This document shows, piece after piece, positions 1 to 64,000 of a stretch of 64,000 bases of DNA. Source of the DNA: Candidatus Chloroploca mongolica. Its GTDB lineage: Bacteria; Chloroflexota; Chloroflexia; Chloroflexales; Chloroflexaceae. Positions within the stretch are counted from its first letter, which is position 1; every line of letters begins with the position of its first letter. Under the pieces are notes generated by a model. That model worked only from the letters and a program-made list of their open reading frames with translations, searched no databases and had not been told where the DNA came from. Both the position numbers and the translations under genes were made by a program. Where the stretch lies: positions 62,001 to 126,000 of the forward strand of contig NZ_SIJK02000006.1 in assembly GCF_004762035.2 (NCBI RefSeq), read 5' to 3'.

Positions 1-14
1 ACTTTCAACACGCT

Positions 15-2777
15 TCACCTCATCATCACTGCACTCTCAGCGAAAGGCTTTGTGCCGGGGGCCGCTCCGTTACCCAAGGCCAGCAAGGGTACCGTTACGC
101 GCACCACCGTGCCATGACCAGGGGCACTCGCCACATGCAACTCACCACCGATCGCTTCGGCCCGTTCGCGCATGGTGATCAAGCCAAGCCCGGCCGAGGG
201 GGCAACGGTCAGAAAGCCGCGACCATTGTCGTTCACCTCGAGCAAGACACCGTGCGCTTCATCACTGCAGAGCACCACCGAAAGCAGCGAAGCCCCAGCG
301 TGGCGTAACGCATTATTCAAAGCCTCCTGCGCAATCGCATAGAGTTGCGGCTCAACCATCGAAGGCAGCAGGCGTTGGTAGCGATCTGCATCCAGACATA
401 CCTTGATCCCTGTTCGCTCTTCGACCGCCTCAAGGCGGAGCCGCAGCGCTTCGGCAAGCCCCTGCTGATCGAGTTGGGGCGAACGCAATTGATAGATCAG
501 CAGGCGCATCTCTTTGAGCGCTTGGAGCGAGATCTCCTCAATCTGGCGAAACCAGTTGGTAAGATCTTCGGTCGTAGCCTCGTGAACCGTCATCGTCCAG
601 GCACGAGCCAGCAACGTCATGCTGTAGAGCGACTGTGTAATCGAATCGTGCAGTTCACGCGCCAGGCGGCGCCGTTCTTCCTGTGCGGTACGTACCATCG
701 TATCTTGATAGAGGCGGGCATTTTCGATGGCACTACTCAGCATGCCCGCAATAATCTGGGCGAGTTCACGTTCGTTCGTGCCAAAAGTCGTGCGTTCTGG
801 AGGCGCATGGATGACAAAGAGTCCGAAGCCTCGTTTACGCGCAATCAACGGTTGCATAAGGTACGTACCTGTTGAGGGGGCTGTGCCATCATCAGGGCCA
901 AGCAGTAGCGCACATGCAGGTTCTGTCGTAACCGTGCCATTGAGACTTGCCAGAACCATCTGGGCAGGGGTGAGCGCATCCATCGGAACAACCTGACCAC
1001 TGCTGATTGCATCAGTATGACCAATGACCGCCAGTGCGACCAGGTTTTCAGTCTGCTCTTCACAGAGCCAGATAGCAATACGGTTCGCTTCAAAAAGTGG
1101 CAGCAACGCCCTTCCAACTGTGCGCAGGGCCATCGGCAGATCGGTCCAACTCATCAGCGACTGGGCAATCTGATTGAGGGCGGCCAGGCCATCGAGGCGC
1201 TGACGCAGCATGCGATTGGCTTCGAGGCGGCTCAAGAAGGCCCCGACCATCTCGGCCATCGCACTCAACAGGGCCAGTTCTTCGGGTTCGAGCGGTCGAT
1301 AGGGTCCTGCGAAGCCAAAGCCAACGAAACCCCAGGGACGCCCTTCGACGGTAATGAGGGTCGCGGCGATCCCAGCGATCTTGCGGCGTTGCCAGAAGGC
1401 ATGTTTCGGTGAACCAGGAATGAAGATCTTTTCCGCCGGGCCGCCAACAGGCTCACCTCTGAGCAGGCGCGCAAGAAAGACCGGATTGACTTCAGCGAGA
1501 GGGGTTCCATCATCGATTCGCATTGGATCGGGAGATTGAAAGAGTGCCCGATAGGCAGGCACGCCGTTGATCGGTTGCAGGATATAGAGGCCGATATGAT
1601 AGAGATCAGTGGCCTGACGAAACTCCTCGAAGACCCTCATCAGCAGCGCCTGATGCTGCATATCCTCGACATTGGCACGCAACAATTGACGGGCACAACG
1701 CGCAATGGCGAGTTGCACGCGCAACTGGTAGGCCAGGCGGCCTTCGGCCAGTTTGCGCGGGGTCATATCATAGGCAATGCCACCGACAGCCATCATCGCT
1801 CCGGTCGCATCATAGATGGGGAATTTGGTAACGTAGTAGGTATGCAGTGTGCCATCTTGCATATGTTCAATTTCACGTTCAATCGGTCGACCACGGGCGA
1901 TGGCCTCCTGTTCCTGGATCCGCCAGGGCAGCGCCCGTTCGCCAAAAAGATCGAGATCGCGCTTGCCTTCCAGTTCCTCCTGGCTCAGGTTCAGGGCCTG
2001 TTGGGTAAAGGCATTGGTCAACAGGTAATGCCCATCACTGCTTTTGACATAAACCGCTATAGGAGAATTGTCAATCAATGTCTGAAGCAGCGCCTGACTG
2101 CGACGCAGTTCTTCGGTGCGAGCTTCGACCAATAATTCAAGTTGGCTATTCAAGCGATCACGTTCGGCAAGGGCAGTTGCCGTTTCACGCAAGCTACGGG
2201 AGAGCCGGTTGATCAACCAGCCAATGGCATTGCCGATCAAGACCGCATAGGTAATCAAGGCAACTGTATTGACTAGCAACGCATCGGTGCTCACCACCCG
2301 AACACCAAGATCAGGGGCTACTGGCACGATGCCGACAGCCATTCCAACAAGGATGCCTGCTACCAGCGTCACCGCAAATACAGTGAAAGGGACAGCACGC
2401 CGTGGCTCAAGGAGAAGGCTGGCGAGAATGACGGTAAAGAGAAGGTGCAGGCGACCGATGCCGACCAACCCGTATTGGAACGTACTGATGATTGCCAAAC
2501 CCAACCCGATGCTCAAGAGCGTGTAGAGTTGGAGGCGATACCTATTCTCGGGTATGAACACCAGGACAAACAGTGCGATCAACAGGAGCGTTCTGATTCC
2601 CAGGGACACAAACTGTTGGGTTTCCCATCGCTCGACAAAATAGAGAAGATAGTGGAGGCCAAAGAAGACCAGGGCAACACGGATCAACACTTTGAGCAAG
2701 CGATCACGCCAGCGCTGCAACGCATCAGGCTGATCAGGTGTTATCGTCGAGGCACTCGTGGACTCTCCAGTGAACAT
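15..2777 (-). CDS. Membrane PAS/GAF sensor histidine kinase (NarL/DesK class)
   Basis: A 920-residue two-component sensor kinase. About six hydrophobic segments between residues 35 and 185 form an N-terminal membrane sensor; a helical linker (190-225) is followed by a PAS domain (about 228-345), two GAF-like domains (about 355-525 and 535-690) and a HisKA_3 dimerisation/phosphoacceptor domain. The phosphoacceptor is His710 in RRLARELHD. The C-terminal ATPase shows an N box (ALNNALRHA), a DNGRGF G1 box and a GLGL G2 box. This HisKA_3 layout is typical of kinases paired with NarL/LuxR-type regulators; none lies upstream, so a partner may lie beyond the left edge, in the direction of transcription. 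The ligand cannot be told from sequence. Confidence 0.93.
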   Translation of the reverse strand: MFTGESTSASTITPDQPDALQRWRDRLLKVLIRVALVFFGLHYLLYFVERWETQQFVSLGIRTLLLIALFVLVFIPENRYRLQLYTLLSIGLGLAIISTFQYGLVGIGRLHLLFTVILASLLLEPRRAVPFTVFAVTLVAGILVGMAVGIVPVAPDLGVRVVSTDALLVNTVALITYAVLIGNAIGWLINRLSRSLRETATALAERDRLNSQLELLVEARTEELRRSQALLQTLIDNSPIAVYVKSSDGHYLLTNAFTQQALNLSQEELEGKRDLDLFGERALPWRIQEQEAIARGRPIEREIEHMQDGTLHTYYVTKFPIYDATGAMMAVGGIAYDMTPRKLAEGRLAYQLRVQLAIARCARQLLRANVEDMQHQALLMRVFEEFRQATDLYHIGLYILQPINGVPAYRALFQSPDPMRIDDGTPLAEVNPVFLARLLRGEPVGGPAEKIFIPGSPKHAFWQRRKIAGIAATLITVEGRPWGFVGFGFAGPYRPLEPEELALLSAMAEMVGAFLSRLEANRMLRQRLDGLAALNQIAQSLMSWTDLPMALRTVGRALLPLFEANRIAIWLCEEQTENLVALAVIGHTDAISSGQVVPMDALTPAQMVLASLNGTVTTEPACALLLGPDDGTAPSTGTYLMQPLIARKRGFGLFVIHAPPERTTFGTNERELAQIIAGMLSSAIENARLYQDTMVRTAQEERRRLARELHDSITQSLYSMTLLARAWTMTVHEATTEDLTNWFRQIEEISLQALKEMRLLIYQLRSPQLDQQGLAEALRLRLEAVEERTGIKVCLDADRYQRLLPSMVEPQLYAIAQEALNNALRHAGASLLSVVLCSDEAHGVLLEVNDNGRGFLTVAPSAGLGLITMRERAEAIGGELHVASAPGHGTVVRVTVPLLALGNGAAPGTKPFAESAVMMR

Positions 2778-2858
2778 TTTGCTCTCGCCAAAGCTGACTA
2801 CTATCAGTCCAAGTATAACATCTGCCCAGGGGCATGTAAACGTGGAGTTGGCGGGGGC

Positions 2859-3785
2859 CTAGAGCAGCAACAGAAAAGCCCCAAACTGACACAAGGCGGT
2901 GCCAACAATCAGGCCAATGCTCCAGAAGCCGAGCGCATCCCAGGTGGCAGGTTTGTACCATGCCCCGCGGATCACCTGGAAGCCGAGCCACAGCGCAATC
3001 GGTGCCGTGATAAGCACCGCAAGCCCAACGGGCCATGGCAAGCCAGTGACAACGAGCAAGGGCAAACTCAGGTAGGCAAGGGCAAGCATTGCCAGATAGG
3101 GGCCACGCATACGATCCGGGCCAAGCCAGACGATCAGCGTATGCTTGCCTACGAGCCGGTCGCCTTCGGCATCGGGCACATTGACGGTTACCAGTTGCCC
3201 GAATTGCATCAGGCAGAGCGGGGCGGCCACAAGCAGAGGCAGCAGTTCGAGGTTGCCGCGTTGCACCACAAAACCAAGGAGCAACGTAGAACCAGGCACG
3301 GTCACGGCACCAAAGAACTCGCCGAGACGACGCCGATTCAACCAGAGTGGCGGGCTGCTGTAGCTCCACGCAAAAAAGGCCGCGACAAGAAAAACAACGA
3401 TGGTCAACCCTGGTGCAGGCGTTTGTGGGGCAAACCAGAGGATCAAGAGCAGACCGAGCACCGCGAAGACGAGCGACGCAATCAGGGCAACCTGCGGGGG
3501 AAGATGCCCCGCAGGCAAGACGCGGCTCCCCCCGGACCATTGAGTTGGATTGGGATTCGCCAGATCGGCATCAAAATCAAAGAAATCATTGCTGTAGTGC
3601 GCCATCAACTGGGCCGCGAGCATCGCCAACAGACTCCCGAGCGCCGTAACCCAGTTGAGCGCCGCCCCGGCATAGATCGCTGTCGCCGCCCCCAGGCTAT
3701 AAAAGAGCGCCCCACCGAGCAGGTGCAACGGGCGCCCCAGGGCAATAAGACTTGCCGTCTGCCTCCAGAGGGTGCGTGGCATCAT
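2859..3785 (-). CDS. menA: UbiA-family prenyltransferase, MenA-like (DHNA polyprenyltransferase)
   Basis: Integral membrane prenyltransferase of about 308 residues with roughly eight transmembrane helices. The first Asp-rich motif is NDFFDFDAD and the second is NVPDAEGD followed by KHTL, the pattern of 1,4-dihydroxy-2-naphthoate polyprenyltransferases that attach the isoprenoid tail of menaquinone. The ATG used here overlaps the TGA of the upstream prenyltransferase (TGATG), implying translational coupling; a GTG one codon earlier is also possible. It is the last gene of the acyl-CoA ligase/prenyltransferase/prenyltransferase unit. MenA is the best assignment, but other UbiA aromatic acceptors cannot be excluded. 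Confidence 0.8.
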   Translation of the reverse strand: MMPRTLWRQTASLIALGRPLHLLGGALFYSLGAATAIYAGAALNWVTALGSLLAMLAAQLMAHYSNDFFDFDADLANPNPTQWSGGSRVLPAGHLPPQVALIASLVFAVLGLLLILWFAPQTPAPGLTIVVFLVAAFFAWSYSSPPLWLNRRRLGEFFGAVTVPGSTLLLGFVVQRGNLELLPLLVAAPLCLMQFGQLVTVNVPDAEGDRLVGKHTLIVWLGPDRMRGPYLAMLALAYLSLPLLVVTGLPWPVGLAVLITAPIALWLGFQVIRGAWYKPATWDALGFWSIGLIVGTALCQFGAFLLLL

Positions 3786-4681
3786 CACAAGCTTACCCGA
3801 ATGAGTTCATAGATGCTTAAGACTACAAACTCAGCATAAAAGAGCGCCCATATCAACATATAAAAACGAGTAATATTCTGATTGTCACTCAAATCCACCC
3901 GTATACTGCCCCACCAGAAGATCGCACTCAACACGGCGTGGCTCAAGAGCAGAAAGAAGGGGGCCGCACCAGGCAACCAGAGGAGCGCAAGCAGCATCGG
4001 GATCGCATAACAGACCGTCAAAATCACCCGCCCGCTATTAAGTACTTGGCGTGGCCCGAGGCGGGTCGTAAAGGTCTCGATCTGGTGCAATTGGTCGCCC
4101 TCGCGGTCGGGCAGATCTTTGTAGATTGCAATAACGAGGGCAAAGCCAAAAAAGAAGAGCCCGAGCAGACTCAGCGTCACCACCGGGATTTGGCCACCAA
4201 AAACTTGATTGTAGTGCAGCGCAAGACCGAGGTTAGCGATCAAACCACGGGCCAGTGCAATGCTCAGTGCCGCAGGAATAGGAAAGCGCTTGAGGCGCAA
4301 CGGCGGCACCGAATAGATCGTCCCGATCGCCATGATGAGCGCAACCGTCACAAAGAGATAGGGGCCAGCAATCAGCGCTAGCACTAACCCGAGTGCGCCA
4401 GCGGCAAACGTAATGCGCCGCCCCTCTTGGGGCGAGAAGTCGCCCGCGGCTAGAGGCAAATGAGGCTTATTGATGCGATCAATGCTCACATCGGTCAACT
4501 GATTAAGCCCAACGACATAAAGATTCAAGGCAAGGCATGTGATCAACGCCAGACCAACCGGCCCCAGCGCCGCTGGCAGCGCCTGCAAACTCCCAACAAC
4601 GATCAGGAAAAGCGTGAAGACCTGTACACTCGTGGCAATAATCGTATGCGGTCGTGAAAAACGCAATAAAGTACGCAGCAT
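3785..4681 (-). CDS. UbiA-family prenyltransferase, homogentisate phytyltransferase-like
   Basis: A 298-residue polytopic prenyltransferase. The first motif, NQLTDVSIDRINKPHLPLA, and the second, KDLPDREGD followed by TFTTRLG, are the signatures of homogentisate phytyl/solanesyl transferases rather than of MenA or chlorophyll synthase. The reaction would be prenylation of an aromatic ring in the membrane. The frame extends upstream to a TTG at 4726, but MLRTLLRFSRPHT is where this family normally starts, so I place the start at 4681; an AAGGAGG at about 4715-4721 is oddly far from it. The gene overlaps the following menA-like gene and lies just below the acyl-CoA ligase. In a phototroph a tocopherol- or quinone-like product is likely; the actual acceptor is inference. 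Confidence 0.78.
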   Translation of the reverse strand: MLRTLLRFSRPHTIIATSVQVFTLFLIVVGSLQALPAALGPVGLALITCLALNLYVVGLNQLTDVSIDRINKPHLPLAAGDFSPQEGRRITFAAGALGLVLALIAGPYLFVTVALIMAIGTIYSVPPLRLKRFPIPAALSIALARGLIANLGLALHYNQVFGGQIPVVTLSLLGLFFFGFALVIAIYKDLPDREGDQLHQIETFTTRLGPRQVLNSGRVILTVCYAIPMLLALLWLPGAAPFFLLLSHAVLSAIFWWGSIRVDLSDNQNITRFYMLIWALFYAEFVVLSIYELIRVSL

Positions 4682-4722
4682 ATCGGTTCCACAGAGGAGC
4701 CAGGCCCCTCCGCACCTCCTTA

Positions 4723-6471
4723 TCAAGGGTTACCAGGCTCACCAGTATCATGCACAACGGTTTGCTGCTTCATATGTTCTTCTTCGATCAGCAACCGTCG
4801 GAGCACCTTGCCCACAATCGTCCTGGGCAAATCATCGCGGAACTCGATCTCGCGCGGCACTTTGTAATGCGCAAGGTGCAACGCGCAAAACGCACGGATC
4901 TCTTCAGCAGTAGGATGGGTATCGGGCCTGGGCACAATGAACGCCTTGACCGTATCGTCGCCGCGCGCACGATGCGGAATGCCAGCAACTACCGCCTCCA
5001 TCACACTCGGATGCATATAGAGCACCTCTTCGACATCACGGGGCAGCACCTTAAACCCCGAGGCAATCATCATATCTTTCTTGCGATCAACGATATAAAA
5101 ATAGCCTTCGGGGTCAGCTTTGCAAATATCACCAGTATGGAGCCACCCCTCGGCATCGATCGTCTCAGCGGTCTCTTCTGGGCGTTGCCAATAGCCCCGC
5201 ATCACCTGCGGGCCACGCACGCACAACTCGCCTTGGGCCTGGTCATCAAAAGGCAAATTGGCACCAGTTTCAAGATCAACCAGCCGCGCATCAGTATCGG
5301 GAAAAGGCACGCCAATGCTGCCCACCTTGCGACGGCCGTGGACAGGATTGCCGTGGGTCAACGGGGAAGCCTCGGAAAGACCATAGCCCTCAACCAGGCG
5401 TCCGCCAGTCAGCGTCTCGAAACGCTCTTGCACCTGCACAGGCAACGGTGCCGAGCCACTGACACAGACGCGCACCGAGCGCAGATCATACGAGGCAATA
5501 TCTTTATGGTTAATGATACCAATATACATGGCCGGCACACCCGGAAAGATCGTGCAACGCTCGGTCGCAATAATCCGCATCACATTCTCAATTGGCCGTG
5601 GATTCGGCACCGTCACCAACTCAGCGCCCAGACGCACCCCATACAACATCGCCGTCGTCATGCCATAGACGTGAAAGAACGGAATCGCCGCAAGCAACTT
5701 CTCGCGCCCCGGCTGCCCATCAACAACCCACGCATCAACCTGGGTCACATTGGCAATAAGATTCTTATGCGAAAGCATCGCGGCCTTGGGAAGACCCGTG
5801 GTGCCGCCGGTATACTGGAACAGCGCAACTTCATCAGGATCGATATTCACCTTGGGTGGAGTCGGCGGATAGCGGAGTAAGTCACTGAAAAAGAAGATAT
5901 CCTTTTCAGGACGCACTTCTACCCATTCTGCCGAGCGCTGCTGACTCCGCTTGACCAGCAAGCGCGAAGGGAACGTGAGGGTATCAAAGACATGCGCAAC
6001 AATAACGCGCTTGACTGATGTTTCAGGACGAATTTCGCGTAGGCGCGGCCAGAAGAGGTTGAGCAAGACAATCGTTTCGGCGTCTGCATCAGCGAGTTGA
6101 TGTTGCAACTCACGGCTGGTATAGACTGGATTGATATTGACTACCACCGCCCCGATACGCATCGCGGCAAAAAAGGCGATCAGGTAGTGCGGTGAATTGG
6201 GCAGCATAAGCCCAACCCGCTCGCCCTTGCGCACACCCAGTTGATACAAGGCTGTCGCCATACGGTCGACCAGGGTGTCGAGTTCCTTGTAGCTGAGCTT
6301 GCCGCCAACCGTAAAACGCCCTCCCAACATATATTTGAGGACGAAATTGGTCGCAGTATGCTCAGGATAAAGGCGAGCTGTCTCACGAAGCAGATCGCTC
6401 AAGGTTTGTTGCGGATAGGTGAGGGTTGGCGCAACACCCTGCTCATACGACGCCAGCCATGGTTTTTCCAT
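4723..6471 (-). CDS. Long-chain fatty-acid--CoA ligase (AMP-forming)
   Basis: ANL-superfamily adenylate-forming enzyme of 582 residues that activates a fatty acid to acyl-AMP and then acyl-CoA. The P-loop is YTGGTTGLPKAAMLSHKN; the A5 motif is GYGLSEASP; the A7 and A8 regions contain GWLHTGD and VDRKKDMMIASGFKV; the catalytic Lys near the C-terminus is in GKVLRR. The open frame extends to 6591, but the start at 6471 (MEKPWLASYE) is preceded by AAGGAGAT at ideal spacing and fits the family. It heads a minus-strand unit with two prenyltransferases and is divergent from the phosphatase gene at 6566. Confidence 0.93.
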   Translation of the reverse strand: MEKPWLASYEQGVAPTLTYPQQTLSDLLRETARLYPEHTATNFVLKYMLGGRFTVGGKLSYKELDTLVDRMATALYQLGVRKGERVGLMLPNSPHYLIAFFAAMRIGAVVVNINPVYTSRELQHQLADADAETIVLLNLFWPRLREIRPETSVKRVIVAHVFDTLTFPSRLLVKRSQQRSAEWVEVRPEKDIFFFSDLLRYPPTPPKVNIDPDEVALFQYTGGTTGLPKAAMLSHKNLIANVTQVDAWVVDGQPGREKLLAAIPFFHVYGMTTAMLYGVRLGAELVTVPNPRPIENVMRIIATERCTIFPGVPAMYIGIINHKDIASYDLRSVRVCVSGSAPLPVQVQERFETLTGGRLVEGYGLSEASPLTHGNPVHGRRKVGSIGVPFPDTDARLVDLETGANLPFDDQAQGELCVRGPQVMRGYWQRPEETAETIDAEGWLHTGDICKADPEGYFYIVDRKKDMMIASGFKVLPRDVEEVLYMHPSVMEAVVAGIPHRARGDDTVKAFIVPRPDTHPTAEEIRAFCALHLAHYKVPREIEFRDDLPRTIVGKVLRRLLIEEEHMKQQTVVHDTGEPGNP

Positions 6472-6554
6472 TGTAGTGTAGATCTCCTTAGATGAACAGC
6501 TCCAGGTGCCACATGCTGCATCTATTCCAGTATACCACTGCAACAAAAGCACGG

Positions 6555-6560
6555 TATACT
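6555..6560 (+). promoter_or_regulatory. Candidate -10 box for a leaderless phosphatase transcript
   Basis: TATACT lies only five bases before the ATG at 6566, so transcription would begin at or next to the start codon. No Shine-Dalgarno sequence is present between them, consistent with leaderless translation. No clear -35 is visible. Confidence 0.45.
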
Positions 6561-6565
6561 GCATC

Positions 6566-7081
6566 ATGATGAAAGATCTTCCCCACGACAACAGTTACCG
6601 GGTTGCGCCCAATTTCATTGCGGGTGAGTATCCAGGCGCGGCGGTGCCGGATCTGGCGCAACGGCGCATTGCCTTGCACCTCGATGCCGGCATTACGTCG
6701 TTCCTTGATCTCACCGAGGTCGACGCGCTTGTGCCATACGAGGCGCTGCTCGCCACCGAGGCTCAGTTCCGCCAGATGACCGTGCGCTACCGGCGTATGT
6801 CGATTGATGATGGCAGCATTCCGCAGTCGCGGGCCGTGATGGAGGCGATCCTGGACTACCTTGATGGCGAAATCGCCGCCGGGCAGACGGTCTACCTTCA
6901 CTGCTGGGGCGGCATCGGGCGAACAGGCACCGTGGTTGGTTGCTGGCTGGTACGCCGCGGCATGCGCGGTGAAGATGCGCTGGCAACGCTTGCCCGTCAC
7001 TGGCAAGGGGTCGCCAAACGCATCTACCATCCGCACAGCCCCGAGACCCAACAGCAACGAGACTATATTTTGAGGTGGTAA
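6566..7081 (+). CDS. Dual-specificity/tyrosine protein phosphatase-like protein
   Basis: A cytoplasmic Cys-based phosphatase of about 171 residues. The active-site loop HCWGGIGRTG has the CX5R signature (catalytic Cys, phosphate-binding Arg), and an upstream SIDDGSIP segment could supply the general acid Asp. The size matches small cyanobacterial and Chloroflexi DSP-like phosphatases. Two adjacent ATG codons (6566 and 6569) follow a TATACT box, suggesting a leaderless mRNA. The substrate is unknown. It converges on the antiporter/rhodanese gene, whose readthrough frame would end only three bases after this stop codon. Confidence 0.85.
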   Translation: MMKDLPHDNSYRVAPNFIAGEYPGAAVPDLAQRRIALHLDAGITSFLDLTEVDALVPYEALLATEAQFRQMTVRYRRMSIDDGSIPQSRAVMEAILDYLDGEIAAGQTVYLHCWGGIGRTGTVVGCWLVRRGMRGEDALATLARHWQGVAKRIYHPHSPETQQQRDYILRW

Positions 7082-7084
7082 GGC

Positions 7085-7222
7085 TCACTCTTCAATGCGC
7101 GGCATCAAGGGCAAATCGGCATCAACCCAGGCTTGCCAACCGCCGACGAGGGCACGGGCACGGGGCCAGCCTGCTTTATGCAATTCTCGCGCCACCCGGG
7201 CGCTTGTCTCTTCGCTCCCTCA
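7085..7222 (-). other. C-terminal half of a rhodanese domain beyond an in-frame TGA (possible Sec codon)
   Basis: The frame of the antiporter gene continues through TGA (7220-7222) for 44 more codons to a TGA at 7085-7087. The continuation is unmistakably rhodanese: GSEETSARVARELHKAGW, then GGWQAW, then a short tail. The TGA falls in the active-site loop (Y-C-T-TGA-G-S-E), where related fused rhodaneses commonly have Cys (YC-x-CP-x-E). Downstream, GCGCC/GGCGC pairs around loop CGGGT (7189-7203), with 16 bases between the TGA and the stem. The result is either a selenocysteine codon, a recent TGC/TGT-to-TGA nonsense mutation, or a sequence error. Confidence 0.7.
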
Positions 7223-8737
7223 GGTGCAGTAGGCAACGACCCACGCCTCGCTCGGCACCCCAAAGGCTTTGAGGGCCGCAACGGCGCGATCGGGTGGCAC
7301 ACGCAGCGCACCATCGGCCATCGTTTCCGTCGCCCGATAACTGCGCTCGGTACGCACATCAATCAGCACCACTGGCTCGCCACGCGACCGGTGCAGACGC
7401 ATCTGCTCCAGGTTCATCCGTTCCGGCAGACCTGGCGCAGGCATCAGCGGAATCGCTTCGACCTGGCCCGCGGTGGGCATCAGTGGGATGAACTCACCCT
7501 CGGTTAGGCGCTGCTGGGGAGCAAGCACCGGCGCTGGCGCACTAGACGGGGTGCGCCGCCGACGCCGCAGCAGCGGCCAGCCGCCCTGCAGGGCCACTGA
7601 CACAAGGACAACCAGGCTCGCCAGGGCGACCACTCGTTCGCCATCGGGGAGGTCGCCAAAGACGGCGATCAGCGCCAGCAGCAGCACCCCGAGGCCACGC
7701 GGCCCGTACCACCCCAGGGTCAGGCGCTCGCGGAGGGTCAACCCGACCGCGCCGAGGGCCACGGCAAAGATCGGCAGACGCACCAGCAGCACGATCGCCA
7801 CAAAGAGCAACGCCGCCGGCCCGATTACCCCGATACCACTCCAGATCGGCGATGTACCGAGCAACACATAGGTAAAAAGCAGCGCCATCTCGGCGGTAAC
7901 CTGCCCATACTCAAGAAAGCAATCGCAGAGTTCAACGTCAAGCGACGAGACCACAAGGCCAGCGGCGAAGGCCGCGAGAAAGCCGCTGCCACCGAGGGCT
8001 TCAGCGGCGGCAAAGGCAGTCAGCGCCACGCCGATCACATAGAGCGACTCGTACTCGCGGCGCACCCCAAAGCGGTCACGCACCAAAACAAGCAAACGCA
8101 CCGAGGCCACGCCAACAAAGATCCCGGCCAGCGGCCCAAGCAAAAAGAGGCTGACCAGCAGACTCACGAGCGTCCCTGCGGGCGGCGTTCCTCCGGCGAC
8201 CCCAAACGCCAGCGCAATCATCACAATCGGCAAGAGCAGCACATCATTCATTCCGCTCTCGAGGCGCAGCGCAAGGTGCATCCTGGGTGGCATGCCGCTG
8301 CCCTGAAGCATGCCGCGCAAGACGACCGGATCGGTCGAAGCCACCGCAGCACCGAGAATGATGGCGGCAACGAGCGGGAGATCAAGCAACCACCAGGCTG
8401 CGCCGGCAAGGCCAAAAGCCGCTACCAGCGTCCCGGGGCCAAGAATCAATGCAGCGAGCGTCTTATTGCGACGCACCTCACCAAGATCGAGCGTCATCGC
8501 ATCGGTAAAGAGCACCAGCACCAGGCTGAGCGTCGAGACAACGCGCAAAAAGGGATCATCAAGGGTCATATTGACCAGGCCCAGCCCAAACGGCCCGAGC
8601 ACGAGGCCCAGCAGGAGAAACACCGCTAGCCCCGGCAAACCGGTACGCTCGGCAGGCCCTGCCATCAGTGCGCCGCCAATGATCACCGCGCCAATCAACC
8701 CGAACATCGCGATCAGTGTCTGCGTGTCAAAGATCAT
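7220..8737 (-). CDS. CPA1-type cation/proton antiporter with truncated C-terminal rhodanese domain
   Basis: A Na+/H+ exchanger-type membrane protein, 505 residues as read. Twelve or so transmembrane helices occupy residues 5-390, with the STDPVV signature near residue 140 and a LESGMND motif near residue 165, both characteristic of the NhaP/CPA1 group. A cytoplasmic linker follows, then a rhodanese-like domain from about residue 450 (VVLIDVRTERSY, VVAYCT). The frame stops at TGA in the active-site loop, although the rest of the rhodanese domain is intact downstream (7085-7219). Full-length readthrough would give 550 residues. The start ATG lies only 17 bases past a 27-bp hairpin (8755-8811). 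A link between ion flux and sulfur/selenium chemistry is inference. Confidence 0.88.
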   Translation of the reverse strand: MIFDTQTLIAMFGLIGAVIIGGALMAGPAERTGLPGLAVFLLLGLVLGPFGLGLVNMTLDDPFLRVVSTLSLVLVLFTDAMTLDLGEVRRNKTLAALILGPGTLVAAFGLAGAAWWLLDLPLVAAIILGAAVASTDPVVLRGMLQGSGMPPRMHLALRLESGMNDVLLLPIVMIALAFGVAGGTPPAGTLVSLLVSLFLLGPLAGIFVGVASVRLLVLVRDRFGVRREYESLYVIGVALTAFAAAEALGGSGFLAAFAAGLVVSSLDVELCDCFLEYGQVTAEMALLFTYVLLGTSPIWSGIGVIGPAALLFVAIVLLVRLPIFAVALGAVGLTLRERLTLGWYGPRGLGVLLLALIAVFGDLPDGERVVALASLVVLVSVALQGGWPLLRRRRRTPSSAPAPVLAPQQRLTEGEFIPLMPTAGQVEAIPLMPAPGLPERMNLEQMRLHRSRGEPVVLIDVRTERSYRATETMADGALRVPPDRAVAALKAFGVPSEAWVVAYCT

Positions 8738-8754
8738 ATGTTTTTGTGGTTCCT

Positions 8755-8811
8755 AGGTTACTGCTCGTGAAAGCTGCCAGCAAAGCTGGCAGCTTTCACG
8801 AGCAGTAACCT
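8755..8811. terminator. 27-bp perfect hairpin with AAA triloop
   Basis: Perfect inverted repeat, arms 8755-8781 and 8785-8811, core CAGC-AAA-GCTG. It lies after the PanE-like gene and just before the antiporter start, both minus strand. It is the clearest example of the hairpin family found across the window; it would terminate panE transcription or fold in the antiporter leader. There is no downstream U-tract. Confidence 0.75.
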
Positions 8812-8844
8812 GTTTCCTGGCGCAACAGGCCCTCTTTCTCCGCA

Positions 8845-9774
8845 TCACAACGCACGACGTGCTGCCAGTTCTTGGGGGAGCAGGCAGTGGTAGATGAAGC
8901 TGTTGGTTGGCGTAGGGACACCTGTGGCTGCACCGAGACGCACAATGGCACCGTTCTGGGCTTCGAGTTCCGACGGGCGGCCTTCCATCATGTCGCGCTG
9001 CATTGATGAGGTGCCGCCAGCGGGCATTTCGTCAATGAAGTTCATGACGGTGGCAACACGCTCGATGCTCAGGGCAACCCCACGGGCCTGGCCTACGGCA
9101 ACAACTTCGGTCAAGACGGCTTCGGCAAGAGCGCGAGTACCAGGCGTGGCACGCCATACGCCAATGGGCACTCTTGTAATCGCCCCGAGACCACTCCAGG
9201 TACAGATTAACATAAATTTTTCCCAGGTTGCCACCTGAATATCAGGCGGAACCGAGGCACGGATCCCGGCGGCTTTAAAGGCCGCCGCGAGCGCTTCGGC
9301 GCGTGGGGTACGGCGGTTATCACGTTCACCAAAAGCGAGCGACGGCTCAATGCCGCTATGCTTGATCAGGCCAGGCCCACCGATTGACGCCAGAATGCGA
9401 CAGATGCCATCCATCGTGTGATCCGGGCCAAGCACCTCGGCAAGCGTGTCGCTCGCCTCAACCCCGTTGAGCAACGGGACAACAGCCGTCTCGGGGCCAA
9501 GCAGGGGTCGCATCGAAGCCGCTGCCTCGGCGAGTTGCCAACTCTTGACACCGACCAGCACATAATCAACGGGACCCACGTCAGCCGGGTCATCAGTTGC
9601 CAGCGCCGGCTGGATCGTGAAATCACCCTGAAAACTCGCGACGCGCAACCCATGCTCGCGGATAGCCGCAAGATGGGCACCACGGGCGATGAAATGAACC
9701 TCGTGACCAGCCTGCGCGAGGCGCCCACCAAAATAACCGCCGACACCACCAACGCCAACGATGGCAATACGCAT
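8845..9774 (-). CDS. Ketopantoate reductase family protein (PanE/ApbA)
   Basis: A soluble NADPH-dependent reductase of 309 residues. The N-terminal Rossmann motif is GVGGVGGYFGGRLAQAGH; the C-terminal domain carries KFMLICTWSGLGAITRVP, including the Lys/Asn-type active-site region of the family, and SMQRDMMEGRPSELE. The usual reaction is 2-dehydropantoate to pantoate in coenzyme A synthesis, though many PanE-like paralogues act on other 2-oxo acids. The frame runs far upstream into a repeat, but ATG 9774 follows AAAGGA and begins the Rossmann fold, so it is the start. No pantothenate genes are adjacent, so the exact substrate is uncertain. Confidence 0.87.
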   Translation of the reverse strand: MRIAIVGVGGVGGYFGGRLAQAGHEVHFIARGAHLAAIREHGLRVASFQGDFTIQPALATDDPADVGPVDYVLVGVKSWQLAEAAASMRPLLGPETAVVPLLNGVEASDTLAEVLGPDHTMDGICRILASIGGPGLIKHSGIEPSLAFGERDNRRTPRAEALAAAFKAAGIRASVPPDIQVATWEKFMLICTWSGLGAITRVPIGVWRATPGTRALAEAVLTEVVAVGQARGVALSIERVATVMNFIDEMPAGGTSSMQRDMMEGRPSELEAQNGAIVRLGAATGVPTPTNSFIYHCLLPQELAARRAL

Positions 9775-9853
9775 ACCCAATCCTTTTTCTGCTGGCCTCG
9801 TGTACATGAAGTTGAGTAGTTTGTGAAATAAGGTTTCTGCTCTGCTGTCGAAG

Positions 9854-9949
9854 GGAGTGCCGGCTTCAGCCGGTTCATGGCTTTTCAGCATGACATCAGG
9901 TAGTGCCGACTTCAGTCGGCTGAGCCGGAAGCCGACTGAAGTCGGCACT
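9854..9949. repeat. Dispersed palindromic repeat (AGTGCCGACTTCAG type) with a degenerate second copy
   Basis: A 20-bp perfect inverted repeat (9902-9921 and 9930-9949) encloses the 8-base loop GAGCCGGA. A related, diverged half (GGGAGTGCCGGCTTCAG) begins at 9854. The two related copies next to each other point to a REP-like dispersed element upstream of the PanE-like gene, rather than coding sequence. Confidence 0.65.
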
Positions 9950-9989
9950 CCCATTGACCCAATATCTTGCAAAGAAGGCGATTGTTTTG

Positions 9990-10070
9990 ACGCAAAGGCG
10001 CAACGTTTTTCGCGTACGTGAGCGAACCCTTCGCGCCTTCGCGCCTTCGCGTGAGCTTATTTGAAAAGTA
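9990..10070. repeat. Imperfect GCGCCTTCGCG-type repeat
   Basis: The intergenic stretch has GACGCAAAGGCGC on one side and tandem CTTCGCGC units on the other, giving a loose inverted repeat. No gene is visible between 9950 and 10123. It looks like a dispersed non-coding repeat. Confidence 0.35.
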
Positions 10071-10123
10071 TTGGCCCTAGACCCCGTGCTTATACTGGCG
10101 AGAACATTGCAAAGCTCAACCTC

Positions 10124-11071
10124 TTACGAGCGCTTGCTCGCAATGGCAGCTATCACCATACCACCTGCAAGGCCAGGGTAGCGACGTAGCTGAGCCCGAA
10201 GAACCTGGCTTGCTGAGGCTCCGGCGATGAGCCCCCACCATGCGTTGCCGGTCAGACAACGGCCTTGCGCGATGGTACCGTGTGAGCGCATAAAGTCTAA
10301 CACGTTTTTGTCGTTTGTTGTCAGAGCCGGCACTATCTCGTTCTGTTCCAGCACTTGTCGCGTCTGGCTCTCGATGCTTTGCAGGCTACGTGCGAAGGCA
10401 TTGAGATCATTGACTGCGGCAGCAGCAAAAAGTTGTTCGCCAGATTCTTCCGGATCTTCGATGGATGCAGACACACGGGCGATCTGAGCAAGCAGAGCGC
10501 GTTCGTCTGGCACCGAGGCACCAGGGGCGAGACGCGGCAAGACGAGGACAAAGACCCAGGCCTCACGCTCGGGATGGGCAATGCGCTGCTGCCGCACAAG
10601 GGCAGGCAGGCCAGACATGCGGCTCGCCTCATCCAGCGCAACCTCGACACCCAGCAAACCACCTTGCATTGCACCGTAGATGGCAAGCGCATCAGTTGCA
10701 TCGAGGCCCACAGCAGCCGCGAGATCGACGAGATCGTCATCAGGCAGAGCATAAAATCGAGCAAGCGTTTGCGCCACCGTCAACGCCAGCGCGGCATCAG
10801 AGCCAAGTCCCTGCCCAACGGGGACCGCCAGTTCAACCTGAAGTTCAACGTGCGCAGGTAGGCCATGGAAATTCAGGAAAGCTTCGGCATACTGCAATGC
10901 CGCATCAGCACGCGCCCCGGTGACCAGCAACCCATTGCAAGGTTGCGCAACAAGATGCACCGGTGGATGCTGCAACGAAAGCCCGACCAGGCACGGCACT
11001 GGCTGGGCTTGATGCGCCACCTTCGCCACACCAAAGGGCAAAAGAGCAGAGCCAACGACGCTCGCTTTCAT
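10124..11071 (-). CDS. GHMP kinase-family protein (beta-RFA-P synthase-like)
   Basis: A 315-residue GHMP-fold protein. The ATP/phosphate-binding loop is PVGQGLGSDAALALTVA (P-x-G-x-GLGS-x-AA, about residues 84-100), and the C-terminal region has a Gly-rich NAWWGLIAGASAS segment. The N-terminal layout resembles beta-ribofuranosylaminobenzene 5'-phosphate synthase family proteins more than mevalonate or homoserine kinases, but that enzyme belongs to methanopterin synthesis and no companion gene is here. The start ATG overlaps the stop of the CBS/ACT gene (ATGA), so the two are translated together. Substrate unknown. Confidence 0.7.
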   Translation of the reverse strand: MKASVVGSALLPFGVAKVAHQAQPVPCLVGLSLQHPPVHLVAQPCNGLLVTGARADAALQYAEAFLNFHGLPAHVELQVELAVPVGQGLGSDAALALTVAQTLARFYALPDDDLVDLAAAVGLDATDALAIYGAMQGGLLGVEVALDEASRMSGLPALVRQQRIAHPEREAWVFVLVLPRLAPGASVPDERALLAQIARVSASIEDPEESGEQLFAAAAVNDLNAFARSLQSIESQTRQVLEQNEIVPALTTNDKNVLDFMRSHGTIAQGRCLTGNAWWGLIAGASASQVLRAQLRRYPGLAGGMVIAAIASKRS

Positions 11072-11745
11072 GACTTCACATACGCATAGCTTGCGGTCTC
11101 GCGAATATCCCGTAACACCTGGCCCTCAAGTTGGGCAATCGCGTCCACCAGTTCTTCGCGGGTACACCCAACAACTTTGAGCACAACATCCCAGTCCTCG
11201 GGCTTCTTGGGTGTACGCACATTGCCTAGGGCCATAATCGTCCAGCCGCGATCAGTCACGGCACGAATAAGGCGGAGCAAATCACCGCGTTTGCCCTTGA
11301 TCCGCACGGTCACGCGCCAACCCGGCTCGAAGGCACCGAGCAGATTGCTCAACTCGACCAGCAGATGATTGTCAGTAATCAGGCCAAGCACAATCTGGCC
11401 TTCGAGCACCGGCAGCCCGCCAACTTTGGTCTTGATCATCAGATGCGACGCTTCCTCAAGTGTTGCCTGCGGGCCAATCGTCGGCAAATCTCGAGCCTTC
11501 AGCATCACCTTTTCGACAGTCAAGTTTGCTAGATAATTCGAGATTTCCCACACATCCAGACTCGCCATACGCTCGGGTGGTATCGCGAGACGCGGAGGCG
11601 TGATCATCCCAAGAAAGCGCTTGCCATCGCCCACCACAGGCAGATAATAGATATCATTTTCAACCAGCAACGCACGCGCATCGGCAAGACGTTTATGCGG
11701 TTCGATCATAATCGGATGCTGGAGCATATAATCCTTAACCAGCAT
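11068..11745 (-). CDS. Tandem CBS domain plus ACT-like domain protein
   Basis: A 225-residue cytosolic protein resembling AcuB. Two CBS motifs span about residues 1-60 (MLVKDYMLQHPIMI) and 75-135 (VEKVMLKARDLPTI, GGLPVLEGQIVLGLITD); the C-terminal 80 residues have an ACT-like pattern. Such modules bind adenine nucleotides or amino acids and act as energy or metabolite sensors. The frame extends far upstream into the ABC ATPase gene, but ATG 11745 is preceded by AGGAGG at good spacing. It lies at the end of the peptide transporter operon and is coupled to the GHMP gene, suggesting that these two act together. Confidence 0.85.
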   Translation of the reverse strand: MLVKDYMLQHPIMIEPHKRLADARALLVENDIYYLPVVGDGKRFLGMITPPRLAIPPERMASLDVWEISNYLANLTVEKVMLKARDLPTIGPQATLEEASHLMIKTKVGGLPVLEGQIVLGLITDNHLLVELSNLLGAFEPGWRVTVRIKGKRGDLLRLIRAVTDRGWTIMALGNVRTPKKPEDWDVVLKVVGCTREELVDAIAQLEGQVLRDIRETASYAYVKS

Positions 11746-11770
11746 AAGGCTCCTCCTGCGCCAGGGGGCG

Positions 11771-13870
11771 CTATTCCTGAGACATCTTGACGGCAGGCTC
11801 AAAGGCACGGAGTTGATCGAGCGGAATATGGCAGAAAATTCGATGACCATCACCGACATCTTGCCATGGTGGGACGGTCGTTGTGCATAGTTTACCATCA
11901 TCGGGTAAGAGGTGGCGGCGAGGGCAACGGGTATGAAAACGGCACCCCGACGGCGGATCAAGCGGGCTGGGCACATTGCCCGAAAGCCGCACGTGCGCCT
12001 GTTCAACCGTGGGATCTGGGATAGGCACAGCCGCCAGCAGTGACTCGGTATAGGGGTGGTACGGAGGAGCATAGATCGCTTCGGCAGGGCCAAACTCGAC
12101 GATCTGCCCAAGGTACATCACCGCAATGATATCAGAAAAGAAGCGCACCACACTCAGATCATGGGCAATCATCAAGAGCGTTGTGTTCTGCTGTTGCTGG
12201 ATCTCGGCGAGCAGATTGAGCACTGCGGCCTGTACCGAGACATCCAGCGCCGACACGGGCTCATCGCAGAGCACAAGATCAGGCCGTCCGGCAAACGCAC
12301 GGGCAATGCCAACCCGCTGCTTTTCGCCCCCACTCAATTGATTGGGCAAACGATCATAGTAGTGTTCATCGAGCTTGACCGCTCGTAACAGGCGCACAAC
12401 CTCGGCCCGGATCTCACTCGGGGGGACAATCTTGAAGCGCCGCAACGGGCGTTCAAGCTGGCGTCCAATGGGATAACTGGGGTTCATCGTTGCATTCGGA
12501 TTTTGAAAGACCATCTGCAACTCACGGATCGTCGCCATATCGCGTTTATTGACCTTGACCCCCAGATCAACACTCATAAATTCAATCTTGCCCCCCGACA
12601 GTTCTTCAAGCCCAATGATTGTCTTGATCAGCGTGCTCTTGCCACAGCCTGATTCGCCAACAACGCCGAGGGTAATGCCCTTGGGCAAGCTAAACGAGAC
12701 ATCATCAACCGCCTTGAGATAACGCGGTTTGGCGAGACCAATCAAGCTCAGCGGTGACGAACTCGCCTGGCGATAGTAGGTCTTGAGTGAATCAACCTCA
12801 AGGATTGGCTCGGCATCGCACGAAGTCTGCACAAGGGGCGTCATCGGCTCATTGGGCGTCCACTGTGAGGCGTCGATCTCTTCGGCGAAGAGGCAGCGCA
12901 CGCTATGGTTGGGCTGAAACTGGCGCAATGGCACGCGCTTGGCCCGACACGACTCGTGGGCATACGCGCAGCGCGGCTCGAAGGTGCAGCCGGCGGGTTG
13001 GTTATCGGGTGAAGGCACACGGCCAGGGATCGGATAGAGGACACTGCTTGCCTTGCTGCGGCCAAGTCTCGGCACACAGCGAATGAGGCCCTGGGTATAG
13101 GGATGGCGCGGGTTGGCAAAGAGTTCATGCACGGATGCGATTTCAACCACTTCGCCGGCATACATCACGGCAACCCGATCGCAGACACGTGCAATCACAC
13201 CGAGGTTGTGGCTGATGAACATGATCGCCGTATCAAACTCGCGCCGCAGATCATCAACAAGATCGAGCACCGTTGCCTCCACGGTGACATCCAATGCCGT
13301 CGTCGGCTCGTCCATCACCAACAATGCCGGATTATTCAACATCGCCATCGCGATCACCACCCGTTGCTGCTGCCCACCCGAAATCTGGTGGGGATACTTC
13401 TGCAGCACCAGTTCGGGGTCGGGCATATTGACTTTGCGCAGCATCGTGACGCAGCGTTCGCGGGCTTCCTCCTTCGCCATCCCTCGGTGCGTCATCAACA
13501 CCTCGGCCATTTGCGTGCCAATGCGCAGCACCGGGTTGAGCGACGTCATCGGATCCTGGTAGACCATGGCAATCTGGTCGCCCCGCAGACGTCGTAACTC
13601 TTCGGGGCTTCGACCAACCAGCGACTGCCCCTGGAACGAGATCGAGCCATGGGCAATCTTGCCATTGCGCCCAAGATAATTGACCATGCCAAACGCCACG
13701 GTACTTTTGCCGCACCCCGACTCGCCCACAATGCCAAGCGCCTCGCCCCGAAAGATCTCGAACGAGACATCACGCACCGCAAGCACATCGCCAACACTCG
13801 TCTCGTAAGCGATGCCAAGGTTTTCGACTTTGACGACCGGGCGATTGGCGATGTCTTCTGACCTTCGCAT
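11771..13870 (-). CDS. Peptide/oligopeptide ABC transporter, fused double ATP-binding protein (DppD-DppF type)
   Basis: A 699-residue fusion of two ABC ATPases that drives peptide uptake. Domain 1 (residues 10-330) has Walker [14 protein letters not shown], signature SGGQQQR and Walker [11 protein letters not shown]; domain 2 (about 360-680) has [21 protein letters not shown] and [10 protein letters not shown]. Each domain ends in the oligopeptide-type extension with clustered cysteines (CTFEPRC; CRFHTRC) seen in DppD/DppF, which in recent structures holds an Fe-S cluster. It follows the two permease genes in one operon and has a clear RBS. The fusion removes the need for a separate heterodimeric partner; an independent D/F pair lies at 25985-28171. 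Confidence 0.95.
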   Translation of the reverse strand: MRRSEDIANRPVVKVENLGIAYETSVGDVLAVRDVSFEIFRGEALGIVGESGCGKSTVAFGMVNYLGRNGKIAHGSISFQGQSLVGRSPEELRRLRGDQIAMVYQDPMTSLNPVLRIGTQMAEVLMTHRGMAKEEARERCVTMLRKVNMPDPELVLQKYPHQISGGQQQRVVIAMAMLNNPALLVMDEPTTALDVTVEATVLDLVDDLRREFDTAIMFISHNLGVIARVCDRVAVMYAGEVVEIASVHELFANPRHPYTQGLIRCVPRLGRSKASSVLYPIPGRVPSPDNQPAGCTFEPRCAYAHESCRAKRVPLRQFQPNHSVRCLFAEEIDASQWTPNEPMTPLVQTSCDAEPILEVDSLKTYYRQASSSPLSLIGLAKPRYLKAVDDVSFSLPKGITLGVVGESGCGKSTLIKTIIGLEELSGGKIEFMSVDLGVKVNKRDMATIRELQMVFQNPNATMNPSYPIGRQLERPLRRFKIVPPSEIRAEVVRLLRAVKLDEHYYDRLPNQLSGGEKQRVGIARAFAGRPDLVLCDEPVSALDVSVQAAVLNLLAEIQQQQNTTLLMIAHDLSVVRFFSDIIAVMYLGQIVEFGPAEAIYAPPYHPYTESLLAAVPIPDPTVEQAHVRLSGNVPSPLDPPSGCRFHTRCPRRHLLPDDGKLCTTTVPPWQDVGDGHRIFCHIPLDQLRAFEPAVKMSQE

Positions 13871-13912
13871 AGCTATTCCTCTTTCTTCGACACGGACATT
13901 GATCGCAAGCCC

Positions 13913-14902
13913 TTAGCGATAGCGCCGCGTTTCCTCGGACATGCCATCGGCAATCAGATTCAGCCCGACGACAACCATCGCAATTGCCAGCGAACCCCAG
14001 AGTGCTTCCCAGGGGCGTCCGGCCTGGATTGAAGAACGTCCAGCCTGGACGATACTCCCCCAATCGGGCGAAGGTGGGGGCAAGCCGAGGCCAAGAAAGC
14101 CGAGCGTTCCAATTGAAAAGACGGCATAGCCCACGCGAAGCATCGAGTCAATAATGATCGGGCCACGGGCATTAGGCAGGATCTCAAAAACCATGATGTA
14201 CCACGAGCGTTCGCCCTGGGTTTGGGCGGCAGCAACATAATCGCGGGTCTTGATGTCGAGGGTGAGGCCACGCACCAGACGGGCAATGCCTGGCGCACCG
14301 GCAATCGTGATGGCGATCAAGACATTGGTTGCCGACGCTCCAAACGAGGCAATAATGACGAGGTAGAGCAAGATCTGCGGAAAGGCAATGATCGCATCAA
14401 GAATGCGCATCGTCACCTCATCAACCATGCCGCCATAATAGCCCGCGAGCAAGCCCAGCGTGCCACCAATCAGCAAAGCCACCATCACCGACAGCGGGGC
14501 CAGGGTTAGGATCAGCCGTGAACCGTGGGCAAGGCGCGCCCAGATATCACGCCCACGGGTATCGGTGCCGAGCCAGTGATCCCATGAAGGACCTTCACGG
14601 GTACGTCCACGAAACTGCTCAACCGGTGAATAGCGCGAAAGCCACGAGCGATACTCGTCCGATGTTGCCCAGGTTGTAATATCATCGCCACGCACAATGC
14701 CCGCATAACAGGCCGGCGTAACAAGGCAATTATCGGCAAACAGGGCAACCACCACCCAGAAGCCAACCAGACAGAGGCCAACGAGGGCAATGCGTGAGCG
14801 GCGAAAGAGACCGAGTTGCGTCCCAAGGCGCTGCCAGCGCGACGTGCTCGTCGCTGGAGGGCTGGGCAACTGGTCACCAGCGGTCTGTTCTGCAGTAGCC
14901 AT
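13913..14902 (-). CDS. Peptide ABC transporter permease (DppC type)
   Basis: A 329-residue inner-membrane permease. A hydrophobic segment at about residues 40-60 precedes an extracytoplasmic stretch ending WLGTDTRGRDIWARL, a hallmark of DppC/OppC proteins. Five more helices follow, with the EAA loop around YVAAAQTQGERSWYIMVFEI. It lies 12 bases after dppB and 42 bases before the ATPase gene. Together with DppB it forms the translocation pore. Confidence 0.95.
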   Translation of the reverse strand: MATAEQTAGDQLPSPPATSTSRWQRLGTQLGLFRRSRIALVGLCLVGFWVVVALFADNCLVTPACYAGIVRGDDITTWATSDEYRSWLSRYSPVEQFRGRTREGPSWDHWLGTDTRGRDIWARLAHGSRLILTLAPLSVMVALLIGGTLGLLAGYYGGMVDEVTMRILDAIIAFPQILLYLVIIASFGASATNVLIAITIAGAPGIARLVRGLTLDIKTRDYVAAAQTQGERSWYIMVFEILPNARGPIIIDSMLRVGYAVFSIGTLGFLGLGLPPPSPDWGSIVQAGRSSIQAGRPWEALWGSLAIAMVVVGLNLIADGMSEETRRYR

Positions 14903-14914
14903 AGGCAGGTTCGC

Positions 14915-16237
14915 TCATGTATAACGAATACGCGGATTCAAATAGACATAGATCAGATCGGCCAGCAATTGCGAGACAACCGCAATCACGACCAGGATCA
15001 TTGTTGCGGCCTGGAGGGCAAAGACGTCATTGTTGAGGGCCGAGGCGAGCACATAACTGCCCAATCCGGGAAAACCAAAGAGGGTTTCGACCACCACAAT
15101 GCCCCCAATCAGCCAGTTGATATGCAGCATGATCACCGTAATCGGGGCGAGCAGCGCATTGCGCAGCGCGTGACGCCAGATGACTTTCCAGTAGGGCAAG
15201 CCCTTGAGCACAGCGGTACGAATATAGTTTGTGCGCAAGACTTCGCTCATGCTGGCACGGGTGACGCGCAGCACATAGCCCAGTTCAACCAGCATCAAGG
15301 TCATAATGGGCAAGATCAGCATCTGAGGCTGCTCAAAAATCGAGGTTCCTGGTGGAATGACGACCGCACCAGGGAACCAGCCAAGCCAGACCGCAAAGAT
15401 GACGATGAGAAAAACGCCGCTGGCAAATTCTGGGGTTGCGGTCGCAACCAGGCCACCAACCGACAAGATACGGTCAAGGGGGCGGCCTTCGTACAGCCCA
15501 GCAATCACTCCAAGAAAGAGCGCCAGGGGCATAATGATCACAAACGCAATGCCGGCGAGAAAGAGCGTATTGAGCAAGCGCGGCACAAGCGTCTCGATCA
15601 CAGGCTGCCGCGTGATCAGCGAAATCCCAGGATCGCCCCGTAAAAGACCCTTCTGGAGCGGAATATACGCGCTTGGGGCACCAGCTGTGCTAATCCAACC
15701 GGCCCGTGTCAAACGCTCCTCGCTCTGGTTCAACCCACGGATCCACATCGCGGCACGGCCATCTTCATTGACACCCCAGAAGATCTCTTCGCCTTCGTCA
15801 TTCGTCACCCAGATCTCATCGCCGAGGGTGACAATGCGTGATGGGCCAAGCTTGCCATCGGGCAACGTGTCCCGTTCAAGCTGTAAAATCGTTTCACCAT
15901 CCTCTGAGCGATGACGATAAATCGTCCCCTCGGAACCACCCACCCACCAGCCGGTCTGGTTATTTTCAGCATCGTAAAACCGATCGACAGGGGCACCGAT
16001 CAGACGTGCCGCCTCGCGGTCACTGCCCAACATCCAGCGGCGATAGCGGGTCAGCGCTGGCTGATCGAGACCATTCTGGGCATTAAACGACGCCCGCTGA
16101 TCCGGGGTGATCGTATTGCCAAGCACATTGGTTGCCATATCCCCTGGTGCCAGTTCTGAGATCGCAAAGACTATCACGGATACGGCAAAGAGCGTCACGA
16201 TCAAGAAGAGGAAACGACGTAAGAGGAGTTTGAGCAT
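14915..16237 (-). CDS. Peptide ABC transporter permease (DppB type) with large extracytoplasmic insertion
   Basis: A 440-residue permease, about 100 longer than usual DppB (310-340). Helix 1 (residues 8-28) and the following SELAPGD region are standard, as are the C-terminal helices and the EAA loop (AVLKGLPYWKVIWRHALRNA). The extra length is an insertion at about residues 80-180 containing repeated short Trp/Gly-rich units (GWWVGGSEGTIYRH, DEIWVTNDEGEEIFWG), resembling propeller-blade strands. It would lie outside the membrane, near where the substrate-binding protein docks. AAGAGGATC precedes the ATG. The gene is separated from the binding-protein gene by a 17-bp hairpin. Confidence 0.93.
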   Translation of the reverse strand: MLKLLLRRFLFLIVTLFAVSVIVFAISELAPGDMATNVLGNTITPDQRASFNAQNGLDQPALTRYRRWMLGSDREAARLIGAPVDRFYDAENNQTGWWVGGSEGTIYRHRSEDGETILQLERDTLPDGKLGPSRIVTLGDEIWVTNDEGEEIFWGVNEDGRAAMWIRGLNQSEERLTRAGWISTAGAPSAYIPLQKGLLRGDPGISLITRQPVIETLVPRLLNTLFLAGIAFVIIMPLALFLGVIAGLYEGRPLDRILSVGGLVATATPEFASGVFLIVIFAVWLGWFPGAVVIPPGTSIFEQPQMLILPIMTLMLVELGYVLRVTRASMSEVLRTNYIRTAVLKGLPYWKVIWRHALRNALLAPITVIMLHINWLIGGIVVVETLFGFPGLGSYVLASALNNDVFALQAATMILVVIAVVSQLLADLIYVYLNPRIRYT

Positions 16238-16250
16238 AAAAGATCCTCTT

Positions 16251-16287
16251 CTAACGCATACGGTGCCTACGGCACCGTATGCGTTAG
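16251..16287. terminator. 17-bp perfect hairpin with TAC triloop, inside the transporter operon
   Basis: Arms 16251-16267 and 16271-16287, core GTGCC-TAC-GGCAC. It lies between the binding-protein stop (16312) and the dppB start (16237), in the same transcription direction. It could protect or partly terminate the mRNA, so that the binding protein is made in excess of the pore, as in many ABC operons. Confidence 0.65.
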
Positions 16288-16311
16288 GGTTGGGGTTGGC
16301 GGCTCCAGAGC

Positions 16312-18021
16312 TTACGCCCTTGGGTCAAGGTCGGGATCGTACCAGACTCGCAACCACTGATTGTGCAGCGTTGGATGCGCAACCACGCCCTGGAAGGCCG
16401 GGTTAAAGACTTCCCAGACACGTTGCCAGACCGCGATCGCCACCGGGCCACGCTCGTTCTGGATGCGCTGCAGGTCAGCCATAAGTGACCGTCGAGCTTC
16501 GATATCGAGCGTGCCCTGGGCCTGGCGCAGCAATGTCGAAAACTCTTCGTCAACCCAGCGCGTCTCATTCCACGGCACGGGATTGCCCGCCTCATCGGCA
16601 ATATAGGCCAGCGGCAACAGCATCACCGCCAACGGGCGATGCGTCCACGGCGTAATGCCAACCGTCGTTTCGGTCCAGATATCCCAGTAGGCATTGTTGG
16701 GCATCGTGTCCAGGGTAATATTGAAGCCACCTGGCTGCGCATCCTGCTGAAGCGTCTCGGCGTACGCGACAACATCGGCCCAACCCGTGCCAACCGAAAG
16801 ATTGAAGCTGAGACCATCCGGGAAGCCTGCCTCGGCGAGCAGCGCTTTGGCTCCTTCAGGATCATAGGCAGGGGTATCCATCGGCGCAAATTCCGGCTGA
16901 ACTGGTGAGACGTGAACATCGTGACCAATCAGACCTTCGTTGTTGTAGGCGACGCTGAGGATCTGTTCGCGATCCTGACACATTTTGAGGGCAGTGCGTA
17001 CCCGATTGTCACTCCACGGCTCTTGGTCAACCCGCATGCGCAGCACGCGTGACTGTGAGGTGTCAATGCTGTAGACGACGATATTCGGGTCATCACGCAA
17101 CGAGAGGTAGTTCTCGACATTGGGTTCGTACATCGTGTGGATGGCCCCAGTCTGCATTGCGGCCACATACGAGGTACGGTCAGTGCCAAGATCGATGAAC
17201 TCCACTGCGTCAAGGTAGGGCAACGGATCGCCATCATCCCCCAACTGCCAGTAGTCCTCACGACGGGTGAACTTGGCTCGTTCGTCAACAACGTACTCGG
17301 TGAGCGTGTACGGGCCGGTACTCGGGTTGGTGCCAGTCTTGACGTCGCCATTGAAACTGGGATGCATGATCACGGCTGGATAGTGATAGAGGTTCTCGGG
17401 CACATCCAGTTTCGGCGCGTTCAAATTGAGGCGAACCGTATAATCATCGACCACCTCGACACCATCGATCGTCAGGAACCCCTCCCATAGACCGAGGATC
17501 GACGAGCCAACATCCGGGTTGAGCCACTCGCCAAAGTTATAGCGAATATGCTCGGCGACCAGTTCATCGCCATTCGTCCACTTGATCCCCTGACGCAACT
17601 TGAGGGTCCAGACCGTCAGATCATCACTGGCTTCCCAACTCTCCAGCAGCAACGGGTGCGTAATATTATTCTCATCGGTCTCAGTCAGATACTCAAAGAC
17701 ATGGCGAAATGCATTGGCGCTCTCAGTCCACGAGAACCGTGCCGGATGATCAACTGCCTGGACAGCAATGCCAACCCGTAGTACACCGCCACGCTTGATC
17801 GCACCAGGGGCCGGCTCGGCAGGAGCCACAGGGTCAACTGGAGGGGGCGCAGTCGTGGTTGTGCCGCCGCCACAGGCAGCCAGCACTGACGCAAAGGGAA
17901 GGGATGCGCCAAGTAGCGTTGCCACGCGCAAAAAATCACGCCGACTGATGCGGCCCTGTTGTAACTGCGCTTGCGCCTGTTCGATCCCCGGGTGAATGCG
18001 AGAAGTGGTGTCTTCCTTCAT
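16312..18021 (-). CDS. Peptide ABC transporter substrate-binding protein (SBP_bac_5)
   Basis: An extracytoplasmic family-5 solute-binding protein of about 569 residues. A Tat-type signal (SRRDFLRVATLLGAS) is followed by a lipobox ending LAAC, so it is probably exported folded and lipid-anchored. A low-complexity Thr/Pro linker precedes the mature domain; typical family features include LRQGIKWTNGDELVAEHIRYN and the Gly-rich NPSTGPYTL. It starts the operon that encodes DppB, DppC and the fused ATPase. AGGAGG lies 11 bases before ATG 18021; a TTG three bases earlier is an alternative. Peptide specificity is inferred from the family. Confidence 0.93.
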   Translation of the reverse strand: MKEDTTSRIHPGIEQAQAQLQQGRISRRDFLRVATLLGASLPFASVLAACGGGTTTTAPPPVDPVAPAEPAPGAIKRGGVLRVGIAVQAVDHPARFSWTESANAFRHVFEYLTETDENNITHPLLLESWEASDDLTVWTLKLRQGIKWTNGDELVAEHIRYNFGEWLNPDVGSSILGLWEGFLTIDGVEVVDDYTVRLNLNAPKLDVPENLYHYPAVIMHPSFNGDVKTGTNPSTGPYTLTEYVVDERAKFTRREDYWQLGDDGDPLPYLDAVEFIDLGTDRTSYVAAMQTGAIHTMYEPNVENYLSLRDDPNIVVYSIDTSQSRVLRMRVDQEPWSDNRVRTALKMCQDREQILSVAYNNEGLIGHDVHVSPVQPEFAPMDTPAYDPEGAKALLAEAGFPDGLSFNLSVGTGWADVVAYAETLQQDAQPGGFNITLDTMPNNAYWDIWTETTVGITPWTHRPLAVMLLPLAYIADEAGNPVPWNETRWVDEEFSTLLRQAQGTLDIEARRSLMADLQRIQNERGPVAIAVWQRVWEVFNPAFQGVVAHPTLHNQWLRVWYDPDLDPRA

Positions 18022-18559
18022 CAATGTGTGTTCCTCCTGAAGCTACGTAGTCTTCGATAGCGACCAATCAACCGCTCGTGAACCTGCGCCTTGCGCAAGT
18101 TAGGTGAAAGCTCAAAACGCTGCCCACAGCAAAGCGAGAGCTGCTGCCCTACGTTCAGCATAGAGTCATACGCACTTCACCACGATATGGAAAAGGCACG
18201 CGAGGAGAGGCAACACTGAACGCTACCAGTACAGGCCTGGCAGGTACACGAGTTTATGAAATCAGACGATCAGGGTAATTTAGGAGAGAGAAGTGGCAAC
18301 CACTGCAGGCTACATCTGCTCAACTCTGAAATCAGACGCCATGCATACAACAACAAGCTTACACGAATCAGACTGCCTATGGGTATGCTACAAGCATTGG
18401 AAAATCATTCCTTGGCCGTATGCAAAAACGCAAAATGTACCCCTTTATGCATCTGTTGTTGCCCAGTATAACACAGCTATACAGAAATGGAACCTGCAAA
18501 TCACTACGAATTTTGATGAATCAGCCATAACTTCAGGGCTACCGGCCTAAAAACCCGGC
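18022..18559. promoter_or_regulatory. Long non-coding upstream region of the peptide transporter operon
   Basis: There is no credible gene in these 538 bases. The sequence is less GC-rich than its surroundings. The 11-mer GAAATCAGACG occurs at 18258-18268 and 18327-18337, with a weaker GAATCAGACT near 18365. A small imperfect hairpin (CTGCGC-CTT-GCGCA) lies near 18082. These could be regulator sites or part of a long leader; no strong promoter pair stands out. Confidence 0.35.
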
Positions 18560-18598
18560 GTTCTTCTGACGCACGCTGCCAGCGTGCGTCAGAAGAAC
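18560..18598. terminator. 18-bp perfect hairpin with GCC triloop after the FHA gene
   Basis: Arms 18560-18577 and 18581-18598, core ACGCT-GCC-AGCGT. It lies 13 bases after the stop of the minus-strand FHA gene and is positioned as its transcription terminator. The adjacent AAAACCC run is upstream rather than a U-tract. Confidence 0.7.
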
Positions 18599-18611
18599 TC
18601 TTCCCATTCCC

Positions 18612-19442
18612 CTACAACTGAATGGTGATCACGAGCCGCCCCAGGCGCAATTCGTCGCCGTTGACGAGGGCAACCGGCTGACGAGGGGTAAGCCGGGCGT
18701 TGTTGCGAAAGGTGCCGTTGGTACTGTCGAGGTCTTCGAGGTAGATCTGGCCGCCATGCACAAAGATGCGCGCATGACGGCGACCAACGCCGTGCTCGAC
18801 GGCACCGTAAGGGGTTAGATCGAGATCGGGGAAGAAGTTGCTCACCGGGTCGGCCCGCCCAAGAAGTGCTTCAGCCGCAGGGGGCAGCGAGAGCCGGGCG
18901 TTGTTTGCCTGCATGATCAAGACCGCCGGGGCGAGCATGGTGCGTGGTGGTGGCGGGGCCGGGCGTACCGGGGGCGGTGACGCTGGAACGACTGGTGGGG
19001 CCGGGCGCACTGGCGGCGGTGGTGGCGGCGGCGGCGCCTGGGGCACCGGACGCGGTTGCTGGGCCGGGATGACTGGCTGGGGTGGAGGGTAGGTTGGCTG
19101 GGCTGGGACGCCACCAAAAGGGAGCACCGGGGCTGCCGCAGGCGCACTTGGCCGCATCGGGCCAAGCAGGGCCGCTCCACAGTTATCGCAGAACGCCTCG
19201 CCCGGAATCACCGATGTGCCACACTGCGGACAGACACTCGGCCCTGGTGAGGCAACCGCAACGCCCCCCTGCACGCCGGGGCTCGCCGGAACGACCGGAG
19301 GCACCGGGCGCGCTGGCGGCGGTGCTGGCGACGGTGCCGGTGGCAATGTTTGGGCGGGCAAGGGGATCATCTGTGCGCCACATTGATCGCAAAAACGCGC
19401 TGAAGCAGGGTTCTGTGCCCCGCATTGAGGACAAAATGGCAT
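18612..19442 (-). CDS. Double zinc-ribbon, proline-rich, FHA-domain protein
   Basis: A 276-residue cytoplasmic protein. Two zinc ribbons (CPQCGAQN...FCDQCGAQ at the N-terminus and CPQCGTSV...FCDNCGAAL at about 70-95) are joined by Pro/Ala-rich linkers to a C-terminal FHA domain (about 180-276) with the phosphothreonine-binding pattern GRRHARI and LEDLDSTNGTF. It should bind phospho-Thr partners of Ser/Thr kinases; a PP2C phosphatase is encoded at 56993. The frame extends to 19514 across a hairpin, but MPFCPQCG is the natural start. It is divergent from etfBA. Confidence 0.88.
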   Translation of the reverse strand: MPFCPQCGAQNPASARFCDQCGAQMIPLPAQTLPPAPSPAPPPARPVPPVVPASPGVQGGVAVASPGPSVCPQCGTSVIPGEAFCDNCGAALLGPMRPSAPAAAPVLPFGGVPAQPTYPPPQPVIPAQQPRPVPQAPPPPPPPPVRPAPPVVPASPPPVRPAPPPPRTMLAPAVLIMQANNARLSLPPAAEALLGRADPVSNFFPDLDLTPYGAVEHGVGRRHARIFVHGGQIYLEDLDSTNGTFRNNARLTPRQPVALVNGDELRLGRLVITIQL

Positions 19443-19456
19443 TGGTTGTACCTTAC

Positions 19457-19515
19457 CGTGCATCTGCTGGCACCAGAGGCCAGCGCAGCTGGCCTCTGGT
19501 GCCAGCAGATGCACG
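19457..19515. repeat. 28-bp perfect hairpin with GCA triloop upstream of the FHA gene
   Basis: Arms 19457-19484 and 19488-19515, core GCCAGC-GCA-GCTGGC. It begins 15 bases before the FHA start codon, in a region between divergent genes, so it cannot be the terminator of either. It would fold in the FHA leader or as a cruciform in the promoter region. Confidence 0.7.
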
Positions 19516-19615
19516 CTTCTGAGGACGTATCTTCCACAAATATTATACGTCAGGCAACCGCGAAATGATGCATCTCTCTTGCCTAAAAGCGTCTGACTGG
19601 TATGCTAAAAAGTGG

Positions 19616-19621
19616 TACAAT
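19616..19621 (+). promoter_or_regulatory. Candidate -10 box for etfBA
   Basis: TACAAT, preceded 18 bases upstream by TCTGAC, a weak -35. It lies 63 bases before the etfB start, in the otherwise empty divergent spacer. Confidence 0.4.
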
Positions 19622-19684
19622 CAACCGCGTTAGGAACACTCATAGCCGCGCACCTTGTGTGCCAGGACATGTAAGGAGTTGGGT

Positions 19685-20461
19685 ATGCACATTGTCGTGT
19701 GTATGAAGCAGGTACCACGCGATAACTCGGTCAAGATCAATTCTGACCTCAGCATTAACGCCGATGGGATTGAGAAAATTATTAATCTCTTCGACGAGTA
19801 CGCCATCGAGGAGGGTCTGGCCTGGAATGAGAAGCACGGTGGCAAGTTGACGGTGCTTTCGATGGGTAGTGATGAGTGGGTTGAGCAGATGCGCCGTGCG
19901 CTGGCGATGGGGGCAACCGATTCGTTGTTGCTCAAGGATGCGTCGTTCGCGAACCTTGACACCCTCGCGGCCGCCAAGGTTGTTGCCACTGCCATCAAGA
20001 AACTGGGTGATGTTGACTTGGTCTTCTGTGGCCGGAATAGTACCGATGATGAGAGTGGCGCTTTTGCGCCAGCACTGGCCCGTGCTCTGGGATGGGCGCA
20101 GTTGACCTATGTGGGCAAGGTGCTCGAAGTGGACCCCGCTGGCAAGAAAGTGACGGCGGAACGCCACCTCGAGACGGTGATCGAGACGGTGACGGCAAGC
20201 CTGCCGGCTGTTGTCAGTGTGATCAAGGATATTAATAACCCACGCTATCCGTCGTTGTTGAAGATCAAGAAGGTGGCGAAGATCCAGCCTCCGGTCTGGA
20301 CGGCTGCTGACCTCGGGGTGAGTGGGTTGAGCGCAGCAGCTACGATTTCGAGCCGCGTTCCACCGCCTCCACGGCCTTCGGGTGAAATCATTGATGGCCC
20401 TGATGCCGCAGCAAAGGTTCGCAAGCTGGTCGATAAGTTGCTCGAAAATCAGATCATCTAG
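19685..20461 (+). CDS. etfB: Electron transfer flavoprotein subunit beta
   Basis: A 258-residue ETF beta subunit, which carries AMP (or a second flavin) and pairs with EtfA to shuttle electrons from acyl-CoA dehydrogenases to the quinone pool. The start MHIVVCMKQVP, the GSD and FCGRNSTDDESGAFAP segments and the ETF-beta signature around VETVTASLPAVVSVIKDINNPRYPSLLKIKKA-like sequence are all visible. GGAG precedes ATG 19685; the frame runs ten codons further upstream, without an RBS. It is followed after 13 bases by etfA. Confidence 0.95.
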   Translation: MHIVVCMKQVPRDNSVKINSDLSINADGIEKIINLFDEYAIEEGLAWNEKHGGKLTVLSMGSDEWVEQMRRALAMGATDSLLLKDASFANLDTLAAAKVVATAIKKLGDVDLVFCGRNSTDDESGAFAPALARALGWAQLTYVGKVLEVDPAGKKVTAERHLETVIETVTASLPAVVSVIKDINNPRYPSLLKIKKVAKIQPPVWTAADLGVSGLSAAATISSRVPPPPRPSGEIIDGPDAAAKVRKLVDKLLENQII

Positions 20462-20474
20462 AAGGAGCTTCCCA

Positions 20475-21452
20475 ATGGCGGGTGTTCTCGTCTATATTGA
20501 GCAGGTCGGCGGTGATGTCGCCGCTGTCTCGCGTGAGTTGATGGGCAAGGGCCAAGAATTAGCGGCAAGCCTCGGCGGGCCGCTCAATGCCCTGGTGGTC
20601 GGTGGCGATGTGGCGGGCCTGGCAAATCAGGCGGCCGCCCTCGGTGCGGCAACGGTCTATACGGTGAGCGATGCCTCGCTGGCGACCTACACAACTGATG
20701 GTCACGTAGCCGCCGCCATCGCCGCTGTCGGGGCTGCTCAGCCAGCCTTGATGCTGGCGAGCGCCAGTTTCCAGATGCGCGATTTCGGCGCAGCGCTGGC
20801 CGCCGATCTCGATGCCGGGTTGGCCGTTGATGTGACCGATCTGAAGGTTGAGGGTGGGGCCGTCAGCGCAGTGCGTCCGTCGCACGGCGGCAATGTGATC
20901 AATACCTACACCTTTGCTGCCGGGCGCACCGTGGTTGCCCTGGTGCGCAAGCAGAGTTTTGCCGAGGCGGCAGGTGGCGCAAGTGGCGGTACGGTCACAA
21001 GCCTCCCGTTGCCCGCTACAACCATGCGTACCCAGGTCAGCAATGTGGCCCCGAAGACTGGTGCCGTCAACCTGACCGATGCGGCGATCATCGTCAGCGG
21101 TGGCCGCGGCCTCAGCGACAAGGATAATTACTACAAGCTGATTCCACCGCTCGCCGAGGCGCTCGGTGGGGCCTATGGGGCCTCGCGTGCCATTGTTGAC
21201 GCCGGCTGGGTGCCCTACGAGCACCAGGTCGGGCAGACGGGCAAGACAGTCAGCCCCAAGCTCTATGTCGCCGCTGGCGTCTCGGGGGCGATCCAGCATC
21301 TTGCGGGAATGCGGACCAGTCGCAATATTGTTGCTATCAACAAAGACCCCGAAGCACCAATGTTCCGCGTGGCAACCTTTGGACTCGTCGGCGATGTGAA
21401 TGAGGTCTTGCCCCTACTCACTGCCGAGTTGCGCCAACGCCTCGGGCGTTAG
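20475..21452 (+). CDS. etfA: Electron transfer flavoprotein subunit alpha
   Basis: A 325-residue FAD-binding ETF alpha subunit. The C-terminal FAD domain shows the expected run: ISGGRGL-like IVSGGRGLSDKDNY, GASRAIVDAGW, QVGQTGKTVSPKLYVAAG, SGAIQHLAGM and NKDPEAPMFRVA. GAAGGAG lies at good spacing before ATG 20475. It is co-transcribed with etfB and followed by a 14-bp hairpin terminator. No acyl-CoA dehydrogenase or ETF:quinone oxidoreductase is adjacent. Confidence 0.96.
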   Translation: MAGVLVYIEQVGGDVAAVSRELMGKGQELAASLGGPLNALVVGGDVAGLANQAAALGAATVYTVSDASLATYTTDGHVAAAIAAVGAAQPALMLASASFQMRDFGAALAADLDAGLAVDVTDLKVEGGAVSAVRPSHGGNVINTYTFAAGRTVVALVRKQSFAEAAGGASGGTVTSLPLPATTMRTQVSNVAPKTGAVNLTDAAIIVSGGRGLSDKDNYYKLIPPLAEALGGAYGASRAIVDAGWVPYEHQVGQTGKTVSPKLYVAAGVSGAIQHLAGMRTSRNIVAINKDPEAPMFRVATFGLVGDVNEVLPLLTAELRQRLGR

Positions 21453-21467
21453 GGTCTATGTGCAAAC

Positions 21468-21498
21468 ACAAACAGGCCAGCAATGCTGGCCTGTTTGT
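21468..21498. terminator. 14-bp hairpin with AAT triloop after etfA
   Basis: Arms 21468-21481 and 21485-21498, core GGCCAGC-AAT-GCTGGCC. The 3' arm runs into TGTTTGTTGTTG, giving a T-rich tail, so this member looks most like a conventional terminator for etfBA. Confidence 0.75.
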
Positions 21499-21719
21499 TG
21501 TTGTCCTGCAAAGGACAAGCATACGGTGTTTTAGTTCTACCGTTACCTCCTAGACCAGATCCCGGATCAGAGGTGTACTTGCATGTATTGATCCGAGTCG
21601 ATGCGCATGTGGTCGATGTGAGTTTGCTAGGCATGATTTTCCTCATTGCTATGGCTCGGCTGGTTGATCGTTCTGATCCCAGCCTACCTCAATGAGGGTT
21701 CACAAATGCGCACGCCTAA

Positions 21720-22110
21720 AATCGGGGCACGGCCTGCCCGTGCCCGTACCTCCCACCGTGCCCAAACGATGCCCGTGCCCACCCACCAACCCAATCGTAG
21801 GGGCACGGCGTGCCCGTGCCCCCCACCGTGCCCGTGCCCCCCACCGTGCCCGTGCGCACCCCGCTGCCTGTGCCCCCCGCCGTGCCTGTGCCCCCCGCCG
21901 TGCCCGTGCGCACCCCGTGGCCGTCAGGCCGAAGCACGCGCCCCACGCGCTTCGCTTGCACCACGCATCGAGTGGGGCGCGTGCTTCGGCCCTACGATGC
22001 CACCGTGCCCCGCTGCCCGTGCTGCGATGCCGTGCCCGCCGCCCGTGCTGCGATGCCATGCCCGCTGCCGCCCTGCGGACGTGCCCCCTGCCGTGCGCGA
22101 GGGTGAATCA
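21720..22110. repeat. GC-rich degenerate GTGCCC repeats with a 20-bp inverted repeat
   Basis: About 390 bases built from short CCGTGCCC and CGTGCCCCCC units with an 18-base periodicity near 21809-21915. GGGGCACGG palindromes occur at about 21725 and 21803. A perfect 20-bp inverted repeat (21927-21946 and 21972-21991, loop 25) lies inside. Open frames through here are artefacts of composition. This is non-coding, repeat-expanded DNA between etfA and the gene remnants. Confidence 0.7.
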
Positions 22111-22204
22111 CGGCGATAGGGCGGACACGCACAGGCGCCGGGGATGGATGCAGATGCAGGCTGCTACAATACGCACATCATCGTTTCAGGGTCGCAACCA
22201 GGCA

Positions 22205-22366
22205 AAGGAGGGCAGGTTGTCGCAACGCACACTCCTCGCAGGGTTGCTCGTTGATAGCGTTGGCTTTCGCCTCATGTTCATGATCTTTGCCATCATCCAC
22301 ATGCTGGTGCTGCCGATCATTGTTGCGATCTTCCGGCTGAGACGACCAGTGCTTCAGGAGCGTTAA
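22205..22366 (+). pseudogene. Remnant of a membrane transporter C-terminus (MFS-like)
   Basis: A frame ending at TAA 22364-22366 encodes about 50 residues with GLLVDSVGFRLMFMIFAII followed by a hydrophobic segment and an RLRRP tail, like the last helices of a major facilitator protein. The preceding sequence is repeat DNA, so the rest of the gene has been lost. It abuts the M20 remnant. Confidence 0.45.
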
Positions 22367-22367
22367 T

Positions 22368-22756
22368 ATGCAAACTGGGGCAAACATCAACTGGAGCGAG
22401 ATCGGGAACGAAGCAGCCCACGTGCTGAGCGGCTACCTGAAGATCAAATCAATCAATCCGCCCGGTGACGAACGGGCAACGGCCGCATACCTGCACGATC
22501 TGCTCGACGCACGAGGCTTGAAGGCGACGCAGTACCAAGCTGCGCCGCATCGAACGAACCTGGTCGCCCGTCTCTGCGGCGACGGTAGCAAATACCCGAT
22601 CTTGCTCTATCACCACACAGTTACGGTCTCTTCCTGTCCATCATCACCCCCGGCGAACTGGCGTGCTTTCACGGCATTGACGAACGCAGTTCAATCGATA
22701 ACCTGCGTCTGGGGACACAGATCTTCTACGAGGTTCTCTGCACTATGAAGCGGTAG
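22368..22756 (+). pseudogene. M20-family metallopeptidase with internal deletion and frameshift
   Basis: The first 83 or so codons encode an M20/ArgE-DapE N-terminus (SINPPGDERATAAYLHDLL, then ILLYHHT where the metal-binding His would follow). The frame then shifts, and the next frame gives a typical M20 C-terminus (FHGIDERSSIDNLRLGTQ, IFYEV) ending at TAG 22754-22756. The whole catalytic and dimerisation middle, roughly 300 residues, is missing. An AGGAG precedes the ATG. It is a dead gene created by an internal deletion. Confidence 0.8.
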
Positions 22757-22786
22757 ACCCTCGGTCGATGTGCTGGAGGCACGTGT

Positions 22787-23000
22787 TTCGCCCACACCCC
22801 GCGCCGCAGAACAAGCCCGTCGGGGCACCGCAGCGCCGTGCCCTGACAGGTGCGTGCGCAGAGTCGGCGTAGCGCTGCCCGAGGCTCTTACGCGAGATTC
22901 TTGGGCGCGGCAGTTGCTTCGCCCACACCCCGCGCCGCAGAACAAGCCCGTCGGGGCACCGCAGCGCCGTGCCCTGACAGGTGCGTGCGCAGAGTCGGCG
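22787..23000 (+). repeat. 131-bp tandem duplication (two 83-bp near-identical cores)
   Basis: The 83-base segment at 22787-22869 recurs at 22918-23000, an offset of 131. The following bases are also partly alike. No gene is present. It is a local duplication within the decayed region. Confidence 0.85.
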
Positions 23001-23025
23001 CAACGCTGTCTGAATCTCTGTTGTT

Positions 23026-23064
23026 GCAACAACGCCGCAACAACGCCGCAACAACGCCGCAACA
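23026..23064 (+). repeat. 11-bp minisatellite, 3.5 copies
   Basis: GCAACAACGCC is repeated three and a half times at 23026-23064. It is non-coding and lies directly after the tandem duplication. Confidence 0.85.
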
Positions 23065-23092
23065 GTGTCTGATAATAGGGGAAACGCGCAAG

Positions 23093-23155
23093 CCTGGGAG
23101 CGAGGGCGTCTCGCCCTCGGTGTGCGGTCGACGGCAAGATGCCCCCGCTCTCAGG
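23093..23155. repeat. Degenerate GCGAGGGCGTC-type palindromic repeat
   Basis: Arms 23093-23115 and 23133-23155 match in about 19 of 23 positions. The sequence CCTGGGAGCGAGGGCGTC is shared with the intact copy at 24898-24960, so the two are members of one dispersed repeat family flanking the LRR gene. Confidence 0.6.
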
Positions 23156-23210
23156 AGAAGTGTGAACATGTAGGTCGCATCCTGGACTTGTAGTGGATAG
23201 AGGATATGGT

Positions 23211-24878
23211 ATGGAACGGCTTGCTTTGAGGATCTGTTTGCTTGCTTTGTTGCTCGGTTTGCTTGGTGGCTTCGTGGGGACAACCAGTGCCGTTACCGAT
23301 TGTGCCGCTCAGACCCAAATTTCTCAGGCCGAGTGTGAAGCCCTGGTCGCGCTCTATGATGCTACCGACGGCGCAAATTGGGTGGACAATACCGGCTGGA
23401 AAGAGACCAATACGCCCTGCAGTTGGCAGGGGGTGAATTGCAATCCTGAAAATCAGGTCATCAGTCTGTGGCTGCATGAAAACAACTTGACTGGCGTCTT
23501 GCCCCCAGCGATCGGCAATCTCAGCCATCTTGAATCGCTCTTTATGAAGGATAACAAGTTGAGCGGCACCATACCTGAACAACTTGGCAGCCTTGCCAAC
23601 CTCAGGTGGATCGAATTGCAGCGCAATCAGTTGACTGGTACGGTTCCTCCCGTACTCGGCGATCTTGCCAACCTGCGGCTCCTCTGGCTGAACGGCAACG
23701 AGTTGACCGGCACGATCCCCACCGAGCTGGCCCAACTCACCGAGCTTCAGTATCTGAACCTACGTGACAATCAGTTGACCGGCACCATTCCGACCGAACT
23801 AACCAGCCTGTCCAATCTCAAGGAGCTTGTGCTGAACGGCAACGAGTTGACCGGCACGATTCCCCCTGCGCTCGGCAATCTGGCGAATCTGGGCACTTTG
23901 AATCTCGGCGGCAACGAGTTGACCGGCACGATTCCCCCTGCGCTCGGCAATCTGGCGAATCTGGGCACTTTGAATCTCGGCGGCAATGAGTTGACCGGCA
24001 CGATCCCCGCTGTGCTTGGCAATTTGGCGAATCTGCAACGGCTGGAAATGTCGGGCAATGTCTTGAGTGGTACGCTGCCGCCAGAGCTCGGCAATCTGAC
24101 GAATCTACAGATTTTGAACCTCGGTGAGAATCGACAACTCAGCGGCGCTATTCCCGATACCCTGGCGAATCTGAGCAATCTAATTCGTTTCGAAGTTGAT
24201 GGCACGCAGCTCAGTGGCAATATTCCAGCCTGGCTCGGATCGCTGTCAAAGTTGGAAAATATTCAGTTAGATAATAATCAGTTGACCGGCACCATTCCGC
24301 CCGAACTCGGCAATCTTCCGGTGCTGGCGATTATCGAGCTCGATGACAATCAACTGACCGGCGCCATTCCGCCCGAACTCGGCAATCTCGCCGCACTGAC
24401 CCAACTGGTGCTCCATGATAATCAGTTAACCGCTGCCATCCCGGCTGAACTGGGCAATCTGAGCAGGCTTGAACGTCTGGAACTCCAGCGCAATCAGTTG
24501 ACCGGCTGCATCCCGCCGACCCTGGGCAACCTTGCGAACCTGCGCATCCTCAATCTCAGCGACAACCAGTTGAGCTGCGGCATTCCTCCAGAGTTGAGCG
24601 CAGTGCCGGTGCAGGCACCAGGTTTGGCTGCAACAGGGGTATTGACCAGCGTGGAACTGCTGGATTTGAGCATCAATCAGCTCACGGGTGAGATCCCGGC
24701 GGAATTTGCCACCTTGACAACCCTGACGAAGCTCGATATCTCTTACAACTTCCTGAGCGCAACCGATGCCGATCTCATCACGTTCCTGAATACAAAAGAT
24801 CCGGATTGGGCTGCCCAGCAGAACGGCGGTCGCCCCAGCAACACCAGCATGGTCTACCTGCCGCTAGTTGTACGATAA
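23211..24878 (+). CDS. Secreted plant-type leucine-rich-repeat protein
   Basis: A 555-residue exported protein. A signal peptide (about residues 1-27) and a Cys-containing cap (CEALVALYDATDGANW, CSWQGVNC) precede about 17 LRRs of 24 residues with the plant-specific consensus NQLTGTIPxxLGNLxxL. A C-terminal cap leads to a tail, SNTSMVYLPLVVR, which I recognise as a frequent C-terminal ending of secreted Chloroflexia proteins. AGAGGAT precedes ATG 23211. Repeats at 23838-23909 and 23910-23981 are identical at the DNA level, showing recent repeat gain. The binding partner is unknown. The gene is flanked by two copies of a palindromic repeat. Confidence 0.92.
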   Translation: MERLALRICLLALLLGLLGGFVGTTSAVTDCAAQTQISQAECEALVALYDATDGANWVDNTGWKETNTPCSWQGVNCNPENQVISLWLHENNLTGVLPPAIGNLSHLESLFMKDNKLSGTIPEQLGSLANLRWIELQRNQLTGTVPPVLGDLANLRLLWLNGNELTGTIPTELAQLTELQYLNLRDNQLTGTIPTELTSLSNLKELVLNGNELTGTIPPALGNLANLGTLNLGGNELTGTIPPALGNLANLGTLNLGGNELTGTIPAVLGNLANLQRLEMSGNVLSGTLPPELGNLTNLQILNLGENRQLSGAIPDTLANLSNLIRFEVDGTQLSGNIPAWLGSLSKLENIQLDNNQLTGTIPPELGNLPVLAIIELDDNQLTGAIPPELGNLAALTQLVLHDNQLTAAIPAELGNLSRLERLELQRNQLTGCIPPTLGNLANLRILNLSDNQLSCGIPPELSAVPVQAPGLAATGVLTSVELLDLSINQLTGEIPAEFATLTTLTKLDISYNFLSATDADLITFLNTKDPDWAAQQNGGRPSNTSMVYLPLVVR

Positions 24879-24897
24879 GTTTCCTGGTACTTGGTGC

Positions 24898-24960
24898 CCT
24901 GGAAGCGAGGGCGTCCCGCCCTCGACGAGCGTTGGAGGGCGGGACGCCCTCGCTCCCAGG
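24898..24960. repeat. Long inverted repeat of the GCGAGGGCGTC family, terminator position
   Basis: A 20-bp perfect stem (24904-24923 and 24935-24954), extended by five outer pairs after one mismatch, with an 11-base loop. It lies 20 bases after the LRR stop. It is the intact copy of the family whose degenerate copy is at 23093. Confidence 0.75.
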
Positions 24961-25051
24961 GGTGTCGGAAAGCTTCATTGACAGACCAGTAAGACGTATA
25001 GGCCAGCGCCGCGTAATCGCGGCGCTATGCCCTCTGCACAGCAAAGTGCAG

Positions 25052-25057
25052 TATAAT
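25052..25057 (+). promoter_or_regulatory. Candidate -10 box for the lasso-B2-like gene
   Basis: TATAAT, six bases before GTG 25064. No ribosome-binding site separates them, suggesting a leaderless transcript. The -35 region is not evident. Confidence 0.45.
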
Positions 25058-25063
25058 CAACCT

Positions 25064-25570
25064 GTGCATCTCATCGGTCTGGAGCTAGCATTGGCACAGG
25101 GTTTCTTCACGCGCCATCAGGCAAAACTGCGCAAACTGGCCGCGCTCTCGTGGGCCGACCGCTGGTTGCTGGTCGAGGTCTTTGTGTTGCTGGGCCTCGC
25201 ACGCCTCGCCCTGCGCGTCGTTCCGTTTCGCCGCCTGGCCCGCGCGCTCGGCACATTGCATGTCGAGACGCCCACCGAGGCATCGCCTGAACACCTCGCG
25301 CAGGCCCGCCGGGTGGGGCTAGCCATCGCTCGTGTGCATCGCTTGACCCCCTGGACAAGCAATTGCTTTCCGCAGGCGCTCGCGGCCCGATCCTGGCTCG
25401 CCCGCCGCCACATCCCCACGACGCTCTACCTCGGCGTCGCGCTGAACAAAACTGATCCCACCGCGTCAACCACGATGGAGGCCCACGCCTGGCTGCGCTG
25501 CGGTTCGCTGATCGTCACCGGGGGACACGGCAGCGAACGCTTCACCGTGACGGCTTGTTTTGGCGCATGA
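25064..25570 (+). CDS. Lasso-peptide-biosynthesis B2-like protein (transglutaminase-like fold)
   Basis: A 168-residue protein of the Transglut_core3/PF13471 type. An N-terminal hydrophobic segment (WLLVEVFVLLGLARLALRVV) is followed by the Cys-protease-like core SNCFPQALAARSWLARR and MEAHAWLRCG, giving the expected catalytic Cys and His; the family Asp would lie between the His and the C-terminal GSERFTV region. In lasso and related RiPP clusters this B2 protein cleaves the leader peptide. No precursor, B1 (PqqD-like) or asparagine-synthetase-like cyclase gene is in this window, so it is an orphan. GTG 25064 after TATAAT is my start; TTG 25091 is possible. Confidence 0.75.
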   Translation: MHLIGLELALAQGFFTRHQAKLRKLAALSWADRWLLVEVFVLLGLARLALRVVPFRRLARALGTLHVETPTEASPEHLAQARRVGLAIARVHRLTPWTSNCFPQALAARSWLARRHIPTTLYLGVALNKTDPTASTTMEAHAWLRCGSLIVTGGHGSERFTVTACFGA

Positions 25571-25635
25571 TGGGGGCACGGCGCATGATGAGGGCACGGC
25601 GCGGCCGTTGGGGCACGGCGCGGCCGTGCCCCAAC
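25564..25635. repeat. GGGGCACGGC repeats ending in a 13-bp GCG-triloop hairpin
   Basis: Units of 18-19 bases (GCGCATGATG plus GGGCACG) are repeated about three times from 25564, overlapping the stop codon of the B2-like gene. They end in a perfect hairpin, arms 25607-25619 and 25623-25635, core CACGGC-GCG-GCCGTG. The same GGGGCACGG palindrome occurs in the 21.7-21.8 kb repeats. Confidence 0.7.
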
Positions 25636-25665
25636 AAAAAAGCGCCCAGTTTGCAACTGGACGCT
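25636..25665 (-). terminator. Intrinsic terminator of tRNA-Arg
   Basis: Read on the minus strand, an 11-bp stem (one G-U pair) with loop GCA is followed directly by six Ts (A-run at 25636-25641). It lies 12 bases after the encoded CCA of the tRNA. It shows what a conventional U-tract terminator looks like in this genome, also with a three-base loop. Confidence 0.85.
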
Positions 25666-25676
25666 TGACCTTCAAC

Positions 25677-25753
25677 TGGCGACCCCGGTGCGACTCGAAC
25701 GCACGGCCTTTTCCTCCGCAGGGAAACGCTCTAATCCACTGAGCTACGGGGTC
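25677..25753 (-). tRNA. tRNA-Arg (anticodon GCG), CCA encoded
   Basis: All arms fold: acceptor GACCCCG/CGGGGTC, D stem GCTC/GAGC, anticodon stem TTTCC/GGAAA around CTGCGGA, variable AGGCC, T arm GTGCG-TTCGAGT-CGCAC, discriminator G and an encoded CCA (25677-25679). The anticodon GCG reads CGC and CGU codons. The D-loop A20 identity base for Arg is present. Most bacteria use an inosine ACG anticodon for these codons, so GCG is less usual. Confidence 0.93.
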
Positions 25754-25815
25754 GTATTTGCACAACCAGCAAGAGTATACCACGCCTCTGGTGATTGTGC
25801 AAATACGGTAAATTC

Positions 25816-25844
25816 TTGACAGTGTGCCGTGCTCGTGGTACGAT
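25816..25844 (+). promoter_or_regulatory. Sigma-70-type promoter of dppD-dppF
   Basis: TTGACA (25816-25821) and TACGAT (25839-25844) are separated by 17 bases. It predicts a leader of about 130 bases before the ATG at 25985. Confidence 0.75.
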
Positions 25845-25901
25845 CCAGCAACACTAGATTTAGGCAAAACGAATGCGCCAGCACAGCTGCTCTCTCACGA
25901 T

Positions 25902-25949
25902 CCTGGCATGATCGCCAGGCGGTGGTAGGTCTTACCACCGTCTCTCTTT
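25902..25949 (+). promoter_or_regulatory. Two leader hairpins with a pyrimidine run (possible attenuator)
   Basis: Within the dppD leader, CCTGGC/GCCAGG (25902-25919) is followed at once by CGGTGGTA/TACCACCG around loop GGTCT (25920-25940), then TCTCTCTTT. The second stem plus pyrimidine run resembles a weak intrinsic terminator placed before the gene. No known riboswitch is recognised. Confidence 0.45.
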
Positions 25950-25984
25950 ATGTGCTACATCTGGATATCCAAGCGAGGATAGCG

Positions 25985-27001
25985 ATGGCCCCATTGCTTG
26001 AAGTTCGGAACCTAGAGACCCATTTCCATACTCAGGATGGGGTGGTCAAAGCGGTTGATGGTGTCTCGTTTCATGTCGATCGTGGCGAAACCCTCGGGAT
26101 CGTGGGTGAGTCGGGATGTGGCAAGAGTGTCACCTCGCTTTCGATTATGCGCCTTATTCCTTCGCCTCCAGGCAAGATTGCTGGGGGCCAGATTCTTTTT
26201 GACGGCGAGGATTTGCTGGCGCTGAGCGATGAGGAGATGCGCCATATCCGGGGCAATCGCATCGCGATGATTTTTCAAGATCCGATGACGTCACTCAATC
26301 CGGTGCTGACCATCGGGCGGCAGATCACCGAGTCGCTTGAATTGCATATGAGTCTCTCGCGCAAAGAGGCGTATAATCGAGCTGGTGAGTTGTTGCATAT
26401 GGTCGGCATCCCTAGTGCCTCCAAACGCCTCGATAATTATCCGCATCAGTTTTCGGGTGGGATGCGTCAGCGTGTGATGATCGCGATGGCCCTTTCGTGC
26501 AATCCCGAGTTGCTGATCGCCGATGAACCAACGACGGCCCTCGATGTGACCATTCAGGCCCAGATTCTTGAATTGATTAATCGCCTGCGGGAAGAACTCC
26601 AGACCGCTGTGTTGATGATTACCCACGACCTTGGGGTCGTTGCCGGGATGACCGACCGCGTGACGGTGATGTATGCGGGCAAGGTGGTGGAAGAGGGCAG
26701 CACAAGAGAGATTTTTGCGAATCCACGGATGCCCTATACGATTGGCCTGCTCCGCTCGATTCCACGGCTCGACGAAGAACGCGGCCACAAGCTCAATCCA
26801 ATTCGTGGGTTGCCGCCCAATCTGATCGACCTGCCCCCGATTTGTCCGTTTAGCCCTCGCTGTGACTATGTCGAGGAACGCTGCCTGACCCAGACACCCC
26901 CGCTGCGCAATGTTGCCCCCGATCATCGTGCGGCATGTCTTTTTGATATTTCGATGGAAACACCAATTCCTGAACTCAAACTTGAGGATCAGGGTGTGTG
27001 A
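25985..27001 (+). CDS. dppD: Peptide ABC transporter ATP-binding protein (DppD type)
   Basis: A 338-residue ABC ATPase. Walker [15 protein letters not shown]-loop [10 protein letters not shown], signature SGGMRQR, Walker [12 protein letters not shown] and the switch His in THDLGVV are intact. The C-terminal oligopeptide-type extension has CPFSPRCDY and further cysteines. GAGG precedes ATG 25985; the frame runs upstream only through the leader. It pairs with the DppF-type gene 66 bases downstream. No permease or binding protein is adjacent, so the pair must energise permeases encoded elsewhere. Confidence 0.95.
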
Positions 27002-27067
27002 CGAGTCTGTGAACGAAGGTTTGCAGGCGATCATTGACAGTTGCTCTAGAGTGAAAGAAGACCGCGC

Positions 27068-28171
27068 ATGACAGTTTCTGCCTATGACAGCACCAGTGGC
27101 GAAAATCTGATTGAGGTGAAGGATCTGAAGATGCATTTCCCCGTGACGCGTGGGATCATCTTCCAGCGTCGCGTTGGTACGGTCAAGGCAGTTGATGGCC
27201 TGAGTTTTACGATCAAGCGCGGTGAGACGCTCGGGCTTGTGGGTGAGTCAGGGTGTGGCAAAAGTACGACCGGGCGCGCTATTCTGCAACTCTATCGGCC
27301 TACCGAGGGCGAGGTGCGCTTTCAGGGTACCGACCTGACGGCGATCCGCGGTGATGAACTGCGCAAGATGCGCCGTAAGGTGCAGATGATCTTTCAAGAT
27401 CCGTATGCCTCACTCAATCCGCGTATGACCGTGGGCGATATTATTGGTGAGCCAATTCGGGTTCACAAGCTCCGTGAGGGGCGAGCCGTCCGCGAACGTA
27501 TCGAGGAGTTACTTGGTCTGGTTGGGCTCAATCCGGCCTTCGCTAGTCGCTATCCCCACGAGTTCTCGGGCGGTCAGCGTCAGCGGATTGGTATTGCCCG
27601 CGCTCTGGCTGTCGAACCTGAGTTTGTGGTCTGCGATGAGCCAGTCTCGGCGCTCGATGTCTCGATCCAGGCCCAGGTGGTGAACTTGCTCGAGGAGTTG
27701 CAGGATAAGCTCGGGCTGACCTATCTCTTCATTGCCCACGATCTGAGTGTGGTTAAGCATATTTCGGATCGCGTGGCTGTGATGTACCTCGGCAAGATGG
27801 TGGAACTCGCTGAAGGCTCGAAACTCTATAGTATGCCGTTACATCCCTATTCCCAGGCGCTGCTTTCGGCAGTACCAATTCCTGACCCAAGGGTGGAACA
27901 ACAGCGCCGCCGCATTATTCTGCAAGGCGATGTGCCGAGCCCCCTCAATCCGCCGTCTGGGTGCCATTTCCATACGCGCTGCCCGATTGCGATTCAAAAG
28001 TGCCAAGAGGAAGAACCTCCTTTTGTTGATTATGGCGATGGTCATTTTGCTGCTTGCTGGCGGGCGCGTGAGTCTGGTGAGTTGATGCCAGCCGTGGCGC
28101 GTCAGCAGGCCGAAGAACTGGCCGCTCGCATTCACGCCGATATTATGAAGGTGAAGGGTGCAGCAGATTAG
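27068..28171 (+). CDS. dppF: Peptide ABC transporter ATP-binding protein (DppF type)
   Basis: A 367-residue ABC ATPase partner of the preceding gene. Walker [15 protein letters not shown]-loop [14 protein letters not shown], signature SGGQRQR, Walker [13 protein letters not shown] and the His in AHDLSVV are present; the C-terminal extension contains [10 protein letters not shown]. Its [10 protein letters not shown] motif is diagnostic for DppF/OppF. The stop is two bases before the methyltransferase start, suggesting one transcript. Confidence 0.95.
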
Positions 28172-28173
28172 CT

Positions 28174-29376
28174 GTGGATCTCGCGACGTTTTCCTGGCTG
28201 CTGACCAGCACAGGCCAGGCCGTGCTGGCTGAATTGACACCACGCCTGACCAGTGAGGCGACTGTGTTGCCCGAACTTGAGCGGCTGCGCCGCCTCTGCA
28301 CGCCTGAGCAGGCTCGTGCAGTAGTCGAGACGGTGCAGTTGCGTCAGCGTGCGCGTGCCAAGTTCCCTCAGGCTGAACGGCTCTATTTTACCCGTGAGGC
28401 CCTTGAACAGGCGAGTGCCGCCTCTGTCGCGGCTCATCGTGCAACCCGCCTGGGTAGGTATCGCCAGGTTGCGGATCTCTGCTGTGGCATCGGGGCTGAT
28501 GCGCTGGCCCTGGCAACGGTCGGGGCCATGGTTACGGCGGTTGACCGCGATCCTCTGCGGGTCGCGATGTGCCAGGCCAATGCCGAGGCGCTCGGTTTCG
28601 GCGCACAGGTTTCGGCGCGGGTGGGCGATCTGCTTGCAAGCCCGCCCCCGGACGCCGAGGCGCTCTTTTGTGACCCCGGACGCCGCCGCGGTGACCGGCG
28701 CCTCAAAGATGTCGATGCCTACGAGCCGCCCCTGAACCATGTGCTCGGCTGGCAGGTCGTCACCCCAGCGCTGGCAATCAAACTGGCCCCGGGGGTTCCA
28801 CGTGAGGCCTTGCCCGGTGACGCCGAAGTTGAACTGGTCTCACTTGATGGCGAATTGAAAGAGACGACGCTCTGGTGTGGCCCGCTGGTCTCCACCCGCC
28901 GCCGAGCAACGGTACTGCATCACCTCGATGCAACGGGCGGCTATCAGGTTGTAACACGCAGCACCGAGCATCCCTCGCCGCCTCCAGGTCACCGTCTCAC
29001 TCCACCTGCGGCCTGGCTCTATGAGCCTGATCCAGCGATTATTCGCGCAGGCATGGTGACCAATCTTGCCGTTGAGCTTGATGCCGCGCAACTTGACCCC
29101 CAGATTGCGTATTTGACCGCGCCTGTCCATACGCCAACCCCGCTAGCCCGTGCCTGGCGCATTCTTGCCTGGCTCCCGTTTCAGCTCAAAGCCTTGCGAG
29201 CCCGTCTGCGTACGTTCGACGCCGGTGAAGTGACGGTCAAAAAACGCGGTTCACCGCTCGACACCGACCAGCTAGCCCGTCAGTTGCGGGGCCCAGGCCA
29301 ACGGGCACTTGTTGTTGTGCTTACCAGAGTCGCCGGACGTCCGGCGGCGATCATATGCGATCCGCTTCAAGTTTGA
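28174..29376 (+). CDS. Class I SAM methyltransferase with THUMP-like C-terminal domain
   Basis: A 400-residue protein. An N-terminal helical region is followed by a SAM-binding Rossmann fold (VADLCCGIGADALALA, then AVDRD and a FCDPGRR acidic/Pro motif at the usual N/DPP-like position) and a C-terminal THUMP-like domain (about 310-400, ending VVLTRVAGRPAAIICDP). The family is found widely in Actinobacteria and Chloroflexi; an RNA or nucleic-acid substrate is likely but unproven. GTG 28174 lies two bases after the dppF stop, without a strong RBS, consistent with coupling. Confidence 0.82.
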   Translation: MDLATFSWLLTSTGQAVLAELTPRLTSEATVLPELERLRRLCTPEQARAVVETVQLRQRARAKFPQAERLYFTREALEQASAASVAAHRATRLGRYRQVADLCCGIGADALALATVGAMVTAVDRDPLRVAMCQANAEALGFGAQVSARVGDLLASPPPDAEALFCDPGRRRGDRRLKDVDAYEPPLNHVLGWQVVTPALAIKLAPGVPREALPGDAEVELVSLDGELKETTLWCGPLVSTRRRATVLHHLDATGGYQVVTRSTEHPSPPPGHRLTPPAAWLYEPDPAIIRAGMVTNLAVELDAAQLDPQIAYLTAPVHTPTPLARAWRILAWLPFQLKALRARLRTFDAGEVTVKKRGSPLDTDQLARQLRGPGQRALVVVLTRVAGRPAAIICDPLQV

Positions 29377-29396
29377 AGATGTTGTAGGAGTAGACC

Positions 29397-30317
29397 ATGC
29401 CAGCCAACCGCTTTGCGTTTTTCAATGGTGCCATTGTCCCGATTGAAGAGGCTCAGATCAGTGTGATGACCAATACGTTCAACTACGGGACGGGATGTTT
29501 TGAGGGGATTCGTGGGTACTGGGTACCCGAGCAAGAGCAGTTGTATGTCTTTCAGTTGCGCGCCCATATGGAACGACTGCATCGTTCGAGCCGCATTCTC
29601 TATATGAAGTTGGCCTATAGTGTTGATGAGTTGTGTGACATTGCCGTGGAACTGCTGCGGCGCGAGGGCTTTCGCGAGGATGTCTACATCCGACCACTTG
29701 TCTACAAGAGCGATCCGGCGATTGCGGTGCAGATGAATGGGTTGACTGACGCCTTTACGATGTTTGCCCTTGGCTTTGGCCAGTATATGGCCGGCGACTC
29801 GGTACGTGCCTGTGTCTCGTCGTGGCGACGCATTGATGACAATATCATCCCTTCACGCGCCAAAGCGTGCGGAGCCTACATCAACTCGGCGCTGGCCAAG
29901 ACCGAGGCGCTCTTGAATGGGTACGATGAGGCGATTGTCTTGGGCAGTGACGGCCACGTTTCCGAAGCAAGTGCGGCAAACCTCTTTATCGTGCGCGACG
30001 GCAAACTGATCACCCCGCCGCTGTATAGCGACGTGCTCGAAGGCATCACGCGCCAGGTCGTGGTCGAACTGGCCCGCGAGCACCTCGGCGTGCCGGTCAT
30101 TGAGCGTGCCATTGACCGCACCGAACTCTACGTTGCCGACGAGGCCTTCTTCTGTGGTACCGGGGCCGAACTGAAACCAATCGTTGAAATTGACCACCGT
30201 ACCGTTGGTGACGGCAAGGTTGGCCCGATCTCTGGCTTGTTGGTACGTCTCTATGCCGATCTTGTGCGCGCACGGCTCACCACCTATCGCCGCTGGTGTA
30301 CCCCGATCTATGCCTAA
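29397..30317 (+). CDS. ilvE: Branched-chain amino acid aminotransferase
   Basis: A 306-residue fold-type IV PLP enzyme. The start FAFFNGAIVPIEEAQISVMTN, FEGIRGYW, the region with the PLP Lys (SRAKACGAYINSALAKTEAL) and the phosphate-binding SEASAANLF are all typical of IlvE. It transaminates the 2-oxo acids of Leu, Ile and Val with glutamate. GTAGGAG precedes ATG 29397. It is followed by a 20-bp hairpin and converges with ssb. Confidence 0.95.
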   Translation: MPANRFAFFNGAIVPIEEAQISVMTNTFNYGTGCFEGIRGYWVPEQEQLYVFQLRAHMERLHRSSRILYMKLAYSVDELCDIAVELLRREGFREDVYIRPLVYKSDPAIAVQMNGLTDAFTMFALGFGQYMAGDSVRACVSSWRRIDDNIIPSRAKACGAYINSALAKTEALLNGYDEAIVLGSDGHVSEASAANLFIVRDGKLITPPLYSDVLEGITRQVVVELAREHLGVPVIERAIDRTELYVADEAFFCGTGAELKPIVEIDHRTVGDGKVGPISGLLVRLYADLVRARLTTYRRWCTPIYA

Positions 30318-30344
30318 GCCTTCCGGCTAACCTGAGGCACTGCG

Positions 30345-30387
30345 AAGGGCTCCCATACGTCAGCTATGCTGACGTATGGGAGCCCTT
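30345..30387. terminator. 20-bp perfect hairpin with TAT triloop between ilvE and ssb
   Basis: Arms 30345-30364 and 30368-30387, core GTCAGC-TAT-GCTGAC; TGC/GCA extends the stem past a bulge. It lies between convergent genes, placed as a bidirectional terminator. Confidence 0.8.
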
Positions 30388-30403
30388 GCAAGAAAACGTA
30401 ACC

Positions 30404-30937
30404 CTAGAAGGGAATATCCTCGTCATTTTCGATTGGCTGGGGCTGGTTCCGCGCAATGCTGCGGCTAGGCGCTGACCGACTGCCATTCGATGTCGCAGCC
30501 GCCGGAGTTCGCCGTGGTGGCGCTTCGGCAGGTGGGGGCGGTGCTTCCTCAAACTGCTCGGCATCACCAAAATGCTCGTCACCTGCAGGCATGCCGCGTT
30601 CACCACGCGTCGAGAGCATAATCATATCCTGTGCAATCACCTCGGTGATGTAGCGGTCTTGATTGTCACGATCAACCCACTTGCGCGTTTGCAAACGGCC
30701 CTCGATGTAGACCCGTGAGCCTTTGGTCAGGTACTGGTTGCAGATCTCACCTAGTTTGTCCCACGCAACCACACGGAACCATTCGGTGTCTTCGTGAGCA
30801 CCACCTTCGCGGTCTTTCCAGGTGCGGTTGCTCGCCACCCGAAAGTTGGTGACGGCACTTCCCTGAGCGGTGTAGCGCATCTCAGGGTCTGCGCCAAGAT
30901 GTCCCGTAAACTGTACTTTGTTCAGATCCTTTGCCAT
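30404..30937 (-). CDS. ssb: Single-stranded DNA-binding protein
   Basis: A 177-residue SSB. The OB fold occupies about residues 1-112 (MAKDLNKVQFTGHLGADPEMRY, WFRVVAWDKLGE, KGSRVYIEGRLQTRKW), followed by a disordered Pro/Ala/Ser-rich linker and the acidic tip DEDIPF that recruits repair and replication partners. The frame starts at 31024, but GAGGAGG before ATG 30937 fixes the start. A strong promoter lies at 31015-31043, divergent to the prenyltransferase gene. Confidence 0.97.
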   Translation of the reverse strand: MAKDLNKVQFTGHLGADPEMRYTAQGSAVTNFRVASNRTWKDREGGAHEDTEWFRVVAWDKLGEICNQYLTKGSRVYIEGRLQTRKWVDRDNQDRYITEVIAQDMIMLSTRGERGMPAGDEHFGDAEQFEEAPPPPAEAPPRRTPAAATSNGSRSAPSRSIARNQPQPIENDEDIPF

Positions 30938-31014
30938 GATGGCTTCCTCCTCGTTGTCTTGTGTTAGCCTTGTCCGCCGTAATGAATACCGAGCAGAACT
31001 GAACTTATGTGCTG

Positions 31015-31043
31015 ATTTTACCACGGTTATCCTGGTTTGTCAA
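31015..31043 (-). promoter_or_regulatory. Sigma-70-type promoter of ssb
   Basis: On the minus strand, TTGACA (31038-31043) and TAAAAT (31015-31020) are separated by exactly 17 bases. The -35 lies just 12 bases from the divergent prenyltransferase start. Confidence 0.8.
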
Positions 31044-31054
31044 GTGAAGGTGTG

Positions 31055-32074
31055 ATGAATTTCAAGCCTTGGCTGGATGATATCTATCGTTTTGTGCGTT
31101 TTTCGGCGAGCGGCGCAACGATGGTGCTGCCGGTGCTCGGGGCGGTCAGTGTTGAGCCGCGGTTGTCACCTGGTGCGATGATAAAGCTTGTAGGTATGGG
31201 GGCGGCTTTTCATATCTTTGCATATGTGCATAACGATCTGTGTGATCGCGAGCTTGATCGCACCCAGCCGCTGCGTGCCGACTATCCGTTGATCCAGGGG
31301 CGCATTTCGCCGCCCCAGGCCGGGGCAGTCGCCATCCTTGCGGTGCCCGCAGCGTTTGCATTGCAAACCACGGGTATGGTATCAACCACACCGCTGCGAC
31401 CTGCTCGGCTTGCCCTCGGGTTGGCTGTGCTGGCGCTAGGAGCCTATAATCACTGGGGGAAGCGGGCGTGTTGGCCGATCCTCACCGATCTTATCCAGGC
31501 CCTCGGCTGGACGGCCCTGCTTGCGGCTGGGGCGCTGCAACGCGGCAAGCCCACCCGTCTCACGGCCCTGCTTGCCCTCTACGAGAGCCTCGTGATCATG
31601 CTGGTCAATGGTGTCCACGGTGCGCTGCGCGATCTTGCCAATGACCGCGACCGTGGGGCGCATACGACGGCGATCATGTTTGGTGCAACCGTAGATACCC
31701 ATGGTAATATAGAAGTTCCTTTGTTGATGAAAATATATGCTCTGAGTCTGCAAACATGCTTGCTAAGCCTGCCTCTCTGGGGGGCCTCTACCAACCAGAT
31801 GGCGCTGACCCCAGCAGCCCAACGTGTGGCCCTTGGTACGGTGAGGCTTACTGCGCTGCTCACCGCTGCACTGCTTGGACAAGGGCTGCGCGGCAAACTC
31901 AGACCCGTTGATCTTGGCATGCTCCATCTGATCCTGTTGCTCTCGATGCCCATCGCCCTCGTTAGTCCCGGTATGGCGCCGACAAGCCGGGGGCTTTTGC
32001 TCACCGTTCATCTTGTGCCGCTGCTTGCCAACGGGATGACATGGCAAGCGTTGCAGCGCCTTGGGCGGCGTTAA
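31055..32074 (+). CDS. UbiA-like prenyltransferase (third paralogue, acceptor unknown)
   Basis: A 339-residue polytopic membrane protein. The first motif, NDLCDRELDRTQPLRADYPL, fits the NDxxDxxxD prenyl-diphosphate site, and the second, LRDLANDRDRGAHTTAIMFG, fits the second Asp-rich site of UbiA enzymes. About eight helices are predicted. It is more diverged than the two paralogues at 2859-4681 and shows no signature of MenA, UbiA, BchG or CtaB. ATG 31055 follows GAAGGTGTG; GTG 31052 is possible. It stands alone, divergent from ssb. Confidence 0.75.
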   Translation: MNFKPWLDDIYRFVRFSASGATMVLPVLGAVSVEPRLSPGAMIKLVGMGAAFHIFAYVHNDLCDRELDRTQPLRADYPLIQGRISPPQAGAVAILAVPAAFALQTTGMVSTTPLRPARLALGLAVLALGAYNHWGKRACWPILTDLIQALGWTALLAAGALQRGKPTRLTALLALYESLVIMLVNGVHGALRDLANDRDRGAHTTAIMFGATVDTHGNIEVPLLMKIYALSLQTCLLSLPLWGASTNQMALTPAAQRVALGTVRLTALLTAALLGQGLRGKLRPVDLGMLHLILLLSMPIALVSPGMAPTSRGLLLTVHLVPLLANGMTWQALQRLGRR

Positions 32075-32097
32075 ATCCTGTGGCAACGTTAGGCCTT

Positions 32098-32140
32098 CGG
32101 CTGAGGATTTGCGGGCCATAGGCCCGCAAGCCCTCAGCCG
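32098..32140. terminator. Two-part 18-bp hairpin with ATA triloop
   Basis: Nine pairs around GCGGGCC-ATA-GGCCCGC, a 2x2 internal loop, then nine outer pairs (CGGCTGAGG/CCTCAGCCG). It lies 24 bases after the prenyltransferase stop and before the phoU promoter region, fitting a terminator. Confidence 0.75.
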
Positions 32141-32249
32141 GTAATCAGACCTCTCTCTTTTGTGACCGAATCTCTCGTTGCACTGAAGCGATCTGATCGG
32201 GTAAACTGAGCAAAGAAGAGAGCTGAGCAGTTACACGAGGAGGTGTATG

Positions 32250-32906
32250 ATGCGCGTGCGTGATCATTTTGATGCCGAACTTGCTTCGTTGCGGCACCAG
32301 GTGCAAGATCTTGGTGTCCAGACGAATATCGCAATTGAACGTGCGTTGACGGCGCTGACAAATCAGGATCGTGAACTGGCACAAGAAGTTCAACAAGATG
32401 ATCGCCTGATCAATACGGCCCAGCGTGCCCTGGAAGATCATGCCATCGCCCTGGTTGCCTTGCAACAGCCCGTCGCACGCGATCTGCGGAGCATCCTGAG
32501 CATTATCGCCATCGGGAGTGAACTCGAGCGGATCGGCGATTATGCCAAAGGGATTGCCCGCATGGTGCTTGGGGGCGAGGAAGCCGAGCCACTTGAGCCA
32601 CCAGCCGATCTGATGCAACTTGCCACGATGGTACAGGGTGTTTTTGGGCGTGCGCTTGATGTCATCAGTAACGGCGATTTCGCGGCGGCCCAGGCGCTGG
32701 CTGCTGAAGAGGCCGAAGTCGATCTGCTCTATCGACAGGTGAAGCATACCCTGGCCCACAGTCTGGCAAGCCATCCCAATCCTGCCCGGGCGGCCGATTT
32801 CTTGTTGATCGCGCATAAACTTGAACGGATTGGCGATCGCTCAACCAATATTGCCGAGCGGGTGGTCTATTGGCTGAATGCCCAGGTTGTTGAACTGAAC
32901 CCGTGA
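32250..32906 (+). CDS. phoU: Phosphate-signalling complex protein PhoU
   Basis: A 218-residue all-helical cytoplasmic protein with the two PhoU repeats; each has the metal-binding E/DxxxD pattern (GSELERIGDYAKGIA and AHKLERIGDRSTNIAERV). PhoU restrains the Pst transporter and PhoR kinase when phosphate is sufficient. AGGAGG precedes two adjacent ATGs; 32250 has the better spacing, 32247 is possible. No pst genes are adjacent. Its stop overlaps the GTG of the nucleotidyltransferase gene. Confidence 0.93.
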   Translation: MRVRDHFDAELASLRHQVQDLGVQTNIAIERALTALTNQDRELAQEVQQDDRLINTAQRALEDHAIALVALQQPVARDLRSILSIIAIGSELERIGDYAKGIARMVLGGEEAEPLEPPADLMQLATMVQGVFGRALDVISNGDFAAAQALAAEEAEVDLLYRQVKHTLAHSLASHPNPARAADFLLIAHKLERIGDRSTNIAERVVYWLNAQVVELNP

Positions 32907-33487
32907 TCTATGGGGTTCTGCTGGCCGCCGGTCAGTCGCGCCGAATGGGGTCGCCCAAGCCGTTGCTGATCTGGCAGGGGCAGCCGTTGGTACGCCACGT
33001 TGCCACGGTTGCCCTCGCCAGTCGCCTCGCCGGGTTGACGGTGGTGCTGGGGGCCGAGGCCACGTCCGTAGGGCTGGCCCTCGGCGAGATGCGCAGCCGG
33101 GTGCATGTTGTGGAGTGCGCCGCCTTTGCAACTGGACAGGCGGCTTCGCTCATCTGTGGGCTGGCAAGTTTGCCCACCGATGCAATCGCAGCGGTGATCC
33201 TGCTCGTTGACCAACCCTTCGTCACGCCAGGGCTCATCAATCAATTGATGACCACATTTGCCGCGCACCCCGAAGCTCACGCCATTGTGCCGCGTTACCA
33301 GGGCCAGCAGGGTAATCCTGTCTTGCTTGCCGCCGCGCTCTTTCCAACGGTCGCAACCCTTGAAGGTGATACGGGCGCACGCGTCCTGTTACGCAATCCA
33401 ACCACACACGTCCACTGGCTTGAGGTGGCTGATCCTGCGGTCTGCGTTGATCTTGATACCCCCGAGAGCTATCAAGCTTTTTGCTAG
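32903..33487 (+). CDS. MobA/MocA-like nucleotidyltransferase
   Basis: A 194-residue NTP-transferase-3 protein. The N-terminal nucleotide-binding loop LLAAGQSRRMGSPKPLL and the metal-binding region VILLVDQPFVTPGLI identify the family, which includes molybdenum cofactor cytidylyltransferase (MocA). The C-terminal GDTGARVLL motif matches the MocA subgroup better than MobA. The GTG start overlaps the phoU stop (GTGA). No molybdoenzyme gene is nearby, so cofactor specificity is inference. Confidence 0.82.
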   Translation: MIYGVLLAAGQSRRMGSPKPLLIWQGQPLVRHVATVALASRLAGLTVVLGAEATSVGLALGEMRSRVHVVECAAFATGQAASLICGLASLPTDAIAAVILLVDQPFVTPGLINQLMTTFAAHPEAHAIVPRYQGQQGNPVLLAAALFPTVATLEGDTGARVLLRNPTTHVHWLEVADPAVCVDLDTPESYQAFC

Positions 33488-33507
33488 GGCTAATGCCCTG
33501 AAACCCA

Positions 33508-33564
33508 ATGGTTCTTCTGCCACAAAACCCCAGCATTGCTGGGGTTTTGTGGCAGAAGAACCAT
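33508..33564. terminator. 27-bp perfect hairpin with ATT triloop between convergent genes
   Basis: Arms 33508-33534 and 33538-33564, core ACCCCAGC-ATT-GCTGGGGT. The GC core is flanked by A4/T4, so on either strand the core hairpin is followed by a short T-run that is itself paired further out. It lies between the nucleotidyltransferase gene and the ferredoxin gene, both 3' ends. Confidence 0.8.
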
Positions 33565-33587
33565 ATGTGCTTGGGGGAGGAACCAAC

Positions 33588-33824
33588 TCAGGCACCAAAG
33601 AAGGTGCGGTTCTTCTCGATATAGCTCTTCCACTGCTCAGGCACCGAGTCGTCAGCAAAAATAGCCTCAACTGGGCATTCTGGCTCGCAGGCGCCACAGT
33701 CAATGCACTCGTCAGGGTTGATGTAGTACTGATCTTCGCCCTCGTAAATGCAATCAACTGGACAAACGGCTACGCACGACGCGTCTTTGGTTCCAATGCA
33801 GGGTTCGACAATAATGTACGGCAC
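33588..33824 (-). CDS. Seven-iron-type (3Fe-4S/4Fe-4S) ferredoxin
   Basis: A 78-residue soluble electron carrier. The cysteine pattern [19 protein letters not shown] followed by [16 protein letters not shown] matches Thermus/Mycobacterium-type ferredoxins, in which the longer first spacing gives a 3Fe-4S or second 4Fe-4S cluster. The frame begins five codons earlier, but GTG 33824 is correctly spaced after AGGAG and gives the usual start [16 protein letters not shown] box lies upstream near 33880. Redox partners are not indicated by neighbours. Confidence 0.93.
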
Positions 33825-33946
33825 AGGCTTGCTCCTCATTAGCTCAAACTGAAGAAAGAGTTGTTCGTAGACAGATTACTATAAGGCCTATGCCCTCGTC
33901 TACCACTAAAGTCTCATAACTCCACAAACCTTTCGTATCGCAAACT

Positions 33947-34603
33947 TTATTCTTCGATCACGCGTGCCAGGCCCTCGGGGTCAAGCACGATGACGCGCCC
34001 GCGTTCGAGCCGTACCATGCCCTCTTCGGCCAGCCGGCGCAGCGCCCGTCCCGCGATTTCGCGTACGGTTCCAGCACGTTCGGCCAGTTCTTGATGGGTC
34101 AATTCCGCCGCACCACTACCCGCTTCGGCTAGCAGTTGTCGTGCCATCCGCGCCCGTACCGAACGAAAGGCCAGGTCTTCAACGAGGGTGACAAGTTCAC
34201 GCAATTGCCCAGCCATCGCGTTGAGCGCCGCCAGGGCAAAATCGGGATGCTGGCGGATCAGGGCAATCAGGTCTTCACGTGGCAAAAGCAGGCAGACCAC
34301 CGGACTCATCGCCCGGGCCGAACTCGGGTTGGGGTTGCCATCAAAGAGCGGCACGGCGTTAAAATGTTCTCCAGGGCCAACCATCGCCAGTACCTGCTCA
34401 CGCCCATCAGCCGCCATGCACGAGAGCCGCACGCGCCCACGCTGCACAAAGAAGAGACCAGGCGGTTGCTCACCTTCCTGGAGGATCTGCTGTCCCGGGC
34501 GAAAACTTGAACGATGCATGCGACGGGCCGTATCGGCAAGCGTTCGGTCATCGAGCAAGGCAAGGAGCGGAATGGCTCGCAACTCATCAATCGTCATGGT
34601 CAT
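33947..34603 (-). CDS. Crp/Fnr-family transcriptional regulator
   Basis: A 218-residue regulator. The cNMP-binding fold (about residues 5-120) includes FRPGQQILQEGEQPPGLFFVQRG-like strands and the loop PGEHFNAVPLFDG; a long helix follows, then a winged HTH (LTHQELAERAGTVREIAGRALRRL). It lacks the N-terminal Cys cluster of FNR and the clear cAMP Arg-Ser pair of Crp, so the ligand is unknown. It is divergent from the hydrolase-MscS pair and may regulate it. Confidence 0.92.
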   Translation of the reverse strand: MTMTIDELRAIPLLALLDDRTLADTARRMHRSSFRPGQQILQEGEQPPGLFFVQRGRVRLSCMAADGREQVLAMVGPGEHFNAVPLFDGNPNPSSARAMSPVVCLLLPREDLIALIRQHPDFALAALNAMAGQLRELVTLVEDLAFRSVRARMARQLLAEAGSGAAELTHQELAERAGTVREIAGRALRRLAEEGMVRLERGRVIVLDPEGLARVIEE

Positions 34604-34616
34604 ACTGCGCTTCGGC

Positions 34617-34622
34617 TATAAT
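34617..34622 (+). promoter_or_regulatory. Candidate -10 box for the hydrolase-mscS unit
   Basis: TATAAT, 35 bases before ATG 34658, in the 54-base spacer shared with the divergent Crp-family gene. A second A/T-rich box (TATTAT) follows at about 34639. No clear -35 is seen. Confidence 0.4.
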
Positions 34623-34657
34623 AAGAGGGTGCTTGTTACTATTATAGGGGAATTTAT

Positions 34658-35431
34658 ATGCACCACGTTGTGCTCGATGATCTGAATCTTGCCTATGACG
34701 ATGAAGGTGCAGGCCATCCCTTGCTGTTGTTGCACGGCTTTACGGGGACGGCACGTAGTCACCTGGGTGACTTGATTGATTATCTGAAGAGAAACTGGCG
34801 GGTCATTGCCCCCGATTTGCGGGGCTATGGGGCAAGTCGCCCCCCGTTCCGTGACTTTCCGCCTGATTTTTACCAGCGTGATGCCGACGATATGATCCGG
34901 CTACTCGAGCATCTCAATCCGGGGCCAGTCGTCGTGCTTGGCTTTAGTGATGGTGCCGAGAGTGCATTGCTGCTGGCGGCAACTAGGCCCGATCTCGTCT
35001 GTGGCGTGGTTGCCTGGGGTGTCGCCGGGGTCATCTCGGCCCCGATGGCCGCAGCGGCCCAGCAATGGCTCCCTGTCAGTGCCTGGGATGCCAGCCGTGC
35101 CAGTTGGCGCGACGAGATCATTGCCAACCACGGCGCAGACCAACTCGCCCCGTTGATCGAGGGCTGGGCGGCGGCGGCTCAGGCGATCTATGCAGCCGGT
35201 GGCAATATCTGCTACGACCAGGCCGACCGCATTGCCTGTCCAGTGCTGTTGCTCAATGGTGACGGCGAAGTCAATAATCTGGCGACCGATTTCTTTCGGC
35301 TCGCCGAGCGCATTGCGCACTGTCGCGCCACCATTATTGCGGCAAGCGGTCACGGCATCCAGTTTGACCAGCCAGCACAACTGCGTGACCTGATTCGGAC
35401 GTTTCTTGAAGAGGAGTTATGCCTGAACTAG
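34658..35431 (+). CDS. Alpha/beta-hydrolase
   Basis: A 257-residue alpha/beta-hydrolase. The oxyanion-hole motif LLLLHGFTGT is near residue 25, the nucleophile elbow is GFSDG (Ser near residue 99), the acid is likely Asp in LLLNGDGEVNN and the His is in ASGHGIQF near the C-terminus. No signal peptide is present. The last 13 bases overlap the mscS start, so they are translated together. Substrate unknown. Confidence 0.9.
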   Translation: MHHVVLDDLNLAYDDEGAGHPLLLLHGFTGTARSHLGDLIDYLKRNWRVIAPDLRGYGASRPPFRDFPPDFYQRDADDMIRLLEHLNPGPVVVLGFSDGAESALLLAATRPDLVCGVVAWGVAGVISAPMAAAAQQWLPVSAWDASRASWRDEIIANHGADQLAPLIEGWAAAAQAIYAAGGNICYDQADRIACPVLLLNGDGEVNNLATDFFRLAERIAHCRATIIAASGHGIQFDQPAQLRDLIRTFLEEELCLN

Positions 35432-36588
35432 AGGAATTGGAAACCGAACTTACTGAATTGCTCCAGCCAGTCAATGAGTGGATGACGATCTTTGACGATC
35501 TGACCGCGATCTTTACGACTAATTCGCCAACACGCTGGCTGATTGCCCTGATCATCATGGCCGTCATCTTTCTGGTGATCACGCTGTTGCAACTTGGCTT
35601 GCGGTGGCGCTTTGCCCGTCATCCCGAGACAACCGACACCTTTGTTGATGACGCCATCGCCATTGTCACCAAAAAGACCAAGGGGTGGATCAAGTTTGTT
35701 GTTGCCTTCTATCTTGGTTCAACCATTCTGATCCTGCCTGATGGTCTCGAAGACTTGATCAGGACGGTTGCGGGAATCTCTTTCCTGATCCAGCTCGGGA
35801 TCTGGGGCAATGCCCTGATTACGGGCTGGGGTGAACAGTATACCCAGCGTCATCTTGAACTTGACCGCGGGCGCGTGGCGACCGCCCAGTTGCTGACGAC
35901 GATAGCCCGTCTGGTGCTCTATTCGATCGTTCTGCTGCTCATCCTCGAGAATCTGCCCGGGATCAATATTACGCCGCTGCTCGCAAGTGTGGGCATTGGC
36001 GGTATTGCGATTGCCCTGGCTGTGCAAAATATCCTCAGCGATCTCTTTGCGTCGCTCTCGATTACGCTCGATAAGCCCTTTGTGCCGGGAGAGTTTATTG
36101 TCGTGGGGACGATGTCCGGTACCGTCGAGCGCATCGGCATCAAAACCACCCGCCTCCGAAGCCTCTCGGGTGAGCATCTGGTCTTTTCCAATGCTGATCT
36201 GCTTAATAGTCGCATTCAAAACTTCTCGCGCATGCAAGAACGGCGCATCGTCTTTTCGCTCGGGGTTATCTACGAGACACACCCCGAACTATTGCGCAAG
36301 ATACCCATAATTATTCGCGAGTCGATCGAAGCCCAGGCCCACACGCGCTTTGATCGCGCCCATTTTCAGAAGTTCGATAACTTTGCCCTGACCTTCGAAG
36401 TGGTCTATTTTGTCCTCTCCCCCGAGTTCCTGGTCTATATGGATACGCAACAGGCGATCAATCTGGCTCTTTTTGAGCGCTTTGCCGCTGAAAATATTCA
36501 GTTTGCCTATCCAACCCAGATGCTCTATGTCAATCAGGCCAACCATGACCCTCTCAAGGCAGCCCCAGAACCTGTGCGCTCGACGTAG
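35419..36588 (+). CDS. Mechanosensitive ion channel (MscS family)
   Basis: A 389-residue channel. Helices at about residues 35-60, 85-105, 110-130 and 150-170 precede the pore-lining TM3 (LASVGIGGIAIALAVQNILSD, close to the consensus GAAGLAIGLALQ) and the cytoplasmic beta domain (FVPGEFIVVGTMSGTVERIG, TTRLRSLSGEHLVFSNADL). It opens under membrane tension to release solutes. It is encoded in an overlapping unit with the hydrolase. Confidence 0.95.
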   Translation: MPELEELETELTELLQPVNEWMTIFDDLTAIFTTNSPTRWLIALIIMAVIFLVITLLQLGLRWRFARHPETTDTFVDDAIAIVTKKTKGWIKFVVAFYLGSTILILPDGLEDLIRTVAGISFLIQLGIWGNALITGWGEQYTQRHLELDRGRVATAQLLTTIARLVLYSIVLLLILENLPGINITPLLASVGIGGIAIALAVQNILSDLFASLSITLDKPFVPGEFIVVGTMSGTVERIGIKTTRLRSLSGEHLVFSNADLLNSRIQNFSRMQERRIVFSLGVIYETHPELLRKIPIIIRESIEAQAHTRFDRAHFQKFDNFALTFEVVYFVLSPEFLVYMDTQQAINLALFERFAAENIQFAYPTQMLYVNQANHDPLKAAPEPVRST

Positions 36589-36611
36589 CGCCGTGGCCAG
36601 GAGGAGTTGTG

Positions 36612-38660
36612 ATGCGTCACGTTCTCATCTTCGTGTTTGCGTTCGTGTTGAGCGCCTGCGCCCTTATCCCACCGGCCACGGAGGCACCATCCCCCGAGCC
36701 GTCACCAACGGTAGCACCTTCGCCGACAGCCATTGTGCTGGCGAATTCGCTCACAGCCGAGGTTCAGGGGTTTCGCCTCAACTACCCGGCTGGTTGGGCC
36801 ACGCGTCAGACTGGTCAGGTGCTGCAACTTGCTCCTGATGAGGCGACCCTCGATCTCGCTAGTCCCGGGCCTGCGCTGGTGTTGAGTATTGACGCCATCC
36901 CCCTTGATGAACTGACCGGACGCTTTGGCGCTGCGATTGCCGAGGATGCCGAGGCGCTGTTTGCTTGGAGTAGCATGGCGGCCCAGGAGTCCGGCTATGT
37001 CATCAGTCCGACGCGGGTGCTCACCCTTGATGGCGGGGCGGGCGTCACCGCCGAGTTGCGTGCGCCAGGTGCCGCCGGTCAACTTTCTGCGGTGCTGGGG
37101 TCGCAAATGGCTCTGCGGGTACTTGGTCAGGCCTCAGCTGAGGCATGGCCTGCCGAGGCCGCCCTCTATCAAGCGATTCTTGAGAGTATCCGCTTGATCC
37201 CGTTGCCAACCCCGACGCCAGTGCCGATTGTTGATCGTGCCGAGCAGCCGGTGGTGGTTGATCGTGGCCCCGACGATTTTGTTTTACGGCTCGGCGGAAG
37301 TGCCGGCCCACCTGATGGGCGTTTTGTGGCCGCCCGCGGGCTTGCGACCGCGCCTGATGGCACGATCTATCTCGCCGAGAGTCGCCGTGGCGTCTGGATC
37401 TTTGCTGCCGACGGCGATCTGATCGGCACCTTCGAACCCCAGACGATCCTTGATGCGTATGATGTCGCCTATGGGCCCGAGGACGATCTCTTTGTTGCCG
37501 ATTTTGGACGCAATGCAATTGCTCGTTTCACCGCCGATGGAACCTTTGTCGAACGCTGGGGCAGCGCCGGCAGTGGCCCTGATCAGTTCGGGTTCGCCTC
37601 GCCGCAACGCATCGCGGTGAGCCCCGAAGGCAATGTCTATGCCCTGGATGCCCGTCCCGGCCCCGAGAGCGGGCGGATCATCAGTAGCATTGTGCGTTTT
37701 AGTCCCACCGGGCGTGCGCTCGGGCGCATAGAATTGACGCCTGACCTCTCGCCAACCGATCTGGCTGTTGATGCCAGTGGCAATGTCTATCTCGCCGATA
37801 CCTTTGGTGGTGTCGTTAAGCTTGGGGCCAACGGGCAAGAATTGGCGCGCTTTGGCGATCCGGCGCTACCCGAACAATTTGCCGCCGGTGCCATTGATGT
37901 AGACGCCGATGGCTTCATCTATCTCGCCACCTACACCGAGGGCATCCTCCAACTCGCTCCAGGCGGAAGGGTTGTCGCCCGGGGCGGCCAGCCCGTCACT
38001 CGTGGCAATCTACCCGCCCCCGGCGAATTCAACCTTCCCAACGGGATTGCCGCCGCCCCTGGCGGCATCGTCTGGGTCAGCGACAATAGCGGCGAGTATA
38101 GCGCCATCACTGCACTCCGCCTCCAGCTTGACCAAGAGGCCCTTGCGGCTGCCGAAGAGGATACCAGCGCAACGGCTGAAAGTTTGGGGGAAGAATCCGC
38201 CCCCATACCGACCCTGAATCCCGCAACCCTGATCCGCCAGTGGGCCAGCGAGGCGACAGCCTCAAGTTTTTATGCCCCCGATTACGATCCGGCAGGTGCT
38301 ACCGGGCCACCCGATGTTGTCGGCTGCCAGGATAGCCCCAACGCCTGGGCCGCCGCCACCCCTGATACGCTTGAGACCCTTGAGTTACGCTATGCAACCC
38401 CGGTCTTTGCTGTTGGTGTGGTGATCTATCACAGCTTTAACCCGGATTTTGTCAGCCAGATCGAATTGATCGACGAACGCGGCGAGGTCTTTACCGTCTA
38501 CACCGGCGAACCAGGCCCGTCCGAAACGTGCCCATTGGCCCGCGAAAGCACCTTTCCCCAGACGCTCACCCGGATCGTTGGCGTCCGGCTCACCATTGAC
38601 CAGCGGAACGGTGCCAACTGGAACGAAATCGACGCCGTCGAGTTGCTTGGCGTCCGCTAA
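36612..38660 (+). CDS. Lipoprotein with NHL-type beta-propeller
   Basis: A 682-residue exported protein. The signal peptide ends in a lipobox (VLSACA), followed by a Pro/Ser/Thr linker, an N-terminal domain (about 50-190), then NHL-like six-bladed repeats (about 220-500; GLATAPDGTIYLAES, DVAYGPEDDLFVADFGRN, RIAVSPEGNVYALD, DLAVDASGNVYLADT, GIAAAPGGIVWVSDN). The C-terminal 140 residues look like a discoidin-type sandwich (SFYAPDYDPAGATGPPDV, NEIDAVELLGVR). GGAGGAG precedes ATG 36612. It is likely a surface adhesion or scaffold protein; ligand unknown. Confidence 0.88.
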   Translation: MRHVLIFVFAFVLSACALIPPATEAPSPEPSPTVAPSPTAIVLANSLTAEVQGFRLNYPAGWATRQTGQVLQLAPDEATLDLASPGPALVLSIDAIPLDELTGRFGAAIAEDAEALFAWSSMAAQESGYVISPTRVLTLDGGAGVTAELRAPGAAGQLSAVLGSQMALRVLGQASAEAWPAEAALYQAILESIRLIPLPTPTPVPIVDRAEQPVVVDRGPDDFVLRLGGSAGPPDGRFVAARGLATAPDGTIYLAESRRGVWIFAADGDLIGTFEPQTILDAYDVAYGPEDDLFVADFGRNAIARFTADGTFVERWGSAGSGPDQFGFASPQRIAVSPEGNVYALDARPGPESGRIISSIVRFSPTGRALGRIELTPDLSPTDLAVDASGNVYLADTFGGVVKLGANGQELARFGDPALPEQFAAGAIDVDADGFIYLATYTEGILQLAPGGRVVARGGQPVTRGNLPAPGEFNLPNGIAAAPGGIVWVSDNSGEYSAITALRLQLDQEALAAAEEDTSATAESLGEESAPIPTLNPATLIRQWASEATASSFYAPDYDPAGATGPPDVVGCQDSPNAWAAATPDTLETLELRYATPVFAVGVVIYHSFNPDFVSQIELIDERGEVFTVYTGEPGPSETCPLARESTFPQTLTRIVGVRLTIDQRNGANWNEIDAVELLGVR

Positions 38661-38700
38661 ACAGCTTTTCAGCAGTTTTTGGGTTGCATCAGCCCCGTTC

Positions 38701-38745
38701 CTATGCTGCGGCTGGGGCTTTGCCCCAGCCGCAGCATGGTATAAT
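38701..38745 (+). promoter_or_regulatory. 18-bp TTT-triloop hairpin fused to an extended -10 box
   Basis: The hairpin (arms 38701-38718 and 38722-38739, core CTGGGGC-TTT-GCCCCAG) follows the lipoprotein gene at 40 bases. Its last pair is immediately followed by TATAAT (38740-38745) preceded by TGG. The terminator of one gene and the promoter of the next small gene thus share bases: the -35 position falls inside the hairpin. Confidence 0.65.
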
Positions 38746-38789
38746 ACCGTGTCTGTAGCGATAGCGTCACCAAGCTCAAGGATCTTCTT

Positions 38790-39002
38790 ATGCCCAGCAC
38801 TTCCCGCTCACAACAGCGTCGTCGGCAGCCGATCCGCAGCCCCCAGCAGCGGCGTCCAGGGCCAACCACTGTTACGCGACACCATGCGCCTGCGCCTGAC
38901 TATACGCAGGACTATATGTATGTCCGGCGCGATTTGCGCCTGATCACCATCCTGAGTTCCGTCCTGTTTTTTGGCATGGTTGCCGTCTCCTTCGCCATCT
39001 AA
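38790..39002 (+). CDS. Small basic single-pass membrane protein
   Basis: A 70-residue protein with a very basic, Arg/Gln/Pro-rich N-terminal 45 residues and one C-terminal transmembrane helix (LITILSSVLFFGMVAVSFAI). AAGGATC precedes ATG 38790 at good spacing, and a promoter lies at 38740, so I consider it a real gene. The basic tail would face the cytoplasm. Function unknown. Confidence 0.75.
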   Translation: MPSTSRSQQRRRQPIRSPQQRRPGPTTVTRHHAPAPDYTQDYMYVRRDLRLITILSSVLFFGMVAVSFAI

Positions 39003-39007
39003 ATGCG

Positions 39008-39056
39008 CCTGGCTGGGCGAACAAGTCAGCGCAGTTGGCTTGTTCACCCAGCCAGG
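39008..39056. terminator. 23-bp hairpin with GCA triloop
   Basis: Arms 39008-39030 and 39034-39056, core GTCAGC-GCA-GTTGGC, with one mismatch and two internal G-T pairs. It starts six bases after the small membrane-protein stop and ends 23 bases before the WYL regulator start. Confidence 0.7.
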
Positions 39057-39079
39057 TAGCACGGATTGGGAGTCGCACG

Positions 39080-40117
39080 ATGCACAAGCTCGATGACGCT
39101 GCAATTGCAACCTCAGCCCCCCAGAGTAGTTATGCCGAGGAGGATGATCATCGCGTTGCCAGCAAAGCGGCTCGCCTCCGCCGGATCGAGCATCGGCTCT
39201 ACAATGCACCCGAGGGCTTGCGCGTCAGTGATCTGGCCCGCGATTGTGGGGTAACCCGACGCACCATCTACCGCGATCTGGAAGCCCTTGAATCAATGGG
39301 TGTTCCGATCTGGGAGGATAGCGGACGTTTTGGCATCAACCGTGCCACCTACCTCTCGACGATCCGGCTCAATCTCAATGAAACGGTTGCGCTCTACTTT
39401 GCCGCCCGCTTGCTGGCGCATCATAGCGACGAACATAATCCGCACACGGTCTCGGCGCTCGACAAGCTTGCCGCAGGGATGCCAGCCGGTACCGTTGCTG
39501 AGCACATTGCCCGGGTTGCCGATCTTGTCCGTGAACGCCCCGTACGCACGGCCTATGTACGCATCCTCGAAGTCCTGACCCTGGCCTGGGCCGAACAGCG
39601 CATGGTGCGGCTCCGTTACCGTGCCCCCAACCGTGAACTGACCGAACGTGACGTAGCGCCCTACTTCATTGAGGTTTCACGCAGTGCGCCAGCGGCCTAT
39701 GTGATTGGGCATGATCGCCTACGCGTGGCGATTCGTACCTTCAAAATCGAGCGCATCGAGAGCGCCGAATTGCTTGATGAGACCTATACGGTGCCTGACG
39801 ACTTTGACCCGTACGCCTTCCTTGCCCGTGCGTGGGGCGTGATGGACGAGACCGAGGTAGAAGTGCAGGTGCGCTTCAGCGCCCACGTGGCCCCCCAGAT
39901 CCGCGAGAGCCTCTGGCATCACTCGCAGCGTCTGACCGAACTAGCCAACGGTGGATGCGAACTCGTGATGACCATTGGCGGCATCCGCGAGGTCTTGCCG
40001 TGGATTCTTGGCTGGGGTGCCGACGCCGAAGTCCTCGCCCCACCTGCCCTGTGCGCAGAGGTGCAAGCACACGCCATGCGCATGGTCGCTTTATATGACG
40101 GCGGACAAGCGTCCTGA
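39080..40117 (+). CDS. HTH_11/WYL-domain transcriptional regulator
   Basis: A 345-residue regulator. The N-terminal DeoR-like helix-turn-helix (LRVSDLARDCGVTRRTIYRDLEALE) is followed by a WYL domain (about 170-245; MVRLRYRAPNR, ISFIEV-like YFIEVS, AYVIGHDRLRVAIRTFKIERIE) and a C-terminal WCX extension. WYL domains sense ligands, often nucleotides or nucleic acid fragments. Start ATG 39080 is preceded by GGGAG. No defence genes are adjacent. The target genes are unknown. Confidence 0.9.
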   Translation: MHKLDDAAIATSAPQSSYAEEDDHRVASKAARLRRIEHRLYNAPEGLRVSDLARDCGVTRRTIYRDLEALESMGVPIWEDSGRFGINRATYLSTIRLNLNETVALYFAARLLAHHSDEHNPHTVSALDKLAAGMPAGTVAEHIARVADLVRERPVRTAYVRILEVLTLAWAEQRMVRLRYRAPNRELTERDVAPYFIEVSRSAPAAYVIGHDRLRVAIRTFKIERIESAELLDETYTVPDDFDPYAFLARAWGVMDETEVEVQVRFSAHVAPQIRESLWHHSQRLTELANGGCELVMTIGGIREVLPWILGWGADAEVLAPPALCAEVQAHAMRMVALYDGGQAS

Positions 40118-40122
40118 GTCGT

Positions 40123-40175
40123 GTGGCATAACAAAAAGCGCACTGGCTTGGCCAGTGCGCTTTTTGTTATGCCAC
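40123..40175. terminator. 25-bp perfect hairpin with TTG triloop between convergent genes
   Basis: Arms 40123-40147 and 40151-40175, core CACTGGC-TTG-GCCAGTG, with A5 and T5 in the arms outside the GC core. It begins six bases after the WYL stop and precedes the rpmE 3' end, so it is a bidirectional terminator. Confidence 0.85.
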
Positions 40176-40189
40176 GTAAGCGACGCGAA

Positions 40190-40489
40190 TTACGCATCGT
40201 CGCCATAGAGCTCTTTGAGCAAACTCTTCTTGGGCTGGGGCTGACTTTTGGCTGTGCGCTGCTTTTCGATGGCGGCCTGGCGATCCTGCGAAGCACTGAG
40301 GCGCTTCATAAAACGATCAACCTGACCGGCAGTATCAACAATGCGCTGCTCACCGGTGTAAAACGGGTGACAATTCGAGCAAATCTCAACACGCAGATTC
40401 TGGCGTGTCGTGCCAATTTGCCAACGGGTGCCACAGGTCGTGCAAACCACGCCATCGGTATTGTACTTGGGGTGAATGCCCTGCTTCAC
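40190..40489 (-). CDS. rpmE: Ribosomal protein bL31 (zinc-binding form)
   Basis: A 99-residue large-subunit protein. VVCTTCGTRW and VEICSNCHPFYTGEQRIVDTAGQVDRF give the CxxC zinc-type L31 core. A basic C-terminal extension of about 30 residues makes it longer than the usual 70. GTG 40489 follows GAGGAG. It lies downstream of rplU-rpmA, after a 115-base spacer. Confidence 0.96.
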   Translation of the reverse strand: MKQGIHPKYNTDGVVCTTCGTRWQIGTTRQNLRVEICSNCHPFYTGEQRIVDTAGQVDRFMKRLSASQDRQAAIEKQRTAKSQPQPKKSLLKELYGDDA

Positions 40490-40603
40490 AACTACGCTCC
40501 TCGTTACGGAAGGCGAGAACGTATCGCTCTCATCAGGCCTTCCGGGCTATTTCTTCGCGTTTCGACAGGCTTGACGCAACAGGCCAGACTGACAACCGGC
40601 TCG

Positions 40604-40879
40604 TTAATCAGCGCTAGCAGCAACCTCGAAGGGGATGACACTCACCATCTTTTGGCTGCGCGAGTAGGGCTGAAACTTGACGACACCCTCGATCATTGCA
40701 TAGATCGTATAGTCACGCCCAAGGCCAACGTTCTTGCCAGGCTTAATCTTGGTTCCGCACTGGCGAACAATAATATTGCCAGGAACGACGCGCTGCCCAC
40801 CGTACGCCTTGACGCCACGCATTTTGGGCTTGCTATCACGGCCATTGCGTGAACTGCCTACACCCTTTTTATGTGCCAT
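40604..40879 (-). CDS. rpmA: Ribosomal protein bL27
   Basis: A 91-residue large-subunit protein that lies near the peptidyl-transferase centre. The start [19 protein letters not shown] and the core [19 protein letters not shown] are diagnostic. The N-terminus starts directly with AHKKG, without the Firmicutes-type cleaved extension. It lies 14 bases after rplU in one operon. Confidence 0.98.
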
Positions 40880-40893
40880 GACTTGTTCCTCTT

Positions 40894-41208
40894 CTAGATC
40901 GTAATCTCGTTAATTTTGATCTGTGTATAGCGCTGGCGATGGCCGGTGCGACGGCGATAGCGCTTCTTGTTGCGGTAGCGGAAGACAACAATCTTGTCGC
41001 CCTTGACATGGTCAAGCACCTCGGCCCGTACCATAGCCCCACTGACCAGCGGCGAACCAACCGTAACCTTTTCACCATCACTGACCAGAAGTACTTCGCC
41101 AAGCTCAAGCTCAGCACCGGCCTCAGCATGGGCTACGAGGTCAATGGTAAGAACTTGACCCTGCTCAACGCGGTATTGCATTCCGCGATCACGGATAATC
41201 GCATACAC
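40894..41208 (-). CDS. rplU: Ribosomal protein bL21
   Basis: A 104-residue large-subunit protein binding 23S rRNA. The start [19 protein letters not shown] and the basic C-terminal RNA-binding part ([19 protein letters not shown]) are typical. The frame extends upstream, but GTG 41208 follows GAAGGAGAAGG and places the family's YAIIRD at the N-terminus; ATG 41235 is a less likely alternative. A consensus promoter lies 130 bases upstream, leaving a leader of about 120 bases. Confidence 0.95.
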
Positions 41209-41367
41209 GGCAACCTTCTCCTTCGACAGCTGCATGACGAGTAGCAGGAGCCCGCTGCAGGTCTGCTGGTGCTGCGGCCAACAACTCGTTTCTCGACAAC
41301 ATGAAAATAGAGCGGGAACACCGCCCTTAACCCCGTGAATTATAGCAGAGCGTGAGGGGACTGTCAA
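41209..41367 (-). promoter_or_regulatory. Consensus promoter and long leader of rplU-rpmA
   Basis: On the minus strand TTGACA (41362-41367) and TATAAT (41339-41344) are exactly consensus and 17 bases apart. Transcription from about 41332 gives a leader of about 124 bases with pairing segments such as GCGG/CCGC near 41312. Ribosomal-protein leaders of this length often carry autoregulatory structure; I cannot assign a known one. Confidence 0.75.
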
Positions 41368-41390
41368 ACGTGGTCAACGGGTAACGTTGC

Positions 41391-41453
41391 GCCCACGTTT
41401 GGGCAAAGACGCCTCCGGCGGGGGGATTGGCGGGCCTGCGGCCTCCAGGAGGC
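41391..41453. repeat. Cluster of small triloop hairpins
   Basis: CGCC-TCC-GGCG (41410-41420), GGCC-TGC-GGCC (41433-41443) and GCCTC-CAG-GAGGC (41441-41453) follow one another, with GCCC/GGGC before them. The CGCCTCCGGCGG motif recurs at 51387-51400 and, inverted, near 61594. No gene is present. Confidence 0.5.
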
Positions 41454-41455
41454 TT

Positions 41456-41504
41456 TCTTCGCTGAAAAAACAGCCAGCGTAGCTGGCTGTTTTTTCAGCG
41501 AAGA
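41456..41504. repeat. 23-bp perfect hairpin with GTA triloop between divergent genes
   Basis: Arms 41456-41478 and 41482-41504, core CAGCCAGC-GTA-GCTGGCTG, with A6/T6 in the arms. It lies between the rplU promoter (minus) and the membrane-protein gene at 41571 (plus), so neither gene ends here. Read from either side it would stop transcription entering the other unit. Confidence 0.75.
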
Positions 41505-41570
41505 GGTCGGGTATAGACGTAGTACAATACCCTACGTGTACCGCAGGCTCTAGTGTAGCGAGGATGTGCG

Positions 41571-43622
41571 TTGCAATCGGTCGTTCAGGATATGCGTCAG
41601 CAGCGACGCTTGCTTGTGGTGGGAGTGGTGCTTGCCCTGGTCGCGGGACTGGCTGCACCGCAGGGCCGGCTGGTTGTGTCCATGGCCGCGCTACTCATTG
41701 CCCCTGGTTATCTCGTTGAACGGTATCTGGTACGGGCGTCGTTGCCATGGCTGCCGCGTTTGACGATCTGGCTCGGTCTCAGTGTGAGCCTGGTGGCGTT
41801 GCTTTACCAGTGGTTATGGCCTCTTGGTCTGCCCGTGAGTGCCCCAATGCTCTGGGTAGGTAGCCTTCTCTTGGGGTTGGCTACCCTTGTGACGGCCTGG
41901 CGTGGTCGTGATGCGGTTCCCCCTTCGCTGGCGTTGCCTTCACCGCAATGGCCCTTGATGGCGCTGTTGACGCTCGCGATCTTTGGCTTCACCTTTCTCC
42001 AACGCATGGCCGAAATTGATGGCGTGGCCTTGCCACCCTGGGTTGACTCGGTGCATCATACCTTGCTGGTGCGCATTGCGGTAGAGACCGGGCTGGCCCC
42101 TCATTCGCTTGAGCCCTACCTGCCCGTCAATGACCTGCCCTACCACTGGGGCTATCACGTTGTCATTGCGACGCTCGTGCGCCTCAGCGGGGTTGCCCCA
42201 GTTGAGGCGATTCTGCTGACCGGCCAGATCTTCAATGCGCTCCATACGCTAACGGTTGCAAGCCTCGCACTTGTGTTGTGGCGGCGTCCAGTGGCGGCAC
42301 CGGTCGCTGCCCTGGTCGTAGGGTTGCTCTCGTTGATGCCGGCCTATTATCTGTCGTGGGGGCGCTATACCCAACTGGTGGGCTTGCTGATGCTGCCCGG
42401 TCTGGCGCTGGTGTGGCATCAGGCGTTGCGTGGGTATGGGCGCCGATGGTGGGTACTTGTGGCCCTGTTGATGGCCGGCCTCAGCCTGGTGCATATGCGG
42501 GTCGTCTTTTTTGCCGGGGCGCTGCTTGTTGCCCAGGCGTTGCTGTGGGCCAGTACGCGCCCGTGGGCTGTCGTGCGCATTGCGCTCAGGGACGCGCTTG
42601 TGGCGACGGTTGCCGCAGGAGTGTTGACGCTCCCCTGGATCCTGCTGCTCGTGAGACGCACGCTCTTGCCCGCTGCTACCTCGGGTGGGCTCGCTGGCAA
42701 CGAGGATTACAATGCCTTGAATGAAGGCTTGCTCTGGGTTGATCATACCCGGTTGCTGGTTGCCCTCGCCCTGAGCAGTGCCGTGATCGGGCTCTGGTAT
42801 CGCCAGCGTGCTGCGGCGATCGTGGCGTTCTGGGTCGGGTTGCTGGCGGTGATGGCCAATCCCTGGCTGGTGCCGTATCTCTTGCCGGCAACGGGCCTAG
42901 TGATGTTGCTCAATGGACTACGCGTACGTCACCTTGCCTTGAGCCTGGTTGGTCTGGGCTTGCTGCTGCTCAATCCGTTCTTCGTTCGCCTGCCCTATCT
43001 CTGGTTGCTGACCAACGATGCCGTGGTGATCTCGCTCTTTCTGCCGCTTGCCGTGCTTATTGGCGGTGGGGTGGCACTGGTGAGTGAGCACCTGGTGCGT
43101 ATGGTGCGTCCGGTGTTACGGCCTGCCATTTATGCGACCGGGCTCATCGGCCTGGTGGCGGCAGGTATCTGGGGTACACAAACAATGAGTGAAGTGCCGA
43201 ATACAGTGACCGTGCTGGCGACCCCTGCGGATCGTGTGGCGCTTGACTGGGTCGCAACCAATACGCCACCCGAGGCGCGCTTTCTCGTCAATGCTGCCCC
43301 CTGGCTGCCAGCCGCCCGGCGGGGTGTTGATGGTGGGTGGTGGCTGTCACCGCTCGCTGGGCGCTGGACAACGGTGCCGCCAGTGCTCTTCAGCTATGGC
43401 GATCCGGAATATGTCGCCCATATGCACGCCCTTGGCGACCGGATTATCAACCATACGCTCGAGAACAGGCAGGATATCTTTGATCTGATCGCCAGCGAGT
43501 CGATTACCCACATCTATCTGGTTGAAGGCCGCGGCCCTCTGCAGCCGACCCTCTTTGCCAATGAGCCAGGATTTCGCCAGATCTATGCCGACAATGGGGT
43601 TGTTATTTTTGCGGTTGAGTAG
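41571..43622 (+). CDS. Large polytopic membrane protein, probable GT-C-type glycosyltransferase-like
   Basis: A 683-residue protein with about 12-14 hydrophobic helices through residue 550 and a C-terminal extracytoplasmic domain. An early loop after the first helices contains DSVHHTLLVRIAVETGL and VNDLPYHWGYHVV, a pattern of acidic and His residues seen in Chloroflexi/archaeal DUF6541-like and GT-C proteins. A sugar-lipid or protein substrate would be expected for this fold. TTG 41571 is spaced after GAGGATG; ATG 41592 is a possible start. A TACAAT box is at 41523. Function is inference only. Confidence 0.7.
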   Translation: MQSVVQDMRQQRRLLVVGVVLALVAGLAAPQGRLVVSMAALLIAPGYLVERYLVRASLPWLPRLTIWLGLSVSLVALLYQWLWPLGLPVSAPMLWVGSLLLGLATLVTAWRGRDAVPPSLALPSPQWPLMALLTLAIFGFTFLQRMAEIDGVALPPWVDSVHHTLLVRIAVETGLAPHSLEPYLPVNDLPYHWGYHVVIATLVRLSGVAPVEAILLTGQIFNALHTLTVASLALVLWRRPVAAPVAALVVGLLSLMPAYYLSWGRYTQLVGLLMLPGLALVWHQALRGYGRRWWVLVALLMAGLSLVHMRVVFFAGALLVAQALLWASTRPWAVVRIALRDALVATVAAGVLTLPWILLLVRRTLLPAATSGGLAGNEDYNALNEGLLWVDHTRLLVALALSSAVIGLWYRQRAAAIVAFWVGLLAVMANPWLVPYLLPATGLVMLLNGLRVRHLALSLVGLGLLLLNPFFVRLPYLWLLTNDAVVISLFLPLAVLIGGGVALVSEHLVRMVRPVLRPAIYATGLIGLVAAGIWGTQTMSEVPNTVTVLATPADRVALDWVATNTPPEARFLVNAAPWLPAARRGVDGGWWLSPLAGRWTTVPPVLFSYGDPEYVAHMHALGDRIINHTLENRQDIFDLIASESITHIYLVEGRGPLQPTLFANEPGFRQIYADNGVVIFAVE

Positions 43623-43628
43623 GAATAT

Positions 43629-43671
43629 TTCTGGTGAACGAGGCTAGTTTTGCTAGCCTCGTTCACCAGAA
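43629..43671. terminator. 19-bp hairpin with TTTTG loop between convergent genes
   Basis: Arms 43629-43647 and 43653-43671; a T-G pair inside the loop reduces it to TTT. It lies between the stops of the membrane-protein gene (43622) and the ABC permease gene (43679), as a bidirectional terminator. Confidence 0.8.
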
Positions 43672-43678
43672 GCAACGT

Positions 43679-44665
43679 TCACCCCCGTGTCAGCCCGGCC
43701 ATCCACCAGTCGCGGGCACCATACGCCAGGACGAGGTAACCAAGCAAGATCAGGAATAGCGCCAGATCAACCTTGCCTGGGCGCCAGCGACGGCGGGGCG
43801 TCGCCAGGTGCAGGGTCAGCCAAAAGAAGATCAGGCTCAAACCACCATAGAGCATCCAAGTCGCTCGGTAGAGGGGCAAGACACCCTGCGCACCTGCATC
43901 AATTACCCCGCGGGTAAGCAGGTTGAGCAGCACCAGCGGGCGCAAGCCTCCTGTAAACGAGATAATGTCGGGCGGGCGCGCCGGCACCAGGGCCGCAGCC
44001 ATGGCCGACAATGGGTTGGCAAAGACGTAGATCGCCGGAGCAGGCAGCATGCTGTTGAGGAGCGACCAGAGATTAGCTGCCAGTAACGTGCCGCCAACCA
44101 GGCTGATCAAGAGCGCATAGCAGAGCAGGGTGGCGCTGTAGGTCTGACGGGTTGCTGCCGAGCAGAAGAGCCCAAAGACGCTGCCGAGCAGGGCTGTGAT
44201 CAGCATCGTAATCAAGACCCGCACGAGATCATCAAAGCTTACCCCACCAAAGAGCAGTACGACCGCAAAGACCGGCAAGACCGCCAGGATCAGGATCAAC
44301 AACAGCGCGAAGGCAGCGACGAGTTTGCCAGCGACCAGTTGAATCGGGGTCATCGGGGTCGTCTGGAGCATCGCAAAGGTACCGCGTTCGTGCTCGCTGC
44401 TGATCGCATTGACGGTTGTCGCAGGAGCGAGAAAGACGATCAGGGCCTGGATGACCAGGCTGAGCGTAATGAAGAGAATTTGCCCGATCTGGGCACTGAC
44501 GAGCGGTGCCCCACGGTCAAGTTGCCCCACAATTGCGCCGTAGATCAGGCGGGCCGCAATGGACGCGAGGCCAATCAAGAGCGCCAACAAGAGGGCCGAA
44601 CGGCTGCCCCGCATCTGTACGGCAAATTCTTTGAAGAGAATTGGCATCGACGGGCCGCGGCTCAT
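43679..44665 (-). CDS. ABC-2 type transporter permease
   Basis: A 328-residue membrane protein with six or seven helices. The segment NAISSEHERGTFAMLQTTPMTPIQLVAGK matches the ABC-2/GldF-type export permeases (E-RGT-LLxTP). The start overlaps the stop of the upstream exported protein (ATGA). No ABC ATPase is adjacent in this window. Its link with a large exported, GATase-like membrane protein resembles the GldF/GldG-like or Gld-type permease/partner arrangement; cargo unknown. Confidence 0.85.
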   Translation of the reverse strand: MSRGPSMPILFKEFAVQMRGSRSALLLALLIGLASIAARLIYGAIVGQLDRGAPLVSAQIGQILFITLSLVIQALIVFLAPATTVNAISSEHERGTFAMLQTTPMTPIQLVAGKLVAAFALLLILILAVLPVFAVVLLFGGVSFDDLVRVLITMLITALLGSVFGLFCSAATRQTYSATLLCYALLISLVGGTLLAANLWSLLNSMLPAPAIYVFANPLSAMAAALVPARPPDIISFTGGLRPLVLLNLLTRGVIDAGAQGVLPLYRATWMLYGGLSLIFFWLTLHLATPRRRWRPGKVDLALFLILLGYLVLAYGARDWWMAGLTRG

Positions 44666-47004
44666 GGCAAGACTCCTTGCAGGCGTGCCCCAAGATAGAG
44701 GCAGCCAGCCTCGACAATGCGCCCATCGAGCCGCAGTTGCAAGCGGCCATTGCGCAAAAATGGCGCGGGGTTTTCGAGTTGCAATTCACCGGGGCCATCA
44801 AACGACTGCTCCACCCAGCGTTCACGCTCCCAATCATAAACTTCGGTGATCACGCCCGCATTCGGCCAGGTGCGCTCACTCTCGAGTACCAGGCTGAGTC
44901 GTTCAGCGCGCAGCGAAGCCAGTTCATTGGGAAGCCGTAACTCCACAATGGTGGGCACCATTGTCGCCGGTACGCCTGCCCCTCGCGAACCAAAACATTG
45001 CGTCTGCTGCGAGGCGATCCAGTCTGGTCTGAGCCAACCTTCATTGAGCAAGATTGGCCCGCTGCCGCGGAAGACCGGACGTAGCGCCAGCAACGTTACC
45101 TCCTGGACGGCAGTGGGGACATTGACCTGCATACCGAGCGGATTCTGGTCGAGCCACGCGAAGACGAAGGGGCCTTCTTGATTGAGCACATTATTCTGAA
45201 TGACCGCTGCATTGAGCAGCGCCTCGCGTGCCAGGACATTGCGACTCGCCGCCTGCCCCGGCCCTTGCCCGGCCTCCAATTCTTCGCGGAGCACCAGGAA
45301 ACTGAGCGCCGTATTGCGCACGACATCTTCAGGGGGATCGAGGGGCCATGGTTCCGTGGCCTCTTCACCGGGATTGAGCGTTCCCAGCCTCACGACACGC
45401 TCGCCAAAGACCGCGACCACCTCACGGAGCACCAGATCGCTCGTGTTGACCACCTCGATCTGCAGCGTACCATCAACCAGCAGCATCGTCGCCCGTATGC
45501 CCTCTATGGGCATATGCGCTTCAGCCATCACCCCCTGGATCTGCCAGGCCTCAAGCGGCAGCGGAAGATCGGGGCTCAACTGCGCCAGATCGCCAATGAC
45601 ACCATTGACCTGCCCAAACACACCTGCGGCGGGACGAACAGGGCGCACGAGCGCCTCATCGCTCGTTGCGAGCCGCACCTCCTGTTGTTGTGGCACGAGC
45701 ATGCCAACAAAACCGCGCACCCGGGCAAGGTCGGGTTCGGTCATTTCTACCAGGGCCAGGCGGCTCACCAGCCGTTGTTCGGGTCGAATGGCGAGGGCAA
45801 GGCCAACGACCAGTGCCCCGGTAGCGACCGCGACCCCTGGCACAACAACCCAGGCCCAGGCCTGGCGATCGAACTGGCGCAAAATGAGCGCAATCCCAGG
45901 CCCAATCAGGATGGTATAGAGGGCAAGTACCAGAAAAATGAGATCAACTGGTGGTAACGTCAGCGCAGGCAGATTCGACAAACCGGCGGTAATAGTCTGT
46001 TCTTGCAGAATATCAACGGTGCTCTGTGTGCCAAAGGGCGTGGTAATGCGTTGCCCAGGGCGCAACAGACTCTGCCAGAAGGCCGGGGCTTGTTCCCAAC
46101 GAGCCAGGGCAGGTGCGCCAGGATCAAACGCGAGTTGGGTCACACTCCCACGACCGACCTGGCGACTCACCCATGCCGGAGCGTCCGCCGCGCCAGTCGC
46201 AATTGCCCCAGGCACAGCCAGCAACTGGAGACCAGGCAATGCGCCGGGGCCGGGTGCGGCACTCAACGCAACCAGCGGTGCATCATCAATCTGGCGGGTT
46301 GCTCCGAGCGTAGCGGGCAAGAGACTTGGCGGCATCTCGGCGATTGTGCGGGCAGCCGTTGGCCCACCACCAAGCAGCAGATGACCACCAGCATAGACCC
46401 AACCGATCAGCGCCTCACGCTGGGCAGGGTTCAGATTCGCGAAGGGAACATCGTGAAGAAGCACGAGATTGAGGCTACTCAAGCCTGCCATGCGGTCAGG
46501 GAAGAAGGCCGGGTCGAGCAGGAAGGTATTGAAGGGAAAGGTTGTGACATCCTGGCGGCGGGGCAGGTTCAACTGGGGATCGGACGCGACAAGCAAGCCG
46601 AGCATCCGTTCATCGCGACGGGGACGTAGCTCAAGCTCAGCTTCAGCGAGCACCAGATTCTGCTGCTCAACCTGCACCACCAGTGAGCGCACCTCTTGAT
46701 CGAGCGCAACATAGAGCGTCAGTTGCTTGACTGCTCCGGCGGGCAATTCAACCCGTTGCCCATTGCGCAGCGACGATCCAGCGGCCCCGGCGACGACCAG
46801 CACATCAATGGCTGGGCCATCGTTGCGCAGGTCAAGCTGCACCGGCAACCATGTGCCGGGTGTATAGTTGCCATCAAAAGCAGGGAGAGCCGTGAGGCTC
46901 AGGTTTGCCTGGGCAGTGACTGGCGTGACAGCGAACACTCCACAAAGGAGCACGGCCAGGAGGAGGAGCAAGCGCCGCACAAGCATCTGGAAGGAGGGCA
47001 TCAC
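44662..47004 (-). CDS. Exported membrane protein with glutamine-amidotransferase-like domain, ABC-2 partner
   Basis: A 780-residue protein. A signal peptide (about residues 1-31) precedes a beta-sandwich domain, a GATase1-like region (about 130-330; LNLVLLHDVPFANLNPAQREALIGWVYAGG-like with GGHLLLGGG), two central hydrophobic helices (about 355-405) and a C-terminal extracytoplasmic region (about 430-780). The GATase-like fold lacks an obvious catalytic Cys, so it is likely structural. It overlaps the ABC-2 permease gene. A role in assembling an export system is inference from context. Confidence 0.75.
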   Translation of the reverse strand: MMPSFQMLVRRLLLLLAVLLCGVFAVTPVTAQANLSLTALPAFDGNYTPGTWLPVQLDLRNDGPAIDVLVVAGAAGSSLRNGQRVELPAGAVKQLTLYVALDQEVRSLVVQVEQQNLVLAEAELELRPRRDERMLGLLVASDPQLNLPRRQDVTTFPFNTFLLDPAFFPDRMAGLSSLNLVLLHDVPFANLNPAQREALIGWVYAGGHLLLGGGPTAARTIAEMPPSLLPATLGATRQIDDAPLVALSAAPGPGALPGLQLLAVPGAIATGAADAPAWVSRQVGRGSVTQLAFDPGAPALARWEQAPAFWQSLLRPGQRITTPFGTQSTVDILQEQTITAGLSNLPALTLPPVDLIFLVLALYTILIGPGIALILRQFDRQAWAWVVVPGVAVATGALVVGLALAIRPEQRLVSRLALVEMTEPDLARVRGFVGMLVPQQQEVRLATSDEALVRPVRPAAGVFGQVNGVIGDLAQLSPDLPLPLEAWQIQGVMAEAHMPIEGIRATMLLVDGTLQIEVVNTSDLVLREVVAVFGERVVRLGTLNPGEEATEPWPLDPPEDVVRNTALSFLVLREELEAGQGPGQAASRNVLAREALLNAAVIQNNVLNQEGPFVFAWLDQNPLGMQVNVPTAVQEVTLLALRPVFRGSGPILLNEGWLRPDWIASQQTQCFGSRGAGVPATMVPTIVELRLPNELASLRAERLSLVLESERTWPNAGVITEVYDWERERWVEQSFDGPGELQLENPAPFLRNGRLQLRLDGRIVEAGCLYLGARLQGVLP

Positions 47005-47046
47005 CAGGATAACACCATTCCTTATACTGAGAGGGCCAACAGCCCC

Positions 47047-48402
47047 TCACAACTCACGAATGCTCAAATTGCGAAACAACGCGACAACCTCAGGCTCACG
47101 GGCAAGGGCAATCATCCCATAGCGCGAGGTTGGTGGTGGCGCCTCAACAATCAGGGTCGCCACGGCTTGCCCATTGATGCCGAGTGCGACCTCAAGCCCA
47201 GCGAGGCGGGCAACAAGACGGTTGGTTGCTTGTGGCTCAGTGGCAATCGCGGGATGCACCTCATCGCGTAGGCGGTTATCGCTTCCATTCACCCGTTGCT
47301 CAAGCCGATACCGGCCTGTCGCGGGCTCAACAAAAAAGGCCAGAAAATTGCTTTCGGCAAAGCGCACCATCAAGCCACCAGCACCGCCGGTGACCGTCAC
47401 ATCAACACCGATCAGGTAATCCATCCCGGCCGGTGAGGTATTGAAGGCCCAGATATTGCCGGCGCTACGGACAGCGGTAATCCGATACCCATCCTGCGCA
47501 AACCCGACATTCCACCCGCGCCCACCCACCTCGGGCCAACCCTCACCCGACGTGAGATCGTTGGCATAGGCGATTGGCCCTGTTTCCGGCAAGGTGACGG
47601 GCGTGGCCGCCACCGGGGGCGCGGTGGGATCGCTGGTTGGTACCGGTGCGGTCCTTGCGGTGGCATCGGGTGACACCGGCGCAGTCGGCACCGTGCTGGC
47701 AGGGGTTGGCGCTGGGGGCACCGTTGGCGCAGGCGAGGCCGGTGGCGTCGTTGGCGATGGCAACGGATCAGCCTGTGGTGCCTCGGCAGCCGCATTGTCA
47801 CTGAGACGGTCACGCAACCCCCAGCCAAGCGCTCCAAGGCCGGCCATCGCCAGCGCACCGACACCCCCGAACACCAGTTTACGCCGACTCTTATCAGGTT
47901 TTGGGGTTGGGCGAGCCTTGGAAGTGGCCCGCGTAGCCCGACGGAGCGCGGCCTCGGCCTGAGCCAACAACACCGCACTATCACGATAGAACGGATTGAT
48001 CTGCTGGATGGTGCGGAAATCAGCAATTGCCTGCGGGTACCTTCCGGCATCAAGATGGTCACGCGCTTTGTCGTACAGGTCGGCCAGCGTATCACGAGGA
48101 GGTGGGGCCGGCGGCGCTGCCGAGGCACGTTTCAGCGACGCCACCTCGGGCTCAGCGTTCTCAGGGGCCAAGCGGCGATTATAGGCTGTACGTGCGACAA
48201 AATCGCTCAGCACCTGATAAGCCTCATTAATCCGTTGCGCTCGACGACTCGCATATGCTTGTTCATCGGCGTTCGTATGGATGTACCGATCAGGATGGTA
48301 GAGTATCATCTGCTGACGGTAGGCTTTTTTGATCGCATCGATCCTGGCATTGCGTTCAATGCCAAGGAGCGCATAATAATCAAGGTGCTCGAACTCTTCC
48401 AT
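47047..48402 (-). CDS. J-domain membrane protein with extracytoplasmic C-terminal domain
   Basis: A 451-residue protein. An N-terminal J domain (residues 7-75; DYYALLGIERNARIDAIKKA and the HPD motif in YHPDRY) can stimulate DnaK. A helical TPR-like stretch (DARDHLDAGRYPQAIADFRTI-like, about 105-145) follows, then a basic segment, one transmembrane helix (about 175-192), a long Pro/Thr/Ala-rich linker (205-275) and a C-terminal beta-sandwich (about 285-451) resembling laminin-G/glucanase-like folds. The protein thus joins cytoplasmic chaperone recruitment to an outside binding domain. An extended -10 (TGCTATAAT) lies at 48449-48454. Confidence 0.85.
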   Translation of the reverse strand: MEEFEHLDYYALLGIERNARIDAIKKAYRQQMILYHPDRYIHTNADEQAYASRRAQRINEAYQVLSDFVARTAYNRRLAPENAEPEVASLKRASAAPPAPPPRDTLADLYDKARDHLDAGRYPQAIADFRTIQQINPFYRDSAVLLAQAEAALRRATRATSKARPTPKPDKSRRKLVFGGVGALAMAGLGALGWGLRDRLSDNAAAEAPQADPLPSPTTPPASPAPTVPPAPTPASTVPTAPVSPDATARTAPVPTSDPTAPPVAATPVTLPETGPIAYANDLTSGEGWPEVGGRGWNVGFAQDGYRITAVRSAGNIWAFNTSPAGMDYLIGVDVTVTGGAGGLMVRFAESNFLAFFVEPATGRYRLEQRVNGSDNRLRDEVHPAIATEPQATNRLVARLAGLEVALGINGQAVATLIVEAPPPTSRYGMIALAREPEVVALFRNLSIREL

Positions 48403-48448
48403 TCCGGGTTTGATCCTGAAGATTACCTCGTTTACAGTGTATTTTTGT

Positions 48449-48454
48449 ATTATA
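48449..48454 (-). promoter_or_regulatory. Extended -10 promoter of the J-domain gene
   Basis: On the minus strand TATAAT is preceded by TGC, an extended -10. It lies 46 bases before the start at 48402, within the 78-base gap after nadB. No -35 consensus is visible. Confidence 0.5.
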
Positions 48455-48480
48455 GCATAGAGCTACCTGGAGACTTTGCC

Positions 48481-50151
48481 TCAATCAGCTGCGTGTGCGA
48501 TCTGCTCAAAGTGAGCTAGACTGGCAAGGGTGGCTGGTTCACGCGAACGTTGCTGGACACTATGGCCCCGCCAGGTCTCACTGGCCTGAGGAAAGTCGCG
48601 GCGAAAATGCCCACCCCGGCTCTCCTGGCGTAAACTGGCCGCTCGGAGGATTAAACGCGCAGTTATGGCTGCATTGACAGCAGTAATGGCATCAGGATCG
48701 TCGCAGTCGGCCTGCTCGGGCCACCGGGTGAGCTGGACATACCCTTCGCCGAGGCCAGCGCCATCACGCAGTGGCCCAGCACAGGTCTGCATAATCGTCG
48801 CCAGACTGGCCCGCCAGGCGGCTGGCGCAGGTGACGACGTGAGGGCAACATTGCGTTCGGGAACCAGTTCCAGATGGACACCTTCGCGGCGTGAATCCTC
48901 TGCGTCGGCCCATTGCAGCGCAGCCTGACCTGCCCGTCGTCCAAAAACGATGCATTCGAGGAGCGAGTTTGACGCAAGGCGATTGGCCCCATGCACACCT
49001 GTACAGGCAACTTCGCCAGCGGCAAAGAGACCGGGAAGACTTGTCGCGCCGGTCAGATCGGTTCGCACTCCACCCATCAAATAGTGGGCTGCGGGGGCCA
49101 CGGGGATAGGCTGACGCACCGGATCAAGGCCATGCTCACGCAGCCGGGCGCAGATCGTGGGAAAGTGCTGTTCGATCCGGGCCGATGGCAGATGCGTCAG
49201 ATCAAGCAAGACATGGTCGCTGTCAGTGCGTTGCATCGCAGCATAGATCCCGCGGGTCACAATATCACGCGGGGCAAGTTCGGCCCGCGGATCATAGGCC
49301 GGCAGAAAGCGCTCGCCGGTCGTCGCAAATAAGATCCCGCCTTCGCCGCGTGCCGCCTCGGTAATCAAAAAGCCCTCGCCGTTCGGCGTACGGTAGACCG
49401 TCGGGTGAAACTGGACAAACTCCATATCGGCAATCTCAGCCCCGGCACGATAAGCCATCGCAATGCCCTCACCGAGGGCGGCTGGTTGATTGCTGGTCAA
49501 CCCATAGAGGGCTCCGGCCCCGCCACTGGCGAGCACCGTTGCGCCAGCCAACAAACGATGCCACTGGCCCTGCGGATCACGGGCAAGCGCACCAATGATC
49601 TGGCCCTGGCGATCAAGGAGATCGACCGCCTGCCAACCTTCGAGCAGATGAATACGCGGATGCGCCCGTGCCTCGGCAATCAGCGCAGCCGTGACGGCCC
49701 AGCCGGTTGCATCACCGACATGCACGATCCGGCGGGCTGAATGGCCGCCCTCAAGCCCAAGGGCAAAATGCATCGCGTCGGCGCGCTCGAAGGGAACCCC
49801 GCGTGTTGCCAACTCGCACATCAAGGCTGGTGCCTCGTTGGCTAACACGGTCGCCGCATCTTCGTCGGTCAGCCCGGCCCCGGCGACCAGCGTATCCGCC
49901 ACATGCGCTCGCGGTGAGTCAGCGGCATCAAGGGCTGCCGCAATACCTCCCTGGGCAAGGGCTGAATTGCTCTCGCGGAGCGGCCCCCGCGCCAGCACGA
50001 ACACGTCGGCATAGGCCGCCGCCGTCAACGCTGCGGTCAAACCAGCCGCCCCCCCACCAATCACCAGCACATCAGTATGCCGGTTCAAGATAACGCTCGG
50101 CAACGCTGCGAGCGCATAACGCGGAAGATTATTCATAAGTGTTTTCCACAT
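48481..50151 (-). CDS. nadB: L-aspartate oxidase
   Basis: A 556-residue flavoenzyme that oxidises L-aspartate to iminoaspartate, the first step of de novo NAD synthesis. The FAD motif VLVIGGGAAGLTAALTAA, the SALAQGGIAAAL loop, QFHPTVYRTP, RGEGG and HYLMGGVRTD, and the GANRLASNSLLECIVFG region match NadB rather than succinate dehydrogenase SdhA. Of the candidate starts, ATG 50151 (MWKTLMNN) has AGGAG at five bases. It follows nadA by 43 bases in the same operon. Confidence 0.95.
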   Translation of the reverse strand: MWKTLMNNLPRYALAALPSVILNRHTDVLVIGGGAAGLTAALTAAAYADVFVLARGPLRESNSALAQGGIAAALDAADSPRAHVADTLVAGAGLTDEDAATVLANEAPALMCELATRGVPFERADAMHFALGLEGGHSARRIVHVGDATGWAVTAALIAEARAHPRIHLLEGWQAVDLLDRQGQIIGALARDPQGQWHRLLAGATVLASGGAGALYGLTSNQPAALGEGIAMAYRAGAEIADMEFVQFHPTVYRTPNGEGFLITEAARGEGGILFATTGERFLPAYDPRAELAPRDIVTRGIYAAMQRTDSDHVLLDLTHLPSARIEQHFPTICARLREHGLDPVRQPIPVAPAAHYLMGGVRTDLTGATSLPGLFAAGEVACTGVHGANRLASNSLLECIVFGRRAGQAALQWADAEDSRREGVHLELVPERNVALTSSPAPAAWRASLATIMQTCAGPLRDGAGLGEGYVQLTRWPEQADCDDPDAITAVNAAITARLILRAASLRQESRGGHFRRDFPQASETWRGHSVQQRSREPATLASLAHFEQIAHAAD

Positions 50152-50194
50152 CTTTGCTCCTGACACGGCTGTAGCCGAAGCCAGCAGACCAAGC

Positions 50195-51166
50195 TCAGAG
50201 CGCAACCATGCGCTCGATGGCCGTCCGTGCGCGTGCCGCGAGCGTCGGCTCAACCGTCACCCGATGGGTCAGGTCGCGCAGACTATTACGCACCTTCTCC
50301 AGCGTAATCATCTTCATATATTTGCAACTAATCGACTCATCAATCGGCACAAATTCCTTGGAGGGGTTGGCCTTCCGCATCCGGTGAAGCACGCCGATCT
50401 CGGTGGCAACCACAAACTGTTGCGCTGGGCTCGCAGCGGCGTGGCGGATCATACCCTCGGTCGAGAGAATATGGGTACCCTCGGGGTTCAGGGCACCAGT
50501 GGCAAGGTAGTGCATCGTACTGCTCACACAGCCACACTCGGGATGGATCAGAAAATCGGCACCGGGCAAGGCTGCGCGCTGGCGTTCAACCATGGCTGGG
50601 CGAATCGCTGCGTGAACATGGCACTCACCGGCCCAGATCTCGATGTTGCGCCCCGTTTGCTGGCGCAGATAGCTGCCGAGAAACATATCAGGCAAAAAGA
50701 GGATCGTCTTATCTTCAGGGATCGCCCGGATCACCCGCTCGGCATTGCCCGAGGTACAGCAATAGTCGCTTTCCGCCTTGACTTCAGCCGTGGTATTTAC
50801 ATAACTGACGACAACGGCACCGGGATGTTCGGCCTTCCACGCCCGCAACTGATCAGCGTTGATCGAGGCCGCTAACGAACAGCCGGCCTCAGGATCAGGG
50901 ATCAAGACGATCTTTTCTGGCGAGAGGATCGCCGACGTTTCGGCCATAAAATGAACCCCGCAGACCACCAGCACCGGGGCCTCGCTGCGGGCAGCATACT
51001 GGGCCATGCCCAGCGAGTCGCCGACATAATCAGCAAGATCCTGAATTTCACCATACTCATAGTTGTGCGCAAGGATCACCGCGTTGCGCTCGGCCTTCAA
51101 CGCAGCAATCTCTTCGGCGAGCACCGCCGCAGCCTCGGGCGGCGTATGATAGAGCGACACTGACAC
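50195..51166 (-). CDS. nadA: Quinolinate synthase
   Basis: A 323-residue 4Fe-4S enzyme that condenses iminoaspartate with dihydroxyacetone phosphate to quinolinate. The three cluster cysteines are in VVCGVHFMAETS, HPECGCVSS and ISCKYMKM; NTTAEVKAESDYCCTSGNA is the substrate-site signature. GTG 51166 is well spaced after GGAGG, with other GTG/TTA codons further upstream less likely. It is the first gene of nadA-nadB; nadC is not in the window. A promoter at 51322-51351 and repeated GACACTA elements lie upstream. Confidence 0.95.
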   Translation of the reverse strand: MSVSLYHTPPEAAAVLAEEIAALKAERNAVILAHNYEYGEIQDLADYVGDSLGMAQYAARSEAPVLVVCGVHFMAETSAILSPEKIVLIPDPEAGCSLAASINADQLRAWKAEHPGAVVVSYVNTTAEVKAESDYCCTSGNAERVIRAIPEDKTILFLPDMFLGSYLRQQTGRNIEIWAGECHVHAAIRPAMVERQRAALPGADFLIHPECGCVSSTMHYLATGALNPEGTHILSTEGMIRHAAASPAQQFVVATEIGVLHRMRKANPSKEFVPIDESISCKYMKMITLEKVRNSLRDLTHRVTVEPTLAARARTAIERMVAL

Positions 51167-51198
51167 CTCGGAACCTCCATTGCTTAACACGTGCTTAT

Positions 51199-51217
51199 TA
51201 GTGTATATTAAACACTA
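51199..51217. promoter_or_regulatory. Operator-like palindrome upstream of nadA
   Basis: TAGTGT-N7-ACACTA, perfect 6-bp arms, 33 bases before the nadA start. The half-site ACACTA recurs at 51269, 51318 and 51357 in the same spacer, which supports a repressor binding at several positions. NAD genes are often controlled by NadR, NiaR or NrtR; I cannot tell which, if any. Confidence 0.55.
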
Positions 51218-51257
51218 TCTACGCCCACAAAGAGAGCCATGCGACCGAACGGGGAAT

Positions 51258-51273
51258 TGTCATATTGACACTA
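51258..51273. promoter_or_regulatory. Second operator-like element (TGTCA-TAT-TGACA plus GACACTA)
   Basis: TGTCA/TGACA form a 5-bp inverted repeat around TAT (51258-51270), overlapping a GACACTA half-site (51267-51273). It lies downstream of the predicted nadA transcription start. Confidence 0.4.
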
Positions 51274-51315
51274 ACAGCCCGTCGCAAAAACGGTCGCACG
51301 GCCTGTTGTAGATCT

Positions 51316-51365
51316 GACACTAGTATACGCCCTAAGTGAGGCTATTGTCAAGAGGACACTAGTAT
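51316..51365 (-). promoter_or_regulatory. nadA promoter bracketed by two copies of GACACTAGTAT
   Basis: On the minus strand TTGACA (51346-51351) and TATACT (51322-51327) are 18 bases apart. The 11-mer GACACTAGTAT occurs at 51316-51326, over the -10, and at 51355-51365, just upstream of the -35, 39 bases apart. The layout suits a repressor that blocks the promoter and could loop with the downstream palindrome. Confidence 0.6.
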
Positions 51366-51387
51366 GGAAGTAGGACTGCGGCAAGGG

Positions 51388-51503
51388 CCGCCTCCGGCGG
51401 TGGGGTGTGGAGCGGCTTTGCCGCTCCACGAGAGTTTGCGGTTCGTGTTGGCGGCGAAGCCGCCAACACGAACCACAAACTGGGGTTTGGGGCGCAACCC
51501 CAA
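51388..51503. repeat. Four consecutive hairpins between divergent nadA and lspA
   Basis: CCGCC-TCC-GGCGG (51388-51400); a 10-bp perfect stem with loop TTT (51407-51429); a 23-bp stem with one mismatch and loop GAA (51433-51481); and a small GGGGTT/AACCCC hairpin (51482-51503). Three have three-base loops closed by GC pairs. The rest of 51167-51632 holds the nad regulatory region and the lspA promoter, and no gene. Confidence 0.7.
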
Positions 51504-51563
51504 CAACTTTGCAAAAGCCCTAGAGATAAGGCGTTGCCGCTCCAAAAAAGAGGTAGAATCTAT

Positions 51564-51569
51564 TATAAT
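51564..51569 (+). promoter_or_regulatory. Candidate -10 box for the lspA operon
   Basis: TATAAT, 64 bases before the lspA GTG. The -35 is not clear. Confidence 0.45.
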
Positions 51570-51632
51570 GACATGAAAGCTCCGTCAAACTACTGACGTG
51601 GCGTTGCAACGCCATACATTTAGGAGGTATCT

Positions 51633-52151
51633 GTGCAGCGTTCGCACACTATTCGTATATGGGCTATACCGCTCGCCATCGCAAGTACCTTTCTCTTGCT
51701 TGACCAGGCGACCAAGTGGTGGGTTGTGCAGACCCTTGGCCCCGAGACAATGGCGCGGTCGATCGCCCTGCCTGGTGGCGTGGTCCGCCTTGTCTATTCA
51801 CACAATACGGGCGTTGCCTTCAGCATGTTTCAGGGGCACCCCGAGTTGCTGACGGTGGCCGCTCTCTGCATTGTTGCCGGGGCAATCTATTTTTATACAG
51901 CCCATCTCGACCATCACCAGACCCTTATTCAGGCGAGCATGGGCCTGATTATGGGGGGGGCCTTTGGCAACCTGATTGATCGCATCAGGCTCGGGTATGT
52001 GGTCGATTTCATCAGTGTCGGGTGGTTCCCGATCTTCAATGTGGCCGACAGTGCGATCACCATCGGGGCAGTGCTGCTCATCTACCAGTTTTTGCGTGAG
52101 GATCTGGCCGAGCGCCGTGCACGCAAGCATGAGACGCTGACCAGTCAGTGA
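51633..52151 (+). CDS. lspA: Lipoprotein signal peptidase (signal peptidase II), first copy
   Basis: A 172-residue four-helix membrane aspartyl protease that cleaves prolipoproteins after lipidation. DQATKWWVVQTL, the NTGVAFSMF segment, NLIDRIRLGYVVDFI and FNVADSAI contain the catalytic Asp pair and the conserved Asn/Arg residues. GTG 51633 lies five bases after AGGAGG. It is followed by a second lspA seven bases downstream. Confidence 0.96.
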   Translation: MQRSHTIRIWAIPLAIASTFLLLDQATKWWVVQTLGPETMARSIALPGGVVRLVYSHNTGVAFSMFQGHPELLTVAALCIVAGAIYFYTAHLDHHQTLIQASMGLIMGGAFGNLIDRIRLGYVVDFISVGWFPIFNVADSAITIGAVLLIYQFLREDLAERRARKHETLTSQ

Positions 52152-52158
52152 GATAACC

Positions 52159-52725
52159 TTGAGTGCATCAGTATCTCCATCTACCCAGACGCAACGCTGG
52201 CTTCTTCCACTGCTTGTGGGGGTAAGTGTCTTTGTCCTTGATCAGATTAGCAAAGTCTGGGCGATCAATACGCTTGGGCCAGAACCCCATCAGCGCAGCA
52301 TCTATTTGATTGATGGCTGGTTTCTGCTGATCTATACCCGTAATACCGGGGTGGCCTTTGGTCTTTTCCAGAACTTATCAGCGCTCTTTATTGTGACCTC
52401 ACTACTCATTACCGGGGGGTTGATCTACGCCTATGCCGTCTATCTGCCCAATCATCGGCGGCTCATTCAAGGTGCAGTTGGCCTGATTGTCGGGGGTGCC
52501 TTGGGCAACGTGCTGGATCGGATCCGTCATGGGTATGTGGTCGACTTTATCAGCGTTGGCTGGTGGCCGGTCTTCAATCTGGCCGATAGCGCCATTACTG
52601 TTGGCACGATCACCCTTGCAACGTATCTGATCTTTGTTGGCGATGAACCCGCCCCAGTGTCCCTGCCTCCTCCCCGCGATGATACGCTGCTGGGTGAGTT
52701 ATTGAGCAAAGATGTTGAGGTATAA
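52159..52725 (+). CDS. lspA: Lipoprotein signal peptidase (signal peptidase II), second copy
   Basis: A 188-residue paralogue of the preceding gene. It keeps all key motifs (DQISKVWAINTL, NTGVAFGLF, NVLDRIRHGYVVDFI, FNLADSAI), so both copies should be active. TTG 52159 is the only start in frame near the conserved N-terminus, and no RBS precedes it; translation probably depends on the upstream copy. The C-terminal 25 residues extend beyond the usual length. Sequence divergence shows that the duplication is old. Confidence 0.94.
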   Translation: MSASVSPSTQTQRWLLPLLVGVSVFVLDQISKVWAINTLGPEPHQRSIYLIDGWFLLIYTRNTGVAFGLFQNLSALFIVTSLLITGGLIYAYAVYLPNHRRLIQGAVGLIVGGALGNVLDRIRHGYVVDFISVGWWPVFNLADSAITVGTITLATYLIFVGDEPAPVSLPPPRDDTLLGELLSKDVEV

Positions 52726-52732
52726 GTGCCCT

Positions 52733-53686
52733 ATGGATAACGTCACAGAGCCTGATTCGTTTGAGCTCTTTGTTCCCCCTGATGGCTCTGGTGAGCGGCT
52801 TGATCGCTTTGTGGCGCGGAGTGTCGCGGATCTGTCGCGGTCATACGTGCAACAACTGATTGACGAAGGTCGCGTGGTTGTCAACGGGCGGATGGTACGT
52901 GCGAGCCATAGTTTACGTGGGGGCGAACGGGTGATGGTAACGGTACCGCCACCGCAGCCAACAAGCCTGGAACCCGAGGCCATCCCGCTGTGCATTGTCT
53001 ACGAAGATGCTGATATTGTGGTGGTCGATAAACCAGCGGGGATGGTTGTTCACCCTGCCCCCGGACATCCTGGGGGTACCCTGGCAAACGCCTTGCTGTC
53101 ACGCTACCCCGAGATGCAGGTCAACGGCGGGATCCGCCCGGGCATTGTCCATCGCATTGACCAGGATACGTCAGGGTTGCTGGTGGTAGCGCGCCATGAT
53201 CGTGCGATGCAAGCGCTGACCGAGCAGCAACGCGCCCGCCAGATGCTCAAGATCTATCTGGTTGTCGTGGCAGGGCGCTTCAAACAGCATGAAGGCGTGA
53301 TTGATGCCCCCATTGGACGCCATCCATCTGACCGGTTGCGCATGACCGTCACCCACCGCCCAACCGGGCGCGATGCCCGTACTCACTACCGGGTGCGCGA
53401 GGAGTTGGGCGATTATACGTTGCTTGAGGCACAGTTGGAGACCGGGCGCACCCATCAGATTCGGGTGCATATGTTGCATACCAACCATCCCGTGCTCGGC
53501 GACCAGACCTACGGCGGCAGGCGTTCGCGCTCGAGTTTTGGCTTGAACCGCCAGTTTCTGCATGCGCATCGCCTCGGTTTCTGTCACCCCCACGATGGCA
53601 CCTGGCGTGAATTTGTTTCACCACTGACCGATGATCTCGAAGCGACGCTGACGAAACTCCGTGTTGCCGCAGGGACGCAGCGATGA
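52733..53686 (+). CDS. rluD: 23S rRNA pseudouridine synthase (RluD type)
   Basis: A 317-residue RluA-family enzyme. An N-terminal S4 RNA-binding domain (ERLDRFVARSVADLSRSYVQQLI) is followed by the catalytic domain with HRIDQDTSGLLVVA (catalytic Asp), YEDADIVVVDKPAGMVVHP and TGRTHQIRVHM. S4 plus these motifs fits RluD, which modifies helix 69 of 23S rRNA. ATG 52733 is used; a TTG seven codons earlier is possible. It lies eight bases after the second lspA, an association common in many bacteria. Confidence 0.95.
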   Translation: MDNVTEPDSFELFVPPDGSGERLDRFVARSVADLSRSYVQQLIDEGRVVVNGRMVRASHSLRGGERVMVTVPPPQPTSLEPEAIPLCIVYEDADIVVVDKPAGMVVHPAPGHPGGTLANALLSRYPEMQVNGGIRPGIVHRIDQDTSGLLVVARHDRAMQALTEQQRARQMLKIYLVVVAGRFKQHEGVIDAPIGRHPSDRLRMTVTHRPTGRDARTHYRVREELGDYTLLEAQLETGRTHQIRVHMLHTNHPVLGDQTYGGRRSRSSFGLNRQFLHAHRLGFCHPHDGTWREFVSPLTDDLEATLTKLRVAAGTQR

Positions 53687-53719
53687 ACGCCAGGTTGCCC
53701 GATCTTTCGTCCAGTGTGC

Positions 53720-53725
53720 TACAAT
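53720..53725 (+). promoter_or_regulatory. Candidate -10 box for mdh
   Basis: TACAAT, 81 bases before the mdh ATG, directly after rluD. The leader contains GTATCA/TGATAC, which could pair. The -35 is weak. Confidence 0.4.
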
Positions 53726-53802
53726 GCACACGTATCATATGGCTTTTGTTGTGATACAAGGCATCTGCTATCCGAGCGCTCAGCGCAGAGGTTTAGGAGT
53801 AG

Positions 53803-54738
<936 letters not shown>

Positions 54739-54788
54739 TCTTTGCGCTACGAGGAGGGAGGCCTGGATACGCCAGGGCCTTCTGAAAC

Positions 54789-54823
54789 ACTGGTTGTTGG
54801 CAGCAAACTTGCCAACAACCAGT
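54789..54823. terminator. 14-bp perfect hairpin after mdh
   Basis: Arms 54789-54802 and 54810-54823 with the 7-base loop GCAAACT. It lies 50 bases after the mdh stop and before the sensor kinase. This member has a wider loop than the others. Confidence 0.7.
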
Positions 54824-54900
54824 CCATAACCCATCATATGGGGCAAGCACCAGCGCCGCACACATACGTCCTGTTCTGTCAATAAAGATGGTTCTTAGAT

Positions 54901-56700
54901 GTGAAGGCCACAACAACAGCGAGTGAAATGTCTGGTTCGCAACCTCTCCAGCCCAAGCAGTGGATATTGCCTAAGGGCGAGCGTTTTTATGCGCTGGCCC
55001 GCTGGTTGACCATCCTGCTGCTGTTTTTAATTACCAACTTTCTCACTGATCAACCTGTATGGCCTGTCTCCAGTGCCAGTCCTCCCCTGGTCATTGTCTT
55101 TTGGATCTATGTTGCGGTGAGCGTACTGGCAACGATAGCTCTCTTTATTCCACCTGTCGCTTCCTGGCTCGAACTCACATATCTCATCGACATTGGCTTT
55201 ATCTCCCTGATGATGTTTTTTGGTGGCGAGCAGATCGTCATCTTTTTTCCCCTCTATCTTGTCCCATTGATTAATGCGGCCATCCGCCAGACAAAGCTTA
55301 TAAGCTTGCTTTCGGGGATCGTCGCTGCCCTCTGCTATATCGCTGCCTTTATCGGCTGGCGCCGGGTCTTTGCCTCTGACCTTGAGACAAGCTTCCTGGA
55401 GTATGTCGCCCTCTTCTTGCGCGGTTTGACCTTGATTTTTGTGCCCTGGATTACCGCCGGGTTGGCTGAACGCTGGAGCGAGAATAACCGGGCGAGTGTG
55501 CAAAACGCCCGCCACGAGGCTGAAAAGGCGCTCGAAGAGGCCCATGCGTATCGCGCCCAGAGCCGGTCGCTCTATGAGGTGGCCTATACCCTGTCGAGTA
55601 CCGTAGACTATGGGCAAGTCCTGGAGGTGACGCTCCGCGAGAGTTATAAGCTGACCCCCTATACAGCAGGCATGGTGCTGCTTTCGGCGGGTGTGCCCGA
55701 CGAACTGTATATTGGCGCAAGCCATCTTTTGAGCATCAGTGATCAGGCGCGGCAGATCAAGGTCACGGCTGGGCTCGCCGAGGCCTTGCATAAACCGAAC
55801 CCTCACATCCTTGATCTTGCCACCCCCGATCCCGACCTGCTGCTCTTTGATAGCCTTACGAACTGTCGGTATGCCTGTCTCATCCCGCTCCGGGCCAACT
55901 TGCGCACCTATGGCATCGTGGTCTTTGCCATCGAGCGCGCTCAAACGTTTGCCGAAGATGAGATCGCAGGCTTAACCGCCCTGGTCAACTATGCCATTAT
56001 TGCCCTGCATAATGCCCAGTTGATCTTCGATCTCCAGGAAGAGCGGAATAAGCTTATTTCGAAAGAAGAGGAAGTTCGCCATCAACTTGCCCGTGATCTG
56101 CACGATGGGCCGGCCCAGGCCGTTGCGGCGATCACGATGAATGTTGAGTTTATCAAGCGGTTGCTCGAACGCGACCCCGAGCGTGTACTCGATGAACTCG
56201 ATAAGCTGAGTGCCCTGGCGAAACGTACGACTTACGAGGTACGTACGATGCTGTTTGAATTGCGCCCCCTGGTGCTCGAAACGCAGGGCCTCAAAGTGAC
56301 GCTTGAACAGTATTTGCAACGCTTTCAGCAGAATAGTACCGGTACCAAACTCGTGCTTGAGGCTGATGGGCTTGAGGAAGTCCACCTCGAAACGAAAACC
56401 GAGGGGACGCTCTTTAATATCATTCAAGAATCAATTAATAATGCGCTCAAGCATGCGCGAGCCAAACATATCTGGGTGCGTCTCCAACGTGATGGCAATA
56501 ACCTGATCGCCGTCGTGCAAGACGATGGAATTGGCTTTGATCTGAACGAAATTATGCGCTCATACGAAAAGCGTGGTTCGTTTGGGTTGCTTAATATCGA
56601 TGAACGTGCCCGCCTGGTGAATGGGACAGCGGAACTGGCCTCTACCCCAGGGCAGGGGACAAAAGTTACGATTACGGTACCAATCAACACCAGTGGCTAA
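54901..56700 (+). CDS. Membrane sensor histidine kinase with GAF domain (NarL/DesK class)
   Basis: A 599-residue kinase. Six hydrophobic segments (about residues 35-190) are followed by a short coiled coil, a GAF domain (about 225-380), a HisKA_3 domain with His401 in RHQLARDLHDGPAQAV and an ATPase domain (INNALKHARAKH, DDGIGF, GSFGLLNIDERARLV). It would phosphorylate a NarL-type regulator, which is not adjacent. GTG 54901 starts the frame; ATG 54928 after GAGTGAA is an alternative. It is followed by a small membrane-protein frame and a PP2C phosphatase. Confidence 0.93.
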   Translation: MKATTTASEMSGSQPLQPKQWILPKGERFYALARWLTILLLFLITNFLTDQPVWPVSSASPPLVIVFWIYVAVSVLATIALFIPPVASWLELTYLIDIGFISLMMFFGGEQIVIFFPLYLVPLINAAIRQTKLISLLSGIVAALCYIAAFIGWRRVFASDLETSFLEYVALFLRGLTLIFVPWITAGLAERWSENNRASVQNARHEAEKALEEAHAYRAQSRSLYEVAYTLSSTVDYGQVLEVTLRESYKLTPYTAGMVLLSAGVPDELYIGASHLLSISDQARQIKVTAGLAEALHKPNPHILDLATPDPDLLLFDSLTNCRYACLIPLRANLRTYGIVVFAIERAQTFAEDEIAGLTALVNYAIIALHNAQLIFDLQEERNKLISKEEEVRHQLARDLHDGPAQAVAAITMNVEFIKRLLERDPERVLDELDKLSALAKRTTYEVRTMLFELRPLVLETQGLKVTLEQYLQRFQQNSTGTKLVLEADGLEEVHLETKTEGTLFNIIQESINNALKHARAKHIWVRLQRDGNNLIAVVQDDGIGFDLNEIMRSYEKRGSFGLLNIDERARLVNGTAELASTPGQGTKVTITVPINTSG

Positions 56701-56750
56701 ATCGATCGCTTTGCAACAATGAAAGGAACAACGGGTCTTCCCTATTTTTC

Positions 56751-56942
56751 ATGAAAACATCACCACCCGAGCCTGATGAAGTGGCAACGAGCATTGCCCG
56801 TGTCCAGCGTGGCTGTCTCTTTATGGCAGCAATTGTGGTCGCACTTGCTATCTTGTTAACCAGTTCAACCGGTAATCTTTTTTTTCTGACGCTGCTCGTT
56901 GTTGCCGCTGCTATGGTCGTCTTGCCCCGTCTGCTGAAATAG
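56751..56942 (+). CDS. Small two-helix membrane protein (putative)
   Basis: A 63-residue frame with a charged N-terminus and two hydrophobic helices (MAAIVVALAILLTSS and FFLTLLVVAAAMVVLP). It lies between the kinase and the phosphatase genes in the same direction, 50 bases either side. GAAAGGA is too far upstream to be a good RBS, so the start is doubtful. It may be a small accessory membrane protein. Confidence 0.5.
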   Translation: MKTSPPEPDEVATSIARVQRGCLFMAAIVVALAILLTSSTGNLFFLTLLVVAAAMVVLPRLLK

Positions 56943-56992
56943 GGCGTCGGAGGAGTTGACCTATGTTTTGTAGCTCGCCCGAGGAGTAACCG

Positions 56993-57994
56993 ATGCGTGT
57001 GCGCTTCAGTGCCCGTACCCATGTTGGTATGCGGCGCGAGGTTAACCAGGATGCTTACGCGAGTAAGCAGTTTGGTTCAATCAACCTACTGGTTGTCTGT
57101 GATGGTATGGGTGGCCATGCTGCTGGTGAGGTTGCGAGTGAACTTGGGGTAGAGACGATTATCTCTGCGTTTCGGCCCGAGGTCGAACCTGAGGATATGC
57201 TACGTGAGGCCTTTATCGGGGCCAATCGGGCGATCTATGAAGCAGGGCGTGGCAGTATGGGCACCACCGGCGTGGCGGCCCTCTTTACCCCTGGTGGTCT
57301 CTATGTCGCGAATGTTGGGGATAGTCGGGCTTATCTCGTACGCGAGGGCCAGATTACCCAGATTTCGCATGATCACTCGTTTGTTTCCGATCAGGTGGCA
57401 GCAGGCTTGATGACCCCCGCCCAGGCCCGTTCTTCCAATATTCGCAATATTATTACCCGCGCCCTTGGCCATAGTTCCGAGGTGGAGGTCGATCTCTTTG
57501 CCCTTGCCCTGCGCCCCGGTGATACCGTGATTCTTTCGACGGATGGAATGCACGGCTTGATTACCGATGAAGAGATTGCCGAACTCGCGGGGATGCTGCC
57601 GCCTGATGCGGCCGTCGAACGCCTCGTTGATCTCGCCAATGAGCGGGGTGGTGTTGATAATATTACGGTGATGGTGGCCCAGGTTGATACCCTTACCGGC
57701 GATGATGATGAGCCACGCACGCATACCGCTGATGCCTCCAGCGTCGTGACCGCCCCCCGTAGCGCACCGGTCGAACGCCCTCTGACCCCGCTGGGAGGCC
57801 TGCTTGCACTGGTGATGCTCTTGCTCCTGGTGAGTACGGTGAGTTATGTCTGGCTCTCCCTTCCGGCTGGAGAGCTCCCCGCCGCCCAGCCCTCACGTGT
57901 CCCTCCTGCCGCGACCCTTTTTCCTCTCCCTCCCTCCCTGCCTACCGCTACGCCCTTGCCAACACCTGCCAGTAGCCCGACCCCAGATTTGTAG
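56993..57994 (+). CDS. PP2C-type Ser/Thr protein phosphatase with C-terminal membrane anchor
   Basis: A 333-residue metal-dependent phosphatase. The catalytic domain (about 1-235) keeps the metal-binding motifs VNQDAYAS, VCDGMGGHAAGEVAS, NVGDSRAYLV, LSTDGMHGLI and GGVDNITVMVAQ. One transmembrane helix (about 263-286) and a Pro-rich extracytoplasmic tail follow. Such proteins reverse Hanks-type kinase phosphorylation; the FHA protein at 18612 could read the same signals. The kinase is not in this window. Confidence 0.95.
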   Translation: MRVRFSARTHVGMRREVNQDAYASKQFGSINLLVVCDGMGGHAAGEVASELGVETIISAFRPEVEPEDMLREAFIGANRAIYEAGRGSMGTTGVAALFTPGGLYVANVGDSRAYLVREGQITQISHDHSFVSDQVAAGLMTPAQARSSNIRNIITRALGHSSEVEVDLFALALRPGDTVILSTDGMHGLITDEEIAELAGMLPPDAAVERLVDLANERGGVDNITVMVAQVDTLTGDDDEPRTHTADASSVVTAPRSAPVERPLTPLGGLLALVMLLLLVSTVSYVWLSLPAGELPAAQPSRVPPAATLFPLPPSLPTATPLPTPASSPTPDL

Positions 57995-58004
57995 GAAAGG
58001 TATG

Positions 58005-58041
58005 CTGGCGCAAACGGCCAGTTTCGCTGGCCGTTTGCCAG
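58005..58041. terminator. Hairpin with TTC triloop after the PP2C gene
   Basis: About 13 pairs from 58010 to 58038, core GGCCAGT-TTC-GCTGGCC with a T-G pair closing the loop, and three further pairs outside a two-base bulge. It begins 11 bases after the PP2C stop. Confidence 0.7.
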
Positions 58042-58108
58042 GGCTACGCTGAAAATGGGCGAACCACGTTCCCCACGCCCCCGTTTTCCTTAGCTTCTTG
58101 GGGTATGG

Positions 58109-58114
58109 TATACT
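58109..58114 (+). promoter_or_regulatory. Extended -10 promoter of mutL
   Basis: TATACT preceded by TGG (extended -10), 35 bases before the mutL start. No clear -35. Confidence 0.5.
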
Positions 58115-58148
58115 AAGCACGCAAACATGTTCGCACAAGGAGGGTGTG

Positions 58149-60053
58149 ATGCCTATTCGGCTGCTTGATGCGACGGTTGCGGCGCAGATTGCCGCCGGTG
58201 AGGTAGTTGAGCGCCCGGCCTCGGTCATCAAGGAACTGGTGGAGAATGCGCTTGATGCAGGTGCGCGCCGCATTGCGATTGAGGCGCGTGGCGGTGGCCT
58301 GCGTGAGTTGAAGGTGCAGGACGATGGGGGCGGGATTGCAGCCCACGAACTGGAACTCGCCTTTGAACGGCATGCAACCAGCAAGCTCACTACCTCCGAG
58401 GATCTCTGGCGCATTGGTACCCTCGGGTTCCGTGGTGAGGCTCTGCCTTCGATTGCCAGTGTCGCCCAGGTGATCTGTGTGAGCCGTACCGCTGCCGAAG
58501 AGGTCGGCACCGAGTTGCGCCTGGCCGGGGGTGAGGTGCAGTCGCGTACCCCGCGGGGGTGCTCGCCGGGGACGAGTTTCAGTGTGCGCAATCTTTTCTA
58601 CAATACGCCAGTGCGCCGTGAGTATCTGCGTAGTGAGGCCACCGAGTTGAGTGCGATCAGCGCGGTGGTGCAACAGTATGCCCTGGCCTATCCCGAGGTG
58701 CGCTTTACGCTGCAACTCGAAGGGCGCCTGGCTTTGCAGACCAGTGGCGATGGCGACCTGCGTGCCGTGTTGATCGAGCTCTATGGCCTTGATGTCGCCC
58801 GCCAGATGCTGCCCGTCGCCGCCGAGGTTGGCGAAGGTGAGCAGGAGATCCGGGTGGAGGGCTTGATCTCGCCGCCCGGCCTGACCCGTGGCTCGCGTAG
58901 CTATCTGCATCTCTTTGCCAATCGGCGAGCGTTGCAGCCACGTGGGGCGTTGCCTGCGGTGGTTGAGGATGCCTACCATACGATGTTGATGCGCGGGCGG
59001 CATCCACTTGTGGTACTGAATCTCTTTGTGCATCCTCTGGCGGTTGATGTCAATGTGCATCCCACCAAGAGTGAGGTCAAGTTCCGCTATGCGCCCAAAG
59101 TGCATGGCACCCTCGGGCGGGCCGTGCGCGAGGCGCTGGTCGCTGGGGCCGGGGTGCCAACGTGGGAGGTTGATGAAGCGACGGCGCAGCGCCGGTTCGA
59201 GTTGCGCCAGCTTGGGCAAGCGGCCCCGAGTGAACCTGAGCCGTCAGCGTGGGGGGTTGGCGCATCGGCATGGGATCGCGAGCGCAGTCGTTGGGATGCT
59301 GGGGGGAACGAAGCCCCCTTCTCATCTGGCGAAGCTCTTGCACCATCAGTTAGCCCACCGCCAACGGCTAACGCGTACGGTGATGCTTCCAGTGACGCTG
59401 CAGGTGACTGGCAGGGTGCCTTGCCGCAGCCCCGCACGGCAAACGATCTTCCCGCAGCCGAGCCGCTGCGTCAAAGCGGTAAGCTGCCACCGTTGCGTGT
59501 GGTGGGGCAGGTCGGATTGACCTATATTATTGCCGAGGCCCCCGAGGGGATGTATCTGATCGATCAACATGCCGCCCACGAACGCATTACGTATGAGCGC
59601 CTGATGACCCAGTTTGCGAGGGGCAGTGTTGAGTCGCAGGGCTTGTTGCTGCCTCGTTCAGTGCCCCTGACCCCGGCAGCAAGTGCGCTCCTGCTTGGCA
59701 ATCCTGAGCGCCTGGCCGAATGGGGCTTTGTCCTCGATGAGTGGGGCGAAGGCGTGATGGTACGCGCTGTACCCGCCACCCTTCCTGCCGATCAATTGCC
59801 CCGTGCCTTGCACGAACTGGCCGATCACCTGGCTGGGCGCGGTGGTTCGACCCCGCTCGACTGGCGCGAAGCAATGCTCACCACCCTTTCGTGCCATACC
59901 TCAGTGCGCGCCGGGCAGACGCTCTCGCTCGAAGAGATGCGCCAGCTTTTGCAGCAACTCGAAGCCTGCACCAGCCCGCGTACCTGTCCGCATGGTCGTC
60001 CGACGATGATCCTGATGACCCCGACCCAGCTTGAACGCCAGTTTGGCCGATGA
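58149..60053 (+). CDS. mutL: DNA mismatch repair protein MutL
   Basis: A 634-residue GHKL ATPase that links MutS to downstream repair. The N-terminal ATPase (about 1-330) shows IAAGEVVERPASVIKELVENALDAGA, DDGGGI, RHATSKL and GFRGEALPSIASVA. A disordered Ser/Pro/Ala-rich linker (about 345-460) leads to the C-terminal dimerisation domain (about 465-634). That domain contains DQHAAHERITYERL, the endonuclease-type DQHAxxER motif, and CPHGRPT near the end, so it probably nicks DNA as in bacteria lacking MutH. AAGGAGG precedes ATG 58149. Confidence 0.96.
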   Translation: MPIRLLDATVAAQIAAGEVVERPASVIKELVENALDAGARRIAIEARGGGLRELKVQDDGGGIAAHELELAFERHATSKLTTSEDLWRIGTLGFRGEALPSIASVAQVICVSRTAAEEVGTELRLAGGEVQSRTPRGCSPGTSFSVRNLFYNTPVRREYLRSEATELSAISAVVQQYALAYPEVRFTLQLEGRLALQTSGDGDLRAVLIELYGLDVARQMLPVAAEVGEGEQEIRVEGLISPPGLTRGSRSYLHLFANRRALQPRGALPAVVEDAYHTMLMRGRHPLVVLNLFVHPLAVDVNVHPTKSEVKFRYAPKVHGTLGRAVREALVAGAGVPTWEVDEATAQRRFELRQLGQAAPSEPEPSAWGVGASAWDRERSRWDAGGNEAPFSSGEALAPSVSPPPTANAYGDASSDAAGDWQGALPQPRTANDLPAAEPLRQSGKLPPLRVVGQVGLTYIIAEAPEGMYLIDQHAAHERITYERLMTQFARGSVESQGLLLPRSVPLTPAASALLLGNPERLAEWGFVLDEWGEGVMVRAVPATLPADQLPRALHELADHLAGRGGSTPLDWREAMLTTLSCHTSVRAGQTLSLEEMRQLLQQLEACTSPRTCPHGRPTMILMTPTQLERQFGR

Positions 60054-60056
60054 AGG

Positions 60057-60113
60057 GTCTCCTTTGCCGGTGCCAACACCAGCCATGCTGTCGTTCGCAC
60101 CGGCAAAGGAGAC
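60057..60113. terminator. 27-bp hairpin with CAT triloop between convergent genes
   Basis: Arms 60057-60083 and 60087-60113 with three mismatches near the loop, core CCAGC-CAT-GCTG. It fills the gap between the stops of mutL (60053) and the C45-type gene (60117) exactly, as a bidirectional terminator. Confidence 0.8.
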
Positions 60114-60116
60114 GGA

Positions 60117-61325
60117 TCAGGCCAGGGTGACCGGCGTAAAAGCTGCCTGACAGGGCGCATCAGGCGCAACATAGATCACGCCGTTGTGAGGATCAAGCAC
60201 TAGCCCACAGATGCTCTCGCCCCGGTCAAGTCGGGGGACACGCATATCGGGGAGGCGACAGATGCAGCGTGGTGCCTCATGGCGGTCGCGCAGGATCGCT
60301 TGAAGCGTCAGCACATCAAGGGCACCATACCCCATCCGCAGCAACTCCCAGGCGCGCCCCTGGCGTTCACGCGAGGTCGAGGTTGCCTCGAGCGGGCATT
60401 CGCCAGCGGCGGCGGTTTGATCAACGCAATGGTTCGCGTGCGCCAGCAAACCATCTTCGGCCCAGACCTCAGCCACACCAGTCGGACTTATTTCGAGGCT
60501 AACCAACTGGCCCGTGGTAGTTGCAAGGGTGACACAGGATGATCCGCCAGCGGGAACGTGATCGGCCAGGGCGCGAGCATCAGCAAACGTCGTGGCCTGC
60601 AACATCTTGCGGAGCAAGATATGGACAGGCATGCCGACATGTTGCCCATCACTCTGCGAGCGTAAGAGATTCAACCCGACCACCAGGCCCGCGCTATTGA
60701 GCCCAACCTTCGCCAGCATCCCGGCTTCGGTCATCGTCAAGATTGCTGGTTCACCAGGGGCATGCACCCGGAGCATAAGGCACGCAGCACGCTGATCACC
60801 CTGCCAATCCCAGGTCTGGGCCAGCAACATCCGGCCATCGGTGGTTGCCGGGCCATAGGCAGCGGCGGTCGTACACTCGCCTGTATCACGGTCAAGTTCA
60901 GGCGCATCGGCGACCATGCCCAGGTTCAGCGGCTGCTCGTCGGGATGTTCCGGCACCCCGGCGGCGCGATTCCGCGCCATCGCGGCAGCGCCATCGGGGT
61001 GATAATAGCCAATTGGGATGCCCGCCATCAACTCGGTACGCACATTGAGCGCCACAATCTCGGCCAGCGCAACCCCGGCACCATCGGCAAGCCCACGCAT
61101 CTCTTCAAGCAGATCAGGGGCCACCTCGGTCAACAAGGGCACAAAACGCAGCGCCTCGGCCTGGCTTGCCGCCCAATCGAGGGCGCGGCGATAGGCAAAA
61201 AGGCGCGCATAGCTCGCGATGCTGTGACGAATACGCGAAGGAACTGCCGCACCGTACATACGCCCACGTTCATAGGGCGTACCAGCAATGGTAATTTCGG
61301 GAAACATCAGGGCTGCCTTCATCAT
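60117..61325 (-). CDS. C45-family autoproteolytic acyltransferase/hydrolase
   Basis: A 402-residue Ntn-hydrolase of the acyl-CoA:6-aminopenicillanate acyltransferase/C45 group. The likely nucleophile is Cys151 in TGE-CTTAAAYG; self-cleavage before it would give alpha (about 150) and beta (about 250) chains. GRMLLAQTWDWQ, MTEAGMLAKVGLNSAGL and GLNLL are typical of the family. AAGGG precedes ATG 61325; TATAAT lies at 61371-61376 on this strand. Substrates of bacterial relatives include acyl amino acids and amides; here unknown. Confidence 0.85.
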   Translation of the reverse strand: MMKAALMFPEITIAGTPYERGRMYGAAVPSRIRHSIASYARLFAYRRALDWAASQAEALRFVPLLTEVAPDLLEEMRGLADGAGVALAEIVALNVRTELMAGIPIGYYHPDGAAAMARNRAAGVPEHPDEQPLNLGMVADAPELDRDTGECTTAAAYGPATTDGRMLLAQTWDWQGDQRAACLMLRVHAPGEPAILTMTEAGMLAKVGLNSAGLVVGLNLLRSQSDGQHVGMPVHILLRKMLQATTFADARALADHVPAGGSSCVTLATTTGQLVSLEISPTGVAEVWAEDGLLAHANHCVDQTAAAGECPLEATSTSRERQGRAWELLRMGYGALDVLTLQAILRDRHEAPRCICRLPDMRVPRLDRGESICGLVLDPHNGVIYVAPDAPCQAAFTPVTLA

Positions 61326-61380
61326 GCTCTACCCTTACACTCTAGTTTCAACATGGATGGATGATAGTATATTATACGTG

Positions 61381-61608
61381 TGACGCCTTCCACGGCGAAA
61401 GTTCGTGGGATTCAAGAGGAAAGGGCTGCTAGCCCAGGGCGAAAGCTCCTGGGGTTTACGCCCTCTTTCTCTAAACATCAGGGCGACGGCCTCATACACC
61501 TTCACCTTAGGGCGATCGCGCTAACAAACCTCGTTGGTACTGGCTGTTTTCGTCTGTACCAGCAAGATGCTTGGGTTGGCTGTAACCCCCAAGCTCCCGC
61601 CGGAGGCC
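61381..61608 (+). promoter_or_regulatory. Structured leader candidate upstream of the YvlB/SHOCT-like gene
   Basis: This 228-base non-coding stretch holds two related hairpins closed by a GAAA tetraloop with a bulged T: CCACGGCGAAAGTTCGTGG (61389-61407) and CCCAGGGCGAAAGCTCCTGGG (61434-61454). Between them is GGGCT-GCT-AGCCC; after them come GGTAC/GTACC and GCTTGGG/CCCAAGC stems. The last bases give the RBS GGAGG. Two copies of one hairpin design upstream of one gene suggest a structured RNA; I match no known riboswitch. Confidence 0.45.
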
Positions 61609-61609
61609 T

Positions 61610-61966
61610 ATGCTCAACACACGCGACCGCATCTTGAAATTAGTCGAAACGGGGCAAGTCTCTTCGCATGAGGCGGCTCAGTTGCTTGATGCACTGGCAG
61701 CAGAGACAAGCCCAGTACAACAGGGACAGACACGTCTGGTACGGGTGCGCGTCACCGATCTCCACACGAGTCATCAGAAGGTCAATGTAGCTATCCCTGT
61801 GGGCCTGATCAATGTCGGCCTACGGCTGGGGGCACGGCTCGTACCGCACCTCAGCGAGGCCGCACGGGACGAATTGCTGGGGAGCATCGCCCGCGGTGCG
61901 ACGGGACGGTTGCTCGTATGGAACGACACCGAAGAGGGTGAGCGGATCGAATTGCTGGTTGAGTAG
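61610..61966 (+). CDS. YvlB/SHOCT-like domain protein
   Basis: A 118-residue protein. The N-terminal helical hairpin RDRILKLVETGQVSSHEAAQLLDAL matches the SHOCT-like domain found at the start of YvlB/LiaX proteins. The remaining 70 residues (RLVRVRVTDLHTSHQKVNVAIPVGL, GLRLGARLVP, EGERIELLVE) follow the short form of that family, without the large DUF4097 adhesin part. A role in envelope-stress sensing is inferred from the family. GGAGG precedes ATG 61610, after an unusual leader. Confidence 0.82.
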   Translation: MLNTRDRILKLVETGQVSSHEAAQLLDALAAETSPVQQGQTRLVRVRVTDLHTSHQKVNVAIPVGLINVGLRLGARLVPHLSEAARDELLGSIARGATGRLLVWNDTEEGERIELLVE

Positions 61967-62045
61967 CCAGGCATAAGCCGCGACTCACTAGACATGATCG
62001 GGAGGGACATGCTATATTGCAATCCTACATCATTTTTGAAGGTGC

Positions 62046-62084
62046 TGTGTGCTTGCGTGCGGCGTAGCCGCGCGCAAGCACACA
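62046..62084. terminator. 18-bp hairpin with GTA triloop
   Basis: Arms 62046-62063 and 62067-62084, one T-G pair, core GTGCGGC-GTA-GCCGCGC. It lies between the SHOCT-like gene and the CHAT-like gene, both plus strand. Confidence 0.75.
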
Positions 62085-62143
62085 AACACTTTGACAAACC
62101 CGTTCGGGTTGCAATAGTGTTATGAGGGGCAGGTGTAAGCAGC

Positions 62144-63460
62144 GTGGCAGTGGCAATACCCTTTCAGATCGCCATTAGTGGGCAAGGAACGACTGGATAT
62201 ACCCTTCGTGCGACGAGTCCGGGCGGAGTTATTGAAACCCAGATCGAGTTACCCATGCTCACCAATGATATGGTGACCAATGGTGAAATGCTCGGGCCGA
62301 TACTCTTTCCCCCGCCGGTGCATCAATTGCTGCTCGAAGCCGCCCACACCGCCAGCGAAGCGGGGAACCACGTCCAGATTCAGTTGCACATGGCCCTGCC
62401 TGAGGTGGCGGTTCTGCCCTGGGAATGGATCACGCTGGGGCGTTCAACCCCGTGGCAACCAGCGATCCGTGACGATTACCCACTGATTCGGGTTGGCCGC
62501 ATCACCCGTTCGCGTCCCGCTTTGCCTTTGAGCGGCCCGATACGCCTCTTGATTGCGTGCGCACCAGGGGCGGCAGCGGCAGCAGCGGCACCATTGGGCC
62601 ATGCTCTGGCGCAACCAGTGCGCGAGGGCCGCCTGGTCGTTGATCTGTTGCGCGATGCTGACCCGTTCATGCTGCGTGAGGCCCTAGCTGAAGAGCCGTG
62701 CCATGCCCTCCACCTTGTTGCTGCTGATGCAACGGGGCAGGGGGCGGCAGCGCGTCTACGCCTGGGTCGTGCGCTTGATGCCGCAGGTTTGGCTGGCATT
62801 ATTGGCGATTACCAGGAGTTGCGCTTACTCACCCTTGCGGCTGATCTGGGGGCTGAAGCGGCAGCTCTGGCGAGCATTGCGGGGGCCGTGCATGACCGAC
62901 TTGGCCTGGCCACCCTCGCGCTTGGCGACCTGGATAATGCAGGCGTTGCCACCTTTTGTGGGCCATGTTATGAAGCGCTGGTCGCTGATGAACCAGTTGA
63001 TCTGGCCACAACTGATGGACGAGCAGCACTCGCGGATGCCGAGGATGCCTGGGGATCGCCGCGTTTGTGGGTGGTTCCTGGGAGTGAATATCTCTTTAAT
63101 ACCCGCATGGCGAGCGTCTCTCGTCAGTCTGTGGCTGCTGATGCGGTTGCTGGCGAGGCTGCGCCGGTGGGCAAGCCACTGCGTACCGAGCGTACGTTCG
63201 CCGAGGCTGGGCACATCGCTTCGCGCGCCTTGACGAGCGCCAAAGCATTTGTCGTCGGTACGACGACCGTAGGTGAGCCAGCCCAACGCGCTCGTAACGA
63301 GACCCCGCGCAAGCAAGGCTTTTCACCAAAACTGGTGGCGCTGATTATTGCAGTCCTGGTGCTGATCTTGATGATCAGCCAGGTGCTGCCCTCCTCTAAT
63401 CCTCCGCCCCCTGTGCCAACCGTGGTACCCACGTCGGCTTTACCATTGCTGGAACCCTAG
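62144..63460 (+). CDS. Degenerate CHAT-domain protein with C-terminal membrane anchor
   Basis: A 438-residue protein. Residues 1-300 follow the CHAT (caspase/gingipain-like) layout: VLPWEWITLG (the LPWE-type strand), IRLLIACAPG, HALHLVAAD, LRLLTLAADLG and FCGPCYEALVADEPVDLATTDGR. The catalytic His position (consensus HFxGHG) reads LVAAD and the Cys position (consensus LNAC) reads TLAADL, so it is probably proteolytically inactive. A linker, one helix (about residues 395-413) and a Pro-rich tail follow. GTG 62144 is the start. A regulatory or scaffold role is inference. Confidence 0.7.
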   Translation: MAVAIPFQIAISGQGTTGYTLRATSPGGVIETQIELPMLTNDMVTNGEMLGPILFPPPVHQLLLEAAHTASEAGNHVQIQLHMALPEVAVLPWEWITLGRSTPWQPAIRDDYPLIRVGRITRSRPALPLSGPIRLLIACAPGAAAAAAAPLGHALAQPVREGRLVVDLLRDADPFMLREALAEEPCHALHLVAADATGQGAAARLRLGRALDAAGLAGIIGDYQELRLLTLAADLGAEAAALASIAGAVHDRLGLATLALGDLDNAGVATFCGPCYEALVADEPVDLATTDGRAALADAEDAWGSPRLWVVPGSEYLFNTRMASVSRQSVAADAVAGEAAPVGKPLRTERTFAEAGHIASRALTSAKAFVVGTTTVGEPAQRARNETPRKQGFSPKLVALIIAVLVLILMISQVLPSSNPPPPVPTVVPTSALPLLEP

Positions 63461-63487
63461 TTGGGGATGACGGTACGCGAAAACCAA

Positions 63488-63542
63488 TTCCTTCACTGAC
63501 CAACAAAGCCAGCGTAGCTGGCTTTGTTGGTCAGTGAAGGAA
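63488..63542. terminator. 26-bp perfect hairpin with GTA triloop
   Basis: Arms 63488-63513 and 63517-63542, core AAGCCAGC-GTA-GCTGGCTT. It lies 27 bases after the CHAT-like stop and before the transporter gene promoter (TATACT at 63598-63603). Confidence 0.8.
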
Positions 63543-63638
63543 CAATTCTTGGGGCTGCAGGTTGGCAAAAAGCGTCACCTAAATCCCCAGAAAACGGTAT
63601 ACTAAGGGAGAACCATTTTGACTGAGTGAGGAGTGGCT

Positions 63639-64000
63639 ATGGAATTGCCCCAGCCTCAGGCGACAACGATCTTGCGCCCTTTGTTGATCATCGCTTCGCT
63701 GGTACTGATCCTGGGAGCTATGCGGGTTGCAGCACCGTTGCTCAACCCGTTGCTTCTGGCCCTTGTGATTACTTTGCTGTGTAATCCGATCTATCTCTGG
63801 CTGCAAAAACGTGGTATTGCTTCGTGGTTTGCGCTGCTGATCATGGTGTTCGGCATGATCGCCTTTGCCGCGATGCTGACCACCGCACTCGGGGTATCAA
63901 TTACCCGTCTGACGTCACAACTTGGCACGTATCAACGTCTGCTCGCGCAACAAGAGCAAATGCTGCGTGAGTGGTTGGCAAGTTATGGATTTGTTGCCAA
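63639..64000 (+). CDS. AI-2E family transporter (5' part, runs off the window)
   Basis: The first 120 codons of a membrane protein. Three hydrophobic helices are visible (PLLIIASLVLILGAMRVAAP, NPLLLALVITLLCNPIY, WFALLIMVFGMIAFAAML), followed by an amphipathic segment (RLTSQLGTYQRLLAQQEQML), the layout of the PerM/AI-2E exporter family. GAGGAG precedes ATG 63639, and TATACT lies at 63598-63603. The C-terminus is beyond the right edge. Confidence 0.85.
   Translation, partial: MELPQPQATTILRPLLIIASLVLILGAMRVAAPLLNPLLLALVITLLCNPIYLWLQKRGIASWFALLIMVFGMIAFAAMLTTALGVSITRLTSQLGTYQRLLAQQEQMLREWLASYGFVA

Follow-up and report, generated by a model that had tools for sequence, protein, structure and literature searches.

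Rhodanese selenoproteins with a CxU active site are already known (PMC13188914, PMC9312934). The curated family closest to the gene described here is NF041203 (rhodanese_LYCAU, 'rhodanese-related (seleno)protein'), a type listed as rhodanese form 3, CxU, in a 2026 catalogue (PMC13188914). Like our gene, it pairs a Cys at the catalytic position with a selenocysteine (Sec) two residues on, although it models a 126-residue stand-alone protein, whereas the domain studied here forms the C-terminus of an antiporter. TsoB, a rhodanese/DsbD fusion (NF045694), likewise joins a Sec rhodanese to a membrane protein, but has a UxxxxU motif with two Sec and a DsbD-like partner. For the membrane part, the nearest solved folds identified by Foldseek are PaNhaP (4cz8, E 9e-12) and MjNhaP1 (4czb), which have the membrane fold and the Asn-Asp ion-binding motif in common with our protein but lack its linker and rhodanese tail; identity in the structural match is about 22%. 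The K+/H+ exchanger KefC (8by2), also among the Foldseek matches, offers an analogy as an antiporter with a cytosolic, thiol-controlled regulatory domain. KefC is a glutathione-gated member of the CPA2 family with a KTN/Rossmann regulatory domain and no Sec. Sec-containing transport proteins have been listed previously. An antiporter-rhodanese selenoprotein does not appear in the 2026 catalogue, from which the word antiporter is absent (PMC13188914), and none was found above cut-off in NCBIfam 20.0 or in the openly searchable literature. The combination is apparently undescribed so far.

An antiporter-rhodanese fusion with an in-frame TGA

The fusion lies in a 64,000-nucleotide stretch of the Candidatus Chloroploca mongolica genome (contig NZ_SIJK02000006.1), referred to here as the window. 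Translation of the minus strand from 8737 to 7085 gives 505 codons, a TGA at 7220-7222, and 44 sense codons ending in ...GGWQAWVDADLPLMPRIEE before a TGA stop. The internal TGA is codon 506, two residues beyond the Cys at the rhodanese catalytic position (YCT-U), and is the sole interruption of the fusion frame. The first-pass annotation of this DNA had proposed just such an otherwise perfect frame with 44 intact codons after the TGA, a product of 550 residues and a stop codon three bases from a convergent gene; all of this was borne out, with the convergent open reading frame (ORF) ending at 7081. The features of the locus are as follows.

7085-8737, minus strand: antiporter-rhodanese fusion gene, 550 codons including one predicted Sec-UGA, plus the TGA stop at 7085-7087
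7580-8671, minus strand: Na_H_Exchanger membrane domain, residues 23-386 (PF00999, E 6.5e-40, 137.6 bits)
7427-7558, minus strand: predicted disordered linker from membrane domain to rhodanese, residues 394-437 (pLDDT under 50; lengths vary among homologues)
7106-7420, minus strand: rhodanese domain, residues 440-544 (PF00581, E 8.9e-7; NF041203, 76 bits)
7226-7228, minus strand: codon of the invariant Cys504 at the rhodanese catalytic position (Cys at all 55 Sec and all 7 Cys loci)
7220-7222, minus strand: in-frame TGA, predicted selenocysteine 506 of a CxU motif (55 TGA and 7 TGC/TGT among non-redundant relatives)
7189-7203, minus strand: predicted bacterial Sec insertion element (bSECIS) stem-loop, arms 7199-7203 and 7189-7193, loop 7194-7198 (CGGGT)
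7088-7219, minus strand: 44 codons reached only by decoding UGA as an amino acid (dN/dS 0 to 0.04 within the genus)

The membrane domain is predicted to be a CPA1/NhaP-type cation/proton antiporter, since it combines the Na_H_Exchanger domain with the acidic ion-binding motif (ND) of that family. Asn164-Asp165 and Thr135-Asp136 are invariant in the homologue alignment, as should be the case in NhaP-type exchangers. The rhodanese domain has the rhodanese fold and is a putative sulfurtransferase; its PF00581 match spans residues 453-539 (29.7 bits), and the C-x-U or C-x-C active-site motif is present across loci as YCT-U, YCA-U or YC[AGST]C. NF041203 is the best-scoring curated rhodanese model for the window domain (76.4 bits) and other fusions (86-96 bits), although the window domain does not reach its curated cut-off of 115 bits. 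NF045694 gave no match to the window protein at E up to 0.01. In an AlphaFold2 model built from 12 homologues (mean pLDDT 73.6), the antiporter helices are followed by a linker, disordered from 394 to 437, and then by the rhodanese domain, mostly at good confidence. In this model, the central strand (499-503) leads into Cys504, Thr505 and residue 506 and then into a helix (510-522), a segment that corresponds to the active-site loop of a rhodanese fold, with the catalytic Cys at its start. The loop, CTUGSEETS, exceeds those of the nearest solved rhodaneses in length.

Decoding of codon 506

Relatives were drawn from the order of the window genome and from named genomes, and their rhodanese domains were aligned by HMM. 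After removal of duplicates, 62 non-redundant loci had a residue at position 506, where the codon is TGA in 55, TGC in five and TGT in two. None of the 62 has TGG, CGA or another CGN codon, AGR, TAA or TAG. Aligning homologues at this codon, a check put forward by the first-pass annotation, thus uncovered only TGA or Cys codons, and the gene shows the in-frame UGA with Cys homologues by which a selenoprotein is recognized. Records with the Sec form carry the labels Chloroflexota, Thermomicrobiota, Acidobacteriota, Gemmatimonadota, Actinomycetota, Myxococcota and Pseudomonadota, and among them are the isolates Dictyobacter aurantiacus and Ktedonospora formicarum. Phylogenetic analysis was carried out on the 58 of the 62 loci with sufficient upstream frame as fusions (52 Sec, 6 Cys); in the few remaining ones the contig ends too early or the frame is broken. 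The Sec/Cys label changes five times on the maximum-likelihood tree, and Cys rows are scattered within Sec clades, which is consistent with an ancestral Sec and repeated Sec-to-Cys conversion, a direction that we infer.

The window TGA is followed, 21 nt before the loop, by a GCGCC/GGCGC stem with the loop CGGGT, as the first-pass annotation had noted for 7189-7203. All five base pairs of this stem form in 55/55 TGA copies, with the same 21-nt spacing, and the loop is without exception C-G-[G/T]-G-N. Three stem pairs show compensatory change: U-A replaces C-G at pair 2 in four loci, A-U replaces G-C at pair 3 in three loci, and U-A replaces C-G at pair 4 in two loci. These nine double changes compare with a shuffled mean of 0.7, and the covariation score of the stem is 0.163 versus 0.097 in shuffles (reached by 0/500 shuffles). 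When the 3' arm is shifted by a single base, pairing falls from 100% to about 21%. Synonymous sites in the stem-loop are frozen, with entropies of 0, 0.82, 0 and 0.38 bits at the four-fold sites of its codons versus about 1.2-1.9 bits at most flanking sites. The third base is C at codon +7 and G at codon +9 in 55/55 copies, codon +8 ends only in T or G, and codon +6 is always AGY and never TCN. On its own, the window sequence has no folding advantage over its dinucleotide shuffles (z 0.10 and -0.60); support for the stem is comparative. Constraints on bSECIS stem, loop, spacing and energy have been published (PMC13188914), and the window element falls within all of them (5 bp, a 5-nt CGKGN loop, 21 nt, and a minimum free energy of -9.0 kcal/mol), which agrees with its earlier reading as a SECIS candidate. 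Among the seven Cys copies, one keeps all five pairs when G-U is counted and the others keep zero to four, and neither the loop nor the AGY-GCC signature is retained; judged from the aligned copies, the bSECIS element is lost in the Cys forms.

Codons beyond the UGA were compared with those of two congeners, Ca. Chloroploca asiatica B7-9 and Chloroploca sp. Khr17, giving 7 synonymous to 1 nonsynonymous and 4 to 0 changes (dN/dS 0.04 and 0). Sister pairs elsewhere range from 0 to 0.49. This purifying selection argues that the tail is translated. The random substitutions and frameshifts that the first-pass annotation had named as evidence against Sec were not what the C-terminal half of the relatives held; the frame is conserved and dN/dS is low.

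The window genome (6.3 Mb, 160 contigs, 99.84% complete) contains all of selA, selB, selC and selD, the Sec machinery on which the same annotation had made its proposal depend. SelA scores 553 bits, and SelB, in a 632-aa ORF, lies 321 bits over its cut-off. The tRNA-Sec (70.8 bits, anticodon UCA) is also called by ARAGORN as tRNA-SeC (tca). SelD scores 379 bits and has an in-frame TGA of its own at its active site (SSAGUASKLGP), so it is predicted to be a selenoprotein too; the selD locus (L056) is at G000:C72:130459-131388.

Across genomes with the fusion gene, true tRNA-Sec matches score at least 65 bits and other matches end at about 52. By this measure tRNA-Sec is present in 35/42 Sec-form genomes versus 0/7 Cys-form genomes, the latter including the complete chromosome of Ca. 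Manganitrophus GAC4; the Fisher p of 4e-5 is indicative only, because the genomes are not independent draws. The Sec-form genomes without a tRNA-Sec in the true score range are G029, G054, G062, G104, G106, G108 and G112, and the three of these with a stated completeness are 80-88% complete. G040 (99% complete) has tRNA-Sec, yet no full-length SelB was found; its gene may fall in an unassembled gap or have been lost. The Sec-form fusion of G040 (L010) is among those carrying a compensatory stem change.

We conclude that the TGA at 7220-7222 is almost certainly a selenocysteine codon and that the gene is predicted to encode a 550-residue transporter-rhodanese selenoprotein. The first-pass annotation had left the choice between Sec and a fresh nonsense mutation; the machinery, the restriction of the codon to TGA or Cys, the covarying stem and the conserved C-terminal frame together strongly support Sec. 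Because dozens of relatives in several phyla share both the codon and its RNA signal, this is a real selenoprotein variant and not a broken gene. Reassignment of UGA, or its readthrough as Trp, Arg or Cys without Sec under an alternative code or natural suppression, would fit the Cys alternates, which imply that some residue must be inserted; its probability is nevertheless negligible, given that genes, the fusion included, end normally in TGA, that no relative has TGG, CGN or AGR, that the stem is retained in TGA copies only, and that tRNA-Sec and SelB are in the genome. A true stop, whether a fresh nonsense mutation or a pseudogene, has the literal stop codon on its side and would leave a truncated antiporter of 505 residues with the whole membrane domain, but it is extremely improbable when 55 relatives in several phyla share the TGA, with purifying selection after it, a covarying stem behind it and Cys as the only alternative residue. 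A fresh mutation is refuted because C. asiatica, Khr17 and genera further away have the TGA as well, and a pseudogene is ruled out by the conserved TGA, frame and stem.

Predicted function of the fused rhodanese

SelB acting on the stem-loop at 7189-7203 would bring Sec to codon 506 and complete the rhodanese domain, which would be tethered to the NhaP-type antiporter by the flexible linker and would probably be cytosolic. Cys504, at the position that carries the persulfide in rhodaneses, and Sec506 would then form a C-x-U pair that appears well placed for persulfide or selenenylsulfide formation and for signalling to the antiporter. By analogy with the glutathione/electrophile gating of KefC, it is hypothesized, as the likeliest mechanism but with evenly balanced confidence, that this pair constitutes a reversible redox or sulfane-sulfur switch that changes antiporter activity; a metalloid-binding site is an alternative to such a switch.

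A nearly comparable case can be made for the rhodanese as a membrane-anchored enzyme, such as a sulfurtransferase or reductase, a Se/S carrier or a metalloid detoxifier, that does not regulate transport. The linker is long and disordered, Sec-CxU rhodaneses with the same stem exist without an antiporter (L139, L161, L166), and the named rhodaneses that come next in similarity include NF033833 ChrE (chromate resistance). The fusion has nevertheless been kept in two deep clades and several phyla, which suggests coupling of the two domains.

It is unlikely, though compatible with the other readings as an addition to them, that selenium supply selects between two products, the full fusion when Se is present and, when it is not, a functional antiporter of 505 residues from which half of the rhodanese domain is missing. 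Bacterial Sec insertion is in general in competition with termination, and the TGA lies past the whole membrane domain and within the last domain, such that termination would leave an intact transporter. The truncated rhodanese domain would probably be misfolded, however, and with five switches between Sec and Cys on the tree, several lineages seem to manage with the full-length protein only.

Returning to the switch, we also consider a broader proposal, one that we hold tentatively and regard as rather doubtful: that these genes form a widespread, uncatalogued class of selenium-controlled cation/proton antiporters, in which Se supply decides whether there is a working Cys-Sec sulfur/redox sensor. 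If so, trace-element status and sulfur stress would be tied to ion homeostasis.

Wider family and genomic surroundings

A 40-nt IUPAC pattern comprising the TGA and stem matched 29 of 400 Chloroflexota genomes and the reversed pattern matched none, which is far above chance. The 30 pattern sites comprise 17 in antiporter fusions and 13 in rhodaneses without an upstream antiporter, some of the latter having a short hydrophobic N-terminus and some a C-terminal CPxC tail. Since these antiporter-less rhodaneses have the SECIS in common with it, the antiporter fusion represents one architecture of a broader CxU-rhodanese family. Three antiporter-less rhodaneses tested against NF041203 scored below or barely at its cut-off. 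A second Chloroflexota Sec-rhodanese architecture with the same SECIS and no antiporter (L147-L153, L164) combines an N-terminal part resembling DVTSSLVYPAV with a CPDC/CPEC tail at the C-terminus.

Wherever TGA is taken as a stop, fusion genes would be annotated as truncated antiporters, a systematic mis-calling across Chloroflexota, Thermomicrobiota, Acidobacteriota, Gemmatimonadota, Actinomycetota and others. With the predicted fusion, a secondary cation/proton antiporter would join the few transport proteins listed as containing Sec, and the natural Sec-to-Cys pairs offer a test of what selenium contributes to the rhodanese active site.

Clustering of gene neighbours around the loci revealed nothing besides the fusion that recurs in more than four loci; the neighbourhood is not conserved and gives no clue to function. 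In the window, the convergent ORF (6506-7081, plus strand), 3 bases from the fusion stop codon, has a phosphatase-like signature, HCWGGIGRTG. On the other side, immediately upstream of the antiporter start, a perfect 25-bp inverted repeat (GTTACTGCTCGTGAAAGCTGCCAGC, 3-nt loop) occupies 8757-8809 and lies downstream of a ketopantoate-reductase-like gene. This repeat is conserved at the same place in C. asiatica and Khr17, and hairpins of a related type (GAAAG-tGCCAGC) are present at a few further sites in the Chloroploca genomes examined (the window's, C. asiatica and Khr17). It is probably a terminator or a small dispersed repeat.
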